A stretch of 64,000 bases of DNA from Cordylochernes scorpioides (Eukaryota > Arthropoda > Arachnida > Pseudoscorpiones > Chernetidae): assembly GCA_030710605.1 (NCBI GenBank), contig CP092882.1, positions 3,667,106 to 3,731,105 on the forward strand, given 5' to 3'. This document shows, piece by piece, positions 1-64,000 of the stretch. Position 1 is the stretch's first letter. Every line of letters starts with the position of its first letter. A program made the translations under genes and the position numbers. The notes under the pieces are model-generated. The model searched no databases and was not told the origin of the DNA. It saw only the letters and a list, made by a program, of their open reading frames with translations.

Positions 1-1660
1 TTGATTTTGAGAAGAACTTTGAGCAAACTGCTGCTCTGGAGGTGTGCCTCCCGACATGAGCGTCAGGTTTCCCGAGTTGCGTAGACGCGAGCTAGGGTCC
101 GTCAATCTGCGATCGGAGAACTTTGTCTCCTAGAGCTAAACATTGATTTTGAGAAGAACTTTGAGCAAACTGCTGCTCTGGAGGTGTGCCTCCCGACATG
201 AGCGTCACGTTTCCCGAGTTGCGTAGACGCGAGCTAGGGTCCGTCAATCTGCGATCGGAGAACTTTGTCTCCTAGAGCTAAACATTGATTTTGAGAAGAA
301 CTTTGAGCAAACTGCTGCTCTGGAGGTGTGCCTCCCGACATGAGCGTCAGGTTTCCCGAGTTGCGTAGACGCGAGCTAGGGTCCGTCAATCTGCGATCGG
401 AGAACTTTGTCTCCTAGAGCTAAACATTGATTTTGAGAAGAACTTTGAGCAAACTGCTGCTCTGGAGGTGTGCCTCCCGACATGAGCGTCACGTTTCCCG
501 AGTTGCGTAGACGCGAGCTAGGGTCCGTCAATCTGCGATCGGAGAACTTTGTCTCCTAGAGCTAAACATTGATTTTGAGAAGAACTTTGAGCAAACTGCT
601 GCTCTGGAGGTGTGCCTCCCGACATGAGCGTCAGGTTTCCCGAGTTGCGTAGACGCGAGCTAGGGTCCGTCAATCTGCGATCGGAGAACTTTGTCTCCTA
701 GAGCTAAACATTGATTTTGAGAAGAACTTTGAGCAAACTGCTGCTCTGGAGGTGTGCCTCCCGACATGAGCGTCACGTTTCCCGAGTTGCGTAGACGCGA
801 GCTAGGGTCCGTCAATCTGCGATCGGAGAACTTTGTCTCCTAGAGCTAAACATTGATTTTGAGAAGAACTTTGAGCAAACTGCTGCTCTGGAGGTGTGCC
901 TCCCGACATGAGCGTCAGGTTTCCCGAGTTGCGTAGACGCGAGCTAGGGTCCGTCAATCTGCGATCGGAGAACTTTGTCTCCTAGAGCTAAACATTGATT
1001 TTGAGAAGAACTTTGAGCAAACTGCTGCTCTGGAGGTGTGCCTCCCGACATGAGCGTCACGTTTCCCGAGTTGCGTAGACGCGAGCTAGGGTCCGTCAAT
1101 CTGCGATCGGAGAACTTTGTCTCCTAGAGCTAAACATTGATTTTGAGAAGAACTTTGAGCAAACTGCTGCTCTGGAGGTGTGCCTCCCGAAATGAGCGTC
1201 AGGTTTCCCGAGTTGCGTAGACGCGAGCTAGGGTCCGTCAATCTGCGATCGGAGAACTTTGTCTCCTAGAGCTAAACATTGATTTTGAGAAGAACTTTGA
1301 GCAAACTGCTGCTCTGGAGGTGTGCCTCCCGACATGAGCGTCAGGTTTCCCGAGTTGCGTAGACGCGAGCTAGGGTCCGTCAATCTGCGATCGGAGAACT
1401 TGGTCTCCTAGAGCTAAACATTGATTTTGAGAAGAACTTTGAGCAAACTGCTGCTCTGGAGGTGTGCCTCCCGACATGAGCGTCAGGTTTCCCGAGTTGC
1501 GTAGACGCGAGCTAGGGTCCGTCAATCTGCGATCGGAGAACTTTGTCTCCTAGAGCTAAACATTGATTTTGAGAAGAACTTTGAGCAAACTGCTGCTCTG
1601 GAGGTGTGCCTCCCGACATGAGCGTCAGGTTTCCCGAGTTGCGTAGACGCGAGCTAGGGT
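1..1660. repeat. 142-bp satellite array (about 11.7 copies, runs off the left edge)
   Basis: Near-identical 142-bp units start at 1, 143, 285 and so on to 1563, and similarity stops abruptly at 1660. Units 1-8 alternate strictly between GTCAGG and GTCACG at one site, so this part is a 284-bp dimeric higher-order array; units 9-12 all carry the GG form. Each unit holds three short hairpins (GGAGG/CCTCC, GCGT/ACGC, GGAGA/TCTCC). It is GC-richer than its surroundings. I see no ORF or known RNA gene in the unit. Confidence 0.97.
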
Positions 1661-1967
1661 TGCGAGGCCACCAATATCATCTGTGTCAGGTGTCGAGTGG
1701 ACAACTCACCCCGGTGGTGCGGCGCTGGAGACCCGCGGGCTGGAGACTTGCCACCGCCACCGCCGGTGCGGACCCGTCGCTGGTCTGCAACATTTGCATA
1801 GGTTGGCAGGCGGTCAGTGTGTAAATGATGGTCCATGCCATGTACCGGAGCTCTACCAGACTGATTGTCCCCTGAACCAACGGTTTCCCACAAGTTGGTC
1901 AATTTTTTACTTGCGTGAAGCAATCATCACTAATTATTTTGTTCTAGATTTAAAAAAAAAGACAAAT
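1661..1967. other. GC-rich single-copy segment with a possible minus-strand exon end
   Basis: This follows the satellite directly and is unique in the window. On the minus strand a GG|GTGAGT splice-donor match puts an exon end at 1710, and two minus frames are open from about 1880 down to it. No convincing acceptor is visible upstream. The base composition resembles the exon-like block at 2376-3015 on the same strand, so it could be a downstream exon of the same gene. That is inference only. Confidence 0.25.
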
Positions 1968-2245
1968 AGAGCGGGAGGAGCAGTTTAAATCTTCCATTTT
2001 CGACGGTCATAACCCAGGATTGAATCCTGCATTGGCTACTTTTTTTAAAAGAAAAAATGTCTTCAATGGACCCAGATTCTTGCAAAATTCCCACTAATGA
2101 GTTCAAGTAACCAAACGGAGCTCTAACACACTTGTCAAACACTTGTGTGTCGAGCTGACATGTCTGGACAAGTTAGAGTAAAAGCAGTCGCCATCATGGC
2201 TGTTTGTACCACTTATGTGTGTTAGGGATTAAAAAAAAGACAAAT
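1968..2245 (+). mobile_element. tRNA-headed SINE, copy 1
   Basis: It shares order and sequence with the full-length copy at 59451-59764: a tRNA-like B-box region near 2020, a T-rich linker, the body with TTCTTGCAAAA and AAGTAACCAAACGG, and the 3' segment ending in a TAGGGATTA-type motif plus A run. The same 15-base string ending in GACAAAT lies at 1953-1967 and 2231-2245, and I read it as the target duplication merged with the A tail. The copy is diverged, so it is old. Confidence 0.75.
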
Positions 2246-2375
2246 TTCTACAACTCCGCGCTTAGGGAAATATGGATATTAAGAAGACTTAGCTTCAGTC
2301 TAGATATTCAGTGTAATATAGATATAATAATTAGAGCGGGTGGCTAGATGTGTTCAGGCAGACAGGCCAACTCAC

Positions 2376-3015
2376 CTCTGGCGGGGGGAGGTTTGGAGCG
2401 GCAAGGACTAGCGGCGGCGGACTTGTACTTCTCCTCGATCATGGTGACGTAGCTGGAGGGCGGCGGGACATCGCTGGAGCTGTACTGCGGGGTCTCGGCG
2501 TGGCCGTGCAGCAGGGCGTCGATCTCCTCCTCCAGCGTGGGCGGCGGGCTGGGCGGGCCCCGCGTCGGCCCTTCCTCCAGCTTCTGGATGGCGCCCAGCA
2601 GCGCGTGCCGCAGGTTGGCCAGGTTGGGGGCCTCGGGCTGCACGGGGCCGCAGCGCTTGTGCACGGGGCTGGAGGCCATGACCCGCGTGCCCATGAGGAT
2701 ACGGGGCTTGGCGCCGCCGTACACGGCCTCTGGGGTGGGACAGAAGCTCTTGTAGCCGCTGTCGATGGAGCCGGCGTACTCGCAGCGCAGCGAGATTTCA
2801 TCGTCCGAGTCCGCCAGCGCGCCGATGGTGTCGAGCAGCGGGTTCTCCGAGGGCGCTCGCCGAGAATGCATGGTTCTCTTGGCGGGGCTGGAGCGGGGCG
2901 GCGTCTGGGAGGCTACGACCTCCTCGAAGATGGAGTACATCTGGAGCATCTGCCGCGTGAAGTCATCCCCTTGCACGCTGAGCTCGGCCTGCGCACCACA
3001 CGCCGCTGTCAGCAT
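2376..3015 (-). CDS. Exon-like coding block of an unrecognised host gene (partial)
   Basis: A GC-rich open frame in an AT-rich region. The reading frame is open from a stop at about 3123 to 2344, but the first in-frame ATG is at 3013-3015. A strong donor (CCAGAG|GTGAGT) ends the exon at 2376 in phase 1. The predicted protein is rich in Ser, Pro and Glu and looks more natural than the shadow frame on the other strand, which is full of Gly, Arg and Val. Visible features are a short acidic run (ADSDDEIS), proline clusters near the end, an acidic stretch (LEEEIDALLHG) and dibasic pairs. The residues before and after the ATG are hydrophobic (DLLAVLMLTAACGAQA), which could be part of a signal peptide if an upstream exon supplies the start. 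Alternatively an acceptor near 2989 would start the exon at 2988. I recognise no domain and assign no function. Confidence 0.4.
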
Positions 3016-3329
3016 CAATACGGCGAGCAGGTCGCCAACATATCGCCGAATGTCGGCATGGAAGAATGACACCGTTTCTCTAGTTATAAACCGCGTCGCT
3101 ACATAAGTGGGCACTTTCTTTCAGCAAGTTTTACTTTATCTCTGAAAAATAAAAAACAAAAACAACGCGAAACATGGCGCCAAATTGGAAGCCGCTGAGG
3201 TGCGCAATATCAGCAGAAAAAAAGTCGATGACTCTACGGTCTGAAGTAAAAAAAAAAGAAGAAGAAGAATACACAGAAACAACTTTCACGTGTGAAAATG
3301 CACAGCAGTGATCCTAATTCAGTGATTTT

Positions 3330-3382
3330 TTATTTATTTATTTTTTACCAAGAACCAGCCTACTTACCTCCCACTGACGTCA
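3330..3382 (-). promoter_or_regulatory. Possible promoter: CRE palindrome plus TATA-like run
   Basis: A perfect TGACGTCA (CRE consensus) lies at 3375-3382. About 30 bp further along the minus strand is a TAAATAAATAAA-type run (3332-3348), then about 300 bp to the first ATG of the exon-like block. A GCGCCAAA string (E2F-like in reverse) occurs near 3178. The order and spacing fit a minus-strand promoter, but such motifs occur by chance in AT-rich DNA. Confidence 0.25.
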
Positions 3383-3974
3383 CCTGACGGGAGGTGAAAA
3401 AATCGGCTGCATCGTTGTCTCTGCGAAATTTTGCCTCCGTCGTCTGCCATTAAAAAGCAATTAACCCGATGTCGTTTGAATATTTTAGCCGTGTAATTAT
3501 TACTTGACGATCTCCACTTCCAATGAAAGGGAGGTCATTCTCTTCTTTACTCTGAACCTCTTTAATTGAGGCATCCCAACTCCATGGCGTTGGAGGCAAA
3601 ATTATATTTTCTCTCTTTTTTTTTTTAGAAAATGTTCCCAGAGATTTTGGTAGGTGCTGCAGCTCCTAGTGAGGAAGGAAGGTTACAACATGGCGTAAAA
3701 CAACAGCGGATGTTGGGGATGGATTCGTACAACGTAAGTGTGGATCCAGCACCGAGATCTTCTTGCCGGGAAATGTCTTTGCGGGAATGTGGAGATCTAG
3801 AGGACAGAGATATTGAAGCCGCCGAATATCAAACCATTACTTTAAGTATCGTCCAGCAGGCCGCGGACGTCCAACATTTACAACGAGAACCATCCAAGGT
3901 TTGTGCAAGTTTACAAGGTCAGCCACGACTGGTCTCCGGTCCCTCCCAGTACACTTTCCGAATACCATCCCTAA
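3383..3974 (+). other. Unassigned; weak exon candidate at 3629-3733
   Basis: Mostly featureless. One interval looks exon-like: a long pyrimidine tract ending in TTTAG at 3628, an open frame of 35 codons containing ATG at 3632, and a GTAAGT donor at 3734 (phase 0). The peptide resembles nothing I know. A lone acceptor/donor pair of this kind is weak evidence. Confidence 0.15.
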
Positions 3975-4040
3975 GTGTGGCACATATAAGCAGAATCGCC
4001 CAATACAATGTTAGAGCTCTTAAACAATGTGGCCAACACG
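3975..4040 (+). repeat. Fragment of a dispersed repeat family (the 'GGCGAAACCGC' family)
   Basis: The string around CCAATACAATGTTAGAGCTCT matches the same part of the copies at 51050-51235 and 55160-55310. Only this edge of the element is present here. Confidence 0.5.
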
Positions 4041-7000
4041 CCATCAACAACTCGAGCCATTTTGAAAGCCAAGACCCAGCAAGAATATAACATGTACCAG
4101 GGTTGATGATGGCTTGCGCCAACTATCGGACATTAACGTTACTATAAAAATCATTCGCTGGTTGGGAGCTTGTTCAAACAATAACATCAAACGTATTTCC
4201 CGATGCTTCGACCGTCCTCAAGGGAATGCTGAGTTCTCGAAATATAAGAATTAGAAGTCCCGCCATAACGCCAGTACTTCTGTAAATTAACGTTGTGTTA
4301 TTGTGCACATTAGACGCGGTAAACCAAGAAAGCCAGGTCTGTACGGCTGTACGACCAAACAAGGAGATGGTTCAAGGAACAAAAGGTATTTAAGACCAAA
4401 GGTGTGCGAGCACAGGGCGTTTTTTTTTTCAATTGGAATTTACACCGGGAATGCAGTTAAATGGAGGTCTTCCTACCTACATTTCTGAAAACTTCTTATT
4501 GGAAAGGAATTATGTAAAGTCAACGGTGTGTGCAGGTTCAACAACATGACGTTTCAACTGTTCAACCATCCTATTGGTTGGCCCCACAGACCAATCAGCG
4601 CCTGTGCTGTGGAATTCCCCAGTTTTTGCTTCGCCCGTCTCCGCGGTTTTTGTGAGGAGAGCGGTCATGGTCAAGATGAGGAGGCAAACATCTTATTTTA
4701 GTTTTGTATTGGGACGTCGGTGTGCCACAGAGATGTCTTCACAACTTAACCCCAAAATACACAAGTAATATATCTAGATGCTTTTATAAAAATAAAATTA
4801 AAATGGTGATTTTTTTTTCTTTCAAAATGTTTGCATTCCTTAAGCTGACCCCAGGACATGATTTGGAATTCTCCGGGGGGTTGAACGTGGTGTTGAAGTC
4901 AAACAGAATAATTTCGTCTCGACCCGGAACGCCCGTACACAGACTCCAATACTTTGTATCCTCGAGTTTCATTCCAGATTGGAAACATCCGCCCACGACA
5001 ATAATATGGAGGTCTCAGCTGCTAAGTCTGTTGGTTCAACTTCCCTAACAGTTGTCTAGCCCTCAGACACTGGGTGTTCCTGGGAGAACACAGTTTGACC
5101 TGGTGATTTCCCACTTATTGCGGCGACCAGAGCCAACACAACTCCATCAACAACCTAAGACACACCAGGGACATTTTCCCTGAGTCGGAACAACGATAAC
5201 AAGTTTATAAACTCAGATTTGTATGTTGACGGCAGGTTTGTTTGTACGCCGTGTTATCCCTGTACTGACCCGGCCACTGACCATCCAAGCCTACGCAGTC
5301 CTGAATGTCGACAAGCTCGGCAAATATGCCCCCAGTAGTGGCTGTCAACATCGGCCGAACAAACACGGGCAGCAGTCCGGCAGACGATCATTAGCGCGCC
5401 ATTAGTCATCTGCTGCATTCCTCCAGCTGGCCATTAATGACATGTTTGGGGACATTCGCTTTTATCTCACGGAAACCACATTTCCTCGAACCTGAGAGCC
5501 TCGCTTAGTTTTACACACCATGTACATGAACACTTCTTTGGTCTCAAAAAAAAAAAAAAAAGGCGAAACAGAATTTACGTCTGACACACGCGTTTCCTTC
5601 AATAAATAAACTAAATATTAACTAAAAATCATATCAATCGCACATTTTTATCCACTCAAATAATTTCAAAAGGAGTGGAGCTTGCAATTAAATTTGTATA
5701 GCGCGCGTGTAGAGTCCCTAGTTGCATAACGTCAGATAGGGACAGCCACTGGGCAGCCTTGGATGACTTTTGGAAACCAGATTCTTTTATACAAACAAGA
5801 CCAGCACAAACAAAGGGGTCTCGAGACCTCCCACCGAGCCCCGCTGTTTACGTCCCCCGCCCCCAGGAAATGTTGACCGGACGAAAACTTCCAATTAACG
5901 GCGTTCTCTGTGATCGGCTGCCGACAAAAGTCCGCTAATCAGTGTTGCCGAGTGTAGTTACTGCCGTACAGGTAGCCAGCCCACTATCCAATGGTGCCAT
6001 AGTCCAAGTCTTGTTGGACGTCGCCGCCACCATGGCACATGTCGGCCTATCATTAACAACTGCCTCTTTGACATAATGGAGCGCATGAAGCCGTCCAGGA
6101 CTGACACAGACCACAAGGTGGCGATTTGAATTCGTCAAAGCTGGTGATTGTCACCGACAGTCTCAGTCTGGTGGAGACGGCTTAGAGACAATTTTGTGAC
6201 GAGAAGGTGACCTTATAATAAAAGTTGTCTTGTGTCCGCCAACGGTGACACCAAAGGTATGAATGAGTCATCGTCATGGCGTTGTTTGCTCCAACACTCC
6301 GTATGATGATAAAACCCTTCGTAAAATATTTTTTTCGTATTTACACATTGTTCTAGTTCAATTATATAATTACACCATGTATATGTAATATCTACACAGA
6401 TTTTATTTAATAATATCTCTATCTCTCTTTGTAATTTTTTTTCGTAAAAAAGATCATTAAAAAAATTGTCAGTTCCTCAAGTATTTGTCCAGACGACCAA
6501 CATCCTTCTCTCTCTCTACGTCAATACAACGGCCGTCACAGAGGACATTTTAACTGACGAGGGCTACTTTCTATTTCGTAATCCTGTAGAAATAAAATTG
6601 GAAAAAAGGTGGGGCGGGGAGAAGTCCGACCACACTCCTGGACCCTTGGAATATTCGACCAAGTCCAAGGTGGCTGACTGCTGTGACATCTGAGACTCTT
6701 CATTGGACACGACAACATAACATACTTCTGACATCGCCGTGCTGACGTCGGGCAGTTATCCAAAGTAAAACAAGAAGTCTTCTGTATGGTCCAGGTAACC
6801 AAACAAGGACCACGGTTAAACAACAAACTACTCTTAAACGGCCAGTCAGGGACAGAAGCTGGAGGCAAGGTGTCGCATACAACTCTTACTGTGGGTGGAC
6901 TAACGGAGGCATAACGCCAACCAAGGCATGGTCCGGGGCACTATCGGGCCTGTCGCACGGATGTACTTCCCAATATTCCACACAATCTCTGCAACTGTCT

Positions 7001-8368
7001 CCGTGGAGAACAGGATGATGGCAGCGAGTCGAGTTGCTAGTCCATCTGTGAGCATTGAGAGCTAAATTTGTTCATCTTCGCTCCAATGAGGCGCCTTTGA
7101 TTGTGACAATTTCTTCAATACCCCAAAGATCAAGAAAAACACATAACTTGTCTATTGTCTGCCTCGATGTTGTCAAATTCAGAACGTCCACCCGGAGGCC
7201 CTCATCCATTCTATGGCTGAAATAAGGACGGATGTCCCGGTGGTCAGTCGACTGCGGTATCGTCCTTGACAATTTCCTCCCGGCAAAAGTTCCATCCAGA
7301 AGAAATCAAGTTGCCACGTGGGGGTGGCCGGAAGTGGCCGCCCACTTCTAAAGACACCGCTCGGCGGCGCCTCTCCTGATAAATTATCGGTTGAAGAAGG
7401 AAAATGGTCCGAAATTGGCCAAAATTACTCCTTAGGCCTAATTTCTCATTTCCTTTTTTTTTTTTTCTTAAATCTTCTATTTTCCACTCTTCCGATTTAA
7501 ATTCTTCATTTTTCCTAGAGTGTGTGGGAAAAACAAGGTTTTTTTTTTCTTTCAGAGCGTTCGTGTTCAGAACAAACCAGCGGGTTCCACAATACTGAGG
7601 ACGGCGGCTACCGAAGTCTGCAGAACTACGGCAATCAAGTGATACCAGAGGAATAGAAGTTATATTTGAGAAGTTTCCCCTAGAGTTGTACAACGCCATT
7701 GTAACGCCAGAAATCTCCACATTGTGTGTAAATCTTGAGACTACGAGTCGAAAAGAGCTCTAGTGCTGCGACATCGAACAAACAATAGATACAATCCCGG
7801 GCCGAAATTCGACAGTTCCCACCATCCCCCCCCCCCCCCCCCCCCCGAACAATCAATAGAGAGAAACCCTATACTTCAGTTACTTTCAAAATCACGAAAT
7901 ATTTAAGACGTTATGCATCAAGACCGTTCCTTTAGGATCTTTGGATTGTAAGAACAAGTCGTGTTACCAAACCGTCAAAAAAAAAAATTCTGTGGAGCAG
8001 GCAATCTGGCAGGATGTAAAGATCACCAGACCTTGCATTCCTTGGTAGGTGACCAGCTTGCCGCAATCTTTACTCCGACTGAGTCCCAGCAGCTTTCTAA
8101 CGGTGCCGCAGCTCCATCCTCAGGGGAGAGCCGGCTTCGAAATGATGATAATTTCTCCCCACAGACATCTTATAAAACCGGGACGATAATCATCATTATC
8201 GGCGTGATGATGATAAATAGCCAACGACATCCGTAGAGGAGCAGCGGGCGTGAAAAATGAGGGAGAATTTGTGCGAGGAGTATTCTCCATTAATTCCACA
8301 AGTGTTCGTCCAATGAATAATGGAGCGTCTGTGCCCCGGCAACACAGCCGCGACCACCAGTCAGTGCA
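4041..8368. other. Unassigned intergenic sequence
   Basis: No coding region, RNA gene or mobile element is convincing here. Short open frames have no motifs or splice context. Oppositely oriented CCAAT-type boxes sit at about 4570-4600 (ATTGGTTGG and CCAATCAGCG), which might be promoter elements but have no associated gene. Homopolymer A and T runs are common. A 21-base C run lies at 7826-7846. Confidence 0.5.
7826..7846. repeat. Poly(C) tract, 21 bases
   Basis: An uninterrupted run of 21 C. It is the longest G/C homopolymer in the window; its length may be affected by sequencing error. Confidence 0.9.
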
Positions 8369-8487
8369 ACGGGGCTCCGGCACACGTAGGATCGAACTGT
8401 TTTCTACATGTGTGGTGTATTTTCTGCAAAAGCAGTTGCCAACTATGCTTATCATGGCCACGTGTACTAGGAATAATAATAAGTTTG
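8369..8487 (+). mobile_element. SINE fragment, copy 2 (3' part)
   Basis: It aligns by eye to the 3' half of the 59451-59764 SINE: GGCTCCGGCACA, then TCGAACTG, ACATGTGTGGTG, AAAAGCAGTTGCC, TTATCATGGCC and the terminal GTACTAGGAATAA. The tRNA head is missing and no target duplication is apparent. Confidence 0.65.
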
Positions 8488-11400
8488 ATGGCCCGATCTT
8501 GAATAGAGACGTGGGGACACACAGGGTCCAAACGTCAACTTCTAAGACAAACGGATCACCAAGGTGTAAACGTTGTAAAAAGTTGTACCACGTACACCTG
8601 GAGTACAGCATGGTCCCCTGACAAACCTCCAAGTTCACCTTGCCGCCGGGGGAGAGGATGCTTCCCCGTGCAGCGTACAGGGCTGAGTTCAGCCATTCCC
8701 AGTTCTCTAGCAAAGGGAAGAAGTGGATGGGACGTGATTGAGCGGCGGTGGACGGCGACAGGACGGGCACGCCCCGGCGCCAGAGTACGGCACCGAGGCA
8801 ACATCTAATTAGGGGAACGTGGCTCCAATAATCAATCTAAATAAAGCCATGAAGTTCGTTTCCCATAAACACCCTCGTCATTGTTTGCCAGAGTGTTGGG
8901 TAAAACGTCGCATATAACAATGATGCGCCATCAATAAACTGAATATAACTACATTATAATTATGTCCAAAAACAGGGCACCTCTCCCCTTTAAAAAGGCA
9001 TCCAAACAATGATCGTCACCACTGTACAGAACGCTACGTTGGTGATATAAAGAAAGTGCCACTGCACTAGCTTGGCATACCTGTCTGTACACCACATTCG
9101 TTGTGTTGATGTATTTTTAAAAGGAGAGGTGACCTCTTTAGACCCCCTATATATATATAATATTTTTTGTTTAAAAAAACAATCACTTCGCTCAGGCCGC
9201 GCGGATCTGTCCCCCACCACATGCAGCAATATTAAAAAGTTGAAGAAAGTGGCTTAAATCATATTCCATAATGTGGCGACAGAAGGAAGCCCGATGGAAG
9301 ATTTCCCAAGAGCTGCTCTAAGAACTCATCAATAACACGACGACAATAAAAGAATGACACTCTGGACAACAACAGCAGAAATTGATCTGTTGCCGGCAAA
9401 GTAAGAGCTGTTCTTGGGGTTTTCTGTGTGCTGATTCCAAATCTGCAAATCTTTGTTTCTTTTAAGTTACCAACAATCATGTCGAAGAGGTTTTATCCCC
9501 ATGTTTCTACTCCAGTGGTACAGAGTTCAACTCCAGTTGAAAGTCAACCAAAGCGGCGAAGAAGCCGCTATGGCGCGAAATTTAATTTTAAAATGTATTA
9601 AAGAAATAAAACCACTGATTTTAGAGAAAATCTCATTAACGCTAGGTACAACATGAGAGCAGATAGGGCTAATGCGGACAGCATTTCTGGATTCATCAAC
9701 TTCTGCCTAGTGTAGTTCCACTGTTTTATAACGGTGTTCCTCCCAGCATGAACCTCGGCCGTTCAGAGCTGTTTCTAGCAAAGACATTTTTATTGGAACA
9801 AAGGTAAAATAGCGATATGAGAGCCACATAGAACGTCCCCAACCACGGACAGGAGGTCCAGTTAATGAGGTGGCGCTAAGCAGATTTATTTCTTCAGGTA
9901 TGGCGGTCCTAGCTCGGTAATTCCTAGGAGGGCGACCGTCTGGAATAATTGGTTTTGGAAAGCTAGGCAAATGAGATGGCCGAAGGTTTGGCAATGGGGG
10001 CAAATAGAGTTTAAATACTGGGCAGAGAATCTATGCGAGATGGGGAAGTCCTGAGATTTCTGTTTGGATTCCCTCCATCTACAGCCCCCGAGTACCAACA
10101 TAGCCATTAAAAAAAAAAGAAGTAAGTAAGGATTTAAACTCCACGCCACTGAGCCTCCAGTGTAATCGCTGACTGACTACGAGTGTTATTGGCTGGGAAT
10201 GCATGTCCCCACAGCCAATGTAACCCTTTCACTTTGATTGGCTCCACAACCATTCAGCAGTGTATTTGCATACAATAGCACAGCTACCTACAGTGGTGTC
10301 CGGCCAGTGTAGGCAGGGTTTGCCCAGTATCCATGACATCTCCTGATCGTACGGTTGGTTGTTGGGAGATTCCCTCTGGGAGGAGTGCGGGCAGTAGGAG
10401 ACTGGCGTTCAAGCAATTCCTTCTTTGCCTCAAGACCAACACCACGCTGTCTGAGGGGGATTTAATTGGCTCCCATCCAGATTCCAACATAGAAGTAAGC
10501 TCCGAGTACCGCAGCACATACTCATGGCATCGTCGGACTAAGAAATACCATTGTCATTCTCTTACTTTTGTTTTCACAAAGATACATGCACAGTCTACTC
10601 TAAATGCTGTTTAAAAAAAGCAGATCACTGATTTTTAAAAATTGACCGCCGCGTGAAGCATGAAAGTAGTTGTCATTTGGATACCTCGTGCACCCGCGGT
10701 TAGAAAGGAATAAATTTGTTTTGATAATGGAGTGAGGTGTTGAAGATAATAGTATTGCTGTGATAGCCTTATATACAAGATAGTCCAACGCCCTGTGTGA
10801 AACCACAATATTTAAAAACTTGAACTTAGAAAAAATATATTACGCGTCAATTTGTTTATCGAACCATCGACAGATCTGGTCGACGCACTTACAACGTCGC
10901 TAGCGAGAGTATAGGTCGAAATCCACGCCGTAAACAAAGGTTCTTAGCACAGCAGGCGAACTCCCCATTCCCGGGATAATCAACAAGACAGAGCTATTAG
11001 ACGACGGCTACCTCTGCCCGTAAAGAAATTAGAAGGTGCGCGCGGGATGATGGTCAGTGGCATGAAAGAATTATCTTCACCGAGTGAGTTAGGGAGGTGC
11101 TGCCCTGGTTTTAATTCCCCACGGAGGACTCGTGAGGTAAACAGAAGAGAATCGTCCCACCCGTGGGTGCATCAGTTTTGGAATCAACTTATATTAGGGT
11201 CGAGAACATTTTGACTGTCGATGGATAAACAACAGGAGCTCGTAGCTCTCTCGAAGCTTCCTTGGATGTTGGAAGACTTGGAAAAAGTCGTGACGGGGAG
11301 TTACCTACCGACCGATCACCACCTCGGATCCAATGAAGTAAAAAATATCGAGAAGATATTGTGGAACAAATAGTAGAGCCTCTGAGAATACAAAATTCTG

Positions 11401-13093
11401 TGATATATTGGATATTTGACCAAGATTCAGCTACTGCTCACAAAGCCAAGTCAATGGTTCAACTAGGGTTAGAGATGTCGCCAATGAATGACCTTCTGCC
11501 TTTAACCCCTTGATTACAGTTTGTGGGCATATTTAGAGGAGAAGGGTTTTCTAAAATATATTAGAATTTGGATCAATTGCATCGGTGTGAGGGCAATGAA
11601 AGAATTATCCTTAGAAAAGGTGTATGCCCCCATAGATCAGTAGCCCTAACTTTGAAGGCCAAAATACGGGAGGACATTTTGAATAATCGGGCTAACTAAT
11701 AACTGTTTTTAAAATGTATGACATATTAGTTCTAAATATTCTGCTAGCGTTTATTCATAAATTTAATTTGTTTTCAAAATGTTTGTAAGAGAGAATTCAT
11801 GGCTAGACATTGACAATTACAAAAGTGTGAAAAAAAAAGTGCGAACGTCCGCCAATAGCGGCATTCCTGGGTTCCAGCGGGGCATACTGAAGCATTCCGG
11901 AACATAATGTCCCCGTGACATTCCCCCCTTGCATTGTAACGGTGGTCCCATTAGGGGCCCGCAGACGCGTGCATGGTGGACGGTAGTCTGCCGCAAAATT
12001 AAAAAAAAAAATCGTCTGCGTTCACAATTTTTTCCCGCGCTTTTTTTACACCAATCATTTTGAAGTATTTTAAAGTATCCTATTGAGCAGCGTTTCTAAT
12101 TTTTTTTTCTTTGGACCTCGGACCGCTATGAATTGTTGAAAATAAATTCGCTGATGTTTTTTTAACAAAACCTTTACTAGGTGTATTAAAATTTACCACT
12201 GAAGTCGAAAAAATTATACTTTGTTATTAATATCCTAAAATAAAGGCATTGACGTAGAAAAATGCACACTAATATATTATTTTTTTATGAGGATTTTTAA
12301 CGCAGTCAGGTAAAAATCTCAGAGAACCGGTCAAAATCTTCCAAAGACGGCCTATCAGTTGAAAATCACTGATGTTGAGTAAAGCGCTTTTGTCTTAATA
12401 TTCTTTCTTACATCGTAATAATAATTTAAAAAAAAACGATTATATTTCTTAATTTAAAAAAATATATACAGCATTACACGTTTTCTTAATTCAATATACC
12501 TATTCCCAACATTATTTTTTTCCATAACCTGTATTCAATGCACACATTTTTAAAAAAGGTTTTTTTTTATTACTACACGCAAATGTTATCTATAAATGGA
12601 TAAACAACGCATGTTTTAAATGTTTGTACATTTTAAGATGTTTTTTATTACATAGAGAAGGTTGAAAAATAAAACGATTATGTGCACTTTTGATCGTCTT
12701 CCAAAATAAAATTTAAAAACAAACAATCTGCTGCTTTATTATATCTATATATAAGATATTTATATCTTAATAATGTAGAAATGCCATAATGAAAAGAACA
12801 TTTTAAAAATCTAAATACAAAAGAATTTTAAAAATCTTAATCAAAAAAAGACATTTTTGTGGCATCAATTACAACAAAAAAAGGCCATTGTTTAGCCGAC
12901 TTCCTCTTAAATGGCGGTGTGATTTATGTTCCGTTTTTATTTTTAAAAACCTTTCTTTTTTTTTTTCATGCATAAATATGTTATGTTCCAAAGGTCGCAA
13001 TAATCGTCTGATAAATCCTTAATATTTGAGCCACATATATACGCTATTCTAAAATAAAACGGATACTCCAAATATATTATTAATATTTGTAAC
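8488..13093. other. Unassigned; strongly AT-rich after about 11.7 kb
   Basis: I see no gene or clear element. From about 11.7 kb the sequence becomes very AT-rich with many A and T runs and no open frame of interest. The segment at 10850-11350 is more balanced in composition but has no supported exon. Confidence 0.5.
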
Positions 13094-13213
13094 AATTAAA
13101 TTTACTGGCAATGTGTTTCTTTTCCAGGGCTTTTAATATTGCAGTAAAGGTTTGTAGAGATAATATTTGATGTAATTATTGAAAAGAAACACACATTGCC
13201 AGTAAATTTAATT
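13094..13213. repeat. Hairpin-forming inverted repeat (30-bp arms)
   Basis: The arm at 13094-13123 (centre ACTGGCAATGTGTTTC) is the reverse complement of 13182-13213 apart from a 2-base insertion, with a spacer of about 58 bases. It may be a small foldback or MITE-type element. I could not identify a target duplication. Confidence 0.75.
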
Positions 13214-15742
13214 ATTAAAAATTTTATCGATAAATGGCAAATGAATTTATAAAATTATATTATTAATATATACGCATTTAAAACTTAAAAATAACATATT
13301 TTATCTTTTTATTAAATAAAATGTTAGATATTGAGTGAAAAGCCGTTTAAAGTGAAAAAAAAGAGCTATATTTAAAATATCAAAATATTTCACAAAACAG
13401 TTATTTATGACGTTTATATAAAAAGAAAAATTCCCAATACAAATAGCGTATAATTAACAAAAATCTCATTAATAAGGAATTTATTAGATGACTTAGCACA
13501 ATCTAATTTATGTATATGGTAAATGAGCCTTGTTAATAAATCTAAATATTACAAAAGAATATGAGAGCACTTACATTATAGCAGCAATTAATGTGTGTGT
13601 GCCTAACGAGATAGGAAACAATTTGTTGAGGAGCTCGTTATACGCCTCGACAAAAAATTACTTGAAAGTGATAAAGGAGATAATTTATGCATACTTCTTT
13701 ATAATGATGAGAAATATTTTCCTCCGTACACATCCCTATAATTATGCCAAAATATATTTCTATTAGAATTTGGTATTCTTAATAGCTTTGTATCTAATAC
13801 AGGAGGTCGTCTGGTCAATTGTTTTAAATCAAAAAATGGTATTTTTGAAAATATAATCTGACACATGTATTTTTTAAAAAAATGTTTAAACATTTATACT
13901 TTAACACACAAAAAATAATATATTATTTATTATATATCTAAGTGTAGAAAGTGTGAAAAGTATAAAACTATTTATAAGAATTACGTTGCGTTTCACCTAT
14001 ATTCATTCTTCAAAGAAAATAATAAAAAAATTTGCGGAACTCATTATTATTGGCGTTCTAAATAATTTTGTTCTAAATTTTTAATAAAATTATTATATTG
14101 AATTTAAGTTTTTTAAATGAAATATATATACTTTATATTATATTTTTCTTTCACAAAATTCATAGACAGAATTTTAAAACATTTTCCCTATTATCACACA
14201 CAATATCTTTAAAAATAAAATTACATATTTGCAACATTCACAAAAGTTATATATATTTGTTTTTATAAACCATCCTAAATATAAATATTTATGCTGATTA
14301 CTTCACTAATTGGATTTTATTGACATTTGTAGTAAATATCTAAAAAAAAATTTCTTCTCTCTCTTCTGCATCTAAAGCCAATTCTCTTAGTTGCCCCTGG
14401 CAACAGTCGATTTCCTCACTCAACTTCCTCCAACAATGGAATGGAGAAAGGGGGCATCTGGTCATTTCGGACTTTTTTTTCTCTCGACTCTTTCTTTCTC
14501 TTCTCAAATAGAGAGGTCGAGATTACTTGGCCAGACGATTATGTTGTAGGTGCTTTTAGAGGGGTGAATTTAGAGATATTTTTATGATATTGAAAAAACT
14601 TTAATTTATCTCTAAGAACTTGATTCAATTCTCAGAGAAAGAAATATATTTTTCATCAACGAACTATTTTAGAACTGTGGGACCTTTCCAGATTTAAATT
14701 AGCAGACGAATCTGTGGATGAAAAGTGCATAATGACGAATTATATATATACTATACACGCTTTAAGTTCAATATGTAGCACGTGTGATTAAATGACCCTA
14801 CATCTGATGTTTGCTCTTTTTTTTTTTGTCAATCTATGAGTGCAGCGATATTGGGCCTCCACAGTGTTTACCGGGAGACCTGCCCCTGGGTAAACATTCG
14901 TGTCGTTGCCCCCTGGACTTACCACCTGGCAGCGTACCTTCTCTTTCCTTTCCTGATTTGCATATTATAACAACACCGTTATGTCAAATTTGTCACGCTA
15001 TCATAACATATATGCTGTAAAACAGCATAGTCTTTTTTTGCACCAAAAAGCGAATTATCCTCATTTCGTCAAAATCCCCTTTGCTCTTTCTAGCTTTACG
15101 CCATCTATATTTGGACCAAAAATATACATATTAAAACATTATGTTATTCCTTTTAATATGAAATCTGCTATTTCATCTCCTTTTAGAGGCAACAATCTGA
15201 AGCGCTGCAAGAAGCCTTCCCCGTCATATATCAAAAAGGAGAAGCATTCCCTTTGTGTCCGAATTCTCTCCAGGATACCAATAAGAATTAATACGTAACG
15301 AAAGTTGTTTGTTGCATTCTGAACCATTAGAAGACATCTGAACAACATTACATCCCGAAGTCACCAATTTGCCATGAATGTAAACAGTCCAATTCCAATA
15401 CAATATTTGGAAGAAAAAAATCTCTTGAATTTAGTTAACCCTATTCTAGATATAAATTGAGGGTGTGTCATCCCGTGTATGGGTGATTTTACTTTTGTAA
15501 ATTTATTTGAGATTAATTACACAACTATCTAGCTAAAATAAACTGATGCAATGCCTCGAGACATAGAAAATATTAAAGAAATGTTACACAAAAGGATCTT
15601 AATCGCTAAACTTTCAATTTCGCCGCCGCACAAAATTCAGTGTGATAAATGCTGAGACGGGATTTAGAGATTTTTGCATCCTGTTTTATCTTCCGACGTT
15701 TTACAGAAAGCAAAGATAACGTTTTCCCTCCGAGCCATCCTT
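13214..15742. other. Unassigned AT-rich sequence
   Basis: Very AT-rich and low-complexity from 13.2 to 14.3 kb, then more ordinary sequence. Short open frames near 14.8-15.3 kb show no motif, splice context or codon bias. Nothing here is supported as a gene. Confidence 0.5.
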
Positions 15743-15765
15743 GTACACGCTTGTTCGGCGGTACT

Positions 15766-15802
<37 letters not shown>

Positions 15803-15847
15803 GGCCCCTGCGCAAGAATGACACGCAAAATCGTGAAGCGTTCTCCA
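15743..15847 (+). pseudogene. U6 snRNA-like copy, probably a retro-pseudogene
   Basis: The U6 core is unmistakable: TATACTAAAATTGGAACGAT, then ACAGAGA and AGATTAGCATGGCCCCTGCG, then GACACGCAAAA and TCGTGAAGCGTTC. ACAGAGA pairs with the 5' splice site in the spliceosome and the next block is the U4/U6 pairing and catalytic region. Differences from typical animal U6 are a 5' hairpin longer by about 3 bases, an AA/AT change in the internal stem-loop, and GG to GA at the base of that stem matched by CC to TC on the other side. There is no T-run terminator at the 3' end and no clear TATA or PSE upstream. The 11-base string AGCCATCCTTG occurs at 15733-15743 and 15848-15858, like a target duplication, although similar strings recur downstream as a degenerate repeat. 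Confidence 0.8.
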
Positions 15848-16331
15848 AGCCATCCTTGGCGTAAAAATCTTAAACCACCCTTAGTTATGAAGGCTAAAAC
15901 CTCCCCTTTGGTATAGAATCTTAGCTATCCTTAGATATGAAATCTTAAGCCATCTTTAGATATAAAAAGACATAAAAAATAAAAAGATTGGACAGAGACT
16001 TATTCTACTTTATGATTCAATATAAAATTGTGAAGTCGTTTTTTTTTTTTAACTACAAAGATTTCTTACAATGATTTTTTTTTTGTGAGAAATATTTGTG
16101 GTTTTAAATTTATTCTTCTTGTTCATGTGAGTCGCGGTACTCCGAAGGGACGGAGACGAACTATATTTGCATATTGCGCTGTTACCAAATTACTTTGGAT
16201 TTAATGGCTACGTTCGTTAGTACAAGAGTTTTCTCTGAGTAAGCCGTTGTGTGGGGCGCCGATATTTTGCCATCTTGATTTAACTCTACTATGCTTCCTT
16301 TTTTTTTTTAACATGTTAACTTGCGCGATTT
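15848..16331. repeat. Degenerate short tandem repeat, then unassigned AT-rich DNA
   Basis: From 15848 to about 15975 a unit of about 25-27 bases around ATCTTAAGCCATCCTTAGATA recurs in decayed form. The remainder is AT-rich with no feature I can support. Confidence 0.5.
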
Positions 16332-16843
16332 AAATTCTCTACTCTTTTTTATATATATTATTAATTAATAGGAATTGATATTTTGTAATAATCATTTAAA
16401 AAATATATTTTTAAATAAAAAATAATAAGACTCTGGGGTAAATCAAACTCTGCCTTTGCCGGTCCCAAGCCCGGATGAAAAAGGAGGAAGGGGAGCAGTA
16501 ACAAGCTCGCTAAAATACCTGGGCTCAGCTGCCCCGGCTGATAAGCACCCTGTAAGGGCTCCTAATCCGGGGATACAGGATGAGCAGCGTTTGTACTCCA
16601 TGTTAGGAGCGGTTGCACATGGCGTCTGTTCCTCATGTCATAGGCGGCCATTTCTTTTGGAGCTAAGTCGGCCTGCCACTGAGTAGTGCTCCCAGTCTTA
16701 ATGACAAAGGCAGACACATTCTACTTCACCCAGTCATGATGGTTGTCAAAGCAGACACCATCAAAAGTCTCAAGCTTCACAAGCTTGATACCCTAATATG
16801 ATTGAGTGGAGATAAGAAAGAAGAAGAAGAAATTCTCTACTCT
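16332..16843 (+). mobile_element. Retro-insertion with a 14-bp target duplication
   Basis: AAATTCTCTACTCT occurs exactly at 16332-16345 and 16830-16843, bracketing 484 bases. The insert is AT-rich for about 80 bases, then a GC-rich block starting near 16428 (CCGGTCCCAAGCCCGGATG), and ends in an AAG-rich tail just before the right duplication. A long target duplication and a simple-repeat tail fit LINE-type retrotransposition. A short open frame in the GC-rich block shows no domain. I cannot place the family. Confidence 0.65.
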
Positions 16844-17353
16844 GTTAATATATATTTTTTAAATTGTGATTTTAGGATCTTTGCTTTGGAAGACACGATA
16901 CCGAAAAATCTAGAAAATAATCGATAAAAACTCTCTGTTCCTAATTTTATTCCAACAAAACTTGAACGAAATTCCATATTTTACAGCAGGAGATCTTGTG
17001 AGGGATTATTTGAAGAGTCGGGATGAGGAGGAAGGATTTCTTCTCTGTGAGAATTTTGCAATGGGGAGGAAAATGTTTAGCAACTCTAGGAACCTGGGGT
17101 TGGCCAATTGGCGGTGATGAATGCTTGTCAGGGCAATTAAGGGGCTGGGATTCACCTGACCTGCTTCGGATAATCTTTTTAAAGCATAAAAATCGAATTC
17201 TATAATTTTGAAGAATTTATTTTAAAAATAGCCATATTATTCTTGAAGGCGCGTTTTTTGACATAGACAAAAAAAAAAAAAAACTTTTGCAGACTGAAAC
17301 AAGTTTGAACCAAGTGTAAAATGCTATGGACATTTTTTTAGAGGAAAATATTC
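16844..17353. other. Unassigned sequence
   Basis: No gene, RNA or repeat is evident apart from a poly(A) run near 17270. Confidence 0.5.
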
Positions 17354-19700
17354 AGAACAAGGACAACTCCCTTGTTCCACGCCAGCACTGATGGCCATAG
17401 AGCTATCCAGCACAAGGACAACTCCTCTGTCCACCCCAGCACAAGCTATCCAGTACAAGAACCACTCCTCTGTCCACGCCAGCATAGAGCTATCCAGCAC
17501 AAGAACAAGTCCTCTGTCCACGCCAGCACAGAGCTATCCAGTACAAGAACAACTCCCCTGTCCACCCCAGCACAAGCTATTCATCACAAGAACCACTCCT
17601 CTGTCCACGCCAGCATAGAGCTATCCAGCACAAGAACAAGTCCTCTATCCACGCCAGCACAGAGCTATCCAGTACAAGAACAACTCCCCTGTCTGCCCCA
17701 GCACAAGAAATCCAGCACAAGAACCACTCCTCTGTCCACGCCAGCATAGAGCTATCCAGCACAAGAACAAGTCCTCTGTCCACGCCAGCACAGAGCTATC
17801 CAGTACAAGAACAACTCCTCTGTCCACCCCAGCACAAGCTATCCAGTACAAGAACCACTCCTCTGTCCACGCCAGCATAGAGCTATCCAGCACAAGAACA
17901 AGTCCTCTGTCCACCCCAGCACAAGAAATCCAGCACAAGAACCACTCCTCTGTCCACGCCAGCATAGAGCTATCCAGCACAAGAACAAGTCCTCTGTCCA
18001 CGCCAGCACAGAGCTATCCAGTACAAGAACAACTCCTCTGTCCACCCCAGCACAAGCTATCCAGTACAAGAACCACTCCTCTGTCCACCCCAGCACAAGC
18101 TATCCAGCACAAGAACCACTCCTCTGTCCACGCCAGCACAGAGCTATCCAGTACAAGAACAACTCCTCTGTCCACGCCAGCACAGAGCTATCCAGTACAA
18201 GAACAACTCCCCTGTCCACCCCAGCACAAGCTATCCAGCACAAGAACAACTCCTCTGTCCACGCCAGCACAGAGCTATCCAGTACAAGAACAACTCCCCT
18301 GTCCACCCCAGCACAAGCTATCCAGCACAAGAACCACTCCTCTGTCCACGCCAGCATAGAGCTATCCAGCACAAAAACAAGTCCTCTGTCCACGCCAGCA
18401 CAGAGCTATCCAGTACAAGAACAACTCCTCTGTCCACGCCAGCACAAGCTATCCAGTACAAGAACCACTCCTCTGTCCACGCCAGCACAGAGCTATCCAG
18501 CACAAGAACAACTCCTCTGTCCACCCCAGCACAAGCTATCCAGCACAAGAACCACTCCTCTGTCCACGCCAGCACAGAGCTATCCAGCACAAGAACAACT
18601 CCTCTGTCCACGCCAGCACAGAGCTATCCATCACAAGAACAACTCCTCTGTCCACGCCAGCATAGAGCTATCCAGCACAAGGACAAATCCTCTGTTCACG
18701 CCAGCACAGAGCTATCCAGCACAAGGATAACTCCTCTGTTCACGCCAGCATAGAGCTATCCAGCACAAGAACAACTCCTCTGTCCACGCCAGCATAGAGC
18801 TATCCAGCACAAGAACAACTCCTCCGCCAGCACAGAGCTATCCAGCACAAGAACAACTCCTCTGTCCACGCCAGCACAGAGCTATCCAGCACAAGAACAA
18901 CTCCTCTGTCCACGCCAGCATAGAGCTATCCAGCACAAGGACAAATCCTCTGTTCACGCCAGCACAGAGCTATCCAGCACAAGGATAACTCCTCTGTTCA
19001 CGCCAGCATAGAGCTATCCAGCACAAGAACAACTCCTCTGTCCACGCCAGCATAGAGCTATCCAGCACAAGAACAACTCCTCCGCCAGCACAGAGCTATC
19101 CAGTACAAGGAAAACTCCTCTGTTCACGCCAGCACAGAGCTACCCAGCACAAGAACAACTCCTCTGTCCACGCCAGCACAGAGCTACCCAGTACAAGGAC
19201 AACTCCTCTGTCCACGCCAGCACAGAGCTACCCAGTACAAGGACAACTCCTCTGTCCACGCCAGCACAGAGCTATCCAGCACAAGAACAACTCCTCCGCC
19301 AGCACAGAGCTATCCAGCACAAGAACAACTCCTCTGTCCACGCCAGCATAGAGTTATCCAGTACAAGAACAACTCCTCTGTCCACGCCAGCATAGAGCTA
19401 TCCAGCACAAGAACAACTCCTCCGCCAGCACAGAGCTATCCAACACAAGAACAACTCCTCTGTCCACGCCAGCATAGAGTTATCCAGCACAAGAACAACT
19501 CCTCTGTCCACGCCAGCATAGAGTTATCCAGCACAAGAACAATTCCTCCGCCAGCACAGAGCTATCCAGCACAAGAACAACTCCTCTGTCCACGCCAGCA
19601 CAGAGCTATCCAGCACAAGAACAACTCCTCTGTCCACGCCAGCATAGAGTTATCCAGCACAAGAACAACTCCTCCGCCAGCACAGATGGCTACAGAGCCA
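17354..19700. repeat. 44-bp minisatellite, about 53 copies
   Basis: Tandem units of about 44 bases (core GAGCTATCCAGCACAAGAAC, then CTCCTCTGTCCACGCCAG). Variants include TCCAGTACAAG, GCATAGAG versus GCACAGAG, and units about 9 bases shorter that lack TGTCCACG. Both array ends have a variant with GATGGC before the final GAG. Long open frames inside are by-products of the repeat and shift frame from unit to unit. Confidence 0.97.
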
Positions 19701-20939
19701 CCCCAGTCCCAAACCGGTCCCCACGTGGCTTCCCGAATTTGCCAAAGCTGGTGAATTTTATTGACCCCGATCTGTGAGCGTGGGTCAGCAGATGGTGCGG
19801 GGGTTCTTCCCTTGTTTTCTTTGGGCTTTGTACTTTTTATTGTTAGAAATATGTTCTAATCTTGTTTCTAAATACGTCTAGCTGGAAATAAAACTGTTTA
19901 TATTTTATTTTGAAAGGCAAGAATTCTAACATCGATCGGATTGGTGATAGTAACCTGGGCACGTTCATTAAAAAAGAACGACATTTCATTGTACGTGGGA
20001 CCCCGCTACTCTTCTGTATGATTGTACCTCGCCAGGGTTACCAAGCTGAAATCAAGACAGTAGACGAGAATACAATACAGCAGCCATTGTGGCCAGATAT
20101 TGCTGCGTAGACGTTATGCAAATCAAATGGTCGCAGGGTGGGCACTCGGTCGTGACGGGAGAAAGTGGCAACAATGGCGGCTGGGTTCAACAAGGCGTGA
20201 CCTTCCCAACGGTCACCCTGGTCAAAAACATTTAAATATTAATTATGGCCTCACAGAAGCCCCTGAAATAACTTATCTTTTTAATGGTAGTGGTAAAACT
20301 CATCATTATCATAAATTAAAAATCACAGAGTTAAAGAATCAAAGGGAATATTTGACCATATAGAACATGGTATCCACGTGGTAAATGGCCATATGTGTAA
20401 AGTAGGCTTTTTAGCGCTGGGAAAATGCAAATTGAGTTTGTAATGTTTTCTTTCTTTCCCTTAATGCTGAATATTTATGAGGACAGCGTCGAACTTCCAG
20501 TTTTGTCTACACTTGGAAGACTTCCCGTGTCTACCTTTCTGTCGTATCTACATGGATCTACCATCTGTGTCAGTCGAAGAGGCGCTGGAGCCAAATGATC
20601 AGTTTTTGATGCGTTGGGGCACAATTCTCTCAAATATATAAACCATCTTTAGTATCATAATCATTTTTATCAATATTTTTATATATTTATATTGTGGTGT
20701 TTTAGTTTCCCCTGTAGGACATCTTGTGTTCCTTTAGATCAATTAATCGTTGGAAATCTCAGATATATGATATTTTCTGTGAATAAATATAAGAGAGATA
20801 ATACAAATTGACCATTGACCTTAGTTGAAAGGCAGCGATTTGAGAAGTTTTGCAGAAAAAAAAAAACACAGAAGTTAGAAACATAATTGTCACTTGGAAG
20901 TGTTCCAAACTATGTATCTATAATTGAGGGCACAAAACA
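19701..20939. other. Unassigned sequence between two minisatellites
   Basis: No supported gene. Small open frames at 19.9-20.4 kb have no motif. The segment is moderately AT-rich. Confidence 0.5.
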
Positions 20940-22710
20940 TTACTCTGGACTAATGGCACAAACCTGATCTCAGGAATGGGGGCATCGAATTGTAATAAAG
21001 ATGTTTCTGGAATGGTGGCATAAGACATGTTTCAAGAATGAAAGAACAAAACACTCTTTTGGAAAGAAGGCACAAACATGCTTGTGGAATTAAGGCACTA
21101 AAACAGAGCGTTGTAATGAATTTACAAAACATTCTATGGAATGAAGACACAAAACATTACCTGGAGAATGAATACACAGAAAATTATCTGGGATGAAGAC
21201 ACAGAAAATTATCTGTAATGAAGACACAAACATTCTGTGGAATGAAGACACAAAAAATTCTGTGGAATGAAGACACAATAATTCTGTGGAATGAAGGCAC
21301 AAACATTCTGTGGAATGGAGACACAAACATTCTGTGGAATGAAGACACAAACATTCTCTGGAATGAAGACATAAACATTCTCTGGAATGAAGACATAAAC
21401 ATTCTCTGGAATGAAGACACAAACATGTGGAATGAAGACACAAACATTCTGTGGAATGAAGAAACAAACATTCTGTGGAATGAAGTCACAAACATTCTGT
21501 GGAATGAAGACACAAACATTCTGTGGAATAAAGACACAAACATTCTGTGGAATGAAGACACAAACATCCTGTGGAATGAATTCACAAAACATTCTGTGGA
21601 ATGAAGACACAAACATTCTGTGGAATGAAGACACAGAAAATTATCTGGAATGAAGACACAAACATTCTGTGGAATGGAGACACAAACATTCTGTGGAATG
21701 AAGACACAAACATTCTGTGGAATGAAGAACCTTACTGTGGAATGAAGACACAAACATTCTGTGGAATGAAGAAACAATAATTCTCTGGAATGATGACACA
21801 AACAATCTGTAGAATGAAGACACAAACATTCTGTGTAATGGAGAGACAAACATTCTGTGGAATGAAGAACCTTACTGTGGAATGAAGACACAAACATTCT
21901 GTGGAATGAAGACACAAACATTCTGTGGAATGAAGAACCTTACTGTGGAATGAAGACACATACATTCTGTGGAATGAAGACACAAACATTCTGTGGAATG
22001 AAGAACCTTACTGTGGAATGAAGACACATTCTGTGGAATGAAGACACAAACATTCTGTGGAATGAAGAACCTTACTGTGGAATGAAGACACATTCTGTGG
22101 AATGAAGACACAAACATTCTGTGGAATGAAGAACCTTACTGTGGAATGAAGACACAAACATTCTCTGGAATGAAGACACAAACATTCTGTGGAATGAAGA
22201 CATATTCTGTGGAATGAAGACACAAAACATTATCTGGAATGAAGACACAAACATTCTGTGGAATGAAGATATAAACATTCTGTGGAATGAAAATACAAAC
22301 ATTCTCTGGAATGAAGACACAAAACAGTTTTTGGAGTGAAGACACAAAGCATTTTCTGGAATGAAGACACAAACATTCTGTGGAATGAAGACACAATAAT
22401 TCTCTGGAATGAAGACACAAACATTCTGTGGAATGAAGACACATTCTCTGGAATGAAGACACAAACATTCTATGGAATGAAGACACAATAATTCTCTGGA
22501 ATCAAATTCCCAAACATATTCTAAAGAATAACATTCATCTGGAATGGGTCATAAACGTTACAATGAAGGCAACAAACATTTCTCTGTAAAACATACCTCT
22601 GGAATGAAGGCACAAAATAGGATTCAGGAATGGGCCACAAAATACAAATCTGGAATGAAGGCGCGTAACATTTCTTTGGAATGAAGGCCCAAAAGTAGCT
22701 CGGGGATAAG
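20940..22710. repeat. 24-bp minisatellite with diverged edges
   Basis: The core unit is TGTGGAATGAAGACACAAAC plus ATTC (24 bases), most regular at 21220-22510 and decaying outward to about 20940 and 22710 into longer GGAATGAAGGCACAAA-type units. Shorter units with AAGAACCTTAC recur at 21720-22140. Because 24 is divisible by three, frames on both strands stay open and read as repeated octapeptides; these are not evidence of a gene. Confidence 0.95.
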
Positions 22711-24174
22711 GACATTATGAACACAAAACTTGTCTATTTGAGACGTTATGAGGGAGGGGTTGTACCTCAATAGCCACCATTGTTGGGGCTGCTACATGGT
22801 ACGTCGTCCTGTTCCTGTGCGTCCTCAAGGATGAAGATAATGGGATGGAATGTTTCCTTCTTTGGGACATGGCTTGGGCGTCAAATGTAGAACCCTCTAG
22901 GCGATAAAGAATGCCTCACTTGGAAGACAGTCATTTATAATCCGATGGAAGATTACTAAGGGATGTTTACATTGGGAGGCTTAACTTGTCTATTCTCAGC
23001 ACGAGGAATGTCTAGAAATTTCGACCAGTCTCGGCTAGCCTCCGTCACGGTTGACAATCCCGGCGAACAAAGCAAGAACCGCTGTATTGGCGACAACGCG
23101 GGGAGATCGTCCAATACAACCAACGTACGGAAGACATCGAACAACTTACCTAGCAGCAAGACTTCCAGCGGAGTAACGCCGGTGGGGCGAACACGTGACC
23201 AGATGGGCCAATGGGCGGCCGTGAGGAGGGGGGAACAAGTTGGGAACGACCTTGCCCTTCGGGCGGTCAAATTCGGGTCTTCCTTGGTGCACCTCGGCTT
23301 CAGGAATTTCGCCCCCAGCTTGTCACCAGGACTCTTGTGACAGTGCACTGCGTTCGCTCCAGGAATGTCAACTTTGGCTGGGCTCGCACCGAACTTTGAT
23401 TAGGTTCACACGGATTGGCTCAAATTCTTGAACATAGATACTTGAACCCCGCAGAGCGAATGGTCGACTCAACAAGATTCGTTTAGCTTCAAGAACTACC
23501 GGCTCAAATTCAGTTTTCTGTGAACTTGTTCTCTCCCGTCACAATGATTCTCACCATTCTTTGTCAACTTTGGCCTAGTACAGGAGCATTTTGAAGCCGT
23601 GTTCCTTTGTTTACCTATTTCAGTAGAGCGTTTTTCCAGCAGTTTTTTTTTTTATACCTATTTTCACATGTTTCATTGGAACCCTATCTACAGTAGCGAG
23701 TTCTCTTTTTGTTTTCCCTTACGGCCGTTAAATTGTTCCTGTGAACACCTTCTGTTCGATGGCGTCGGCAGACTTTATTGATGGCTGGATTGTGGTAAAC
23801 CCGGACGTGTCATAAAGACACAACAATGACCGACTCGGTGGAAACCCGGGTCCAACGGTTAACCCGATGTATCAGGAAAGTGGAGTCAAGCAGCAGAGAC
23901 GACTTCCTGTTAGGTGGGAGATATGACCCACTTCCTGCTGCTCCAATCTACAGTGGAGAAAGTTGCGCAGTCGACCTACTGCGCATAATCCAAGTAACAA
24001 TGGGCGCTCCGAGGCAAGCGTGCTCCACCGCACCTGGTGATGTCAATAATGATGATGAAGGAAGTGCAATGGGTTGAAATCAATCGGCTGAACGCCACGC
24101 CGATATCGATTTGACAGAGGGGCGACAAAGTAACTGTCAGCTTGGGTCGTAGTTTTGTTTATTCTTTGGTTTCT
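22711..24174. other. Unassigned; GC-richer patch with a possible minus-strand exon end
   Basis: The stretch 22950-23430 is GC-richer and open in several frames. On the minus strand a GCTAG|GTAAGT donor would end an exon at 23150, with an open frame reaching back to about 23348. I see no acceptor or known domain, so coding is only a possibility. The rest is featureless. Confidence 0.25.
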
Positions 24175-24470
24175 CCAGTGACGCCATATTGTTCAATCCC
24201 TAGGTCTCCATCCTGTCCAATTCTTCCTATCGTTCTTTCTACATTCACTTTACCCTAAACAACTTTCTCCATCAATCCATTTTCTGTCCCATTATATCTC
24301 CCATCCAATTCTTCTGTCATTTTCTGACCACCGTCAACAGACCTCTCCCAAACCTCTCAAGACTTCTCCATTCCTGTCAACCATTCTCCCCAGATCCACA
24401 GTCTAAATTTTTCCTTCCTCTGTATTCTCTCCATTGAACATGTCAACACTCCTCTCTAACTCCTGACTAA
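24175..24470. repeat. Pyrimidine-rich dispersed repeat, copy A
   Basis: It begins near GTGACGCCATA and keeps the same phrase order as copy B at 25165-25480: CCAATTCTTCCT, CCATCAATCCATTT, TATATCTCCCATCC, CCGTCAACAGACC, CTTCTCCATTC, then ATTCTAAAT-type sequence. The copies differ at many positions, so the duplication is old. No coding is evident. Confidence 0.6.
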
Positions 24471-25164
24471 GCCTCAGCAGCTTCTTCCCGGAAAGTTCTG
24501 TTGTCCAAAGTGTGGTTTGGCCATCGAGCAAGGAACTTAGAGGAAGAGATGGAAGCTGACGGTGATGAGTTTCTAAAAGACAAAAGCTTGGCGAGCTTTC
24601 GGACAATAACGTCCAGGCAAGTTTCAGTGGATTTCACAGATGTCTGCAATCCTCGGGGCCGTAAAGAGAATAAAAGAAAGGTCCAAATATGGAGCAATCC
24701 CTCGAAATGACTTAAAATTTATCTTGATTATTCAAAACTCTTTTTTTAATATCCAATCTGGAAGTGCTTCCTTGTTCTTAAAAGAAAGAAAGAGTCGTGC
24801 GATCAGGAGCTGGAACTCCGTGTTTCTAAGGAGGAGCGGGGGGAGATATGCAAATTAAATTGATGGTTTAGATGAATCCCTTTATCACAAACAGAATTAC
24901 CATTGATACATCTTTTTCACAAATATTCAATTTGCGATGTTAAACTTTTTTTTTTTTTATAGACTAATATTTGAAAATATATATCAAAATTTTTATTGAT
25001 AAATTGATTTTTAACAAAAATAAACGTTGCGTCCAATATGCATATATGGTATTAGCGAGAGAAGTGCCAGAGTAATGGCACCAAAATCTTGAACATATGG
25101 TAGATACGGGGAAACATGTTTTTAATGTTTGAACTTTGTCCCATTTCTTCAGTTTCTCTTCTCT
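24471..25164. other. Unassigned sequence
   Basis: A balanced-composition patch at 24480-24700 is open on both strands but has no motif or splice-site pair I trust. The rest is AT-rich. Confidence 0.4.
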
Positions 25165-25480
25165 AAGCAGGTTTCCAGTGACGCCATACTTCTCTATCTT
25201 GAGTTCTTTACTTCTTCCTAACTTCCCATCCAGTCCATCAGTCCAATTCTTCCTACCGTTCTCTTTCCATCCATTTTACCTTCCAGTACTTTCTTCATCA
25301 ATCCATTTCCTCTTACTATATCTCCCATCCAAATATTCTGTCTATTTCTGATGACCACCACCGTCAACAACAGACCTCGTTCCTCTCCCAAACTTCCCAA
25401 AACTTCTCCATTCTCCAGATCCTATCAACCATTCTTTCCTCCAGTTCCATATTCTAAATACTTCCAGCATTCCTTCAATT
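25165..25480. repeat. Pyrimidine-rich dispersed repeat, copy B
   Basis: The second copy of the repeat at 24175-24470, in the same orientation and about 1 kb away, starting at GTGACGCCATACTTC. Confidence 0.6.
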
Positions 25481-26706
25481 GTCTTCAATGTATTTCCACG
25501 ACCAAGTCTCCGACCCACACATTCGTCCCGGATATAACGTATAAAAACAGACGAACAACATCAAACAGCTGATTGCGACTCAACGGTGAGCTACGCCATC
25601 TACCAGCAGAATTATCAACTAAACGTTTTTCTATTCATTTTCCAAAAATGGGGCCAATTTCCTGAAAGACGTATGTGGTTAGATTTTCGTGGTTGATGAA
25701 GAAAAGGTTTCAGCCAATATTATTTGAAATCTAAATAACATAATCCCCTGCGAACCAATAATTCAGAACATCAGGCCTCCAGGAAAAATTTTCTTTTTTA
25801 AAATTTTTTATTTGATAAATCTCTAGAGATTTCGAGCCCGAAAGTTAAAGATTTGTCAAATAAAATATTAAAAAGAAACTTTTCTCTGGATGTCTGATGT
25901 CTTCACTTTGATTTAAATAAGAATTCTTCGTTTTTTAGTTCAAATTTAATCTCAAAGGTGACGACTCATGCATCATCAGACTTCAATTGGACCTCTGATC
26001 TTCTTCGTTTATATTGTTCTCTTTGTTGCTGCGGACCGAAGTTGCGCACCTCGCGGTAAACAAAAGTTGTTCAATTATTAAAACAACCTGGCCTAGCGTG
26101 TTGATGTACTGGGCGAGATGTTGCCACCAGGGGTCCGAAGAAATAAGTATCTCACCTCTTTTTCCACTTGTTTTCACAGTTTAAAAATATTTGAAAATAA
26201 ATTTGTATTTAGACTTTTAGAGTTTGATCAGAAAAGATTAAATATTAGGATCACAGGAATGGCGCAGTCCTGGGCGGTGTGTCCGACCGACCGAGCGGAG
26301 GACTGGTCTTCAGGCATTTCCCCTCTGTCAGGAATTACTCACTGCCGTTTTTTTACCCCACAAAACTCCCATTGTTGTGGAAGCTGTTTCTTCCAATCGG
26401 CGCAAAGTTTCCAGTAGCGTCGTTTTCTACAGGCGGTAAACGGAGTTTTGTTGTTTTCTACCGCGTGATCATCATTGATTCACTTATCATCATCATCACT
26501 GCCCTCTATCGCCGCCCACAATGGAGACTTTTTTCAACGCTGATTTATAAAATAAATAAGTCAAAATTATTTCTACCAACTTTGTACTGTTATGATCAAT
26601 TCTAATTTTTTTTTTTTTTTTTTGGAATTCCATTATACAAGGTCTGTAGAAATTCAATTAAGTTGAGCTTTGAAAAATTGTCTCAAATTTCGGTGTTTCT
26701 TTTGAT
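25481..26706. other. Unassigned sequence containing one hairpin
   Basis: No gene is supported. It contains the inverted repeat at 25781-25886, listed separately, and a long T run at 26606-26623. Confidence 0.5.
25781..25886. repeat. Palindromic element, probably PLE-related
   Basis: Imperfect arms of about 45 bases (left from CCAGGAAAAATTTTC, right ending in AACTTTTCTCTGG) surround a centre with GAGCCCGAAAG. The CCCGAAAG centre resembles other PLE-type cassettes in this window. Confidence 0.5.
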
Positions 26707-27317
26707 ATGATGTTTTTTGATATAAAATTTCAAGACATTCACATATCTTTCATGACGGAGGGATACCTTTTAGGAGATTTTCCTTTCCCGGTTGTAAGAC
26801 TACTCGCACAAGTTAGAATACTTTCAAGTTTTTTCAGAGAAAACCACACCAAGATGCTCTGCGGTGAGGACCCGACTTGTACCTTCTGTAATTCAAAACT
26901 AAAAAATGAAATCACTCACTATATTTTTGATTGCCCTGCTCTGAAAGAAGAAAGAAGAACCCTTATGCTCAAAACTGGGCAACTCTGTGCTTCACTTCCA
27001 TCAATAATTGACAATATGACCCAGAATAAGTATATTGCTACGGCGTTTTATGGTTTCCACAAGTCCATATCTCAGAAGAAGGCCAAGTGATACTCACTCC
27101 TCACTTTCTTACTGCTACTCTTTTTGTGTTGTTTTTCTTGCTTCCCTCTTTCTTCCTTTCTTTTTTTTTCTTTTCTTGTTTTTTTTTCTTTTTCTTCTTA
27201 CTCTGTATATATTGTTATTTCCTTTGTCTCACTGCTTTGTTCTTATGCATACCTCTGGTGAATCCTGTATAGGGTCAGTGACCCCAAATAAAGGCTTTTT
27301 TGTTGTTTTTTGTTGTT
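26707..27317 (+). pseudogene. 3' tail of a non-LTR retrotransposon (LINE)
   Basis: The frame ending at 27090 encodes a Cys/His cluster (CTFCNSKLKNEITHYIFDCP, i.e. CX2C, later H and C) followed by ALKEERR. This is the zinc-finger-like C-terminal signature found after the reverse transcriptase or RNase H of I/Jockey-like LINEs. Only about the last 80-120 residues remain; no reverse transcriptase is present. After the stop comes a T-rich 3' UTR, then GTGACCCCAAATAAAGG with AATAAA, and a GTT-rich tail at about 27300. It is 5'-truncated, as LINE copies usually are. The 46-bp minisatellite begins right after the tail. Confidence 0.7.
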
Positions 27318-27785
27318 GATATAAAATTTCTTGATGCAAAGTTTTCTTTGTGTGATGTTTTTTGATATAAAATTTCTTGATGCAAAGTTTTCTTTGTGTG
27401 ATGTTTTTTTTATATAAAATTTCTTGATGCAAGTTTTCTTTGCGTGATATTTTTTATATAAAATTTCTTGATGTAAAGTTTTCTTTGTGTGATGTTTTTT
27501 GATATAAAATTTCTTGATGCAAAGTTTTCTTTGTGTGATGTTTTTTGATATAAAATTTCTTGATGCAAAGTTTTCTTTGTGTGATGTTTTTGATATAAAA
27601 TTTCTTGATGCAAAGTTTTCTTTGTGTGATGTTTTTTGATATAAAATTTCTTGATGCAAAGTTTTCTTTGTGTGATGTTTTTTTATATAAAATTTCTTGA
27701 TGTGATGTTTTTTTTAAACGTAAAGTTTTCTTGATGGGATGTTTTTTTTTGCGTAAAGTTTTCTTGATGGGATGTTTTCTCGACG
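27318..27785. repeat. 46-bp minisatellite, about 10 copies
   Basis: Units read GATATAAAATTTCTTGATGC, then AAAGTTTTCTTTGTGTGATG and a T run. T-run length varies, and the last units degrade to shorter forms (27700-27785). Lysine-rich frames on the minus strand are repeat by-products. Confidence 0.95.
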
Positions 27786-28483
27786 TGGTCTTAAAGCCTC
27801 CATCTATCCGCCTACAAACCCCACGATGTCTGTCCCACAACTGCCAGGATTGTTTCAGCCGGGAGGAGGAAATCCTCAAATTGAGGTTCCTTTCTCAAAC
27901 CTCCTTCGAGTCACAAGCAAAAACTGCGGCAAAAATTACAATAAACATTGATGTATCTTCTAGAATTAATCCGCTTCAAATATCTCCCATCATGCATATA
28001 TTTATGTAATTATATAAAATACATATCCCCTAGTCTTTGTATAAAATCCCAAGTTTTATTGTTGTAAAATAAACTCTCCAAACCCCATTAAGTAAATATA
28101 CATATTTCAATCAAATAAGTCATGGGGCTCTATCATTTAAAACACGACCCAATTTAAGAATGTTCCAAATAATTGAACTGTCATCGGGAGTGAGCAAGTT
28201 GACAATTGTCTTAGAACTTCTTATAACATCTTTAATTCAAATATTTATCTTGGTCCCTAGAATCTCCTATAAATAGAAATTCCATTTTTAGTTAAATTTT
28301 TTAGATAATTTGCTTTTTTTGTCCCTTGAGCTTCAAATGATCAAGTTCGACTGTATTAAAAAACGGTTTCATAAGACTTAAACCTGAGAGTGTAGGATGG
28401 CTGGTAGGTCACCATATAAATTATAATGATGAATATCCCTGTAGAATAGATCAAAAAATTATATGAAAGACTCTATCTGAATA
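27786..28483. other. Unassigned AT-rich sequence
   Basis: No gene, RNA or mobile element is evident. Confidence 0.5.
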
Positions 28484-28690
28484 TACAGTAGACTCTCCTA
28501 TAACGCGAGTTTTTACAACGCGAATTTTCGTATAACGCGTTATAAAATAAAAGACATGATATTTGTCACTAACAATTTACCCAAACAACATTCGCGTTAT
28601 ACAAGTTTTATTTCGTACAACGCGAATTCCTATAACGCGATTTCATACAACACGGAACACATTAATCGCGGTATAGGAGAATTTACTGTA
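28484..28690. mobile_element. 203-bp pogo/Tigger-type MITE with TA target duplication
   Basis: The element is 28486-28688, flanked by TA on both sides. The ends are inverted repeats of about 23 bases with three mismatches: CAGTAGACTCTCCTATAACG against CAGTAAATTCTCCTATACCG read from the other end. Internal sequence repeats ACAACGCGAATT-type strings on both strands. CAGT ends with TA duplication are the pattern of Tc1/mariner-pogo non-autonomous elements. It has no coding. Confidence 0.85.
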
Positions 28691-29336
28691 ATCACATTTC
28701 CTCACTTATCTACATACTCACAATAGTTCAACATGTGAAACATATCACACTTACTTTATGTTTACACTTATTAAGTTTAAACTTTAATATATTGTAAGAA
28801 AGTAACAATGTAAACATTGTATCCCATAACAATGTATTTATTATTTTATTAACAGAGTATTATTTTTTATGTTTATATTTTGCTACTCTGTACACTTCCC
28901 TCTTTTGCTTATCTTTTGTTTATCACTCATAGTTTGTTCTTGTCTTAAATAAATTGTTGTCTCATCCCGAAGTTGGTCTTTCCTAATTTCCCACGTGGCA
29001 ATATAATCACATTTCCTCACTTATCTGCATACTCACAATAGTTCAACATATGAAACATATCACACTTACTTTATGTTTGGCTTCATTAAGTTTAAACTTT
29101 AATATATTGTAAGAAAGTAACAATGTAAACATTGTATCCCATAGGGAAGGAGCTATGTAACAATGTATTTATTATTTTATTAACAGAGTATTATTTTTTA
29201 TGTTTATATTTTGCTACTCTGTACACTTCCCTCTTTTGCTTATCTTTTGTTTATCACTCGTAGTTTGTTCTTGCCTGAAATAAATTGTTGTATCATCTTG
29301 AAGTTGGTCTTCCCTAATTTTCCCCGTGGCAATATT
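28691..29336. repeat. 315-bp tandem duplication
   Basis: 28691-29005 and 29006-29336 are near-identical from ATCACATTTCCTCACTTATC to CACGTGGCAATAT or its variant. The second copy carries an extra stretch of about 14 bases near 29142 (GGGAAGGAGCTATG) and scattered substitutions. The first copy directly abuts the MITE. Confidence 0.95.
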
Positions 29337-31289
29337 GTTTAGAACTGGCTGTGTCGTTATAAGCTGATGTTCTAGCAATAAACTTCAATATCCAATTGTT
29401 ACACCTTTTGAACTTTCGAGGAATCCTCTTTTTCAAAATATTGATATGCTAAAGGCTACTAAACCATATTCAAAACTCCGCCATTTCACCCAATCATATT
29501 AAAATCTATCTTCTGACATACGCTGACAACATAGAGTTCCCTTTAGATCACATATATATATATATTTTTTTTTCAATTCTGAAAAAATCATTTTTATAAG
29601 CATAAGAAAACATATCGCCAACAAATCTTAATTTATTTATCATTAGCAGAGCTAACTATGCAAATTAAAACTAGTAGTAGCAGCAATATAATTTGCAAAT
29701 TTAGATGGATGGTTACGTGTAGCGAAGGGTGCTCTTCATCTCCCCCCCAGATTTGCACAAATCGAGGGATATGCAAAATGGTTAAGTGGGGGGGAGAGGA
29801 AATAAAGTGGCAGACGAAACTGTAGGTTTTTCAATTAGAATTCCATTGATCTTCTGCGCCGTCGGGCCTGTGTCATCAATTCTCTCGACCTGCAGCGTTT
29901 CCTCAATAAATACAGAACGCTGTATCCAAGGCTTGCTGCCACGGTGGATTGGGTCTGTTACACATTGGCGATTTGCATAGTTGACCAATATACACAGAAA
30001 TCTTTATATTTCATAATAGTTCTACGTTTGAAGTTTGGTAAACGAAAAATAACAAGAAATCGCTCCATTTCTTATCCTGATAAAAGGACTAAATGAATAA
30101 TTTCAAAATTCACAGAAGTTCGAACTACATTTCGAGTTGCATAGCTGGCCCTATCTGATATCGAACCCAGGGTAAACAAATCTATTTCATTCAAATGTTA
30201 TTACTCTCGCCAAGTGTAAAAATGTTGGCTGGAAACTTGGCTGAAGTACTTGCTGTGCCATCTTGAGAGATGTCGAGAGAAAAAAAAGTTTCCAGCGTTG
30301 CCGGGATGAAATCAGCACTTCCTCTTCAATTAAGGTCAATGTGGAAGGATGGATTTGTCACCCGCGGAATTGTGTGGTCATTGGCTGACCTCTCTGTGAT
30401 CTATTAATAAAATCAATAAAAATCATCTCGAATTATCGCAATAAAACAATGAACTGCTGTGGTCCTCCACTAATTTTTCTCAATAATATACTTCTCTAAG
30501 ATTGATTTAGAATCAATAAAAACCTTCTCCTACTTTGCGCTTTACTTCTTCTAGAAGTTCTTTAAATAGAAGTGACCATCAGCATGACCTGCTCCAGCTG
30601 CCATTCCTCTATGGCACTTGAAGCATTGAAAGCCGCGATATCTCAGTTTGGGAGACACTGAACCAACTTGGACAATCCGTTCCTCGCCAGTGCAGCAAGT
30701 TTAGGAAGATTGGACCAGTTCCAAGATCCGACAAAAATCACTTTCGTTATAAATCTTACAGGAGAAGTTTCGTTACAAAGATCCTACAATCTCAGTTTCT
30801 ATGAAGATATCCCAGAATCAATTTCGCGTGGAATGTTTTCTACACAATAAGTTCGTATCAAAATCCTACACACATGCACAAGATCAATTTCTATGCAGAT
30901 CCAACAAAATGAGTTTAATGGAAAATTCCTCAAAATCAATTTCTATGAAAATATTACAAAATGAGTTTCATGAAAGAATACTTAAATGAAGATATTTCAA
31001 AATCAGCTTCCTGCGATAATTCATCATAATTTGTCAATATAAGAACCAGTGAGAGAATGGTCCATCCTCAGCTATTCCATCCATTCAGATAATACGCCAA
31101 GATGTGCCATTTTGTCCTAACTTCCAAATGATCCCAGGACCAGCACTATGCTGTCAAACTGGGATTAGGAAAATTCCAAGTTCCCGACTGAATAGTTAGA
31201 AGAAAGAAAAGAAAAAAGAGGCGTCAAGAGCTGTCCTCCCAGACTCCATCGAGCTGTGTCGCCGTTTTTCTGGTTTCCCAGGAACTTGT
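29337..31289. other. Unassigned; weak degenerate repeat at 30730-31000
   Basis: No gene is supported. Between about 30730 and 31000 phrases such as AAAATCAATTTCTATG and ATCCTACA recur irregularly every 40-50 bases, suggesting a decayed minisatellite. The rest is ordinary AT-rich DNA. Confidence 0.45.
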
Positions 31290-34200
31290 GAACCATTCCC
31301 ACAGCTTTGACGGGAATGTCTTACAATACGGCTGTTGTCACAACGTTGCAACACACGGGTTCACTGCTGCTTGAACCTCAGAGCACAGCTTTGACGGGAA
31401 TGTCTTACAACACGGCTGTTGTCACAACGTTGCAACACACGGGTCCACTGCTGCTTGAACCACCGACTGCAGCTTTGACGGGAATGTCTTACAACACGGC
31501 TGTTGTCACAACGTTGCAACACACGGGTCCACTGCTGCTTGAACCATCGACTGCAGCTTTGACGGGAATGTTTTACAACACGGCTGTTGTCACAACGTTG
31601 CAACACACGGGTTCACTGCTGTTTGAACCACCGACTGCAGCTTTGACGGGAATGTCTTACAACACGGCTGTTGTCACAACGTTGCAACATACGGGTCCAC
31701 TGCTGCTTGAACCATCGACTGCAGCTTTAACGGGAATGTCTTACAACACGGCTGTTGTCACAACGTTGCAACACACGGGTTCACTGCTGCTTGAACCTCG
31801 GAGCACAGCTTTGACGGGAATGTCTTACAACACGGCTGTTGTCACAACGTTGCAACACACGGGTCCACTGCTGCTTGAACCACCGACTGCAGCTTTGACT
31901 GGGAATGTCTTACAACACGGCTGTTGTCACAACGTTGCAGCACACGGGTTCACTGCTGTGCTTGAACCACCGACTGCAGCTTTGACGGGAATGTCTTACA
32001 ACACGGCTGTTGTCACAACGTTGCAACACACGGGTTCACTGCTGTGCTTGAACCACCGACTGCAGCTTTGACGGGAATGTCTTACAACACGGCTGTTGTC
32101 ACAACGTTGCAACACACGGGTTCACTGCTGTTTGAACCACCGACTGCAGCTTTGACGGGAATGTCTTACAACACGGCTGTTGTCACAACGTTGCAACACA
32201 CGGGTTCACTGCTGTGCTTGAACCACCGACTGCAGCTTTGACGGGAATGTCTTACAATACGGCTGTTGTCACAACGTTGCAACACACGGGTTCACTGCTG
32301 CTTGAATCACCGACTGCAGCTTTGACGGGAATGTCTTACAACACGGCTGTTGTCACAACGTTGCAACACACGGGTTCACTGCTGTGCTTGAACCACCGAC
32401 TGCAGCTTTGACGGGAATGTCTTACAACACGGCTGTTGTCACAGCGTTGCAACACACGGGTTCACTGCTGCTTGAACCACCGACTGCAGCTTTGACGGGA
32501 ATGTCTTACAACATGGCTGTTGTCACAACGTTGCAACACACGGATTCACTGCTGTGCTTGAACCACCGACTGCAGCTTTGACGGGAATGTCTTACAACAC
32601 GGCTGTTGTCACAACGTTGCAACACACGGGTTCACTGCTGTTTGAACCACCGACTGCAGCTTTGACGGGAATGTCTTACAACATGGCTGTTGTCACAACG
32701 TTGCAACACACGGATTCACTGCTGTGCTTGAACCACCGACTGCAACTTTGACGGGAATGTCTTACAACATGGCTGTTGTCACAACGTTGCAACACACGGG
32801 TTCACTGCTGTTTGAACCACCGACTGCAGCTTTGACGGGAATGTCTTACAACATGGCTGTTGTCACAACGTTGCAACACACGGGTTCACTGCTGTTTGAA
32901 CCACCGACTGCAGCTTTGACGGGAATGTCTTACAACACGGCTGTTGTCACAACGTTGCAACATACGGGTCCACTGCTGCTTGAACCATCGACTGCAGCTT
33001 TAACGGGAATGTCTTACAACACGGCTGTTGTCACAACGTTGCAACACACGGGTTCACTGCTGCTTGAACCTCGGAGCACAGCTTTGACGGGAATGTCTTA
33101 CAACACGGCTGTTGTCACAACGTTGCAACACACGGGTCCACTGCTGCTTGAACCACCGACTGCAGCTTTGACTGGGAATGTCTTACAACACGGCTGTTGT
33201 CACAACGTTGCAGCACACGGGTTCACTGCTGTGCTTGAACCACCGACTGCAGCTTTGACGGGAATGTCTTACAACACGGCTGTTGTCACAACGTTGCAAC
33301 ACACGGGTTCACTGCTGTGCTTGAACCACCGACTGCAGCTTTGACGGGAATGTCTTACAACACGGCTGTTGTCACAACGTTGCAACACACGGGTTCACTG
33401 CTGTTTGAACCACCGACTGCAGCTTTGACGGGAATGTCTTACAACACGGCTGTTGTCACAACGTTGCAACACACGGGTTCACTGCTGTGCTTGAACCACC
33501 GACTGCAGCTTTGACGGGAATGTCTTACAATACGGCTGTTGTCACAACGTTGCAACACACGGGTTCACTGCTGCTTGAATCACCGACTGCAGCTTTGACG
33601 GGAATGTCTTACAACACGGCTGTTGTCACAACGTTGCAACACACGGGTTCACTGCTGTGCTTGAACCACCGACTGCAGCTTTGACGGGAATGTCTTACAA
33701 CACGGCTGTTGTCACAGCGTTGCAACACACGGGTTCACTGCTGCTTGAACCACCGACTGCAGCTTTGACGGGAATGTCTTACAACATGGCTGTTGTCACA
33801 ACGTTGCAACACACGGATTCACTGCTGTGCTTGAACCACCGACTGCAGCTTTGACGGGAATGTCTTACAACACGGCTGTTGTCACAACGTTGCAACACAC
33901 GGGTTCACTGCTGTTTGAACCACCGACTGCAGCTTTGACGGGAATGTCTTACAACATGGCTGTTGTCACAACGTTGCAACACACGGATTCACTGCTGTGC
34001 TTGAACCACCGACTGCAACTTTGACGGGAATGTCTTACAACATGGCTGTTGTCACAACGTTGCAACACACGGGTTCACTGCTGTTTGAACCACCGACTGC
34101 AGCTTTGACGGGAATGTCTTACAACATGGCTGTTGTCACAACGTTGCAACACACGGGTTCACTGTTGCTTGAACCACCGACTGCAGCTTTGACGGGAATG

Positions 34201-34326
34201 TCTTACAACACGGCTGTTGTCACAACGTTGCAACACACGGGTTCACTGCTGCTTGAACCACCGACTGCAGCTTTGACGGGAATGTCTTACAACACGGCTG
34301 TTGTACGGGATGTTGCAACACGTTGA
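31290..34326. repeat. 84-bp minisatellite with a 1273-bp higher-order repeat
   Basis: About 36 units of 84-86 bases (GACGGGAATGTCTTACAACA, then the palindromes GTTGTCACAAC and GTTGCAAC, then TTGAACCACCGACTGCAGCT). Unit variants (GAACCTCGGAGCACAG, GACTGGGAATG, CAGCGTTGC, AACATGGCTG) recur in the same order exactly 1273 bases apart, so roughly 31600-32900 is duplicated as 32870-34170. Long 28-residue-period frames follow from the 84-bp period and break where units are 85 or 86 bases. Confidence 0.97.
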
Positions 34327-34820
34327 ATGCCGCGATCTACCATTGCCACGGACTCGGCTGTTTCAGATTACTTAAACCCATTGCGGTTTATAGTTGTTGT
34401 TAAAGTTGTTTTCTCAACAGAATTTCCTATAATATAACTGCTGCTGTTCAGTGCAATCCTGGAAATCCCCAACCACATCTCAGAATGCAAATATCATGTT
34501 GCATTTTATAGGATAAAAAAAACGAATTTTACCTAATTTCTCATCATCACTGGTTCTTATCTCTAAAATAGCACGAGCCTGAGATTCTCAAGTCTCGTAA
34601 TTTTTCCTAAAGATGTTTACTCGGGGAATTTCTACAAATGGCGTGTCTTCCACCTACATTTCCGTTTAAGTAATAGGAAATATATTTCTATGCAGAAATT
34701 GTGGAAACGTTGTATTTCCTAAAATGAGAAGTAATTGTCGACCTCCATCTTTCTCCAACCCAAGTTCTGAGTTTCGCTGCAAGATGGGATGTTGGGACTT
34801 CCCCTTGCCAAGCAACTGAT
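34327..34820. other. Unassigned spacer between minisatellites
   Basis: About 500 bases of non-repetitive sequence with no supported gene. Confidence 0.5.
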
Positions 34821-36294
34821 GAACCTACACATCGCTTACAGCAGGAAGATACTAAAGAACCTACACATCACAGGAAGATACTAGAGAACCTACACATCAC
34901 AGGAAGGTACTAGAGAACCTACACATCACAGGAAGATACTAGAGAACCTACACATCACAGGAAGATACTAGAGAACCTACACATCACAGGAAGATACTAG
35001 AGAACCTACACATCACAGGAAGATACTAGAGAACCTACACATCACAGGAAGATACTAGAGAACCTACACATCACAGGAAGATACTAGAGAACCTACACAT
35101 CGCTTACAGCAGGAAGATACTAGAGAACCTACACATCACAGGAAGATACTAGAGAACCTACACATCACAGGAAGATACTAGAGAACCTACACATCACAGG
35201 AAGATACTAGAGAACCTACACATCACAGGAAGATACTAGAGAACCTACACATCACAGGAAGATACTAGAGAACCTACACATCACAGGAAGATACTAGAGA
35301 ACCTACACATCACAGGAAGATACTAGAGAACCTACACATCACAGGAAGATACTAGAGAACCTACACATCGCTTACAGCAGGAAGATACTAGAGAACCTAC
35401 ACATCGCTTACAGCAAGAAGATACTAGAGAACCTAAACATCACAGGAAGATACTAGAGAACCTACACATCGCTTACAGCAGGAAGATACTAGAGAACCTA
35501 CACATCACAGGAAGATACTAGAGAACCTACACATCACAGGAAGATACTAGAGAACCTACACATCGCCTACAGCAGGAAGATACTAGAGAACCTACACATC
35601 ACAGGAAGATACTAGAGAACCTACACATCACAGGAAGATACTAGAGAACCTACACATCGCTTACTGCAGGAAGATACTAGAGAACCTACACATCACAGGA
35701 AGATACTAGAGAACCTACACATCACAGGAAGATACTAGAGAACCTACACATCGCCTACAGCAGGAAGATACTAGAGAACCTACACATCACAGGAAGATAC
35801 TAGAGAACCTACACATCGCTTACAGCAGGAAGATATTAGAGAACTTACACATCACAGGAAGATACTAGAGAACCTACACATCGCCTACAGCAGGAAGATA
35901 CTAGAGAACCTACACATCACAGGAAGATACTAGAGAACCTACACATCACAGGAAGATACTAGAGAACCTACACATCACAGGAAGATACTAGAGAACCTAC
36001 ACATCGCCTACAGCAGGAAGATACTAGAGAACCTACACATCACAGGAAGATACTAGAGAACCTACACATCACAGGAAGATACTAGAGAACCTACACATCA
36101 CAGGAAGATACTAGAGAACCTACACATCACAGGAAGATACTAGAGAACCTACACATCAAAGGAAGATACTAGAGAACCTACACATCACAGGAAGATACTA
36201 GAGAACCTACACATCGCTTACAGCAGGAAGATACTAGATAACCTACACATCACTTACAAGAGGAAGATACTAGAGAACCTACACATCACAGGAA
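34821..36294. repeat. 29/36-bp minisatellite, about 48 copies
   Basis: The unit is GAAGATACTAGAGAACCTAC followed by ACATCACAG (29 bases) or by ACATCGCTTACAGCAG (36 bases, with CGCCTAC variants). The two forms are interspersed in irregular runs. There are no unique spacers. Confidence 0.97.
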
Positions 36295-36398
36295 GTAACT
36301 GCATCCTAATGACCCCCATAAAGTGATTGTCCCACTTCTCCCTGGATCACCATCCGCCTTCATAATCGGCGTCTTCTACGCCAAGACATTGATTGAAA

Positions 36399-37507
36399 GG
36401 ATGAATCCAACAGCCAACACAGTGGACTGAAGGAGTTCAACAGCCAACAATGACGAATGGAGTCCAACAATTAATGAATGGAGACCAACAATTAATGAAT
36501 GGAGTCCAAAAAATCCAACAAAGGGATCCAACAGTCAACAATGAACTAATGTATTCCAAAAGCCAACAATTGACTGAAGGAATCCAACAGTAAAATGCTA
36601 AATGAAGTACAAATGCCAACAATGGACTATAGGAATCCAACAGCCAACAATGGACTGAAGGAATCCAACATCCAACAATGGACTGAAGGAATCCAACAGC
36701 CAACAATGCACTGAAGGAATCCAAAAGCCAACAACTAACTGAAGGAATCCAACATCCAACAATAGACTGAAGGAATCCAACAGCCAACAATGGACTGAAG
36801 GAATCCAAAAGCCAACAATTAACTGAAGGAATCCAACAGCCAACAATGGACTGAAGGAATCCAACTTCCAACAATGGACTGAAGGAATCCAACAGCCAAC
36901 AATGGACTGAAGGAATCCAACATCCAACAATGAACTGAAGGAATCCAACAGCCAACAATAGACTGAAGGAATCCAACAGCCCACAATGGACTGAAGGAAT
37001 CCAACATCCAACAATGGACTGAAGGAATCCAACAGCCAACAATGGACTGAAGGAATCCAAAAGCCAACAATTAACTGAAGGAATCCAACAGTAAAATGCC
37101 AAATGAAGTACAAATGCCAACAATGGACTGAAGGAATCCAAAAGCCAACAATTAACTGAAGGAATCCAACAGTAAAATGCCAAATGAAGTACAAATGCCA
37201 ACAATGGACTGAAGGAATCCAACAGCCAACAATGGACTGAAGGAATCCAACAGCCAACAATGGACTGAAGGAATCCAACAGCCAACAATGGACTGAAGGA
37301 ATCCAAAAGCCAACAATTAACTGAAGGAATCCAACAGTAAAATGCCAAATGAAGTACAAATTCCAACAAAGGACTGAAGGAATCCAACAGCCAACAATGG
37401 TCTGAAGGAATACAACAGCCAACAATTGAACGAATGAAGTCCAAAAGCCAACAATGAAAGAAAGGAGTCCAATATAACCAACCAACAATAGACTGAAGGA
37501 GTTCGGC
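36399..37507. repeat. 28-bp minisatellite, about 38 copies
   Basis: The unit is CAACAATGGACTGAAGGAAT then CCAACAGC. Variants include CCAAAAG, TTAACTGAAGG and inserts with AGTAAAATGCCAAATGAAG. The minus strand is open in several frames because the 28-base unit lacks stops in any frame, giving long false ORFs. Confidence 0.97.
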
Positions 37508-37976
37508 AAACCTATCTAAATCCACAAATTAAAAACCTTCGTCAATAATCAACAACTATATCTATTTGACAGGCGATCCAATTTTAAATCTTCACACACC
37601 TAAGGCTATACATTGGCTATACATGAAGGCTATACATGAAGGCTATACGTGAAGGCTATACATTGGCTATACGTGAAGGCTATACATTGTATTCTCTTGC
37701 ATCAGATCGTCCCATCACTTCACCCTCTGCAGGAGCTCTTTGGTAGATTTGTCGCAACTCCTCGTAGGATGGTAGCAAAGGATGAGATTGCACGTGACCA
37801 TGGTATACATTCGCTGTCCCAATTTACCGAACTGTGGCGACTGATCTGAATCCATGCACTCTGCACAGATTTTAAGGCACATCTCAAAAGAGAAAGAAGC
37901 TTTTTTTCTATCTACCAATACCATTCTCCTGAAATTTTTACAATAAAAAGGAGTAAACTATGAAATAATAATAATA
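37508..37976. other. Unassigned; small GGCTATAC repeat near 37602-37690
   Basis: A short run of GAAGGCTATACGT / ATTGGCTATAC units lies at 37602-37690. Otherwise there is no feature I can support. Confidence 0.5.
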
Positions 37977-38045
37977 ATATATGGTGGACGAGTAGGTAAC
38001 ACCCTCGATTCCCGACAGTCATGAACCGGAATTGAATCCCACGTT
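37977..38045 (+). mobile_element. SINE head-like fragment, copy 3
   Basis: Diverged tRNA-like sequence with a GGTGGACGAGTAGGTAACAC A-box region and a TTGAATCCC B-box-like part, resembling the heads at 59451 and 63836. The SINE body is missing. Confidence 0.4.
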
Positions 38046-38171
38046 AACATTTTGTTTTAATATGTGAATTCACATATTATTCAGTTTCAATTATCATAAA
38101 CTAGGTTGCTCTTGTTGAACGGTACCTAATAAAGTGATTTTGGACCGCGAATAATAATAATAAATTTTTAT

Positions 38172-38268
38172 TCTTTAAATTAAAGACATTTCGGCCAGTA
38201 AATCTTTTTTTTTTTTTATCAGTGAAAAATATTTACTGACGAAGTATCTTTAATTTGAAGAACCATGA
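38172..38268. repeat. Palindromic element, possibly PLE-related
   Basis: The arms TTAAATTAAAGACATTTCGG and ACGAAGTATCTTTAATTTGA are imperfect reverse complements around a T run. The strings GACATTTCGGCC and ACTGACGAAG recall decayed PLE terminal motifs. Confidence 0.4.
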
Positions 38269-40097
38269 ATACCGGCCAGGCAGCCTCTATCTTTACGATA
38301 CCAAATTCTAAATGGTTCCTCAAAATCCTAAGCAACTTTACATACATATGTGCATATTGGAAATTATTAAGCATTAAACTATTTTATAGTTTTCAAAATT
38401 CTTTATCTCCGTTTCTTTATTGTTTTTTTTTTCATTAAAATAACTTTAAATTATTCTCTTTTTTTTTTGCATTAATTTATGCGTGAGTTTAATAAAATCA
38501 ACTAAATATATATAGAAAGTGAAATTCCTAAAATTCCTCTATATATGCAAAATATAAATAGAATAGCCATAAAATCACCACAATACATGGATATATGCGG
38601 TGAAAATATATGTATGATAATATATTTGATAATATTAATTATTAATTGCCTATTTTTATATAAAAACTTCTTCTTTAAAAGTGTTTTCAAACAAGGAAAA
38701 AAGGTAAAACGAAAACAAACGACGAGGGGAAAGTAAGGAAATAAAAATGGCGATTTTCAGAGATAAAGCAGACGATATTTTTTGCAATCAGGGCCTAGTT
38801 TTGGCGGGCCAATTTAGAGGTCATTATAGAGGTCAGTCAGAATGAGGAAGCTCGTAATTTTTATTTAATGGTCTTTTTTTTTTTTCGCTAAAACTCAATA
38901 AAGATATTAAACATTTTCTATTAATTTTTGCCTTTGTTTTTCGCCAATTTGTCTATGAATTTTGTTCAACAAGCGTTAGAAAAAAAAAATAAATAAAAAT
39001 TCCAAATTATGAATTATAAATTTTGTAATATTTCTTTTTTTTCCCTAAATGAGTGTTTTTTTTAATATGACATTTTCGATTTGTGTTTTCCGAATATATT
39101 TCCGCCAAAATACTATTTCTATTTACGCCTTTTTTTAAACATGAATTTTGGAATTGAGAAAAACGATAATTAGTGAGGAAAAGTGATTAGTAAATAAATC
39201 ATAATTGATCAACTTTATTTACATATATTCCCTCTAATTTGATAGATATTTTAATGATAATAATCATTGGGTAACAATTTTAATTGCTCTTTGACAACAA
39301 TTTATCATCATCGCGTTAACTATTATTTTTTTATTTGGTTAATGGAAAGTTAATTAGGTATATTTTGAATGGATCTTAATTAAAATTGATTTGTTACATC
39401 TTTTGGTTTACAACTCCATTTAAAAAACAATATCCTAATTTTAAAAAAGTTAACTGCAGGTAATTACCATTTCTGGGTGTCTGGAACAGTTTTGAAGACC
39501 ATTTGTTGATTGGAAGTTGGTTTGTAAAAAACGCAGCGACATCAGCCGATAATTCATTCGATTCCCGGTGTTTCAATGACTCGCTCTCCTCAGGGGAATG
39601 ATTATTTTTGTAATGCAGTTGTGATCCTGGGGGAGATATTAATAGACTACCAACAGGTTTATGGTGATACATCTGGTTGTATCGTGCCGCGTTTTCCCGC
39701 CGTTAGGTGTCCCAGAATGTCATCTCTGGTGACAGGCCAGGGTATGTACCAGCCTTCCATCAATGTCCGGGCATGATTATTTTGAATCCTATTTCTACTT
39801 ATATACATACATTATTTTATAAAAATACGGTTTCACGTATTTGCATATATAAAGAAATAGATAAGATTGCCACTCACCACGCTCTGCCGCAGACGATGCA
39901 GCAACTCATCCATTGCCCTCGTCTCACTCCTTCCTGCAACATACATGTAAATATTATCTTTCTTCGTATTCAGCATGCACATATGCAAATTTACATGGTC
40001 TAGCACGAATTATAAAAATACATCACGTTTATAATCTGGTGAAATATTTTGTTTTTTATATATGTAGAGTATTTTTTAGCTATTTATTTATATAAAT
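38269..40097. other. Unassigned, mostly AT-rich
   Basis: 38300-39400 is very AT-rich with T runs; 39400-39800 is more balanced. No gene, tRNA or element is supported. Confidence 0.5.
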
Positions 40098-40195
40098 AAG
40101 ACAACTCTGTTCTTTCTGCGATGGATAAGCCTTTGAAAGGTCTAGCTCATCATTGGTGAACCCTCCCAGCGGTTTCGCCAGTTTATTTTTAGCTA
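40098..40195 (-). repeat. Dispersed repeat ('GGCGAAACCGC' family) copy
   Basis: It contains GGTGAACCCTCCCAGCGGTT and TCGCCAGTTTA, matching the centre of the copy at 51050-51235 in the same orientation. Confidence 0.6.
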
Positions 40196-40268
40196 AACAT
40201 TTTGGAATTCTATGTTGACAAAAAATCTATAAATTACTTACCGCAAGTTGAAAAAAAATCATTTATTG

Positions 40269-40437
40269 GGAGCTTTCGTGTTCTGTCCTTTATCAACATT
40301 TAGGTAAAGAAAGGTTTATATCGTGAGTCATTTATTTAATTTCTGTCAACGTATTGAACTTTGTTGAGAAAAGGATTGATCTCGTGTTCTTCTTGAATCG
40401 AAAAAAAGTTTTGTTGGTTGACGCCATCTATCAGCAT
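40269..40437 (+). repeat. Left arm of a long inverted pair (partner 46430-46591)
   Basis: Starts GAGCTTTCGTGTTCTGTCCT and ends near CCATCTATCAGCATG. Its reverse complement is present at 46430-46591 with small indels. The AGCTTTCGTG / GGACACGAAAGCTC motif is the PLE-type terminal signature, so both arms may be PLE terminal repeats in opposite orientation. Confidence 0.8.
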
Positions 40438-40445
40438 GCTGGACC

Positions 40446-42868
40446 CGCGGCAGGGTTAGTTCGGACCTGCCACAGCCGGACCTGTAGCAGGGTTAGTTCG
40501 GACCTGCCACAGCTGGACCTGTAGCAGGGTTAGTTCGGACCTGTAGAAGGGTTAGTTCGGACCTGCCACAGCCAGACCTGTAGCAGGGTTAGTTCGGACC
40601 TGCCACAGCTGGACCTGTAGCAGGGTTAGTTCGGACCTGCCACAGCCAGACCTGTAGCAGGGTTAGTTCGGACCTGCCACAGCTGGACCTGTAGCAGGGT
40701 TAGTTCGGACCTGTAGCAGGGTTAGTTCGGACCTGTAGCAGGGTTAGTTCGGACCTGCCACAGCTGGACCTGTAGCAGGGTTAGTTCGGACCTGTAGCAG
40801 GGTTAGTTCGGACCTGTAGCAGGGTTAGTTCGGACCTGCCACAGCTGGACCTGTAGCAGGGTTAGTTCGGACCTGTAGCAGGGTTAGTTCGGACCTGTAG
40901 CAGGGTTAGTTCGGACCTGCCACAGCCAGACCTGTAGCAGGGTTAGTTCGGACCTGCCACAGCTGGACCTGTAGCAGGGTTAGTTCGGACCTGCCACAGC
41001 CAGACCTGTAGCAGGGTTAGTTCGGACCTGCCACAGCTGGACCTGTAGCAGGGTTAGTTCGGACCTGTAGCAGGGTTAGTTCGGACCTGTAGCAGGGTTA
41101 GTTCGGACCTGCCACAGCTGGACCTGTAGCAGGGTTAGTTCGGACCTGTAGCAGGGTTAGTTCGGACCTGTAGCAGGGTTAGTTCGGACCTGCCACAGCT
41201 GGACCTGTAGCAGGGTTAGTTCGGACCTGTAGCAGGGTTAGTTCGGACCTGTAGCAGGGTTAGTTCGGACCTGCCACAGCTGGACCTGTAGCAGGGTTAG
41301 TTCGGACCTGTAGCAGGGTTAGTTCGGACCTGCCACAGCCAGACCTGTAGCAGGGTTAGTTCGGACCTGCCACAGCTGGACCTGTAGCAGGGTTAGTTCG
41401 GACCTGCCACAACTGGACCTGTAGCAGGGTTAGTTCGGACCTGTAGCAGGGTTAGTTCGGACCTGCTACAGCCAGACCTGTAGCAGGGTTAGTTCGGACC
41501 TGCCACAGCTGGACCTGTAGCAGGGTTAGTTCGGACCTGTAGCAGGGTTAGTTCGGACCTGTAGCAGGGTTAGTTCGGACCTGCCACAGCTGGACCTGTA
41601 GCAGGGTTAGTTCGGACCTGTAGCAGGGTTAGTTCGGACCTGCCACAGCCAGACCTGTAGCAGGGTTAGTTCGGACCTGTAGCAGGGTTAGTTCGGACCT
41701 GCTACAGCCAGACCTGTAGCAGGGTTAGTTCGGACCTGCCACAGCTGGACCTGTAGCAGGGTTAGTTCGGACCTGTAGCAGGGTTAGTTCGGACCTGCCA
41801 CAGCCGGACCTGTAGCAGGGTTAGTTCGGACCTGTAGCAGGGTTAGTTCGGACCTGTAGCAGGGTTAGTTCGGACCTGCCACAGCTGGACCTGTAGCAGG
41901 GTTAGTTCGGACCTGCCACAGCTGGACCTGTAGCAGGGTTAGTTCGGACCTGCCACAGCTGGACCTGTAGCAGGGTTAGTTCGGACCTGTCACAGCTGGA
42001 CCTGTCACAGCCGGACCTGTAGCAGGGTTAGTTCGGACCTGTAGCAGGGTTAGTTCGGACCTGTCACAGCTGGACCTGTAGCAGGGTTAGTTCGGACCTG
42101 TAGCAGGGTTAGTTCGGACCTGTCACAGCTGGACCTGTAGCAGGGTTAGTTCGGACCTGTCACAGCTGGACCTGTCACAGCCGGACCTGTAGCAGGGTTA
42201 GTTCGGACCTGTAGCAGGGTTAGTTCGGACCTGTCACAGCTGGACCTGTAGCAGGGTTAGTTCGGACCTGTAGCAGGGTTAGTTCGGACCTGTCACAGCT
42301 GGACCTGTAGCAGGGTTAGTTCGGACCTGTAGCAGGGTTAGTTCGGACCTGTCACAGCTGGACCTGTAGCAGGGTTAGTTCGGACCTGCCACAGCTGGAC
42401 CTGCCACAGCTGGACCTGTAGCAGGGTTAGTTCGGACCTGCCACAGCTGGACCTGTAGCAGGGTTAGTTCGGACCTGTAGCAGGGTTAGTTCGGACCTGT
42501 AGCAGGGTTAGTTCGGACCTGTAGCAGGGTTAGTTCGGACCTGTAGCAGGGTTAGTTCGGACCTGTAGCAGGGTTAGTTCGGACCTGTAGCAGGGTTAGT
42601 TCGGACCTGTCACAGCTGGACCTGTAGCAGGGTTAGTTCGGACCTGTAGCAGGGTTAGTTCGGACCTGTAGCAGGGTTAGTTCGGACCTGTAGCAGGGTT
42701 AGTTCGGACCTGTCACAGCTGGACCTGTAGCAGGGTTAGTTCGGACCTGTAGCAGGGTTAGTTCGGACCTGTCACAGCTGGACCTGTAGCAGGGTTAGTT
42801 CGGACCTGCCACAGCTGGACCTGCCACAGCTGGACCTGTAGCAGGGTTAGTTCGGACCTGCCACAGCC
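40446..42868. repeat. 22/15-bp minisatellite, about 2.4 kb
   Basis: It is built from a 22-base block (GGACCTGTAGCAGGGTTAGT plus TC) and a 15-base block (GGACCTGCCACAGCT, with TGTCACAGCT and CAGCC variants) in irregular order. CCGCGGCAG appears at both array ends (about 40447 and 42866). It starts only a few bases inside the left inverted arm. Confidence 0.97.
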
Positions 42869-43026
42869 GCGGCAGAGTCCATCGATCCAGAGGAGCGGGG
42901 TAGAGGTCCGGGCTCAGTTCAAGGACCTTCCATTGATCGGCTGCTAAGCAACGCCCTTGAATCCTTCTTCCTTCTCTTAAACCACATCTCTGGTGGGCCA
43001 TCTCTTTACCTCGTACACCACTGATG
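42869..43026. other. Short unique spacer before the Copia element
   Basis: 158 bases between the minisatellite and the target duplication, with no feature. Confidence 0.5.
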
Positions 43027-43031
43027 ACACT

Positions 43032-43228
43032 TGTTGTATTCCAATTGATTACACACAGCGCTCAACGTTAATTATACTTTAATTAACTACAAGGTAAAGG
43101 GATTAGATATAGATTAAAAAGTAAACATGGAGAAAAAGAGAAAAAGAATAAGTCTCGTGGCCACGCGGCCTCGCCTGGGTTACATCCACAGGTAGTGACG
43201 TCAGAGCTCCAGGGTTGCCGAGCCAGCA
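43032..43228 (-). repeat. 3' LTR of the Copia element
   Basis: 197 bases; in element orientation it begins TGCTGGCTCGGCAACCCTGG and ends in ACAACA, giving the TG...CA ends. It is identical to 45835-46031. Confidence 0.97.
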
Positions 43229-43240
43229 ATCTCCTCCCTC
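43229..43240 (-). other. Polypurine tract of the Copia element
   Basis: In element orientation GAGGGAGGAGAT lies directly before the 3' LTR, the expected place for plus-strand priming. Confidence 0.8.
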
Positions 43241-43251
43241 GAAGTGACCTC

Positions 43252-45672
43252 CTATTCATGGATCACTTCGCCGCTTAAGAGTCTCGAACGATGAAGTTCG
43301 TGTAGGTTTCTCCCCTTATTTACTTCAGTACTGAGGAGTGCAATTGAGTTCTGAGCATTTAGCTGGTTCCTTAGGATCATTGGATGAGATCGAGTAGGAG
43401 AAGGCTTTACAGTATCTTCATTATGGCTGTCCTCTTCTGTAGGTATCACGTCTTCTTGATCTAATAAAGACACTGGATTATCTTCAATCTCCCGTTGAGT
43501 CCCATAGCTGTAGTGTTCAACTGATGGAAGCTTCTCCCGGTTTCTGTCGTTCCTCGATACATCACTCTCTTTGAAGACACAGTCCCGAGATTCCACCACT
43601 TTCTTCATCTCAGGAATCCACACTCTGTAGCCACGTCCTCTGAGTGCATATCCAACAAGGTTACCTTTGACAGCTCTTCTTTCGAGTTTGGATTTACGGA
43701 CTTGCCTTGGAATATGGACAAATACTTGACAGCCAATAGCTCTTAGGTGTTTAAGACTAGGCTTGTTCCCTGTCCACAGTTCATATGGCGTACTTTCACC
43801 ATTGTGATTGTTGAGAACTCTGTTTCTGACATAGGCTGCGGTGTAAGTCAGCTCCGCCCAGGAAGCCTTTGGCAGACCACTTCCAGATATAGTGCTCCTG
43901 ACAAGATCTAGGAGTGTCCTATTCATTCTTTCTGCCACACCATTCTGTTGGGGTGTATACGTCATAGTGTGTTCATGAACTATTCCAACGCTCTTGCAGA
44001 AAGTGTCCCATTCTTTGGAACAAAATTCCAAGCCATTATCCGTACGTATTCGTTTTAGTTTCCGGCTGGTTTGTTTCTCAGATTCTTGAATCCACTCTTT
44101 GACTTTTCCCAGGGTTTCGCCTTTGTTTTTCAGGAAAAATACACTTGTATATCTCGTAGCTTCATCAATGATGGTTAAGACGTACTTGGCTCCTCCCCAG
44201 CTCAATACGTCGAGTGGACCCATCAAATCCGCATGCACCAAGTCCAACGGCATGATTTCTTTTTCCTCCTTGTGTGAGTGTTGAAGGAATGGCAGACGGT
44301 AAGACTTGCCGATCAAGCAGTCTTCGCACTTTTCTGGCTTTGCCGGGCTGCAATTAAGTCCTCTTACGCTTTGGTTCTTGGCCATCTTTGCTATCGTATA
44401 TGCATTTACATGCATCAGCCTTTTGTGCCAAAGTTCCAGTGTAAGCTCTTCCTTGCATTCAGATGCAAGAGAAACACGATCATTCTGATCTTTCGGAGAG
44501 GATGGAGTAGTCTGGACGTAGTAAAGTCTACCCAGCTTCTTTCCCTCTATCAAGAGTTTACCTTTCATGTCCATAATGTGGCAACCACTCTTATTGAAGA
44601 CAACTTTTCTACCGTTTTCTATCATTTGGAGTACAGACAGAACACTGTGACGCAAATCTGGAACATACAAGGTGTTCTGGGCAACCATATTGCTGGCATC
44701 TCCCTTGTGTCCAACAATATTGGCACTGACAGTACCGATACCACATGCTTCTATAGAAGAGCCATTCGCAATAGTGATGGAACTCATATTGCTTGTGCAC
44801 TCTTTCAGACATGTGAAGTAATTTCTCTTGGGAGTCATATGGTGCGTCGCTCCAGAATCTATGATCCAGGTCTCGGCGGTAGCTCCAAACAAAGTGTTGC
44901 ACATTGCCGACATATTTACGCCTTTGTTTTGGTCAAACCTCTTTGGTCTGTGTTCATTCTTTCCTTTCTTCTTGCATTCCCTTGCATAATGGCCTTTACC
45001 TCCACATTTGAAACAAACAACCTTTGCTTTAAATTGTTTTTCTGTTTCAATGGGCTTCGAAGAGGCATTAACGACCATGGCACCCACATCTTTTGGTAGA
45101 TTAGACGAACGCCTTTCTGCTTCTGCCAACAGCCGTCTTTTAACTGTGGCGGTCGTGAAGTCTGAATCAGGCAAGTTACATATGGTTGAGACAACGATGT
45201 CCCAATCCTCTGGTAATCCACCCAAAAGAACCATAGCCAAATCGCCATCATCAATTTTGTCGCCAATTTGGGCCAGTTCGTTTACAATGTAGTTTATCTT
45301 CCCCATATACCCTTCCATATTGCTGTGCTGAGTCAACCTTCCGCCATATAACTGCCTTCTTAGTTGTACGGCTCGATATCTACTATCCTTTGGTGCGTAT
45401 AATTTTTCCAGTTCCTCCCAGACCTCTTTTGGAGTATTCAAATGTTGAACATGCAATTGTTGTTCATCATTAATCCCGAGGCAAATTTTTGCAAACGCCT
45501 TACCCTCCCGCGACAAAAAAAGTTTTGTTGCAACAAGGTCACTAGGGTCAGGCTTAGCCTCTCCTGGATTGATCAAACTCCACAAATCGTTTTCGATTAG
45601 AACGAGTTTCATCTGGAAGCTCCAGCTGGAGTAATTAGCACCATTTAATTTTGTAATCGTTGTGTTTGCCAT
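43252..45672 (-). CDS. Copia Gag-protease-integrase polyprotein, RT-less (806 aa)
   Basis: An intact frame from ATG at 45672. Domains in order: Copia-type Gag (1-200; early TKLNGANYSSWSFQMK motif); zinc knuckle C220-C223-H228-C233 (CX2CX4HX4C) for RNA binding; aspartic protease with D272-S273-G274 in WIIDSGATHHMT; integrase zinc domain H416, H421, C449, C452; integrase core with D482, D545 and E581 (D,D-35-E spacing); then a tail typical of the Copia region after integrase (GYRVWIPEMKKV). The family usually continues into reverse transcriptase and RNase H; here the frame ends at residue 806 just before the LTR. All catalytic residues I can check are present, so a functional Gag, protease and integrase are plausible. 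Some diverse residues after 710 may reflect a deletion junction. Confidence 0.97.
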   Translation of the reverse strand: MANTTITKLNGANYSSWSFQMKLVLIENDLWSLINPGEAKPDPSDLVATKLFLSREGKAFAKICLGINDEQQLHVQHLNTPKEVWEELEKLYAPKDSRYRAVQLRRQLYGGRLTQHSNMEGYMGKINYIVNELAQIGDKIDDGDLAMVLLGGLPEDWDIVVSTICNLPDSDFTTATVKRRLLAEAERRSSNLPKDVGAMVVNASSKPIETEKQFKAKVVCFKCGGKGHYARECKKKGKNEHRPKRFDQNKGVNMSAMCNTLFGATAETWIIDSGATHHMTPKRNYFTCLKECTSNMSSITIANGSSIEACGIGTVSANIVGHKGDASNMVAQNTLYVPDLRHSVLSVLQMIENGRKVVFNKSGCHIMDMKGKLLIEGKKLGRLYYVQTTPSSPKDQNDRVSLASECKEELTLELWHKRLMHVNAYTIAKMAKNQSVRGLNCSPAKPEKCEDCLIGKSYRLPFLQHSHKEEKEIMPLDLVHADLMGPLDVLSWGGAKYVLTIIDEATRYTSVFFLKNKGETLGKVKEWIQESEKQTSRKLKRIRTDNGLEFCSKEWDTFCKSVGIVHEHTMTYTPQQNGVAERMNRTLLDLVRSTISGSGLPKASWAELTYTAAYVRNRVLNNHNGESTPYELWTGNKPSLKHLRAIGCQVFVHIPRQVRKSKLERRAVKGNLVGYALRGRGYRVWIPEMKKVVESRDCVFKESDVSRNDRNREKLPSVEHYSYGTQREIEDNPVSLLDQEDVIPTEEDSHNEDTVKPSPTRSHPMILRNQLNAQNSIALLSTEVNKGRNLHELHRSRLLSGEVIHE

Positions 45673-45689
45673 TTTACAAAATATTTGGT

Positions 45690-45819
45690 AAGTAGAAAAA
45701 AAGGATGGTCCAAGTAATCAAAGGAAATTTGTTTACTCACGTTTTAGGCCTTGCGCTTCTTCAGTCTGACGTTTTAAGTCTTGCGCTTCTTGTCTCAAGT
45801 TTTAGGCCTTGCGCTTCTT
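45690..45819 (-). repeat. Short direct repeats in the Copia 5' leader
   Basis: Between the ORF and the primer site a unit of about 30 bases with TTGCGCTTCTT occurs three times (about 45750-45820); two copies are followed by CAGTCT. The repeated part overlaps the beginning of the primer-site sequence. This may be slippage or template switching near the priming site. Confidence 0.7.
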
Positions 45820-45834
45820 CAGTCTCATAATCTT
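45820..45834 (-). other. Copia primer-binding site matching the elongator tRNA-Met anticodon arm
   Basis: One base inside the 5' LTR, the plus strand reads CAGTCTCATAATCT (45820-45833). This equals the anticodon arm of eukaryotic elongator tRNA-Met (anticodon CAT). The element strand is therefore complementary to an internal tRNA segment rather than a 3' CCA end. Copia elements are known to prime from 5' half-tRNAs cut near the anticodon, usually of initiator tRNA-Met. The match here is to the elongator type. Confidence 0.75.
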
Positions 45835-46031
45835 TGTTGTATTCCAATTGATTACACACAGCGCTCAACGTTAATTATACTTTAATTAACTACAAGGTAA
45901 AGGGATTAGATATAGATTAAAAAGTAAACATGGAGAAAAAGAGAAAAAGAATAAGTCTCGTGGCCACGCGGCCTCGCCTGGGTTACATCCACAGGTAGTG
46001 ACGTCAGAGCTCCAGGGTTGCCGAGCCAGCA
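45835..46031 (-). repeat. 5' LTR of the Copia element
   Basis: 197 bases identical to 43032-43228; followed by the right ACACT target duplication. Confidence 0.97.
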
Positions 46032-46036
46032 ACACT

Positions 46037-46429
46037 CCCAATATATTTTCCATCCCAGTAAGGACAAACGAAAGTTTGTTTTAGTTGAAAAAGAAAAATT
46101 CGTGCTTCAATGGTTTTATTTCTCATGTTTTGTATCTGTTTTGACGGGAGAGGTGACACCTGCCTATTTAACCACAGTGTGGATGACAATTTATTTAAAT
46201 CTAAACATTCCGCAACTTGTTCCCATGTAAGAGAGGCCCGTGGAGGTACAACGGGGTTGACAGGTATTGACAGAAACTTACTGAGTGACAAAATAATCTA
46301 ATCGATATAAATTCATTTTAAAATACAACACTTTGTCAAAATCTCAATTCTATTTTTAGCATCGCGTTTATTCATTGTAACAAGATTGTATTCATTAACC
46401 AAACTTTCGAGCCCTCCCTCTGCTGCGGT
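46037..46429. other. Unassigned sequence
   Basis: No supported feature between the Copia element and the right inverted arm. Confidence 0.5.
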
Positions 46430-46591
46430 ATGCTGATAGATGGTGTCAACCAACAAAACTTGTGTTCGATCCAAGAAGAACCAATCCCTTTCTCAACAAA
46501 GTTCAATACGTTGACAGAAATTAAATAAATGACTCATTCTATAAACCTTTCTTAACCTAAAAGTTGAGAAAGCACAGGACACGAAAGCTCT
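46430..46591 (-). repeat. Right arm of a long inverted pair (partner 40269-40437)
   Basis: The reverse complement of 40269-40437 with small indels, from TGCTGATAGATGGTGTCAAC to GGACACGAAAGCTC. See the left arm for its PLE-like signature. Confidence 0.8.
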
Positions 46592-46838
46592 CTAAAAATG
46601 TTTATTTATCTGTTGGCTTTGTCTGAATTTGCAGTAAAAAATAAAAATGGATTGCAAAAATTGCGATAAAAATGCAATAAAACTGGGGTGATAAATGCTT
46701 TGTTTTAATGCATTTTAAAGGGAGTGAACAATTAACGTCAGCTATTTTTGTGGGTTTCACTTTCTTTACATCTTTCACTTGGGTACCAGCTCAAGTGATC
46801 TACACTGAGTGTTGATTTAATTCCTTTAGAACGCGGTT

Positions 46839-46929
46839 TTAAAGGGAGTGGTGCCACTTTTTGTAGTTGTAGTTTTTCAAGTTGTTAAAGATGGTATTCA
46901 GGTACCAAAAGTGGCACCTCTCCCTTAAA
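46839..46929. repeat. Hairpin with 22-bp arms
   Basis: TTAAAGGGAGTGGTGCCACT (46839 on) and AGTGGCACCTCTCCCTTAA (ending 46929) pair around about 43 bases. The flanking phrase AAAACTGGGGTGATAA occurs on both sides (46678-46700 and 46928-46955), which may mark the outer limits of one element. Confidence 0.65.
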
Positions 46930-47346
46930 AATGCATTAAAACTGGGGTGATAAGCAACACATATATTTTAAGACGAAAAAAGTGTGCACCTTAACCCAGT
47001 ACAATGTCACATTTGTACAATTGTTGCATATCTACATATAGCTCTGTGTCTAGCGACAGTACGACACCCGAGTGGAGGTCGCATATGCAAATGTGGACGG
47101 TGACTTCTCCATTGTCCGTGAGGGAAGGTCACCCGACGGCCTTGAGGGGTCACCTAATGAGGTTCCTGACACGGGGCCCCCTGGGTTACGTCATCTCGCT
47201 GTGACATAATTGTGTAAAATTTGACATTTATCCTGCTTGATAATGCACACATTTACTGGGACTGGTGCAAAAACAACAGATTGCCATGATAACTTGCCAC
47301 TGTGCAAACTTCCCTCGTTGTAACTCTGTTTTTTTTTTTTACAAGT
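46930..47346. other. Unassigned sequence
   Basis: No gene is supported. The string CCCAGTACAATGTCACATTT near 46995 also occurs, slightly altered, near 63138, so a dispersed repeat edge lies here. Confidence 0.45.
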
Positions 47347-47672
47347 TTGTATTTTCTCTTGGATGAGCTGATGTGTCATCCTGAGGTTTGTATTTTCTCT
47401 TGGATGAGCTGATGTGTCATCCTGAGGTTTGTATTTTCTCTTGGATGAGCTGATGTGTCATCCTGAGGTTTGTCTTTTCTCTTGGATGAGCTGATGTGTC
47501 ATCCTGAGGTTTGTATTTTCTCTTGGATGAGCTGATGTGTCATCCTGAGGTTTGTCTTTTCTCTTGGATGAGCTGATGTGTCATCCTGAGGTTTGTCTTT
47601 TTTCTTGGATGAGCTGATGTGTCATCCTGAGGTTTGTCTTTTCTCTTGGATGAGCTGTCATCCTGAGTCTTT
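47347..47672. repeat. 41-bp minisatellite, about 8 copies
   Basis: The unit is GAGGTTTGTATTTTCTCTTG, GATGAGCTGATGTGTCATCC, then T. GTATTTT and GTCTTTT variants alternate, and the last unit is shortened. GATGAGCTGATG and CATCC allow a small hairpin per unit. Confidence 0.95.
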
Positions 47673-47764
47673 TCTTATTGTCTACGCGTCAATATAAACA
47701 ACTTACTGCGATTTTTTTAATTAAAGAAATCAAAAGAAATAATTCTTATTGTTTCCTTAAGGCA

Positions 47765-47900
47765 ATAGAAAAACTATTGTGAGGGCTTGGCTCATCAGTG
47801 GAGAACCCTTCCAGAAATTTCGCCAGTTTAATCTACCATACTGCTTTAATGTTATTGTATTGGATTATTCTTATCTATGAGGCAATTCGGAAAGATTTTT
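47765..47900 (-). repeat. Dispersed repeat ('GGCGAAACCGC' family) copy
   Basis: GAGGGCTTGGCTCATCAGTG, then TTTCGCCAGTTTAATC and a TATTGTATTGGATTATTC end, in the same order as in the 51050-51235 copy. Confidence 0.7.
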
Positions 47901-48013
47901 GGTGAGGATATTTGGAAAACATGAGTTTTAGGATGTTAAGCATTGCATCGAGTTCTTCCAAAAATAAATAATATTTTTAACAGCAATTATTCATTAAGCA
48001 TAAACACGTCATC

Positions 48014-48182
48014 TGAAGTTACACCGCATGAGTTTCTTATTATCAAAATTTTATTTCAAGGTGAAATATTCATAATTCACCCTTTCATACCTCATCCAAA
48101 AAGGATAGAAATAGTCGATATTTCACCTTGAAAAAAAAAAATTGATTTTTCGTTTAAAAGAAACTCATGCGGTGTAACTTCA
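48014..48182. repeat. Foldback element with nested inverted repeats
   Basis: The outer arms TGAAGTTACACCGCATGAGT (48014 on) and ACTCATGCGGTGTAACTTCA (ending 48182) are perfect complements. Inside, CAAGGTGAAATATT and ATATTTCACCTTG form a second inverted pair. It is probably a small non-autonomous transposon or PLE-type cassette. Confidence 0.8.
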
Positions 48183-48266
48183 AGTGTCGTTTTACAATCA
48201 CAGGCCGCAGTGTATTATATTGTATTATAAGTTACTTTATGTATCATTTACGAACGGAAAAATACG

Positions 48267-48339
48267 TCCAGGGTAGCCTAGTGGACATGGCATCTGCCCG
48301 GTAAGCGGAACATTGTGGGTTCGATTCCCATCCTTGGGC
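48267..48339 (+). pseudogene. tRNA-like sequence, anticodon position GGT (Thr)
   Basis: 73 bases fold as a full cloverleaf: acceptor stem TCCAGGG/CCTTGGG with two G-T pairs, D stem GCC/GGC, anticodon stem TCTGC/GCGGA, five-base variable loop, and T stem GTGGG/CCCAT around TTCGATT. The loop CCGGTAA puts GGT at 34-36, but position 33 is C rather than the near-universal T. That and the G-T pairs suggest a pseudogene or a SINE head. A T-rich stretch follows. Confidence 0.55.
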
Positions 48340-48359
48340 ACTTTTATTTTTGAGCAAAA

Positions 48360-50110
48360 TAAATCATTCCTCCAGGGAAGAGTGTCTTCTTCAAAAACAT
48401 TTTATTGTTCTCTAGCTTTCGGGCACGGACGTCCTTCTACAGGAGAAAACCTGGTATAATGACTTTTTTTTTTTGAAGGATAATTAAGGCTATTGCTTTT
48501 TGTTATAGGGTTTCTTAGTAGTGAACTTAAACTGGGTGAGTTGCAGAAGAAGGTTTTAACGCCGATATTTTTTCAGATGACGAGCTATTGATATGGATAC
48601 AGGTGAGTAGGGAATACTGCAAATAGATTTGTAAACTGGGGGATTTCGCATTTCAGACGGGCTATGGGAATGTCTTAAAATAAACGATAAAGGATATTGG
48701 CAGGTTTTTAGATTTCTTAAGATGTTCTGGGTCTCTTCTGTTTTGAAGGTCTGAAGTGAGCAGTGGCTATGGACACGTTTGGTAAGGGTCTTTACGGTAT
48801 TGATTTTATGGCTGAGAGGGCAGTAGGAGGAAAAACGGATATAGTCGGGGTTGAAAGATGGTTTATAGTGAACGGTTGTTTGGAATTTATTCTCTATACG
48901 CATGAATTTTACATCTAAAAAAGGCAGGCTATTGTTTGTTTCTTTTTCACAGGTGAAACCCAGGTCGGGATGGTAACTGTTCAGTTTTTCCAGAATTGTA
49001 TTGGTTTGGGTGTCGGGGCAGATACAAAATATATCGTCGATATATCGACGCCATAACATTATGTCGGACGGAAATAGTGAATTTATCCACCTGTCAATGC
49101 GGCGCATGACAATTTCTGCCACTGAGATTGAAAGAGAGCTTCCCATGGGAGAACCTTTTGTCTGTTTGTAGGTCTTGTAATTGTATGTTATGATATTTGC
49201 CTCAAGGCATAAGGCTATAAGTTTGGATATTTTCCCTACAGTGATCAGATCGATAGGATTTTCTTTCAAGAATTATTCTGTGCTGTTTAGTATCAGTTGG
49301 TGTGGGAGACTGGGGTACAGGGATTTGACATCAAAAGAAACCATGATCTTGTCTGATGGGGCTTGGCACTTGAGTACTTCTTCTATGAATATGGAGGTGT
49401 TAAATATGGAGTATTGGAAGCTTTGTTGTTGTATTATTGGTTTAAGAAATGCTGAGATAAATTTGGAAAGAGGTGCTGTTGGGGAACGGTAAGAAGGCAA
49501 CTATGGGTCTTAGAGGGACATCTGGCTTGTGAATTTTGGGGAGGCCATATATATGGGCATCGGTCTGCATGTTGGATAGGAAGTCTTTTAATTCTTCGTT
49601 CGTAATTTTATTTTCCCTATTCATTTTTCTAAGTTCTTTTTTATATGTGGAGTATATTCGGGTTTTTTCTTCTATGGAAATATGCTTGAAGGTGGTTGGG
49701 TCTTCGAGTATGCTTCGCATTTTTTGGTGGTAATCGGATTTATCTAAAATCACTGTATGTCCCCCCTTGTCTGAATGGGTGATGATAATTTTTTTTCTGT
49801 TTTTTTTTAGGTCTTTAATAAGTCTGTTTTCATGTGGGTTGAATTGGGGAAGGATCACGGGTTCATTTAGGAGGTTGGTCACGTGGTGTCTGATGATGTT
49901 TTTCTCTTGATTGTTAAGCCTTGAAACGGCGGCCTCGACTCCACTTACTATTTTGATTGGGTCTGGTTTTTGAATATTTCGGAATTTCATACCTTTAGAA
50001 AATAAGGTTAATTCTTCCGGATTTAGCGTAGTTTTCGACAGATTGATTATTGTGGTGGTGTTTTTATTCCGATTTAATTTTGGGTTATTGAATTTTACTG
50101 CCCAAGTTTC
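48360..50110 (-). mobile_element. Penelope-like element, decayed, endonuclease domain missing
   Basis: On the minus strand, an N-terminal PLE region and reverse transcriptase (about 50085-48480) are followed closely by a terminal-repeat-like segment at about 48460-48400 reading TGTAGAAGGACGTCCGTGCC then CGAAAGC, the PLE 'CTGwwGAAGG...CGAAAGC' pattern. The GIY-YIG endonuclease normally found between RT and the terminus is absent, so this is an internally deleted copy. Confidence 0.8.
48480..50090 (-). pseudogene. Penelope-like reverse transcriptase, frameshifted
   Basis: It reads in three main frames. First, 49990-49442: THSDKGGHTVILDKSDY and HIYGLPKIHKPDVPLRPIV, which are PLE N-terminal and early RT motifs; upstream in-frame sequence back to about 50085 also looks coding. 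Second, 49500-49273: VSFDVKSLYPSLP, RT motif A with its catalytic Asp. Third, 49269-48556: QTKGSPMGSSLSISVAEIV (motif B), WRRYIDDIF (motif C, with the YIDD catalytic Asp pair) and LPFLDVKF. A further shift near 48555 leads into a short linker, then it stops. PLEs prime at DNA ends or nicks and copy RNA into the genome. At least three frameshifts make this copy non-functional. Confidence 0.9.
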
Positions 50111-50231
50111 GTTTTACGTCATCCGAATTTAGAAAAATGGTTTTATTTGAACAATCTCATGCCAAGTCATTTCTATTTATGAAAAATTCCAAAATGCATA
50201 ATATAAGGAAAACAGGAAATACAATTGTTAT

Positions 50232-50345
50232 AGAGGTAGGGTAGATTAAACTGGCGAAACCGCTAGGAGGGCTCACCACTGATGAGTCAGGCCCTCCAAA
50301 TATTTCCATCCTCCCTTCAGTGTCTGTAGAAAATTGTCTCTCTGT
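50232..50345 (+). repeat. Dispersed repeat ('GGCGAAACCGC' family) copy, inverted
   Basis: GATTAAACTGGCGAAACCGC, AGGAGGGCTCACCACTGATG, then GTCTGTAGAAAATTGTC. Opposite orientation to the copy at 51050-51235. Confidence 0.7.
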
Positions 50346-50659
50346 GACAATTAAAAGACAAAACAATCATGGTTGATCATTTTCAAAGTAATCCAGTCAT
50401 TTTTGTAAAGCTTCCTACGCGGCCAACACTGCCCGATCCCCCGTCTTTTTCACGTGTTAAAGCGTGATCACGCAAATTCAACCTTAAAATCCCATTTCTT
50501 CATTCATAAAGAAAATAAAGCAAAGTTATAAAGTGGTGGGTCACGTGGTTGGTTTTGTCTTGCTGAGTCAAGAAACGACATTTGGTCAATAGTCAGAAAT
50601 ATAATTCGTTTATTCACCGATAGATGGCGCTCTGCAATCTTCATTTGCTTTTTAAAATT
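50346..50659. other. Unassigned sequence
   Basis: No gene or element is recognised here. Confidence 0.5.
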
Positions 50660-50930
50660 ATTATTATCCCTAGTACACTCGTGGTACAGTCAGCCATGAT
50701 AATCATGGTGGGCAGTAGTTAGCGACTGATTTTTACTGTAAGCGCATATGTCTATATATGTAGAAAGCAGTTCGACTTTTGCACTTACAAATATGCCAGA
50801 GCCCCGTTTGGTTACTTGCAATCTCTGGCGGGGTTGGACTTTTACAAGAATCGGAGGTCATTGGGGAAATTTTTAATTAGAAAAAAAGTGTCCAATGCAG
50901 GATTCGACCCCAGGATGTCGACGGTCACTC
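50660..50930 (-). mobile_element. SINE copy, minus strand, nearly full length
   Basis: The reverse complement of the 59451-59764 SINE: the 3' end (TTATTATTATCCCTAGTACA) is at the left, then TGATAATCATGGTGGG, AAAGCAGTTCGAC, GCCAGAGCCCCGTTTGG, GGACTTTTACAAGAATCGG, and the B-box part (GGATTCGACCCC) near 50905. Its 5' end abuts the 121-bp-period array. Confidence 0.85.
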
Positions 50931-51967
50931 CGCCATATATGTAAATACAGTGTAACAATGTAAATTAACACAAAGCAATAACGCTCCATCTATACATATA
51001 AAATAAAAGGATTCAAAAGCGCGAATGTTTCTTTTATACATAAAACGAACTTCTACTGTCCTTACTGCGATGAAAAAATATATTGGGAGGGCTTGGCTCA
51101 TCAGTGATGAACCCTCCCAGCGGTTTCGCCAATTTAATCCACCAGACCGCTTCTCAGAGCTCTAATACTGTATTGGATCATTCTGCTTTTATATGCTACA
51201 CTGAAGGATGGAATCTTAGGAATGGTTTTCAAGTAAACTATGGACATAAGCTTATAGGACAGTAGAATTACATTCAAATATTTGCTTCGAGCAATGCTCT
51301 TCAGCAAACTATAAAGACAAGAACATTAGGAATAAATTAACACAAAGCAATAAGCACAAAGCAATGTAAATACAGCGTGACTATGTAAATACAGTGTAAC
51401 TATGTAAAACCTTCACACAGAGATTTGCACATTAAAGATATAGAACGTATGTTTCCCCGCCATATATGTAAATACAGTGTAACAATGTAAATACAGCGTG
51501 ACTATGTAAATACAGTGTAACTATGTAAAACCTTCACACAGAGATTTGCACATTAAAGATATAGAACGCATGTTTCCCCGCCATATATGTAAATACAGTG
51601 TAACTATGTAAATACAGCGTGACTATGTAAATACAGTGTAACTATGTAAAACCTTCACACAGAGATTTGCACATTAAATATATAGAACGTATGTTTCCCC
51701 GCCCTATATGTAAATACAGTGTAACTATGTAAATACAGTGTAACTATGTAAATACAGTGTGACTATATAAATACAGTGTAACTATGTAAAACCTTCACAC
51801 AGAGATTTGCACATTAAAGATATAGAACGTATGTTTCCCCGCCATATATGTAAATACAGTGTAACTATGTAAATACAGCGTGACTATGTAAATACAGTGT
51901 AACTATGTAAAACCTTCACACAGAGATTTGCACATTAAAGATATAGAACGTATGTTGTCCCGCCATA
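50931..51967. repeat. 121-bp-period array built from 20-bp subunits
   Basis: The subunit ATGTAAATACAGTGTAACTA (with CAGCGTGAC variants) is grouped with a TTCACACAGAGATTTGCACA block and a CGTATGTTTCCCCGCCATAT block. The block recurs at 51421, 51542, 51663, 51803 and 51924, i.e. every 121 bases with one interval longer by a 20-base subunit. A 351-base insertion interrupts it at 50982-51332, and the Helitron splits it at 51967/54100. Confidence 0.93.
50982..51332 (-). mobile_element. PLE-related 351-bp insertion between 21-bp direct repeats
   Basis: The same 21-base sequence (TAAATTAACACAAAGCAATA plus A) lies at 50961-50981 and 51333-51353. The insert contains the best copy of the GGCGAAACCGC repeat family (51050-51235) and, near its right end, CTTCGAGCAATGCTCTTCAG, which in reverse reads CTGAAGAGCATTGCTCGAAG, the decayed PLE/hammerhead-type core. 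It is probably a non-autonomous retroelement with a long target duplication. Confidence 0.65.
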
Positions 51968-52326
51968 TCTATATATATAAAATTGAATGTCTGTCTGTCT
52001 GTTTGTCTGTCTGTTTGTTTGTACTCTATAGATTCAAAAACCATACATCCAATCGCCGTGAAATTTTGGGATATTATTAGGTATATCACCGGGAAGGTTT
52101 TAGAAAAATAATTTCATGAATATCTTGAATATCCTTAGAGTTATTTGCAGATTTGTAGATTTAACTCGCAAGCAGCGCCCCCATTGTGACGATGATAACA
52201 AGTTTTCTTATCACTAAGTTTGTTATCTTAAACATTATTTATCAAAAGTAAGATTATCTCAGGATGACACGGCAATGTGACACGGGAAAAAATGTTCACT
52301 AGAGAAAACTATGATTTTCTATATGA

Positions 52327-52993
52327 TATAAAAAGCCAACAATGAAGAGTGAATGTAATATAAAAAGCCAACAATGAAGAATGAATGTAAGATAAAAAGC
52401 CAACAATGAAGAATGAATGTAAGATAAAAAGCCAACAATGAAGAGTGAATGTAATATAAAAAGCCAACAATGAAGAATGAATGTAAGATAAAAAGCCAAC
52501 AATGAAGAGTGAATGTAAGATAAAAAGCCAACAATGAAGAGTAAATGTAATATAAAAAGCCAACAATAAAGAATGAATGTAAGATAAAAAGCCAACAAAG
52601 AAGAGTAAATATAATATAAAAAGCCAACAATGAAGAGTGAATGTAAGATAAAAAGCCAACAATGAAGAGTAAATGTAAGATAAAAAGCCAACAATGAAGA
52701 GTGAATGTAATATAAAAAGCCAACAATGAAGAATGAATGTAAGATAAAAAGCCAACAATGAAGAATGAATGTAAGATAAAAAGCCAACAATGAAGAGTGA
52801 ATGTAATATAAAAAGCCAACAATGAAGAGTGAATGTAAGATAAAAAGCCAACAATGAAGAGTAAATGTAATATAAAAAGCCAACAGAGTGAATGTAAGAT
52901 AAAAAGCCAACAATGAAGAGTGAATGTAATATAAAAAGCCAACAATGAAGAATGAATGTAAGTTAAAAAGCCAACAATATGAAGAGTAAATCT
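52327..52993. repeat. 32-bp minisatellite inside the Helitron, about 21 copies
   Basis: The unit is AAAAAGCCAACAATGAAGAG then TGAATGTAAGAT, with TAATAT and GAATG variants and one short unit near 52886. The minus strand is open in several frames, giving long hydrophobic false ORFs. It shares GCCAACAATG with the 28-bp array at 36.4-37.5 kb. Confidence 0.95.
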
Positions 52994-53234
52994 CTCTATA
53001 TATATATATAAAAGTCAATTTCTGTCTGTCTGTCTGTTTCGCGATAAACTCAAAAACTACTGAACCAATTGGTACCATATTTTGCATGTCGCTTTTTATA
53101 AACCTGAGGAAAATTTTCGGCTGCATTTTGATTAGTATTTTTGGCTATTTCTTTTTTTTTTTTCATTTGAAGAACTTTTTTTACGCGGACTAATCCGGAA
53201 TGGAATGAATACCTTAATATGGCCATTTTTTTAA

Positions 53235-53305
53235 GCATCGGTGGTTCAGTGGTAGAATGCTCGCCTGCCACGCGGGCGGCCCGGGTTCGATTCCCGGCCG
53301 ATGCA
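53235..53305 (+). tRNA. tRNA-Gly (GCC)
   Basis: 71 bases, the normal length for tRNA-Gly. Acceptor GCATCGG/CCGATGC with discriminator A; A box TGGTTCAGTGGTAGAATGC; anticodon loop CTGCCAC on stem CTCGC/GCGGG with anticodon GCC at 53267-53269; B box GGTTCGATTCC. A T run (53306 on) provides a Pol III terminator. All conserved positions look intact, so it could be functional. It reads glycine GGC/GGU codons. It lies inside the composite Helitron between two head segments, which suggests it was captured or inserted there. Confidence 0.95.
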
Positions 53306-54099
53306 TTTTTTTTTCTTACAATTTTTAAAACTCTTTTATATTATCTTATATATATAAAATTGAATGTCTGTCTGTCTGTACTCTATAGATTCAAAAACCA
53401 TACATCCAATCGCCGTGAAATTTTGGGATATTATTAGGTATATCACCGGGAAGGTTTTTGAAAAATAATTTCATGAATATCTTGAATATCCTTAGAGTTA
53501 TTTGCAGATTTGTAGATTTAACTCGCAAGCAGCGCCCCCATTGTGACGATGATAACAAGTTTTCTTATCACTAAGTTTGTTATCTTAAATATTATTTATC
53601 AAAAGTAAGATTATCTCAGGATGACACGGCAATTTATTTGCGACAAGAATAATGATACAATTCCAAGGCGAAGATACTATTCATTTAACTTCCAATTACC
53701 GAGGGAACCAATTAATATTGATTTTATTCAACTTATCGAGTATTTCTCAAGGGACCGGGAAAAAATGTTCACTAGATAAAACTATGATTTTCTAATGTAG
53801 AAAATTAGGAAAGACAAAATTCAGGATGACAAGGCACACAGGGACCGGGAAAAAATGTTCACTTTATCGAGAGATTCAAATTTGCGAGTTTCAAATTATC
53901 AAAATATATCTTTTTTATTTTTTAATAAGTTTTTAGAGAATTGTTTTAACAAATGTTCGCTAGACAAACCTTTACTCGGGTAAAACCCCGGGCGAAGCCG
54001 AGTACGTTTTATAAGTTTAAAGAGAATTGTTTTAACAAATGTTCGTTAGACAAACATTCACTCGGGTAAAACCCGGGCGAAGCCGGGCGGGTCCGCTAG

Positions 54100-54147
54100 T
54101 ATGTAAATAAAATGTAACTATGTAAATACAGCGTGACTATGTAAGAC
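54100..54147. repeat. Right remnant of the 121-bp-period array
   Basis: ATGTAAATAAAATGTAACTA and CAGCGTGACTATGTAAG continue the array interrupted by the Helitron. Confidence 0.9.
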
Positions 54148-54863
54148 ATCCAGCGAGTTGAAGATTCCCAAGGTGTAGTACGCAGTGTTGCCGACCTCGA
54201 TAATATTTCAATTAGTGACCTCTCTTTTTATCACCGCTGCGACCTTTCTTCCTGGGAAATCTCGTCCACAACTTCCATTTTGTTGCTAAATGTTCGGAAT
54301 CTCACTCAGAGGTCTGCCAGGGGCTAATGGAAGGAACGCGTAAAATAAAAAAACCTGCCACAATAACGGCAGGGAGTGTGTGCATATTTGTATGCAACTC
54401 ACTAATCACGATTCAGAGAACAATATTCAATCAAAAGCAGATATTGGGGCAAAACATGATCGCTTCACATCTAAGCAAACATATTCTTCTATTTTTATTG
54501 CTATTTTAGATTTTTTCCCAAAAATAAATTCGAACATAAGGAATAAAAACCGTACAACATTCCCTTCCAACAATGCTATCAACCAACAATGGTCTCAAAC
54601 AATCTTCTGCTATTTTATCACCCGCTGCATGTTTTTGCAGATATGAAACGGTATGCAGACGATGCTACCAGAAATTTCTGTAACTATGTAAAGTGGTGCA
54701 TGGGGCACCAAACGCCACATGTAGGCAGACGATCAATGGGACTTACATGGCAGCAGACCGGCGACACTGCGGCGTGTGGCCGCCAGATCGATAGCTAGCG
54801 ACTGGCAACCCTGCAGGGTTACTACCTATATACTGCGGTGGGGTCACATGTGAGCATTCTCTA
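54148..54863. other. Unassigned sequence
   Basis: No gene is supported. The segment 54640-54830 is more GC-rich but shows no motif. Confidence 0.5.
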
Positions 54864-55098
54864 CAGTAGAACAAACCTCCCTTGAGAGACCATGGCTCAA
54901 CAACACTGAGATTCCTGGTCTCTTCTAGAGGGGGGTCTCTTATTGGAGGTTGGCTAGGGTCGGATTGTTGTTTTAACAGAGGCGGTCTCTTATTGGAGGT
55001 TGACAGGTTAAGTTAGGTGACGTCATTTTTATTTCACAAAAGTGTCCGCTCAAGGAGTTGGTCGCTCATTAGAGGTAGTCGCTCAGGGAGGTTTATAG
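54864..55098. mobile_element. pogo/Tigger-type MITE, diverged
   Basis: It starts CAGTAGAACAAACCTCCCTT after TA and ends in AGGGAGGTTTA near 55098. Inside, GGTCTCTTATTGGAGGTTG is repeated in tandem. It belongs to the CAGTAGAAC...GAGGACAC set found at 58060 and 62431. The right terminus is eroded. Confidence 0.65.
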
Positions 55099-55159
55099 TT
55101 TATGGGAGGTTTCACCGAAATTCCTTCTATCAAATACCGTATCCTATAGTGCCACGCGT

Positions 55160-55310
55160 ATAAGCAGTATCGTCCAATACAGTATTAGAGCTCTGAAAAG
55201 CGGTCTGGTAGATTTTATTGGCGAAACCGCTGGGAGAGTTCACCACTGATGAGCCAGGCCCTCCCATCAATTTATCATTACAGTAAGGGCAGTAGATAAT
55301 TGTTTTATTA
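55160..55310 (+). repeat. Dispersed repeat ('GGCGAAACCGC' family) copy
   Basis: GTCCAATACAGTATTAGAGC, TTGGCGAAACCGCTGGGAGA, CACTGATGAGCCAGGCCCTC and TACAGTAAGGGCAGTAGA in order. GGGAG...CCTCCC and the centre can fold back. Confidence 0.75.
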
Positions 55311-56069
55311 AAAAAAGAATCGTACGCGCGTCAAAAATAGTTTCAATTTTTTACAACAGATGGCGTAATAATAGATCACGTGGTCACGCCGCCATTGTTC
55401 CCTCCAAACCTTTAAACAAACCGATTTATTGTTTATTTTAAAACACAAGTTGATTCCGCGCACACAAGAACTGCTCAGACCTTCCATTCCGTTCTATGAC
55501 AGCACGCCTCGCCACGGCCGTAACAGCAGTTCCAATTCTCAAATGGCCGTTTCATTGTACGACTGAAGGTTTGAGAGACCAAAATCTGGACAAACTGGGA
55601 TTGTAGCTACCAAGGAGTGAACCTAGGGAGCGGCTCCCTGCGCCAACTTTCTGACTCTGAGGGTCCTGATTGGTTGGCAGATTCAGGGGAAGGGTACATA
55701 TTGGAGCGTAAGACGGGTTTGTCCAGGTCCAAGCAGGCTGAGATCAACTCCTAACCCCACGGACCGCACCAAATGTCACCAGTTCCTACTGGCTGACCGA
55801 CCTACAGCCACTACTAAGTTAGGTGACCGTCCATCCATCTGTGCTGTTGAAGTTAGAGCCATCTGGATTATTTCTGGGAATATTGTCAGGAGGACAGAGT
55901 TTTCCCTCTTATCTGGACTGGACCGGACGGGGTAAACAGTGGCGCCACGTGGAAGGTAGAAAAACTCAGTTCTCCCCTCTAACTGCTGGGTCGATTTGGC
56001 TCATGTACATAGTAACTTTTATTTTATATTTAAAATCTTTCCTAGACGACCAGACGGAATAAAAGAAGA
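55311..56069. other. Unassigned sequence, moderately GC-rich
   Basis: 55440-56000 is richer in GC than average, but no splice-bounded frame or domain is convincing. Confidence 0.45.
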
Positions 56070-56449
56070 AGAGTTTCTTTAATAGACATATATCGAAGCA
56101 AGCTTTCGGGCGAAAAACCCTTCAACAGGCGTGATTACAGTAACAAACGTGGTACTATAATGTAGGTACAATGGCTAGAAGAGAATATATACATGTCACA
56201 ATATCGTTGCGGAATTTCTTGTTATTGGATGAGAAGGGTGAAGCTTGTTGGAAACGCAGTCGTTTGAGTGGAAAGTGAAGCATACAGTGAGGAATAATCA
56301 GGACACGTGATGGGGTTTTGAAAATAAAAGGCAACGGGTTGGAGGAAAGAAAGGTTTAGAGAGAAGGCGGAGCGGTTTTGATTATTAATTATCTGATCAC
56401 ATGGCGATGATTGGACTTAGCTATGGAATGAGCGGAGAGAGAGGTCTCT

Positions 56450-56600
56450 AGAGCAGATGTTACCTCCGTGGGGTCGAGTCGAAGACTATTCTAGATGCTG
56501 TCTCGGTGGGAGCGAAGTGAAGACTTTTCTACATGCTGTCTCGGTGGGAGCGAAAGCACTACTATAGGTGTTGTCCCGATGGAAGCGAGTCGAAGACTGA
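56450..56600. repeat. 53-bp tandem repeat, about 3 copies
   Basis: CTGTCTCGGTGGGAGCGAAG followed by TGAAGACTTTTCTACATG, repeated with variation (GTCGAGTCGAAGAC, CCCGATGGAAGCGAG). Confidence 0.8.
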
Positions 56601-56635
56601 CTATCCTAGGTTCTCGATTTAACACCAAGACCTTT

Positions 56636-56772
56636 CTTCTTTCCCATTGGTAGGAAGATGTCACGTGGCCGTTTTCTATTGGCTGACCTACTTAGGTGTT
56701 GCTTCCTAATTGGTAGGAAGATGTCACGTGGCCGTTTTCTATTGGCTGACCTACTTAGGTGTTGCTTCCTAA
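56636..56772. repeat. 64-bp tandem duplication with E-box and ATTGG
   Basis: ATTGGTAGGAAGATGTCACG then TGGCCGTTTTCTATTGGCTG recurs 64 bases later, identical over most of its length. Each copy holds CACGTG and two ATTGG boxes, so a promoter role for the surrounding retroelement is possible. Confidence 0.85.
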
Positions 56773-57060
56773 TTGGTCCTTGCTGATTTCTTTGTCGTAA
56801 GACATGTCCGGCCCTGCCCAGGAAATACTGGTCGTTAAACTCAACTTTTATGATTTCCGCGATCATAAAATTGGCTGTAATTTTATTAATAGTTGTTCTA
56901 ACTTTAAGCCTCTTTGCTAGGCCTTACTTCTACGCTTTCTGTCCTCCAGTTACCTTATTCTTTATTAAATCTTTGAAACATACATTGTACATACATATTG
57001 GGTCGGGGTTGTATACAGCTCTGTACAAATTATGACATACACATAACTATTTACATATTT

Positions 57061-57330
57061 GCGGAATAAATTATGTAAATGAGGATTTGCATTTGTTATG
57101 ACTATTCTATAATTAGAAATATAATAAGTAAATATGGAATTTTCATGTTTGGGGAATAAATTATGTAAATGAGGATTTGCATTTATTATGACTATTCTAT
57201 AATTAGAAAGATAATAAATAAATATGGAATTTTCATGTTTGGGGAATAAATTATGTAAATGAAGATTTGCATTTGTTATGACTATTTTACAATTAGGGAG
57301 ATAATAAGTAAATAAGGAATTCTCATGTTT
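57061..57330. repeat. 90-bp tandem repeat, 3 copies
   Basis: Units start at GGGAATAAATTATGTAAATG (57061, 57151, 57241) and run through GATTTGCATTTGTTATGAC to AATTTTCATGTTTG. Confidence 0.93.
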
Positions 57331-57430
57331 GGAGTTTTAAACTATAGGGGAATATGCTAATGTAAACTGCTGTATATGCGGCTATTTCAAAACTTAAGTA
57401 ATATTGATTTCTGACCATGTTGTCGGGTTG

Positions 57431-57616
57431 TTACTGCAAGGCCAAGAGAGCACGATATGCATGCGGAAGTTCTATTTTCCGGTTAATGCTGTTGTGTCTG
57501 TGGGATTCTATTGATTCGAGAACTAATCGCTGGTGCTGGTTATGTCTGTAATGTATGGTGGGGTGGTTGGTGTTAAAAGTATGGCCAGTACTGAGTGTGT
57601 GCTGACTCGTTATCAC
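57431..57616 (-). pseudogene. PLE endonuclease-region C-terminus remnant
   Basis: The 61-residue frame contains HTLSTGHTFN, LVLESIESHRH and NSINRKIELPHAYRALL. This order (H-x4-GH-F, then an LxES-type helix, then an N-rich pre-terminal motif) is what follows the GIY-YIG catalytic part in Penelope-like proteins. The GIY and YIG motifs are not present because the fragment is 5'-truncated near 57620. Confidence 0.7.
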
Positions 57617-57620
57617 TAAA

Positions 57621-58057
57621 AAATCTTTCCTAGAACTAATTAAATAAATATTTAAAGTAGGAAGCCTATTGGATTATTTTTCTTCGCGACAACATTGTCA
57701 ATCAGCATGTTGTTTGAATGGTATGTCAGGAAGGCTGAAGTTTACATCAGTATTTCAGTTTGTTTGACTGGTTCCACAGAGTTGTTGAGTGGGGTGGGCA
57801 GAAGTTGGGGCAGAGCTGGGGGACGTGCTCTACGTCTCGGTTGGTGATGGAAGTTGGTGATGAGTTCTGAGTGAGTTTGACGCATGCACTTAGTGCTGGC
57901 TGGCACCCTGACTCTTGAATCCCGGCTTCACCTATTCAACAATCAAATAAAGTATTGTTTCTCTTTTTATCTATTTATTGCAAATGATTTGGCAACTTCG
58001 TCTACGCGTGTGTAGTGAGCACCACCTACATTTGCCATTATCCTGGATCAACCCCTA
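57621..58057. other. Unassigned sequence
   Basis: No supported feature. Confidence 0.5.
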
Positions 58058-58213
58058 TACAGTAGAACAACCTCCATGAGAGGACACTCATGCTAGAGGA
58101 CACCTTTCTCTACAAGGAACAGTTTCTATCACCAAAATGACTTCTGTTTATCAACTCTCCAGTGAGAGAGAGGACACCCAGGCAGCTAGGTGTCACACGG
58201 AGGTTCTACTCTA
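58058..58213. mobile_element. 152-bp pogo/Tigger-type MITE
   Basis: The element 58060-58211 lies between TA dinucleotides. Its ends are CAGTAGAACAACCTCCATGA and, from the other side, GAGTAGAACCTCCGTGTGAC. Internal AGAGGACACTC and GAGGACACCC repeats are typical of this set. Confidence 0.85.
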
Positions 58214-58440
58214 TATTCCAAACACACGTCAAAAACAAACCTCACAAATCCAGTCAAAAACATTTTATCCTTCTTTTAATAAGTAACAAACGTAAACTGT
58301 CATTGATTTGTAAAATACATCTTTGTAGACTTGGGTAGCCTGGCTGTGGGGAATCAGAAAAATACAATAGTTGTAGCTTAGATTTGATAAGGTACAATTT
58401 GGATTATAGTTTATAAACACAAGGTAATAAGACACAACAC
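58214..58440. other. Unassigned; edge of a palindromic-cassette family
   Basis: It contains GGTACAATTTGGATTATAG and ACACAAGGTAATAAGAC (58390-58435), the outer sequence of the palindromic cassettes at 61.8 and 63.6 kb. Confidence 0.55.
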
Positions 58441-59032
58441 ATTATATAGCATTTTAAGAGGGAATTCGTCACTTTTAAAAATGAGTTCGTTGCCGTTAAA
58501 AGAGTGCTACTCGGCCGCTCTTTTCGTTGAGTTTTTACGTGAGCTTGATGAAATTGTAGCCACGTGATGTGGATTTAATGTTTCTATATGGATAATGCAA
58601 GAGCGCACACATCCGCAGAAACATCTGTTAGTCTGCTAAGAAGCAGCGTGAAGTTTTTGTCACCATATTCATATATGATAAATCCAATCGGATTTTAATT
58701 TAGCAAAATTAAAACATTGGTAAGGTCTCTACTTCCTCGATGTGACATCACGTTAGGCGAGGTTATCACTGATGCAATCAGTAGAATTACATCAGGAGAC
58801 TGTGAAGGATGGTTTACTCGCATTCGCAAAAATTACTTCCTGGCCACACAAGAACACCAGTTTATCCAATAAAATCTGTTTACAATTTATTTCGTGGTTA
58901 TTTGCTCTTATATTAGTGTTTGAACTTAATTTCAAATGTATTTAATTAATCTTTATGATATTGTCTTTTGATATTTATACATACCAATCTTATTTTTAAA
59001 AGTAACGAATTCACACTTAAAATGCTATATAT
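58441..59032. mobile_element. Non-autonomous DNA transposon with 42-bp inverted ends
   Basis: 58441-58482 (ATTATATAGCATTTTAAGAG, GGAATTCGTCACTTTTAAAA) is the imperfect reverse complement of 58991-59032. About 508 bases lie between, without coding. The superfamily is unclear. It appears inserted into a cassette whose other edge resumes near 59340. Confidence 0.7.
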
Positions 59033-59149
59033 ATGTATTAGAATTTTATTACCTGTTTTTAGCTTACACCTGGTGGATTAAAATGACAAAATCGCTCGGA
59101 ATGTCCACTTACTGATATGTGATGACCATTAAGGACATCACCAAAAAAA

Positions 59150-59258
59150 AAACATTTTTACCAAATAGTTGTTTTCTGGGAAGAGGACGCCTCTCTCTAA
59201 AGAACACTTTGACTCTGTAGCTAGGTGTTGTCCTTTACAGGGAGCTAGTTCTACTGTA
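59150..59258. mobile_element. MITE right-half fragment
   Basis: AAGAGGACGCCTCTCTCTAA to AGCTAGTTCTACTG (ends 59256), followed by TA; matches the right half of the MITE at 62431-62601. Confidence 0.75.
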
Positions 59259-59441
59259 CACTCTCACTAAAGGATACAAACAACTCGTGTTCCATTCTGT
59301 GTAAGATCCCAGAGTTTGTCTGCAAAGACAACTTATGTTTCTAATCCAAATTGTACCTTATCAAGAAAGAAGTCATTTTGAGCAATGATAGGCACAAATT
59401 GTGCCTTATCATTTTTATAGACTTCACTTGAAGATTCTATT

Positions 59442-59773
59442 TTAAAGAGTGGGTTCGGTGGAAGGATGGTCTAAACCGTTGGTTTTCGACCAATACAACC
59501 CGGGTTCGACTCCCGCATTGGCACTTTTTTCTTATTAAAAAAAAAATGTCCCAATGGCCCCCGATTCTTGCAAAAGTCCAATCCCACCAGCGACTGCAAG
59601 CACAACCAAACGGGGATCTGGCACATTTGTAAGTGCAAAGTCAAACTGTTTTTCACATGTGTAGACATGTGGTGTACTTACAGAAAAAGTAGTCGCCTAC
59701 TTCTACCCACCATGATTATCATGGCCTGTACCACATGTACTAGGGATAAGCAAAAAAAAAAAAATTAAAGAGT
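59442..59773 (+). mobile_element. Full-length tRNA-headed SINE with 9-bp target duplication
   Basis: The element 59451-59764 (314 bases) lies between TTAAAGAGT copies (59442-59450, 59765-59773). Head: GGTGGAAGGATGGTCTAAAC (A-box region) and GGGTTCGACTCC (B box, near 59502), ending at GCATTGGCAC. Body: T-rich linker, TTCTTGCAAAAGTCCAA, AACCAAACGGGGATCTGGCA, then AACTG, ACATGTGTAGACATGTGGTG and TAGTCGCC. The 3' end is CTAGGGATAAGC plus an A tail. This is the best copy for defining the family here. It has a Pol III-type internal promoter and depends on a LINE for movement. Confidence 0.9.
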
Positions 59774-60034
59774 TCAGGATCTGAAGCTCTCCTCTATTTC
59801 AAGAAGTTGAGAAAACACAGCAATAGAAGGGCGAGTTCATTTTGTGCAAATGTGAAACACCTCTCTCTCACACAACCCAGTTACCAGAAATTCTCAAAAT
59901 CCAGAAATTTTAAAACACTTCACACAGTTCCTATTTATATAACATAAAAAACTCCAGAAGAAAACAATTACATATAACTACAAGAAAATAAGACCTAATC
60001 CAAATAAATAGTGTGTGACAACTCAGTAACAGCG
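59774..60034. other. Unassigned sequence
   Basis: No supported feature; the left arm of the next inverted structure begins at about 60000. Confidence 0.5.
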
Positions 60035-61110
60035 TTTATTCTTTTGTCTGATGATGGTAACAACGCTGTTACTGAAATGTCACACACAATTTATTTGGAT
60101 TAGGTTTTATTTTCTCGTAGCTATAATCTATAATTCAAATTGGGCTTTATCAATTGGATTTAATCTCCAGCAAGGTTCCAGCACACCAGAGGACAAACTT
60201 TTATAGCAGAACAAACTCTCTGTGCCTAGTGTCCTTTTGGGAGACTCTTACTGGAGGGTGGGTAATTCTGGCAACTGTCCTTTGTAGAGAGGTGTCCTCT
60301 AATGTGGGTGTCCTCCATGGAGGTATTCTACTGTTACAAGAGAAGGAATCACCAGACATCATCTTGAAGAAGGAATCAAAGATTTTGACGACGAGTTATT
60401 TTATTTGTGCTGTATAATCGGTAAGTTTTCGGACTTTGACGTCCTTCAACAGACTACTAGGGCGTTGAAGGAGGTCAGAGTCCGAAAGCTTGCCGATTAT
60501 ACAGCACAAATAAAAGAAACACGTCGCCAAAATCTTTGATTCCTTCTTTAATATTCTACTGTATTCTTATATACACTCATGGACAACACTTAAGGAAGTT
60601 GTAACGTTCAGCATGTATATCGGGATTGAGACAATAACTCTGAAAGATATTACAGTGACCTTTATTGAAGATAACTAGATGAACAACACGCGTGAAAAAA
60701 AATTGCTTTGGTCTCCCCATCATCAGATATTTAAAAACTTGAATTATTTGCATATCTGCACACACACAGGGAGCCAGATGGATAAAGTAAAACCTTCATG
60801 AGAGGATACTCCGGCTAGAGGACACCTCTCTATAAAGGACAGTTGCCAGAATTACCCCCCTCCAGTAAGAGTCTCCCAAAAGGACACTAGGCTCAGAAAG
60901 TTTGTTCTGCTGTAAAAGTTTGTCCTATGGTACTCCCAGGATGAGGTTTCAAATGTTTGAGAGACCCTTGCTGGAGATTATGTTAAATCCAATTCATAAA
61001 GCACAATTTGAATTATAGATTAAAGCTATGAGAAAATAAAACCTGATCCAAATAAATTAATTGTGTGTGACGTTTCAGTAACAGCATTGTTACCATCATC
61101 AAAATTACCA
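60035..61110. repeat. Large inverted repeat with arms of about 300 bp
   Basis: 60035-60334 is the imperfect reverse complement of about 60783-61110. Matched pieces in order are TGATGATGGTAACAA, TTATTTGGATTAGGTTTTAT, TATAATTCAAATTG, GAGATTAAATCC and a MITE segment (CTAGTGTCCTTTTGGGAGAC and GTCCTCTA). The spacer holds the palindromic cassette 60335-60551 and about 230 bases of other sequence. Confidence 0.8.
60324..60562. mobile_element. Palindromic PLE-type cassette with 11-bp target duplication
   Basis: TATTCTACTGT occurs at 60324-60334 and 60552-60562, bracketing 217 bases. The insert is palindromic: AATCAAAGATTTTGACGACG to CCTTCAACAG on the left, GTTGAAGGAGGTCAGAGTCC to AAAATCTTTGATTCC on the right. 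The centre has GGCGTTGAAGGAGG and GTCCGAAAGC, the PLE terminal pattern. The target is the end of a MITE. Confidence 0.75.
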
Positions 61111-61214
61111 TTTTTACTATGTAGCAACTCTCCAGTAAGAGGATACCTCTCCATAAAGGACACTTTTGCTCTGTAACTAGGTGTTGTCCCTTACAGAGAG
61201 GTAGTTCTACTGTA
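61105..61214. mobile_element. MITE right-half fragment
   Basis: CAACTCTCCAGTAAGAGGAT to GTAGTTCTACTG (ends 61212), followed by TA; matches 62500-62601. Confidence 0.75.
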
Positions 61215-61649
61215 AGTAAATATAGATTCTATGACTGTAAACCAGATCCTTGTGAGGATCCAACACTCCTGTCCTCTCCAGTCAGCACCACAAGTCTGTT
61301 AATGGGATTGTATATATTGTATGTATTAATGCCATTTTGTCCCTGATACTAAAAGTTAATCATGAAAATAAAATACAAAAAAGTACACACACAATGGTTT
61401 CAATTAATATCATTAATTTATATTACAAAGATATTTTTAAAAATATTATTTTAGCGAGTTAGATATATATATATATATGATTAGCTAATCATATCTAACC
61501 TTAATTCAACACTTCCTTTAATTCAACCAAAAGCTCTTATCCCTTGGGGTGTTGAATTAAAGAGGTTCGACTGTATATTGTAGAGGGTCTTCTCTTGAAA
61601 TTGTCCATGAACTCCATTCTCAAGTGTCTCATCCTTATTTTTCAATTGA
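61215..61649. other. Unassigned AT-rich sequence with a TA run
   Basis: A TA microsatellite at about 61463-61480 is followed by a TTCAACAC...GTGTTGAATTAA inverted pair and GAGGTTCGACTGTATA near 61560, probably the end of another Tigger-type MITE. Confidence 0.45.
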
Positions 61650-61735
61650 AACAATCTCCTACTGCAGTCAGGATGCTATTGGCAGAACTTGGCCCATCAG
61701 TGGTGAACCTTCCCTGCCATTTATCTCCCAGACCT
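61650..61735 (-). repeat. Dispersed repeat ('GGCGAAACCGC' family) fragment
   Basis: TTGGCCCATCAGTGGTGAAC and CTTCCCTGCC resemble the central part of the family; the rest has decayed. Confidence 0.45.
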
Positions 61736-61789
61736 GTCAAATATTGTCTTGGGCTGATATGGTACAATTATAGATTAGAAACAAAACAC

Positions 61790-61955
61790 CAAAATTATAA
61801 ACACAAGGTAATAAGACTAAATTCAAATAAATAAATAGTGTGCGACGTTTCAGTAATATCTTTCAGCACTTTTGTCTGAAGATGGTAACAATACTGTTAC
61901 CGAAACATTGCACACTATTTATTTATTTGGTCTTATTACCTTGTGTTTATAATCC
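61790..61955. repeat. Palindromic PLE-type cassette with decayed hammerhead core
   Basis: Left arm AAACACAAGGTAATAAGACT to GTGCGACGTTTCAGTAATA; right arm CTGTTACCGAAACATTGCAC to GGTCTTATTACCTTGTGTTT. The centre CTGAAGATGGTAACAATACT, GTTACCGAAAC keeps the CTGAxGA / stem / CGAAAC order of hammerhead cores but with changes. Confidence 0.8.
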
Positions 61956-62035
61956 AAATTGTACCTTAACACCAAGTTATTGAAATGTTTGTACTTCATT
62001 CAGTACTTTGGTCTGAAACATCATTTGGTCTTATT

Positions 62036-62210
62036 ACTTTATGATTACCGGGCTCTGGCACATTTGTAAGTGCAAAGTCGAACTGCTTTTCACATGTGTA
62101 GACATGTGGTGCACTTACAGTAAAAGCAGTCGCCTACTTCTACCCACCATAATTATCATTGCCTGTACCACGTCTACTAGGGATAAGCAAAAAAAAAAAA
62201 CTTTATGATT
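62036..62210 (+). mobile_element. 5'-truncated SINE with 11-bp target duplication
   Basis: The insert 62047-62199 runs from CCGGGCTCTGGCACATTTGT to CTAGGGATAAGC plus A tail, between ACTTTATGATT at 62036-62046 and 62200-62210. The tRNA head is missing. Confidence 0.88.
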
Positions 62211-62331
62211 GTAACAAGACCTTTGGGAGAGGCTGCTGCTTATCATAAAACAGCTTGAGGAGCATGGACTCATGGAATTGGTGTAATCTTTACACAAGGG
62301 GATAAGAAACAACAACAACTTTATGATTGTA
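62200..62331 (+). mobile_element. Small retro-insertion sharing the same target site
   Basis: ACTTTATGATTGTA occurs at 62200-62213 and 62318-62331, bracketing about 104 bases that end in an AAC-rich tail. The same target sequence was also used by the SINE just upstream, giving three copies of the string in 300 bases. The family of the insert is unknown. Confidence 0.65.
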
Positions 62332-62428
62332 TTGGGCTATTACAATTTGTGGAATCTCTGATGTTGCTGCAAATGTCCACTGACACCATCAACACCAATT
62401 TGATCTGTTGGTCACTCAGTGTTTTAGG

Positions 62429-62603
62429 TACAGTAGAACCATGAAAGGACATTCGCACTAGAGGACACACAAATGACAGTTTTCATTTGCAAATTTTCAT
62501 TTTTACTGATTAGCAGCTCTCCAGTAAGAGGACACCTCTCCCTAAAGGACACTTTGGCTCTTCAATTAGATGCTGTCCTTTACAGGGAGTTAGTTCTACT
62601 GTA
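62429..62603. mobile_element. 171-bp pogo/Tigger-type MITE, best copy
   Basis: The element 62431-62601 has TA on both sides. The ends are CAGTAGAACCATGAAAGGAC and, reversed, CAGTAGAACTAACTCCCTGT. It contains CTAGAGGACACAC, CAGTAAGAGGACACCTCTCC and AAAGGACAC. No coding. Confidence 0.88.
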
Positions 62604-62842
62604 CTTTTAAAATCCCAAAATATTCTCATTGCAGTAGGTCTCAGGTTTATTTATGGGGAGTGATTCATCTTGGTAGGCCATGGTCACTAAGGCCTGGTCC
62701 AATGTTGGGTTCGTAGTACGGCCCAGGAAGGTCTTTGGGTTCTCTCAGACCAGTTGTAGTGGGCTTGCTAACTTTATCAGCATATTTTTATTTAAATACA
62801 GCTTATTAACACAAGATTATTATTATTTTTACAAAAATATCT
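62604..62842. other. Unassigned sequence
   Basis: No supported feature. Confidence 0.5.
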
Positions 62843-63124
62843 ATTAAGAAGAAGGCATCTCCTTATCGTGCAACTGAAAGTTGCTGATGGCTGGCGCCAT
62901 CTATCGGAATAAATATCAACTATTCTCGTTGATTTTTACCACGCTGATGAGGGCCAACAGCCCGAAACGCGTCCGTGGTTAGCTTTTCTTGATTAATCAA
63001 GAATGGGTATTTGGCCAAATCTGGAATAATTAAAAATCAACGAGAATAGTTGATATTTATTCCGATAGATGGCGCCAGCCATCAGCAACTTTCAGTTGCA
63101 CGATAAGGAGATGCCTTTTCTTAA
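62843..63124. repeat. 95-bp inverted repeat flanking a hammerhead ribozyme
   Basis: 62843-62937 and 63031-63124 are nearly perfect reverse complements (for example GGCATCTCCTTATCGTGCAA and CTGATGGCTGGCGCCATCTA). The 93-base centre holds the ribozyme at 62938-62979. The layout fits PLE terminal repeats in opposite orientation or a compact ribozyme-bearing retroelement. Confidence 0.92.
62938..62979 (+). ncRNA. Hammerhead ribozyme, type I with minimal stem III
   Basis: The conserved core is complete: CTGATGA at 62944-62950 and GAAA at 62964-62967. Stem I is ACCACG (62938-62943) with CGTGGT (62974-62979), six pairs. Stem II is GGGC/GCCC with loop CAACA. Stem III is two pairs (AC with GT) around a GC loop. 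The predicted cut is after C62973 in GTC. A two-pair stem III is the hallmark of hammerheads in Penelope-like elements, which may cleave best as dimers. The role would be processing of element RNA. Confidence 0.88.
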
Positions 63125-63566
63125 TTTATGCACCTTTTCCCAGTACAATGTTACATTTGTACTATTTTTTCAAAAATATCTATATATTTTTAAATAACAA
63201 AAAACCTCCTTTCGCAGTAGGAAATTGGTTTTAAACTGGAAAATATCAAATGGAATTTTGGATATTTCTGAGCTATAAACACAAGAAAGTAGTTTCTCCA
63301 GACCACAAGATCCTCCGTGGGGAAACCTCCATCCATAGTCCTGGCCACAGCTCTTTGACAAGTTGTGAAGAGTTCCTCATGGATGAAACCAAAGCCAGCT
63401 TTAGACTGACGTGGGCCATTAGCCTGAAACATAGTCTCCAGGTGGGGGCTGTAAATTTGCCCAAGCCACCACTACCCAAATTTGCTAGATTTGAGAGATG
63501 GTTTCTGACACTATTTTGATGGAAGGAGACTTTTAGAGAAATTAGTAAATAAGTAAATGTTGATGT
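63125..63566. other. Unassigned sequence
   Basis: The segment 63290-63520 is GC-richer and open on both strands but has no recognised motif or splice context. The beginning shares CCCAGTACAATGTTACATTT with 46995. Confidence 0.4.
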
Positions 63567-63745
63567 GACATAACACAAGGTAATAAGACCAAATAAATAA
63601 ATAGTGTGTGACATTTTGGTAACAGTGTTGTTACCATCTTCAGACAAAGTACTGAATCTTTGTCTGAAGATGGCAACAACGTTGTTACCAAAATGTCACA
63701 CACTATTTATTTATTTGGATTTGGTCTTATTACCTTGTGTTTATA
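63567..63745. repeat. Palindromic PLE-type cassette, near-perfect
   Basis: AACACAAGGTAATAAGACCA to CATCTTCAGACAAAG mirrors CTTTGTCTGAAGATGG to TTATTACCTTGTGTTT around TACTGAAT. Each arm carries the hammerhead-like CTGAAGATGG...AACAACG...ACCAAAATGTCAC pattern, too altered to be active. Confidence 0.88.
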
Positions 63746-63835
63746 ATCTATAATCCAAATTGTGCCTTATCGTTGATGTGACATTTCAGTAACAGCGTTG
63801 CTACTGTCACGTGTAAGTTACTTATTTGTTCAGGG
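63746..63835. other. Spacer with a cassette edge
   Basis: Contains AATCCAAATTGTGCCTTATC and GACATTTCAGTAACAGCG, both from the palindromic cassette family. Confidence 0.55.
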
Positions 63836-64000
63836 GGTCGGTGGAAGGATGGTCTAAACAGTTGGTTTTCGACTGCTACGAGCTGGGTTCCATTCCCTCA
63901 TTGGGCACTTTTTTCTGATTAAAAAAAAAATGCCCCAATGGCCCCTGATTCTTGCAAAAGTCCAACCCCACCAGCGAGTACAAGTAACCAAATGGGCTCT
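63836..64000 (+). mobile_element. SINE 5' part, continues past the window edge
   Basis: GGTCGGTGGAAGGATGGTCT and AACAGTTGGTTTTCGAC, then a B-box-like GGGTTCCATTCC and GGGCAC end the head; TTCTTGCAAAAGTCCAACCC and AAGTAACCAAATGGGCTCT start the body. The 3' part lies outside the window. Confidence 0.88.

What the first reader, a model, noticed from the sequence alone, without database searches (positions are those of the whole stretch)
62843..63124. Hammerhead ribozyme with complete core at the centre of a 95-bp near-perfect inverted repeat
All core bases and three stems are present, with the two-pair stem III typical of PLE ribozymes. The ribozyme sits between long complementary arms with no protein-coding part, so the unit may be a compact non-autonomous ribozyme retroelement rather than a simple PLE end. 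On transcription the arms could form a 95-bp stem that either presents or hides the ribozyme.
Basis: partly seen in the sequence, partly recalled or inferred. Interest (0 to 1): 0.7.

Follow-up and report, generated by a model that had tools for sequence, protein, structure and literature searches.

The report
Hammerhead ribozyme inside an inverted repeat
A short stretch of non-coding, probably mobile DNA carries an intact-looking self-cutting RNA motif in the loop of a 95-base-pair hairpin, flanked by what looks like an insertion scar, so it is probably a variant of known ribozyme-bearing jumping elements.

Summary
In detail: a minimal type I hammerhead (62938-62979, predicted cut after 62973) sits in the 92-nt loop between arms 62852-62938 and 63031-63117, 100% complementary; a stem-aware scan finds none in 60 shuffled windows. 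Two old relatives in the window keep opposite halves (25575-25720; 50538-50648). Best reading (0.5): a non-autonomous Penelope-type ribozyme retroelement whose arms face tail-to-tail, perhaps by fold-back priming; a TTAA-type MITE is the main rival (0.25). A special present/hide switch is not supported: 21 of 60 shuffled loops hide the ribozyme as well. Copy number is untested; the own-genome search did not complete in 15 tries. Interest 0.5, new variant of a known kind. Side finding, perhaps more novel: a dispersed repeat (51085-51151 minus, 55199-55265 plus, five degenerate or partial copies) that appears to encode a non-circularly permuted, type-SGC hammerhead; the best copy forms 25 of 25 pairs.

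The parts
62824..62844 (.). Left copy of a 21-bp direct repeat (candidate target-site duplication); its last two bases are also the outermost pairs of the inverted repeat
   Evidence: 20/21 identical to 63163-63183; 0 of 2000 dinucleotide-preserving shuffles of the two ~100-nt flanks reach it
62845..62938 (+). Left arm; holds three small hairpins (GCAACT..AGTTGC, GATGGC..GCCATC, ATCAAC..GTTGAT) and the block GCGCCATCTATCGG
   Evidence: complementary to the right arm; hairpins in the fold of 62843-62990
62938..62979 (+). Minimal type I hammerhead ribozyme; predicted cleavage between C62973 and C62974
   Evidence: stem-aware scan, 0 in 60 shuffled windows; Rfam Hammerhead_HH9 E 0.0066, sub-threshold
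62980..63030 (+). Rest of the loop: 7-bp hairpin 62986-63003 and palindrome TTTGGCCAAA 63010-63019
   Evidence: sequence and folds
63031..63125 (+). Right arm, inverted copy of the left arm (one 1-nt indel)
63126..63162 (+). 37-nt extension present only at the right end; candidate 'tail' or older target sequence
   Evidence: 63129-63162 resembles 46985-47018; lies between the direct repeats
63163..63183 (.). Right copy of the 21-bp direct repeat
25575..25720 (+). R1: old relative, left arm + degenerate hammerhead + middle; no right arm above shuffles
   Evidence: left-half score 289 against a maximum of 202 in 10 shuffled strands; alignment; 384 against 271 in 200 shuffles
50538..50648 (+). 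R2: old relative, hammerhead 3' remnant + middle + right arm; no left arm above shuffles
   Evidence: right-half score 224 against a maximum of 167 in 10 shuffled strands; alignment; 295 against 268 in 200 shuffles
4102..4130 (+). R3: arm block alone (GTTGATGATGGCTTGCGCCAACTATCGGA)
   Evidence: 26/29 identical, E 5e-5; the wider alignment of 4001-4250 does not exceed its shuffles
46985..47018 (+). Second copy of the right extension, without arms

Best explanation
The unit 62845-63162 is a young insertion of a short, non-coding ribozyme retroelement of the Penelope (PLE) pseudo-LTR kind. Its RNA is leader (left arm), minimal type I hammerhead, about 50 nt, inverted copy of the leader, 37-nt tail. 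It was inserted by target-primed reverse transcription supplied in trans and is bounded by a 21-bp target duplication. The arms most likely arose when the 3' part of a sense RNA folded back just upstream of the ribozyme and primed copying of its own leader, which leaves the ribozyme single in the loop (tail-to-tail). In the RNA the hammerhead could cut at 62973/62974 while only the leader has been made; later the arms zip into a 95-bp duplex. Shown: hammerhead motif, arms, direct repeat, degenerate relatives. Inferred: PLE machinery, fold-back priming, cleavage, mobility.
For: Ribozyme motif far above chance and with the very short stem III that papers tie to PLEs (PMC7761336, passages; PMC7229834, introduction). 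21-bp direct repeat exactly at the left arm edge, 0 of 2000 shuffles. A 37-nt extension at one end only; A. vaga PLEs carry an optional 31-bp tail at one of two inverted pLTRs, several have TSDs of 8-10 bp, and self-priming on a sense template is said to give tail-to-tail arms (PMC3846280, passages). A degenerate RT ORF that I take to be a PLE lies in the same window, 48556-50113 minus. R1 and R2 show that both halves exist in older copies.
Against: No other copy with both arms was seen. The similarity of the right extension to 46985-47039 runs past 63162 into the right direct repeat, so the extension could belong to a pre-existing target repeat. 21 bp is longer than the PLE TSDs I read about, and some PLE inserts have none. 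The IR ends carry TTAA on both sides, as a TTAA-targeting MITE would. The PLE link rests on ribozyme type, not on shared coding sequence; R2 lies antisense to the nearby RT ORF. The minimum-energy fold of the isolated core also pairs core bases GAUG with CGUC, which is not the active fold. In a tested PLE, ribozyme mutants did not affect insertion in vitro and RNA-seq reads ending at the cut site were not found (PMC11167929, passages). No expression or cleavage data here.
Confidence: 0.5

Rival explanations
1. A miniature inverted-repeat DNA transposon (MITE) with long terminal inverted repeats and a TTAA target duplication, which captured a PLE-type hammerhead in its middle and is moved by a DNA transposase.
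For: Long near-perfect terminal arms; TTAA at 62844-62847 and 63121-63124; R1 and R2 keep opposite halves, as decayed TIR elements would.
Against: The 21-bp direct repeat would be a coincidence; TTAA is its own reverse complement and so is part of the inverted repeat anyway; no transposase relative identified.
Confidence: 0.25
2. A metazoan non-LTR retrozyme monomer: RNA made from tandem copies, cut by the hammerhead, circularised, reverse transcribed in trans.
For: Size (273-318 bp) and G+C of 0.41 fit the 150-450 bp, low-GC animal repeats, whose target duplications are said to exceed 4 bp (PMC7229834, results part 1); highly self-paired RNA.
Against: Retrozymes are tandem with canonical type I hammerheads; here one ribozyme in the window, and the unit ends at the arms, not at the ribozyme.
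Confidence: 0.12
3. A one-off fold-back rearrangement of an ordinary PLE pseudo-LTR end, with no life of its own.
For: Perfect arm identity implies one recent event; PLE inserts often carry inverted pLTR copies (PMC3846280); other palindromes crowd 58-64 kb.
Against: R2, an old copy, already has middle + inverted arm.
Confidence: 0.13

Closest known systems
Penelope-like element pseudo-LTR with minimal type I hammerhead
   Same: Minimal type I hammerhead with very short stem III; inverted terminal copies; one-sided 30-40 bp tail; direct-repeat flanks (compared with passages of PMC3846280, PMC11167929, PMC7761336)
   Different: No ORF; one ribozyme in the loop; arms tail-to-tail where head-to-head is described as most frequent; 21-bp duplication
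Metazoan non-LTR retrozyme
   Same: Short non-coding unit with type I hammerhead, self-paired RNA (PMC7229834)
   Different: No tandem copy in the window, minimal ribozyme, perfect long arms
TTAA-targeting MITE (recalled: piggyBac/Kolobok types)
   Same: Terminal inverted repeats, TTAA at both ends, no ORF
   Different: Carries a ribozyme; the longer direct repeat marks other borders

Membership tests
Type I (CGS) hammerhead ribozyme | CUGANGA, GAAA, UH core and three stems in type I order | tested here: met
   0 of 60 shuffled windows
Type I (CGS) hammerhead ribozyme | Self-cleavage at H17 | not testable with these tools
   needs an RNA assay
Minimal PLE-type hammerhead | Absent or very short stem III | tested here: met
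   2-3 bp; literature description
Minimal PLE-type hammerhead | No canonical contact between loops of stems I and II | not tested
   tertiary contacts were not modelled
Penelope-like element | RT (and GIY-YIG) ORF between pLTRs | tested here: not met
   no ATG ORF >=60 aa overlaps 62845-63162; it could only be a non-autonomous derivative
Penelope-like element | Inverted pLTR copy, one-sided tail, target duplication | tested here: inconclusive
   inverted arms, 37-nt extension and 21-bp direct repeat present, but arm orientation is the less usual one and the extension may be target sequence
Metazoan non-LTR retrozyme | Tandem units each with a hammerhead | tested here: not met
   single type I hammerhead in the window; other loci of the genome not seen
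TTAA-type MITE | Shared terminal ends in many copies with TTAA duplications | not tested

The most novel reading that the evidence does not exclude
Arm-hammerhead-middle-inverted arm is a conserved layout of its own: a family of ribozyme fold-back elements whose RNA is a 95-bp hairpin with a self-cutting loop, spread as such and possibly feeding the small-RNA pathway, distinct from PLEs and retrozymes.
Probability: 0.3. Interest if true: 0.75.

Novelty: new variant of a known kind. Interest (0 to 1): 0.5.

Why it matters
[quoted passage not shown] A natural unit with one such ribozyme, no ORF and a hairpin body would be a stripped-down test case: whether ribozyme plus leader is enough to be mobilised in trans, and whether inverted ends come from fold-back priming. 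The same window also holds what looks like a genome-encoded non-circularly permuted (type SGC) hammerhead in a dispersed repeat; the 2023 paper that defined this type reported none of its RNAs in genomes of known organisms apart from one GCS candidate (PMC10085705, section 13 and passages), so that side finding deserves its own study.

Tried and rejected
Hide/present switch: P(stems I and II) is 0.35 for a transcript 62845-62982, 0.17-0.36 for ends up to 63010, 0.007 at 63020, then 0.016-0.028 up to the full unit, but 21 of 60 shuffled-loop controls are as low as the full hairpin or lower (median 0.09), so I do not read it as a designed switch. A second type I hammerhead on either strand: none. 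Simple end of the RT ORF at 48.5-50.1 kb: R2 is antisense to that ORF. Pattern scans for relatives in viral contigs and genome contigs gave 0 hits; these are viral and prokaryote collections, so this says little. Two more scans for the permuted hammerhead also gave 0. Gapped local alignments of the element to the regions downstream of the permuted-hammerhead repeats were too loose to use, and I make no claim that the two families are linked. Pfam on five further ORFs: one match at E 0.15, below its cut-off, nothing relevant. The RT fragment against PDB sequences: three weak RT matches (E 0.006) and a nanobody (0.91); against plasmids: none. A search for a target duplication around the extension copy at 46985-47018 found only 5-8 nt matches. 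The CTCF-like reading of the arm block is recalled, not tested.

Full report
1. What is there. Region 62852-62938 is 100% complementary to 63031-63117 over 87 nt, with 92 nt between; allowing one 1-nt indel the arms run 62843-62938 and 63031-63125. It is the longest of 21 inverted repeats listed for the window. In the loop, on the + strand, lies a hammerhead core with stems of 6, 4 and 2-3 bp. The scan with stem rules finds only this one on either strand of 64 kb and none in 60 first-order-Markov shuffles. The bare core pattern alone is not significant (0.39 expected, 29 of 100 shuffles have one), so the stems matter. Rfam lists no hammerhead at gathering thresholds; a sub-threshold match to Hammerhead_HH9 (21.5 bits, cut-off 52, E 0.0066) covers the core, behind a better-scoring Enterococcus sRNA match (28.1 bits, cut-off 442) that I take for chance.

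2. Borders. Its left copy ends at the left arm edge; none of 2000 dinucleotide-preserving shuffles of the two flanks (about 100 nt each) gives as good a repeat ending there (best 13 against 18), and none of 1000 gives one at any position. Read as a target-site duplication it bounds a 318-bp insert, 62845-63162, with a 37-nt extension on the right only. Against this: 63129-63187 resembles 46985-47039 (48/59), and part of that similarity lies beyond 63162, so the extension may be older target sequence. No target duplication was found around the 46985 copy. A competing border is TTAA at 62844-62847 and 63121-63124, which is palindromic and therefore little informative inside an inverted repeat.

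3. Relatives in the window. The left-half query 62876-63020 scores 289 at 25501-25800 (+), against a maximum of 202 over 10 shuffled strands; the right-half query 62974-63085 scores 224 at 50401-50700 (+), against 167. With the whole unit and other gap costs the margins are 384 against 271 and, narrower, 295 against 268 (200 shuffles each). Aligned, R1 (about 25575-25720) keeps left arm, a degenerate hammerhead and the middle; R2 (about 50538-50648) keeps the 3' remnant of the hammerhead, the middle and the right arm including its GCAA..TTGC hairpin. The arm query finds no right arm by R1 (143 against a shuffle maximum of 146) and lists no left arm by R2. A third place, 4102-4130, has the arm block (26/29, E 5e-5), but its wider alignment does not exceed shuffles. 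So both halves existed in older copies, but no second copy with both arms was seen.

4. Surroundings. The window is eukaryotic (U6 snRNA and two tRNA genes), probably animal (inference). A Copia gag-integrase ORF lies at 43252-45717 minus and an RT fragment at 48556-49272 minus (Pfam RVT_1, E 5.7e-6, 26.6 bits, below the curated 29.6). I call the latter PLE-like from the recalled look of its TKGSPMGSSLS motif; this is not a tested classification.

5. RNA folding. Alone, the core forms stems I and II with P 0.67, but the minimum-energy fold adds a GAUG/CGUC helix between core letters; in the full hairpin P is 0.028. For transcripts from 62845, P is 0.17-0.36 for ends 62982-63010, 0.007 at 63020, then 0.016-0.028. 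In 60 controls with the rest of the loop shuffled, 21 were as low as the full hairpin or lower (median 0.09), so the loop is not special in hiding the ribozyme. Stem III, tertiary contacts and Mg are not modelled.

6. Mechanism. PLE inserts commonly carry an inverted pLTR and an optional 31-bp tail at one of the inverted pLTRs; several have TSDs of 8-10 bp, some none; head-to-head is most frequent, and self-priming on a sense template would give tail-to-tail (PMC3846280, passages). A purified PLE protein cuts and extends both strands and starts reverse transcription inside the RNA; ribozyme mutants did not affect insertion in vitro, and reads at the ribozyme cut site were not found (PMC11167929, passages). 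Papers say the role of minimal hammerheads in PLEs is open and propose PLEs as helpers of retrozymes (PMC7761336, passages; PMC7229834, introduction, first of three parts of the results, discussion). The unit here has one ribozyme, arms made of what precedes it, and the post-ribozyme sequence inside: that is tail-to-tail. I therefore prefer fold-back priming on a sense RNA, followed by trans-mobilisation (0.5). The MITE reading (0.25), the one-off rearrangement (0.13) and the retrozyme reading (0.12) remain.

7. What is novel. In the listings (openly licensed PMC texts only; most papers seen as title and abstract start) I saw no report of a hammerhead in the loop of a long inverted repeat. The nearest was the Schistosoma W-element paper, which has hammerheads in satellite-like elements and inverted repeats around other subunits (PMC8490949, passages). 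I grade the unit as a new variant of a known kind.

8. Side finding: a permuted hammerhead. While checking HHR-like motifs I found on the minus strand at 51151-51085 the three hammerhead blocks in the order cleavage site, GAAA, CUGAUGA: stem III 6 bp, H17 = C51145, stem I 7 bp (two G-U), stem II 5 bp, and a fourth 7-bp helix GGGAGGG/CCCUCCC. 25 of 25 pairs form; 0 of 200000 base shuffles with the core held fixed do so (maximum 21). The fold was chosen on this sequence, so that control overstates it. A scan for all six block orders on both strands (stem I >=4, II and III >=3) gives two places, both type SGC: this one (20 pairs over stems I-III) and 55193-55267 plus (15 pairs); of 100 shuffled windows 97 had none and the best had 13. 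That scan does not list the 62.9-kb hammerhead, presumably because of its short stem III. BLAST with a 361-nt query finds eight other places: 55159-55329, 47871-47754, 50232-50303, 40185-40083, 46023-46121, 3962-4020, 61717-61677 and 59070-59116. In an alignment of seven of the nine places (46023 and 3962 left out because the ribozyme part is lacking there) 74.3% of 175 cells pair against 32-44% when partners are slid; the structure was taken from one of the rows, which favours it. Column shuffles reach the paired percentage in 22, the covariation score in 28 and the number of both-side-changed pairs (4, in stems II and III) in 356 of 500, so covariation is weak evidence here. The two best copies follow a TATAAAAG or GTATAAG stretch. 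Type SGC was defined in PMC10085705 (section 13 and passages) from metatranscriptome data, with variants from a wider search; [quoted passage not shown] Of the 20 papers listed of 29 found, only that one holds the term. Rfam has no significant match there (Hammerhead_II, 12.3 bits, E 7.2). This is prediction only.

Noticed in passing
window 51085-51151 minus; 55199-55265 plus; degenerate or partial copies near 47871-47754 minus, 50215-50303 plus, 40185-40110 minus, 61717-61677 minus, 59070-59116 plus: Dispersed repeat that appears to encode a non-circularly permuted, type-SGC hammerhead ribozyme: all core letters, stems III/I/II of 6/7/5 bp and a fourth 7-bp helix in the best copy. The defining paper (PMC10085705, passages) reports none in genomes of known organisms apart from a GCS candidate.
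   Followed up: partly
window 63572-63741, 59973-60125, 60396-60518: Short-spacer palindromes (arms 55-64 nt, 91-95% complementary) whose arms look by eye like degenerate PLE-type ribozyme ends pointing outward (head-to-head), unlike the 62.8-kb unit; the motif scan with one mismatch does not pick them up.
   Followed up: partly
window 62894-62907, 63062-63075, 50617-50630, 4116-4129: The conserved arm block reads CCGATAGATGGCGC, close to a CTCF-type binding motif as I recall it; the relaxed pattern occurs 4 times in the window, all in this family, against 0.6 expected.
   Followed up: no
window about 50105-50125 minus: The degenerate RT ORF may start at a hammerhead-like GGATGACGTAAAACGAAAC stretch, as in Anolis Poseidon where the ORF starts within the ribozyme (PMC11167929); seen by eye only.
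   Followed up: no
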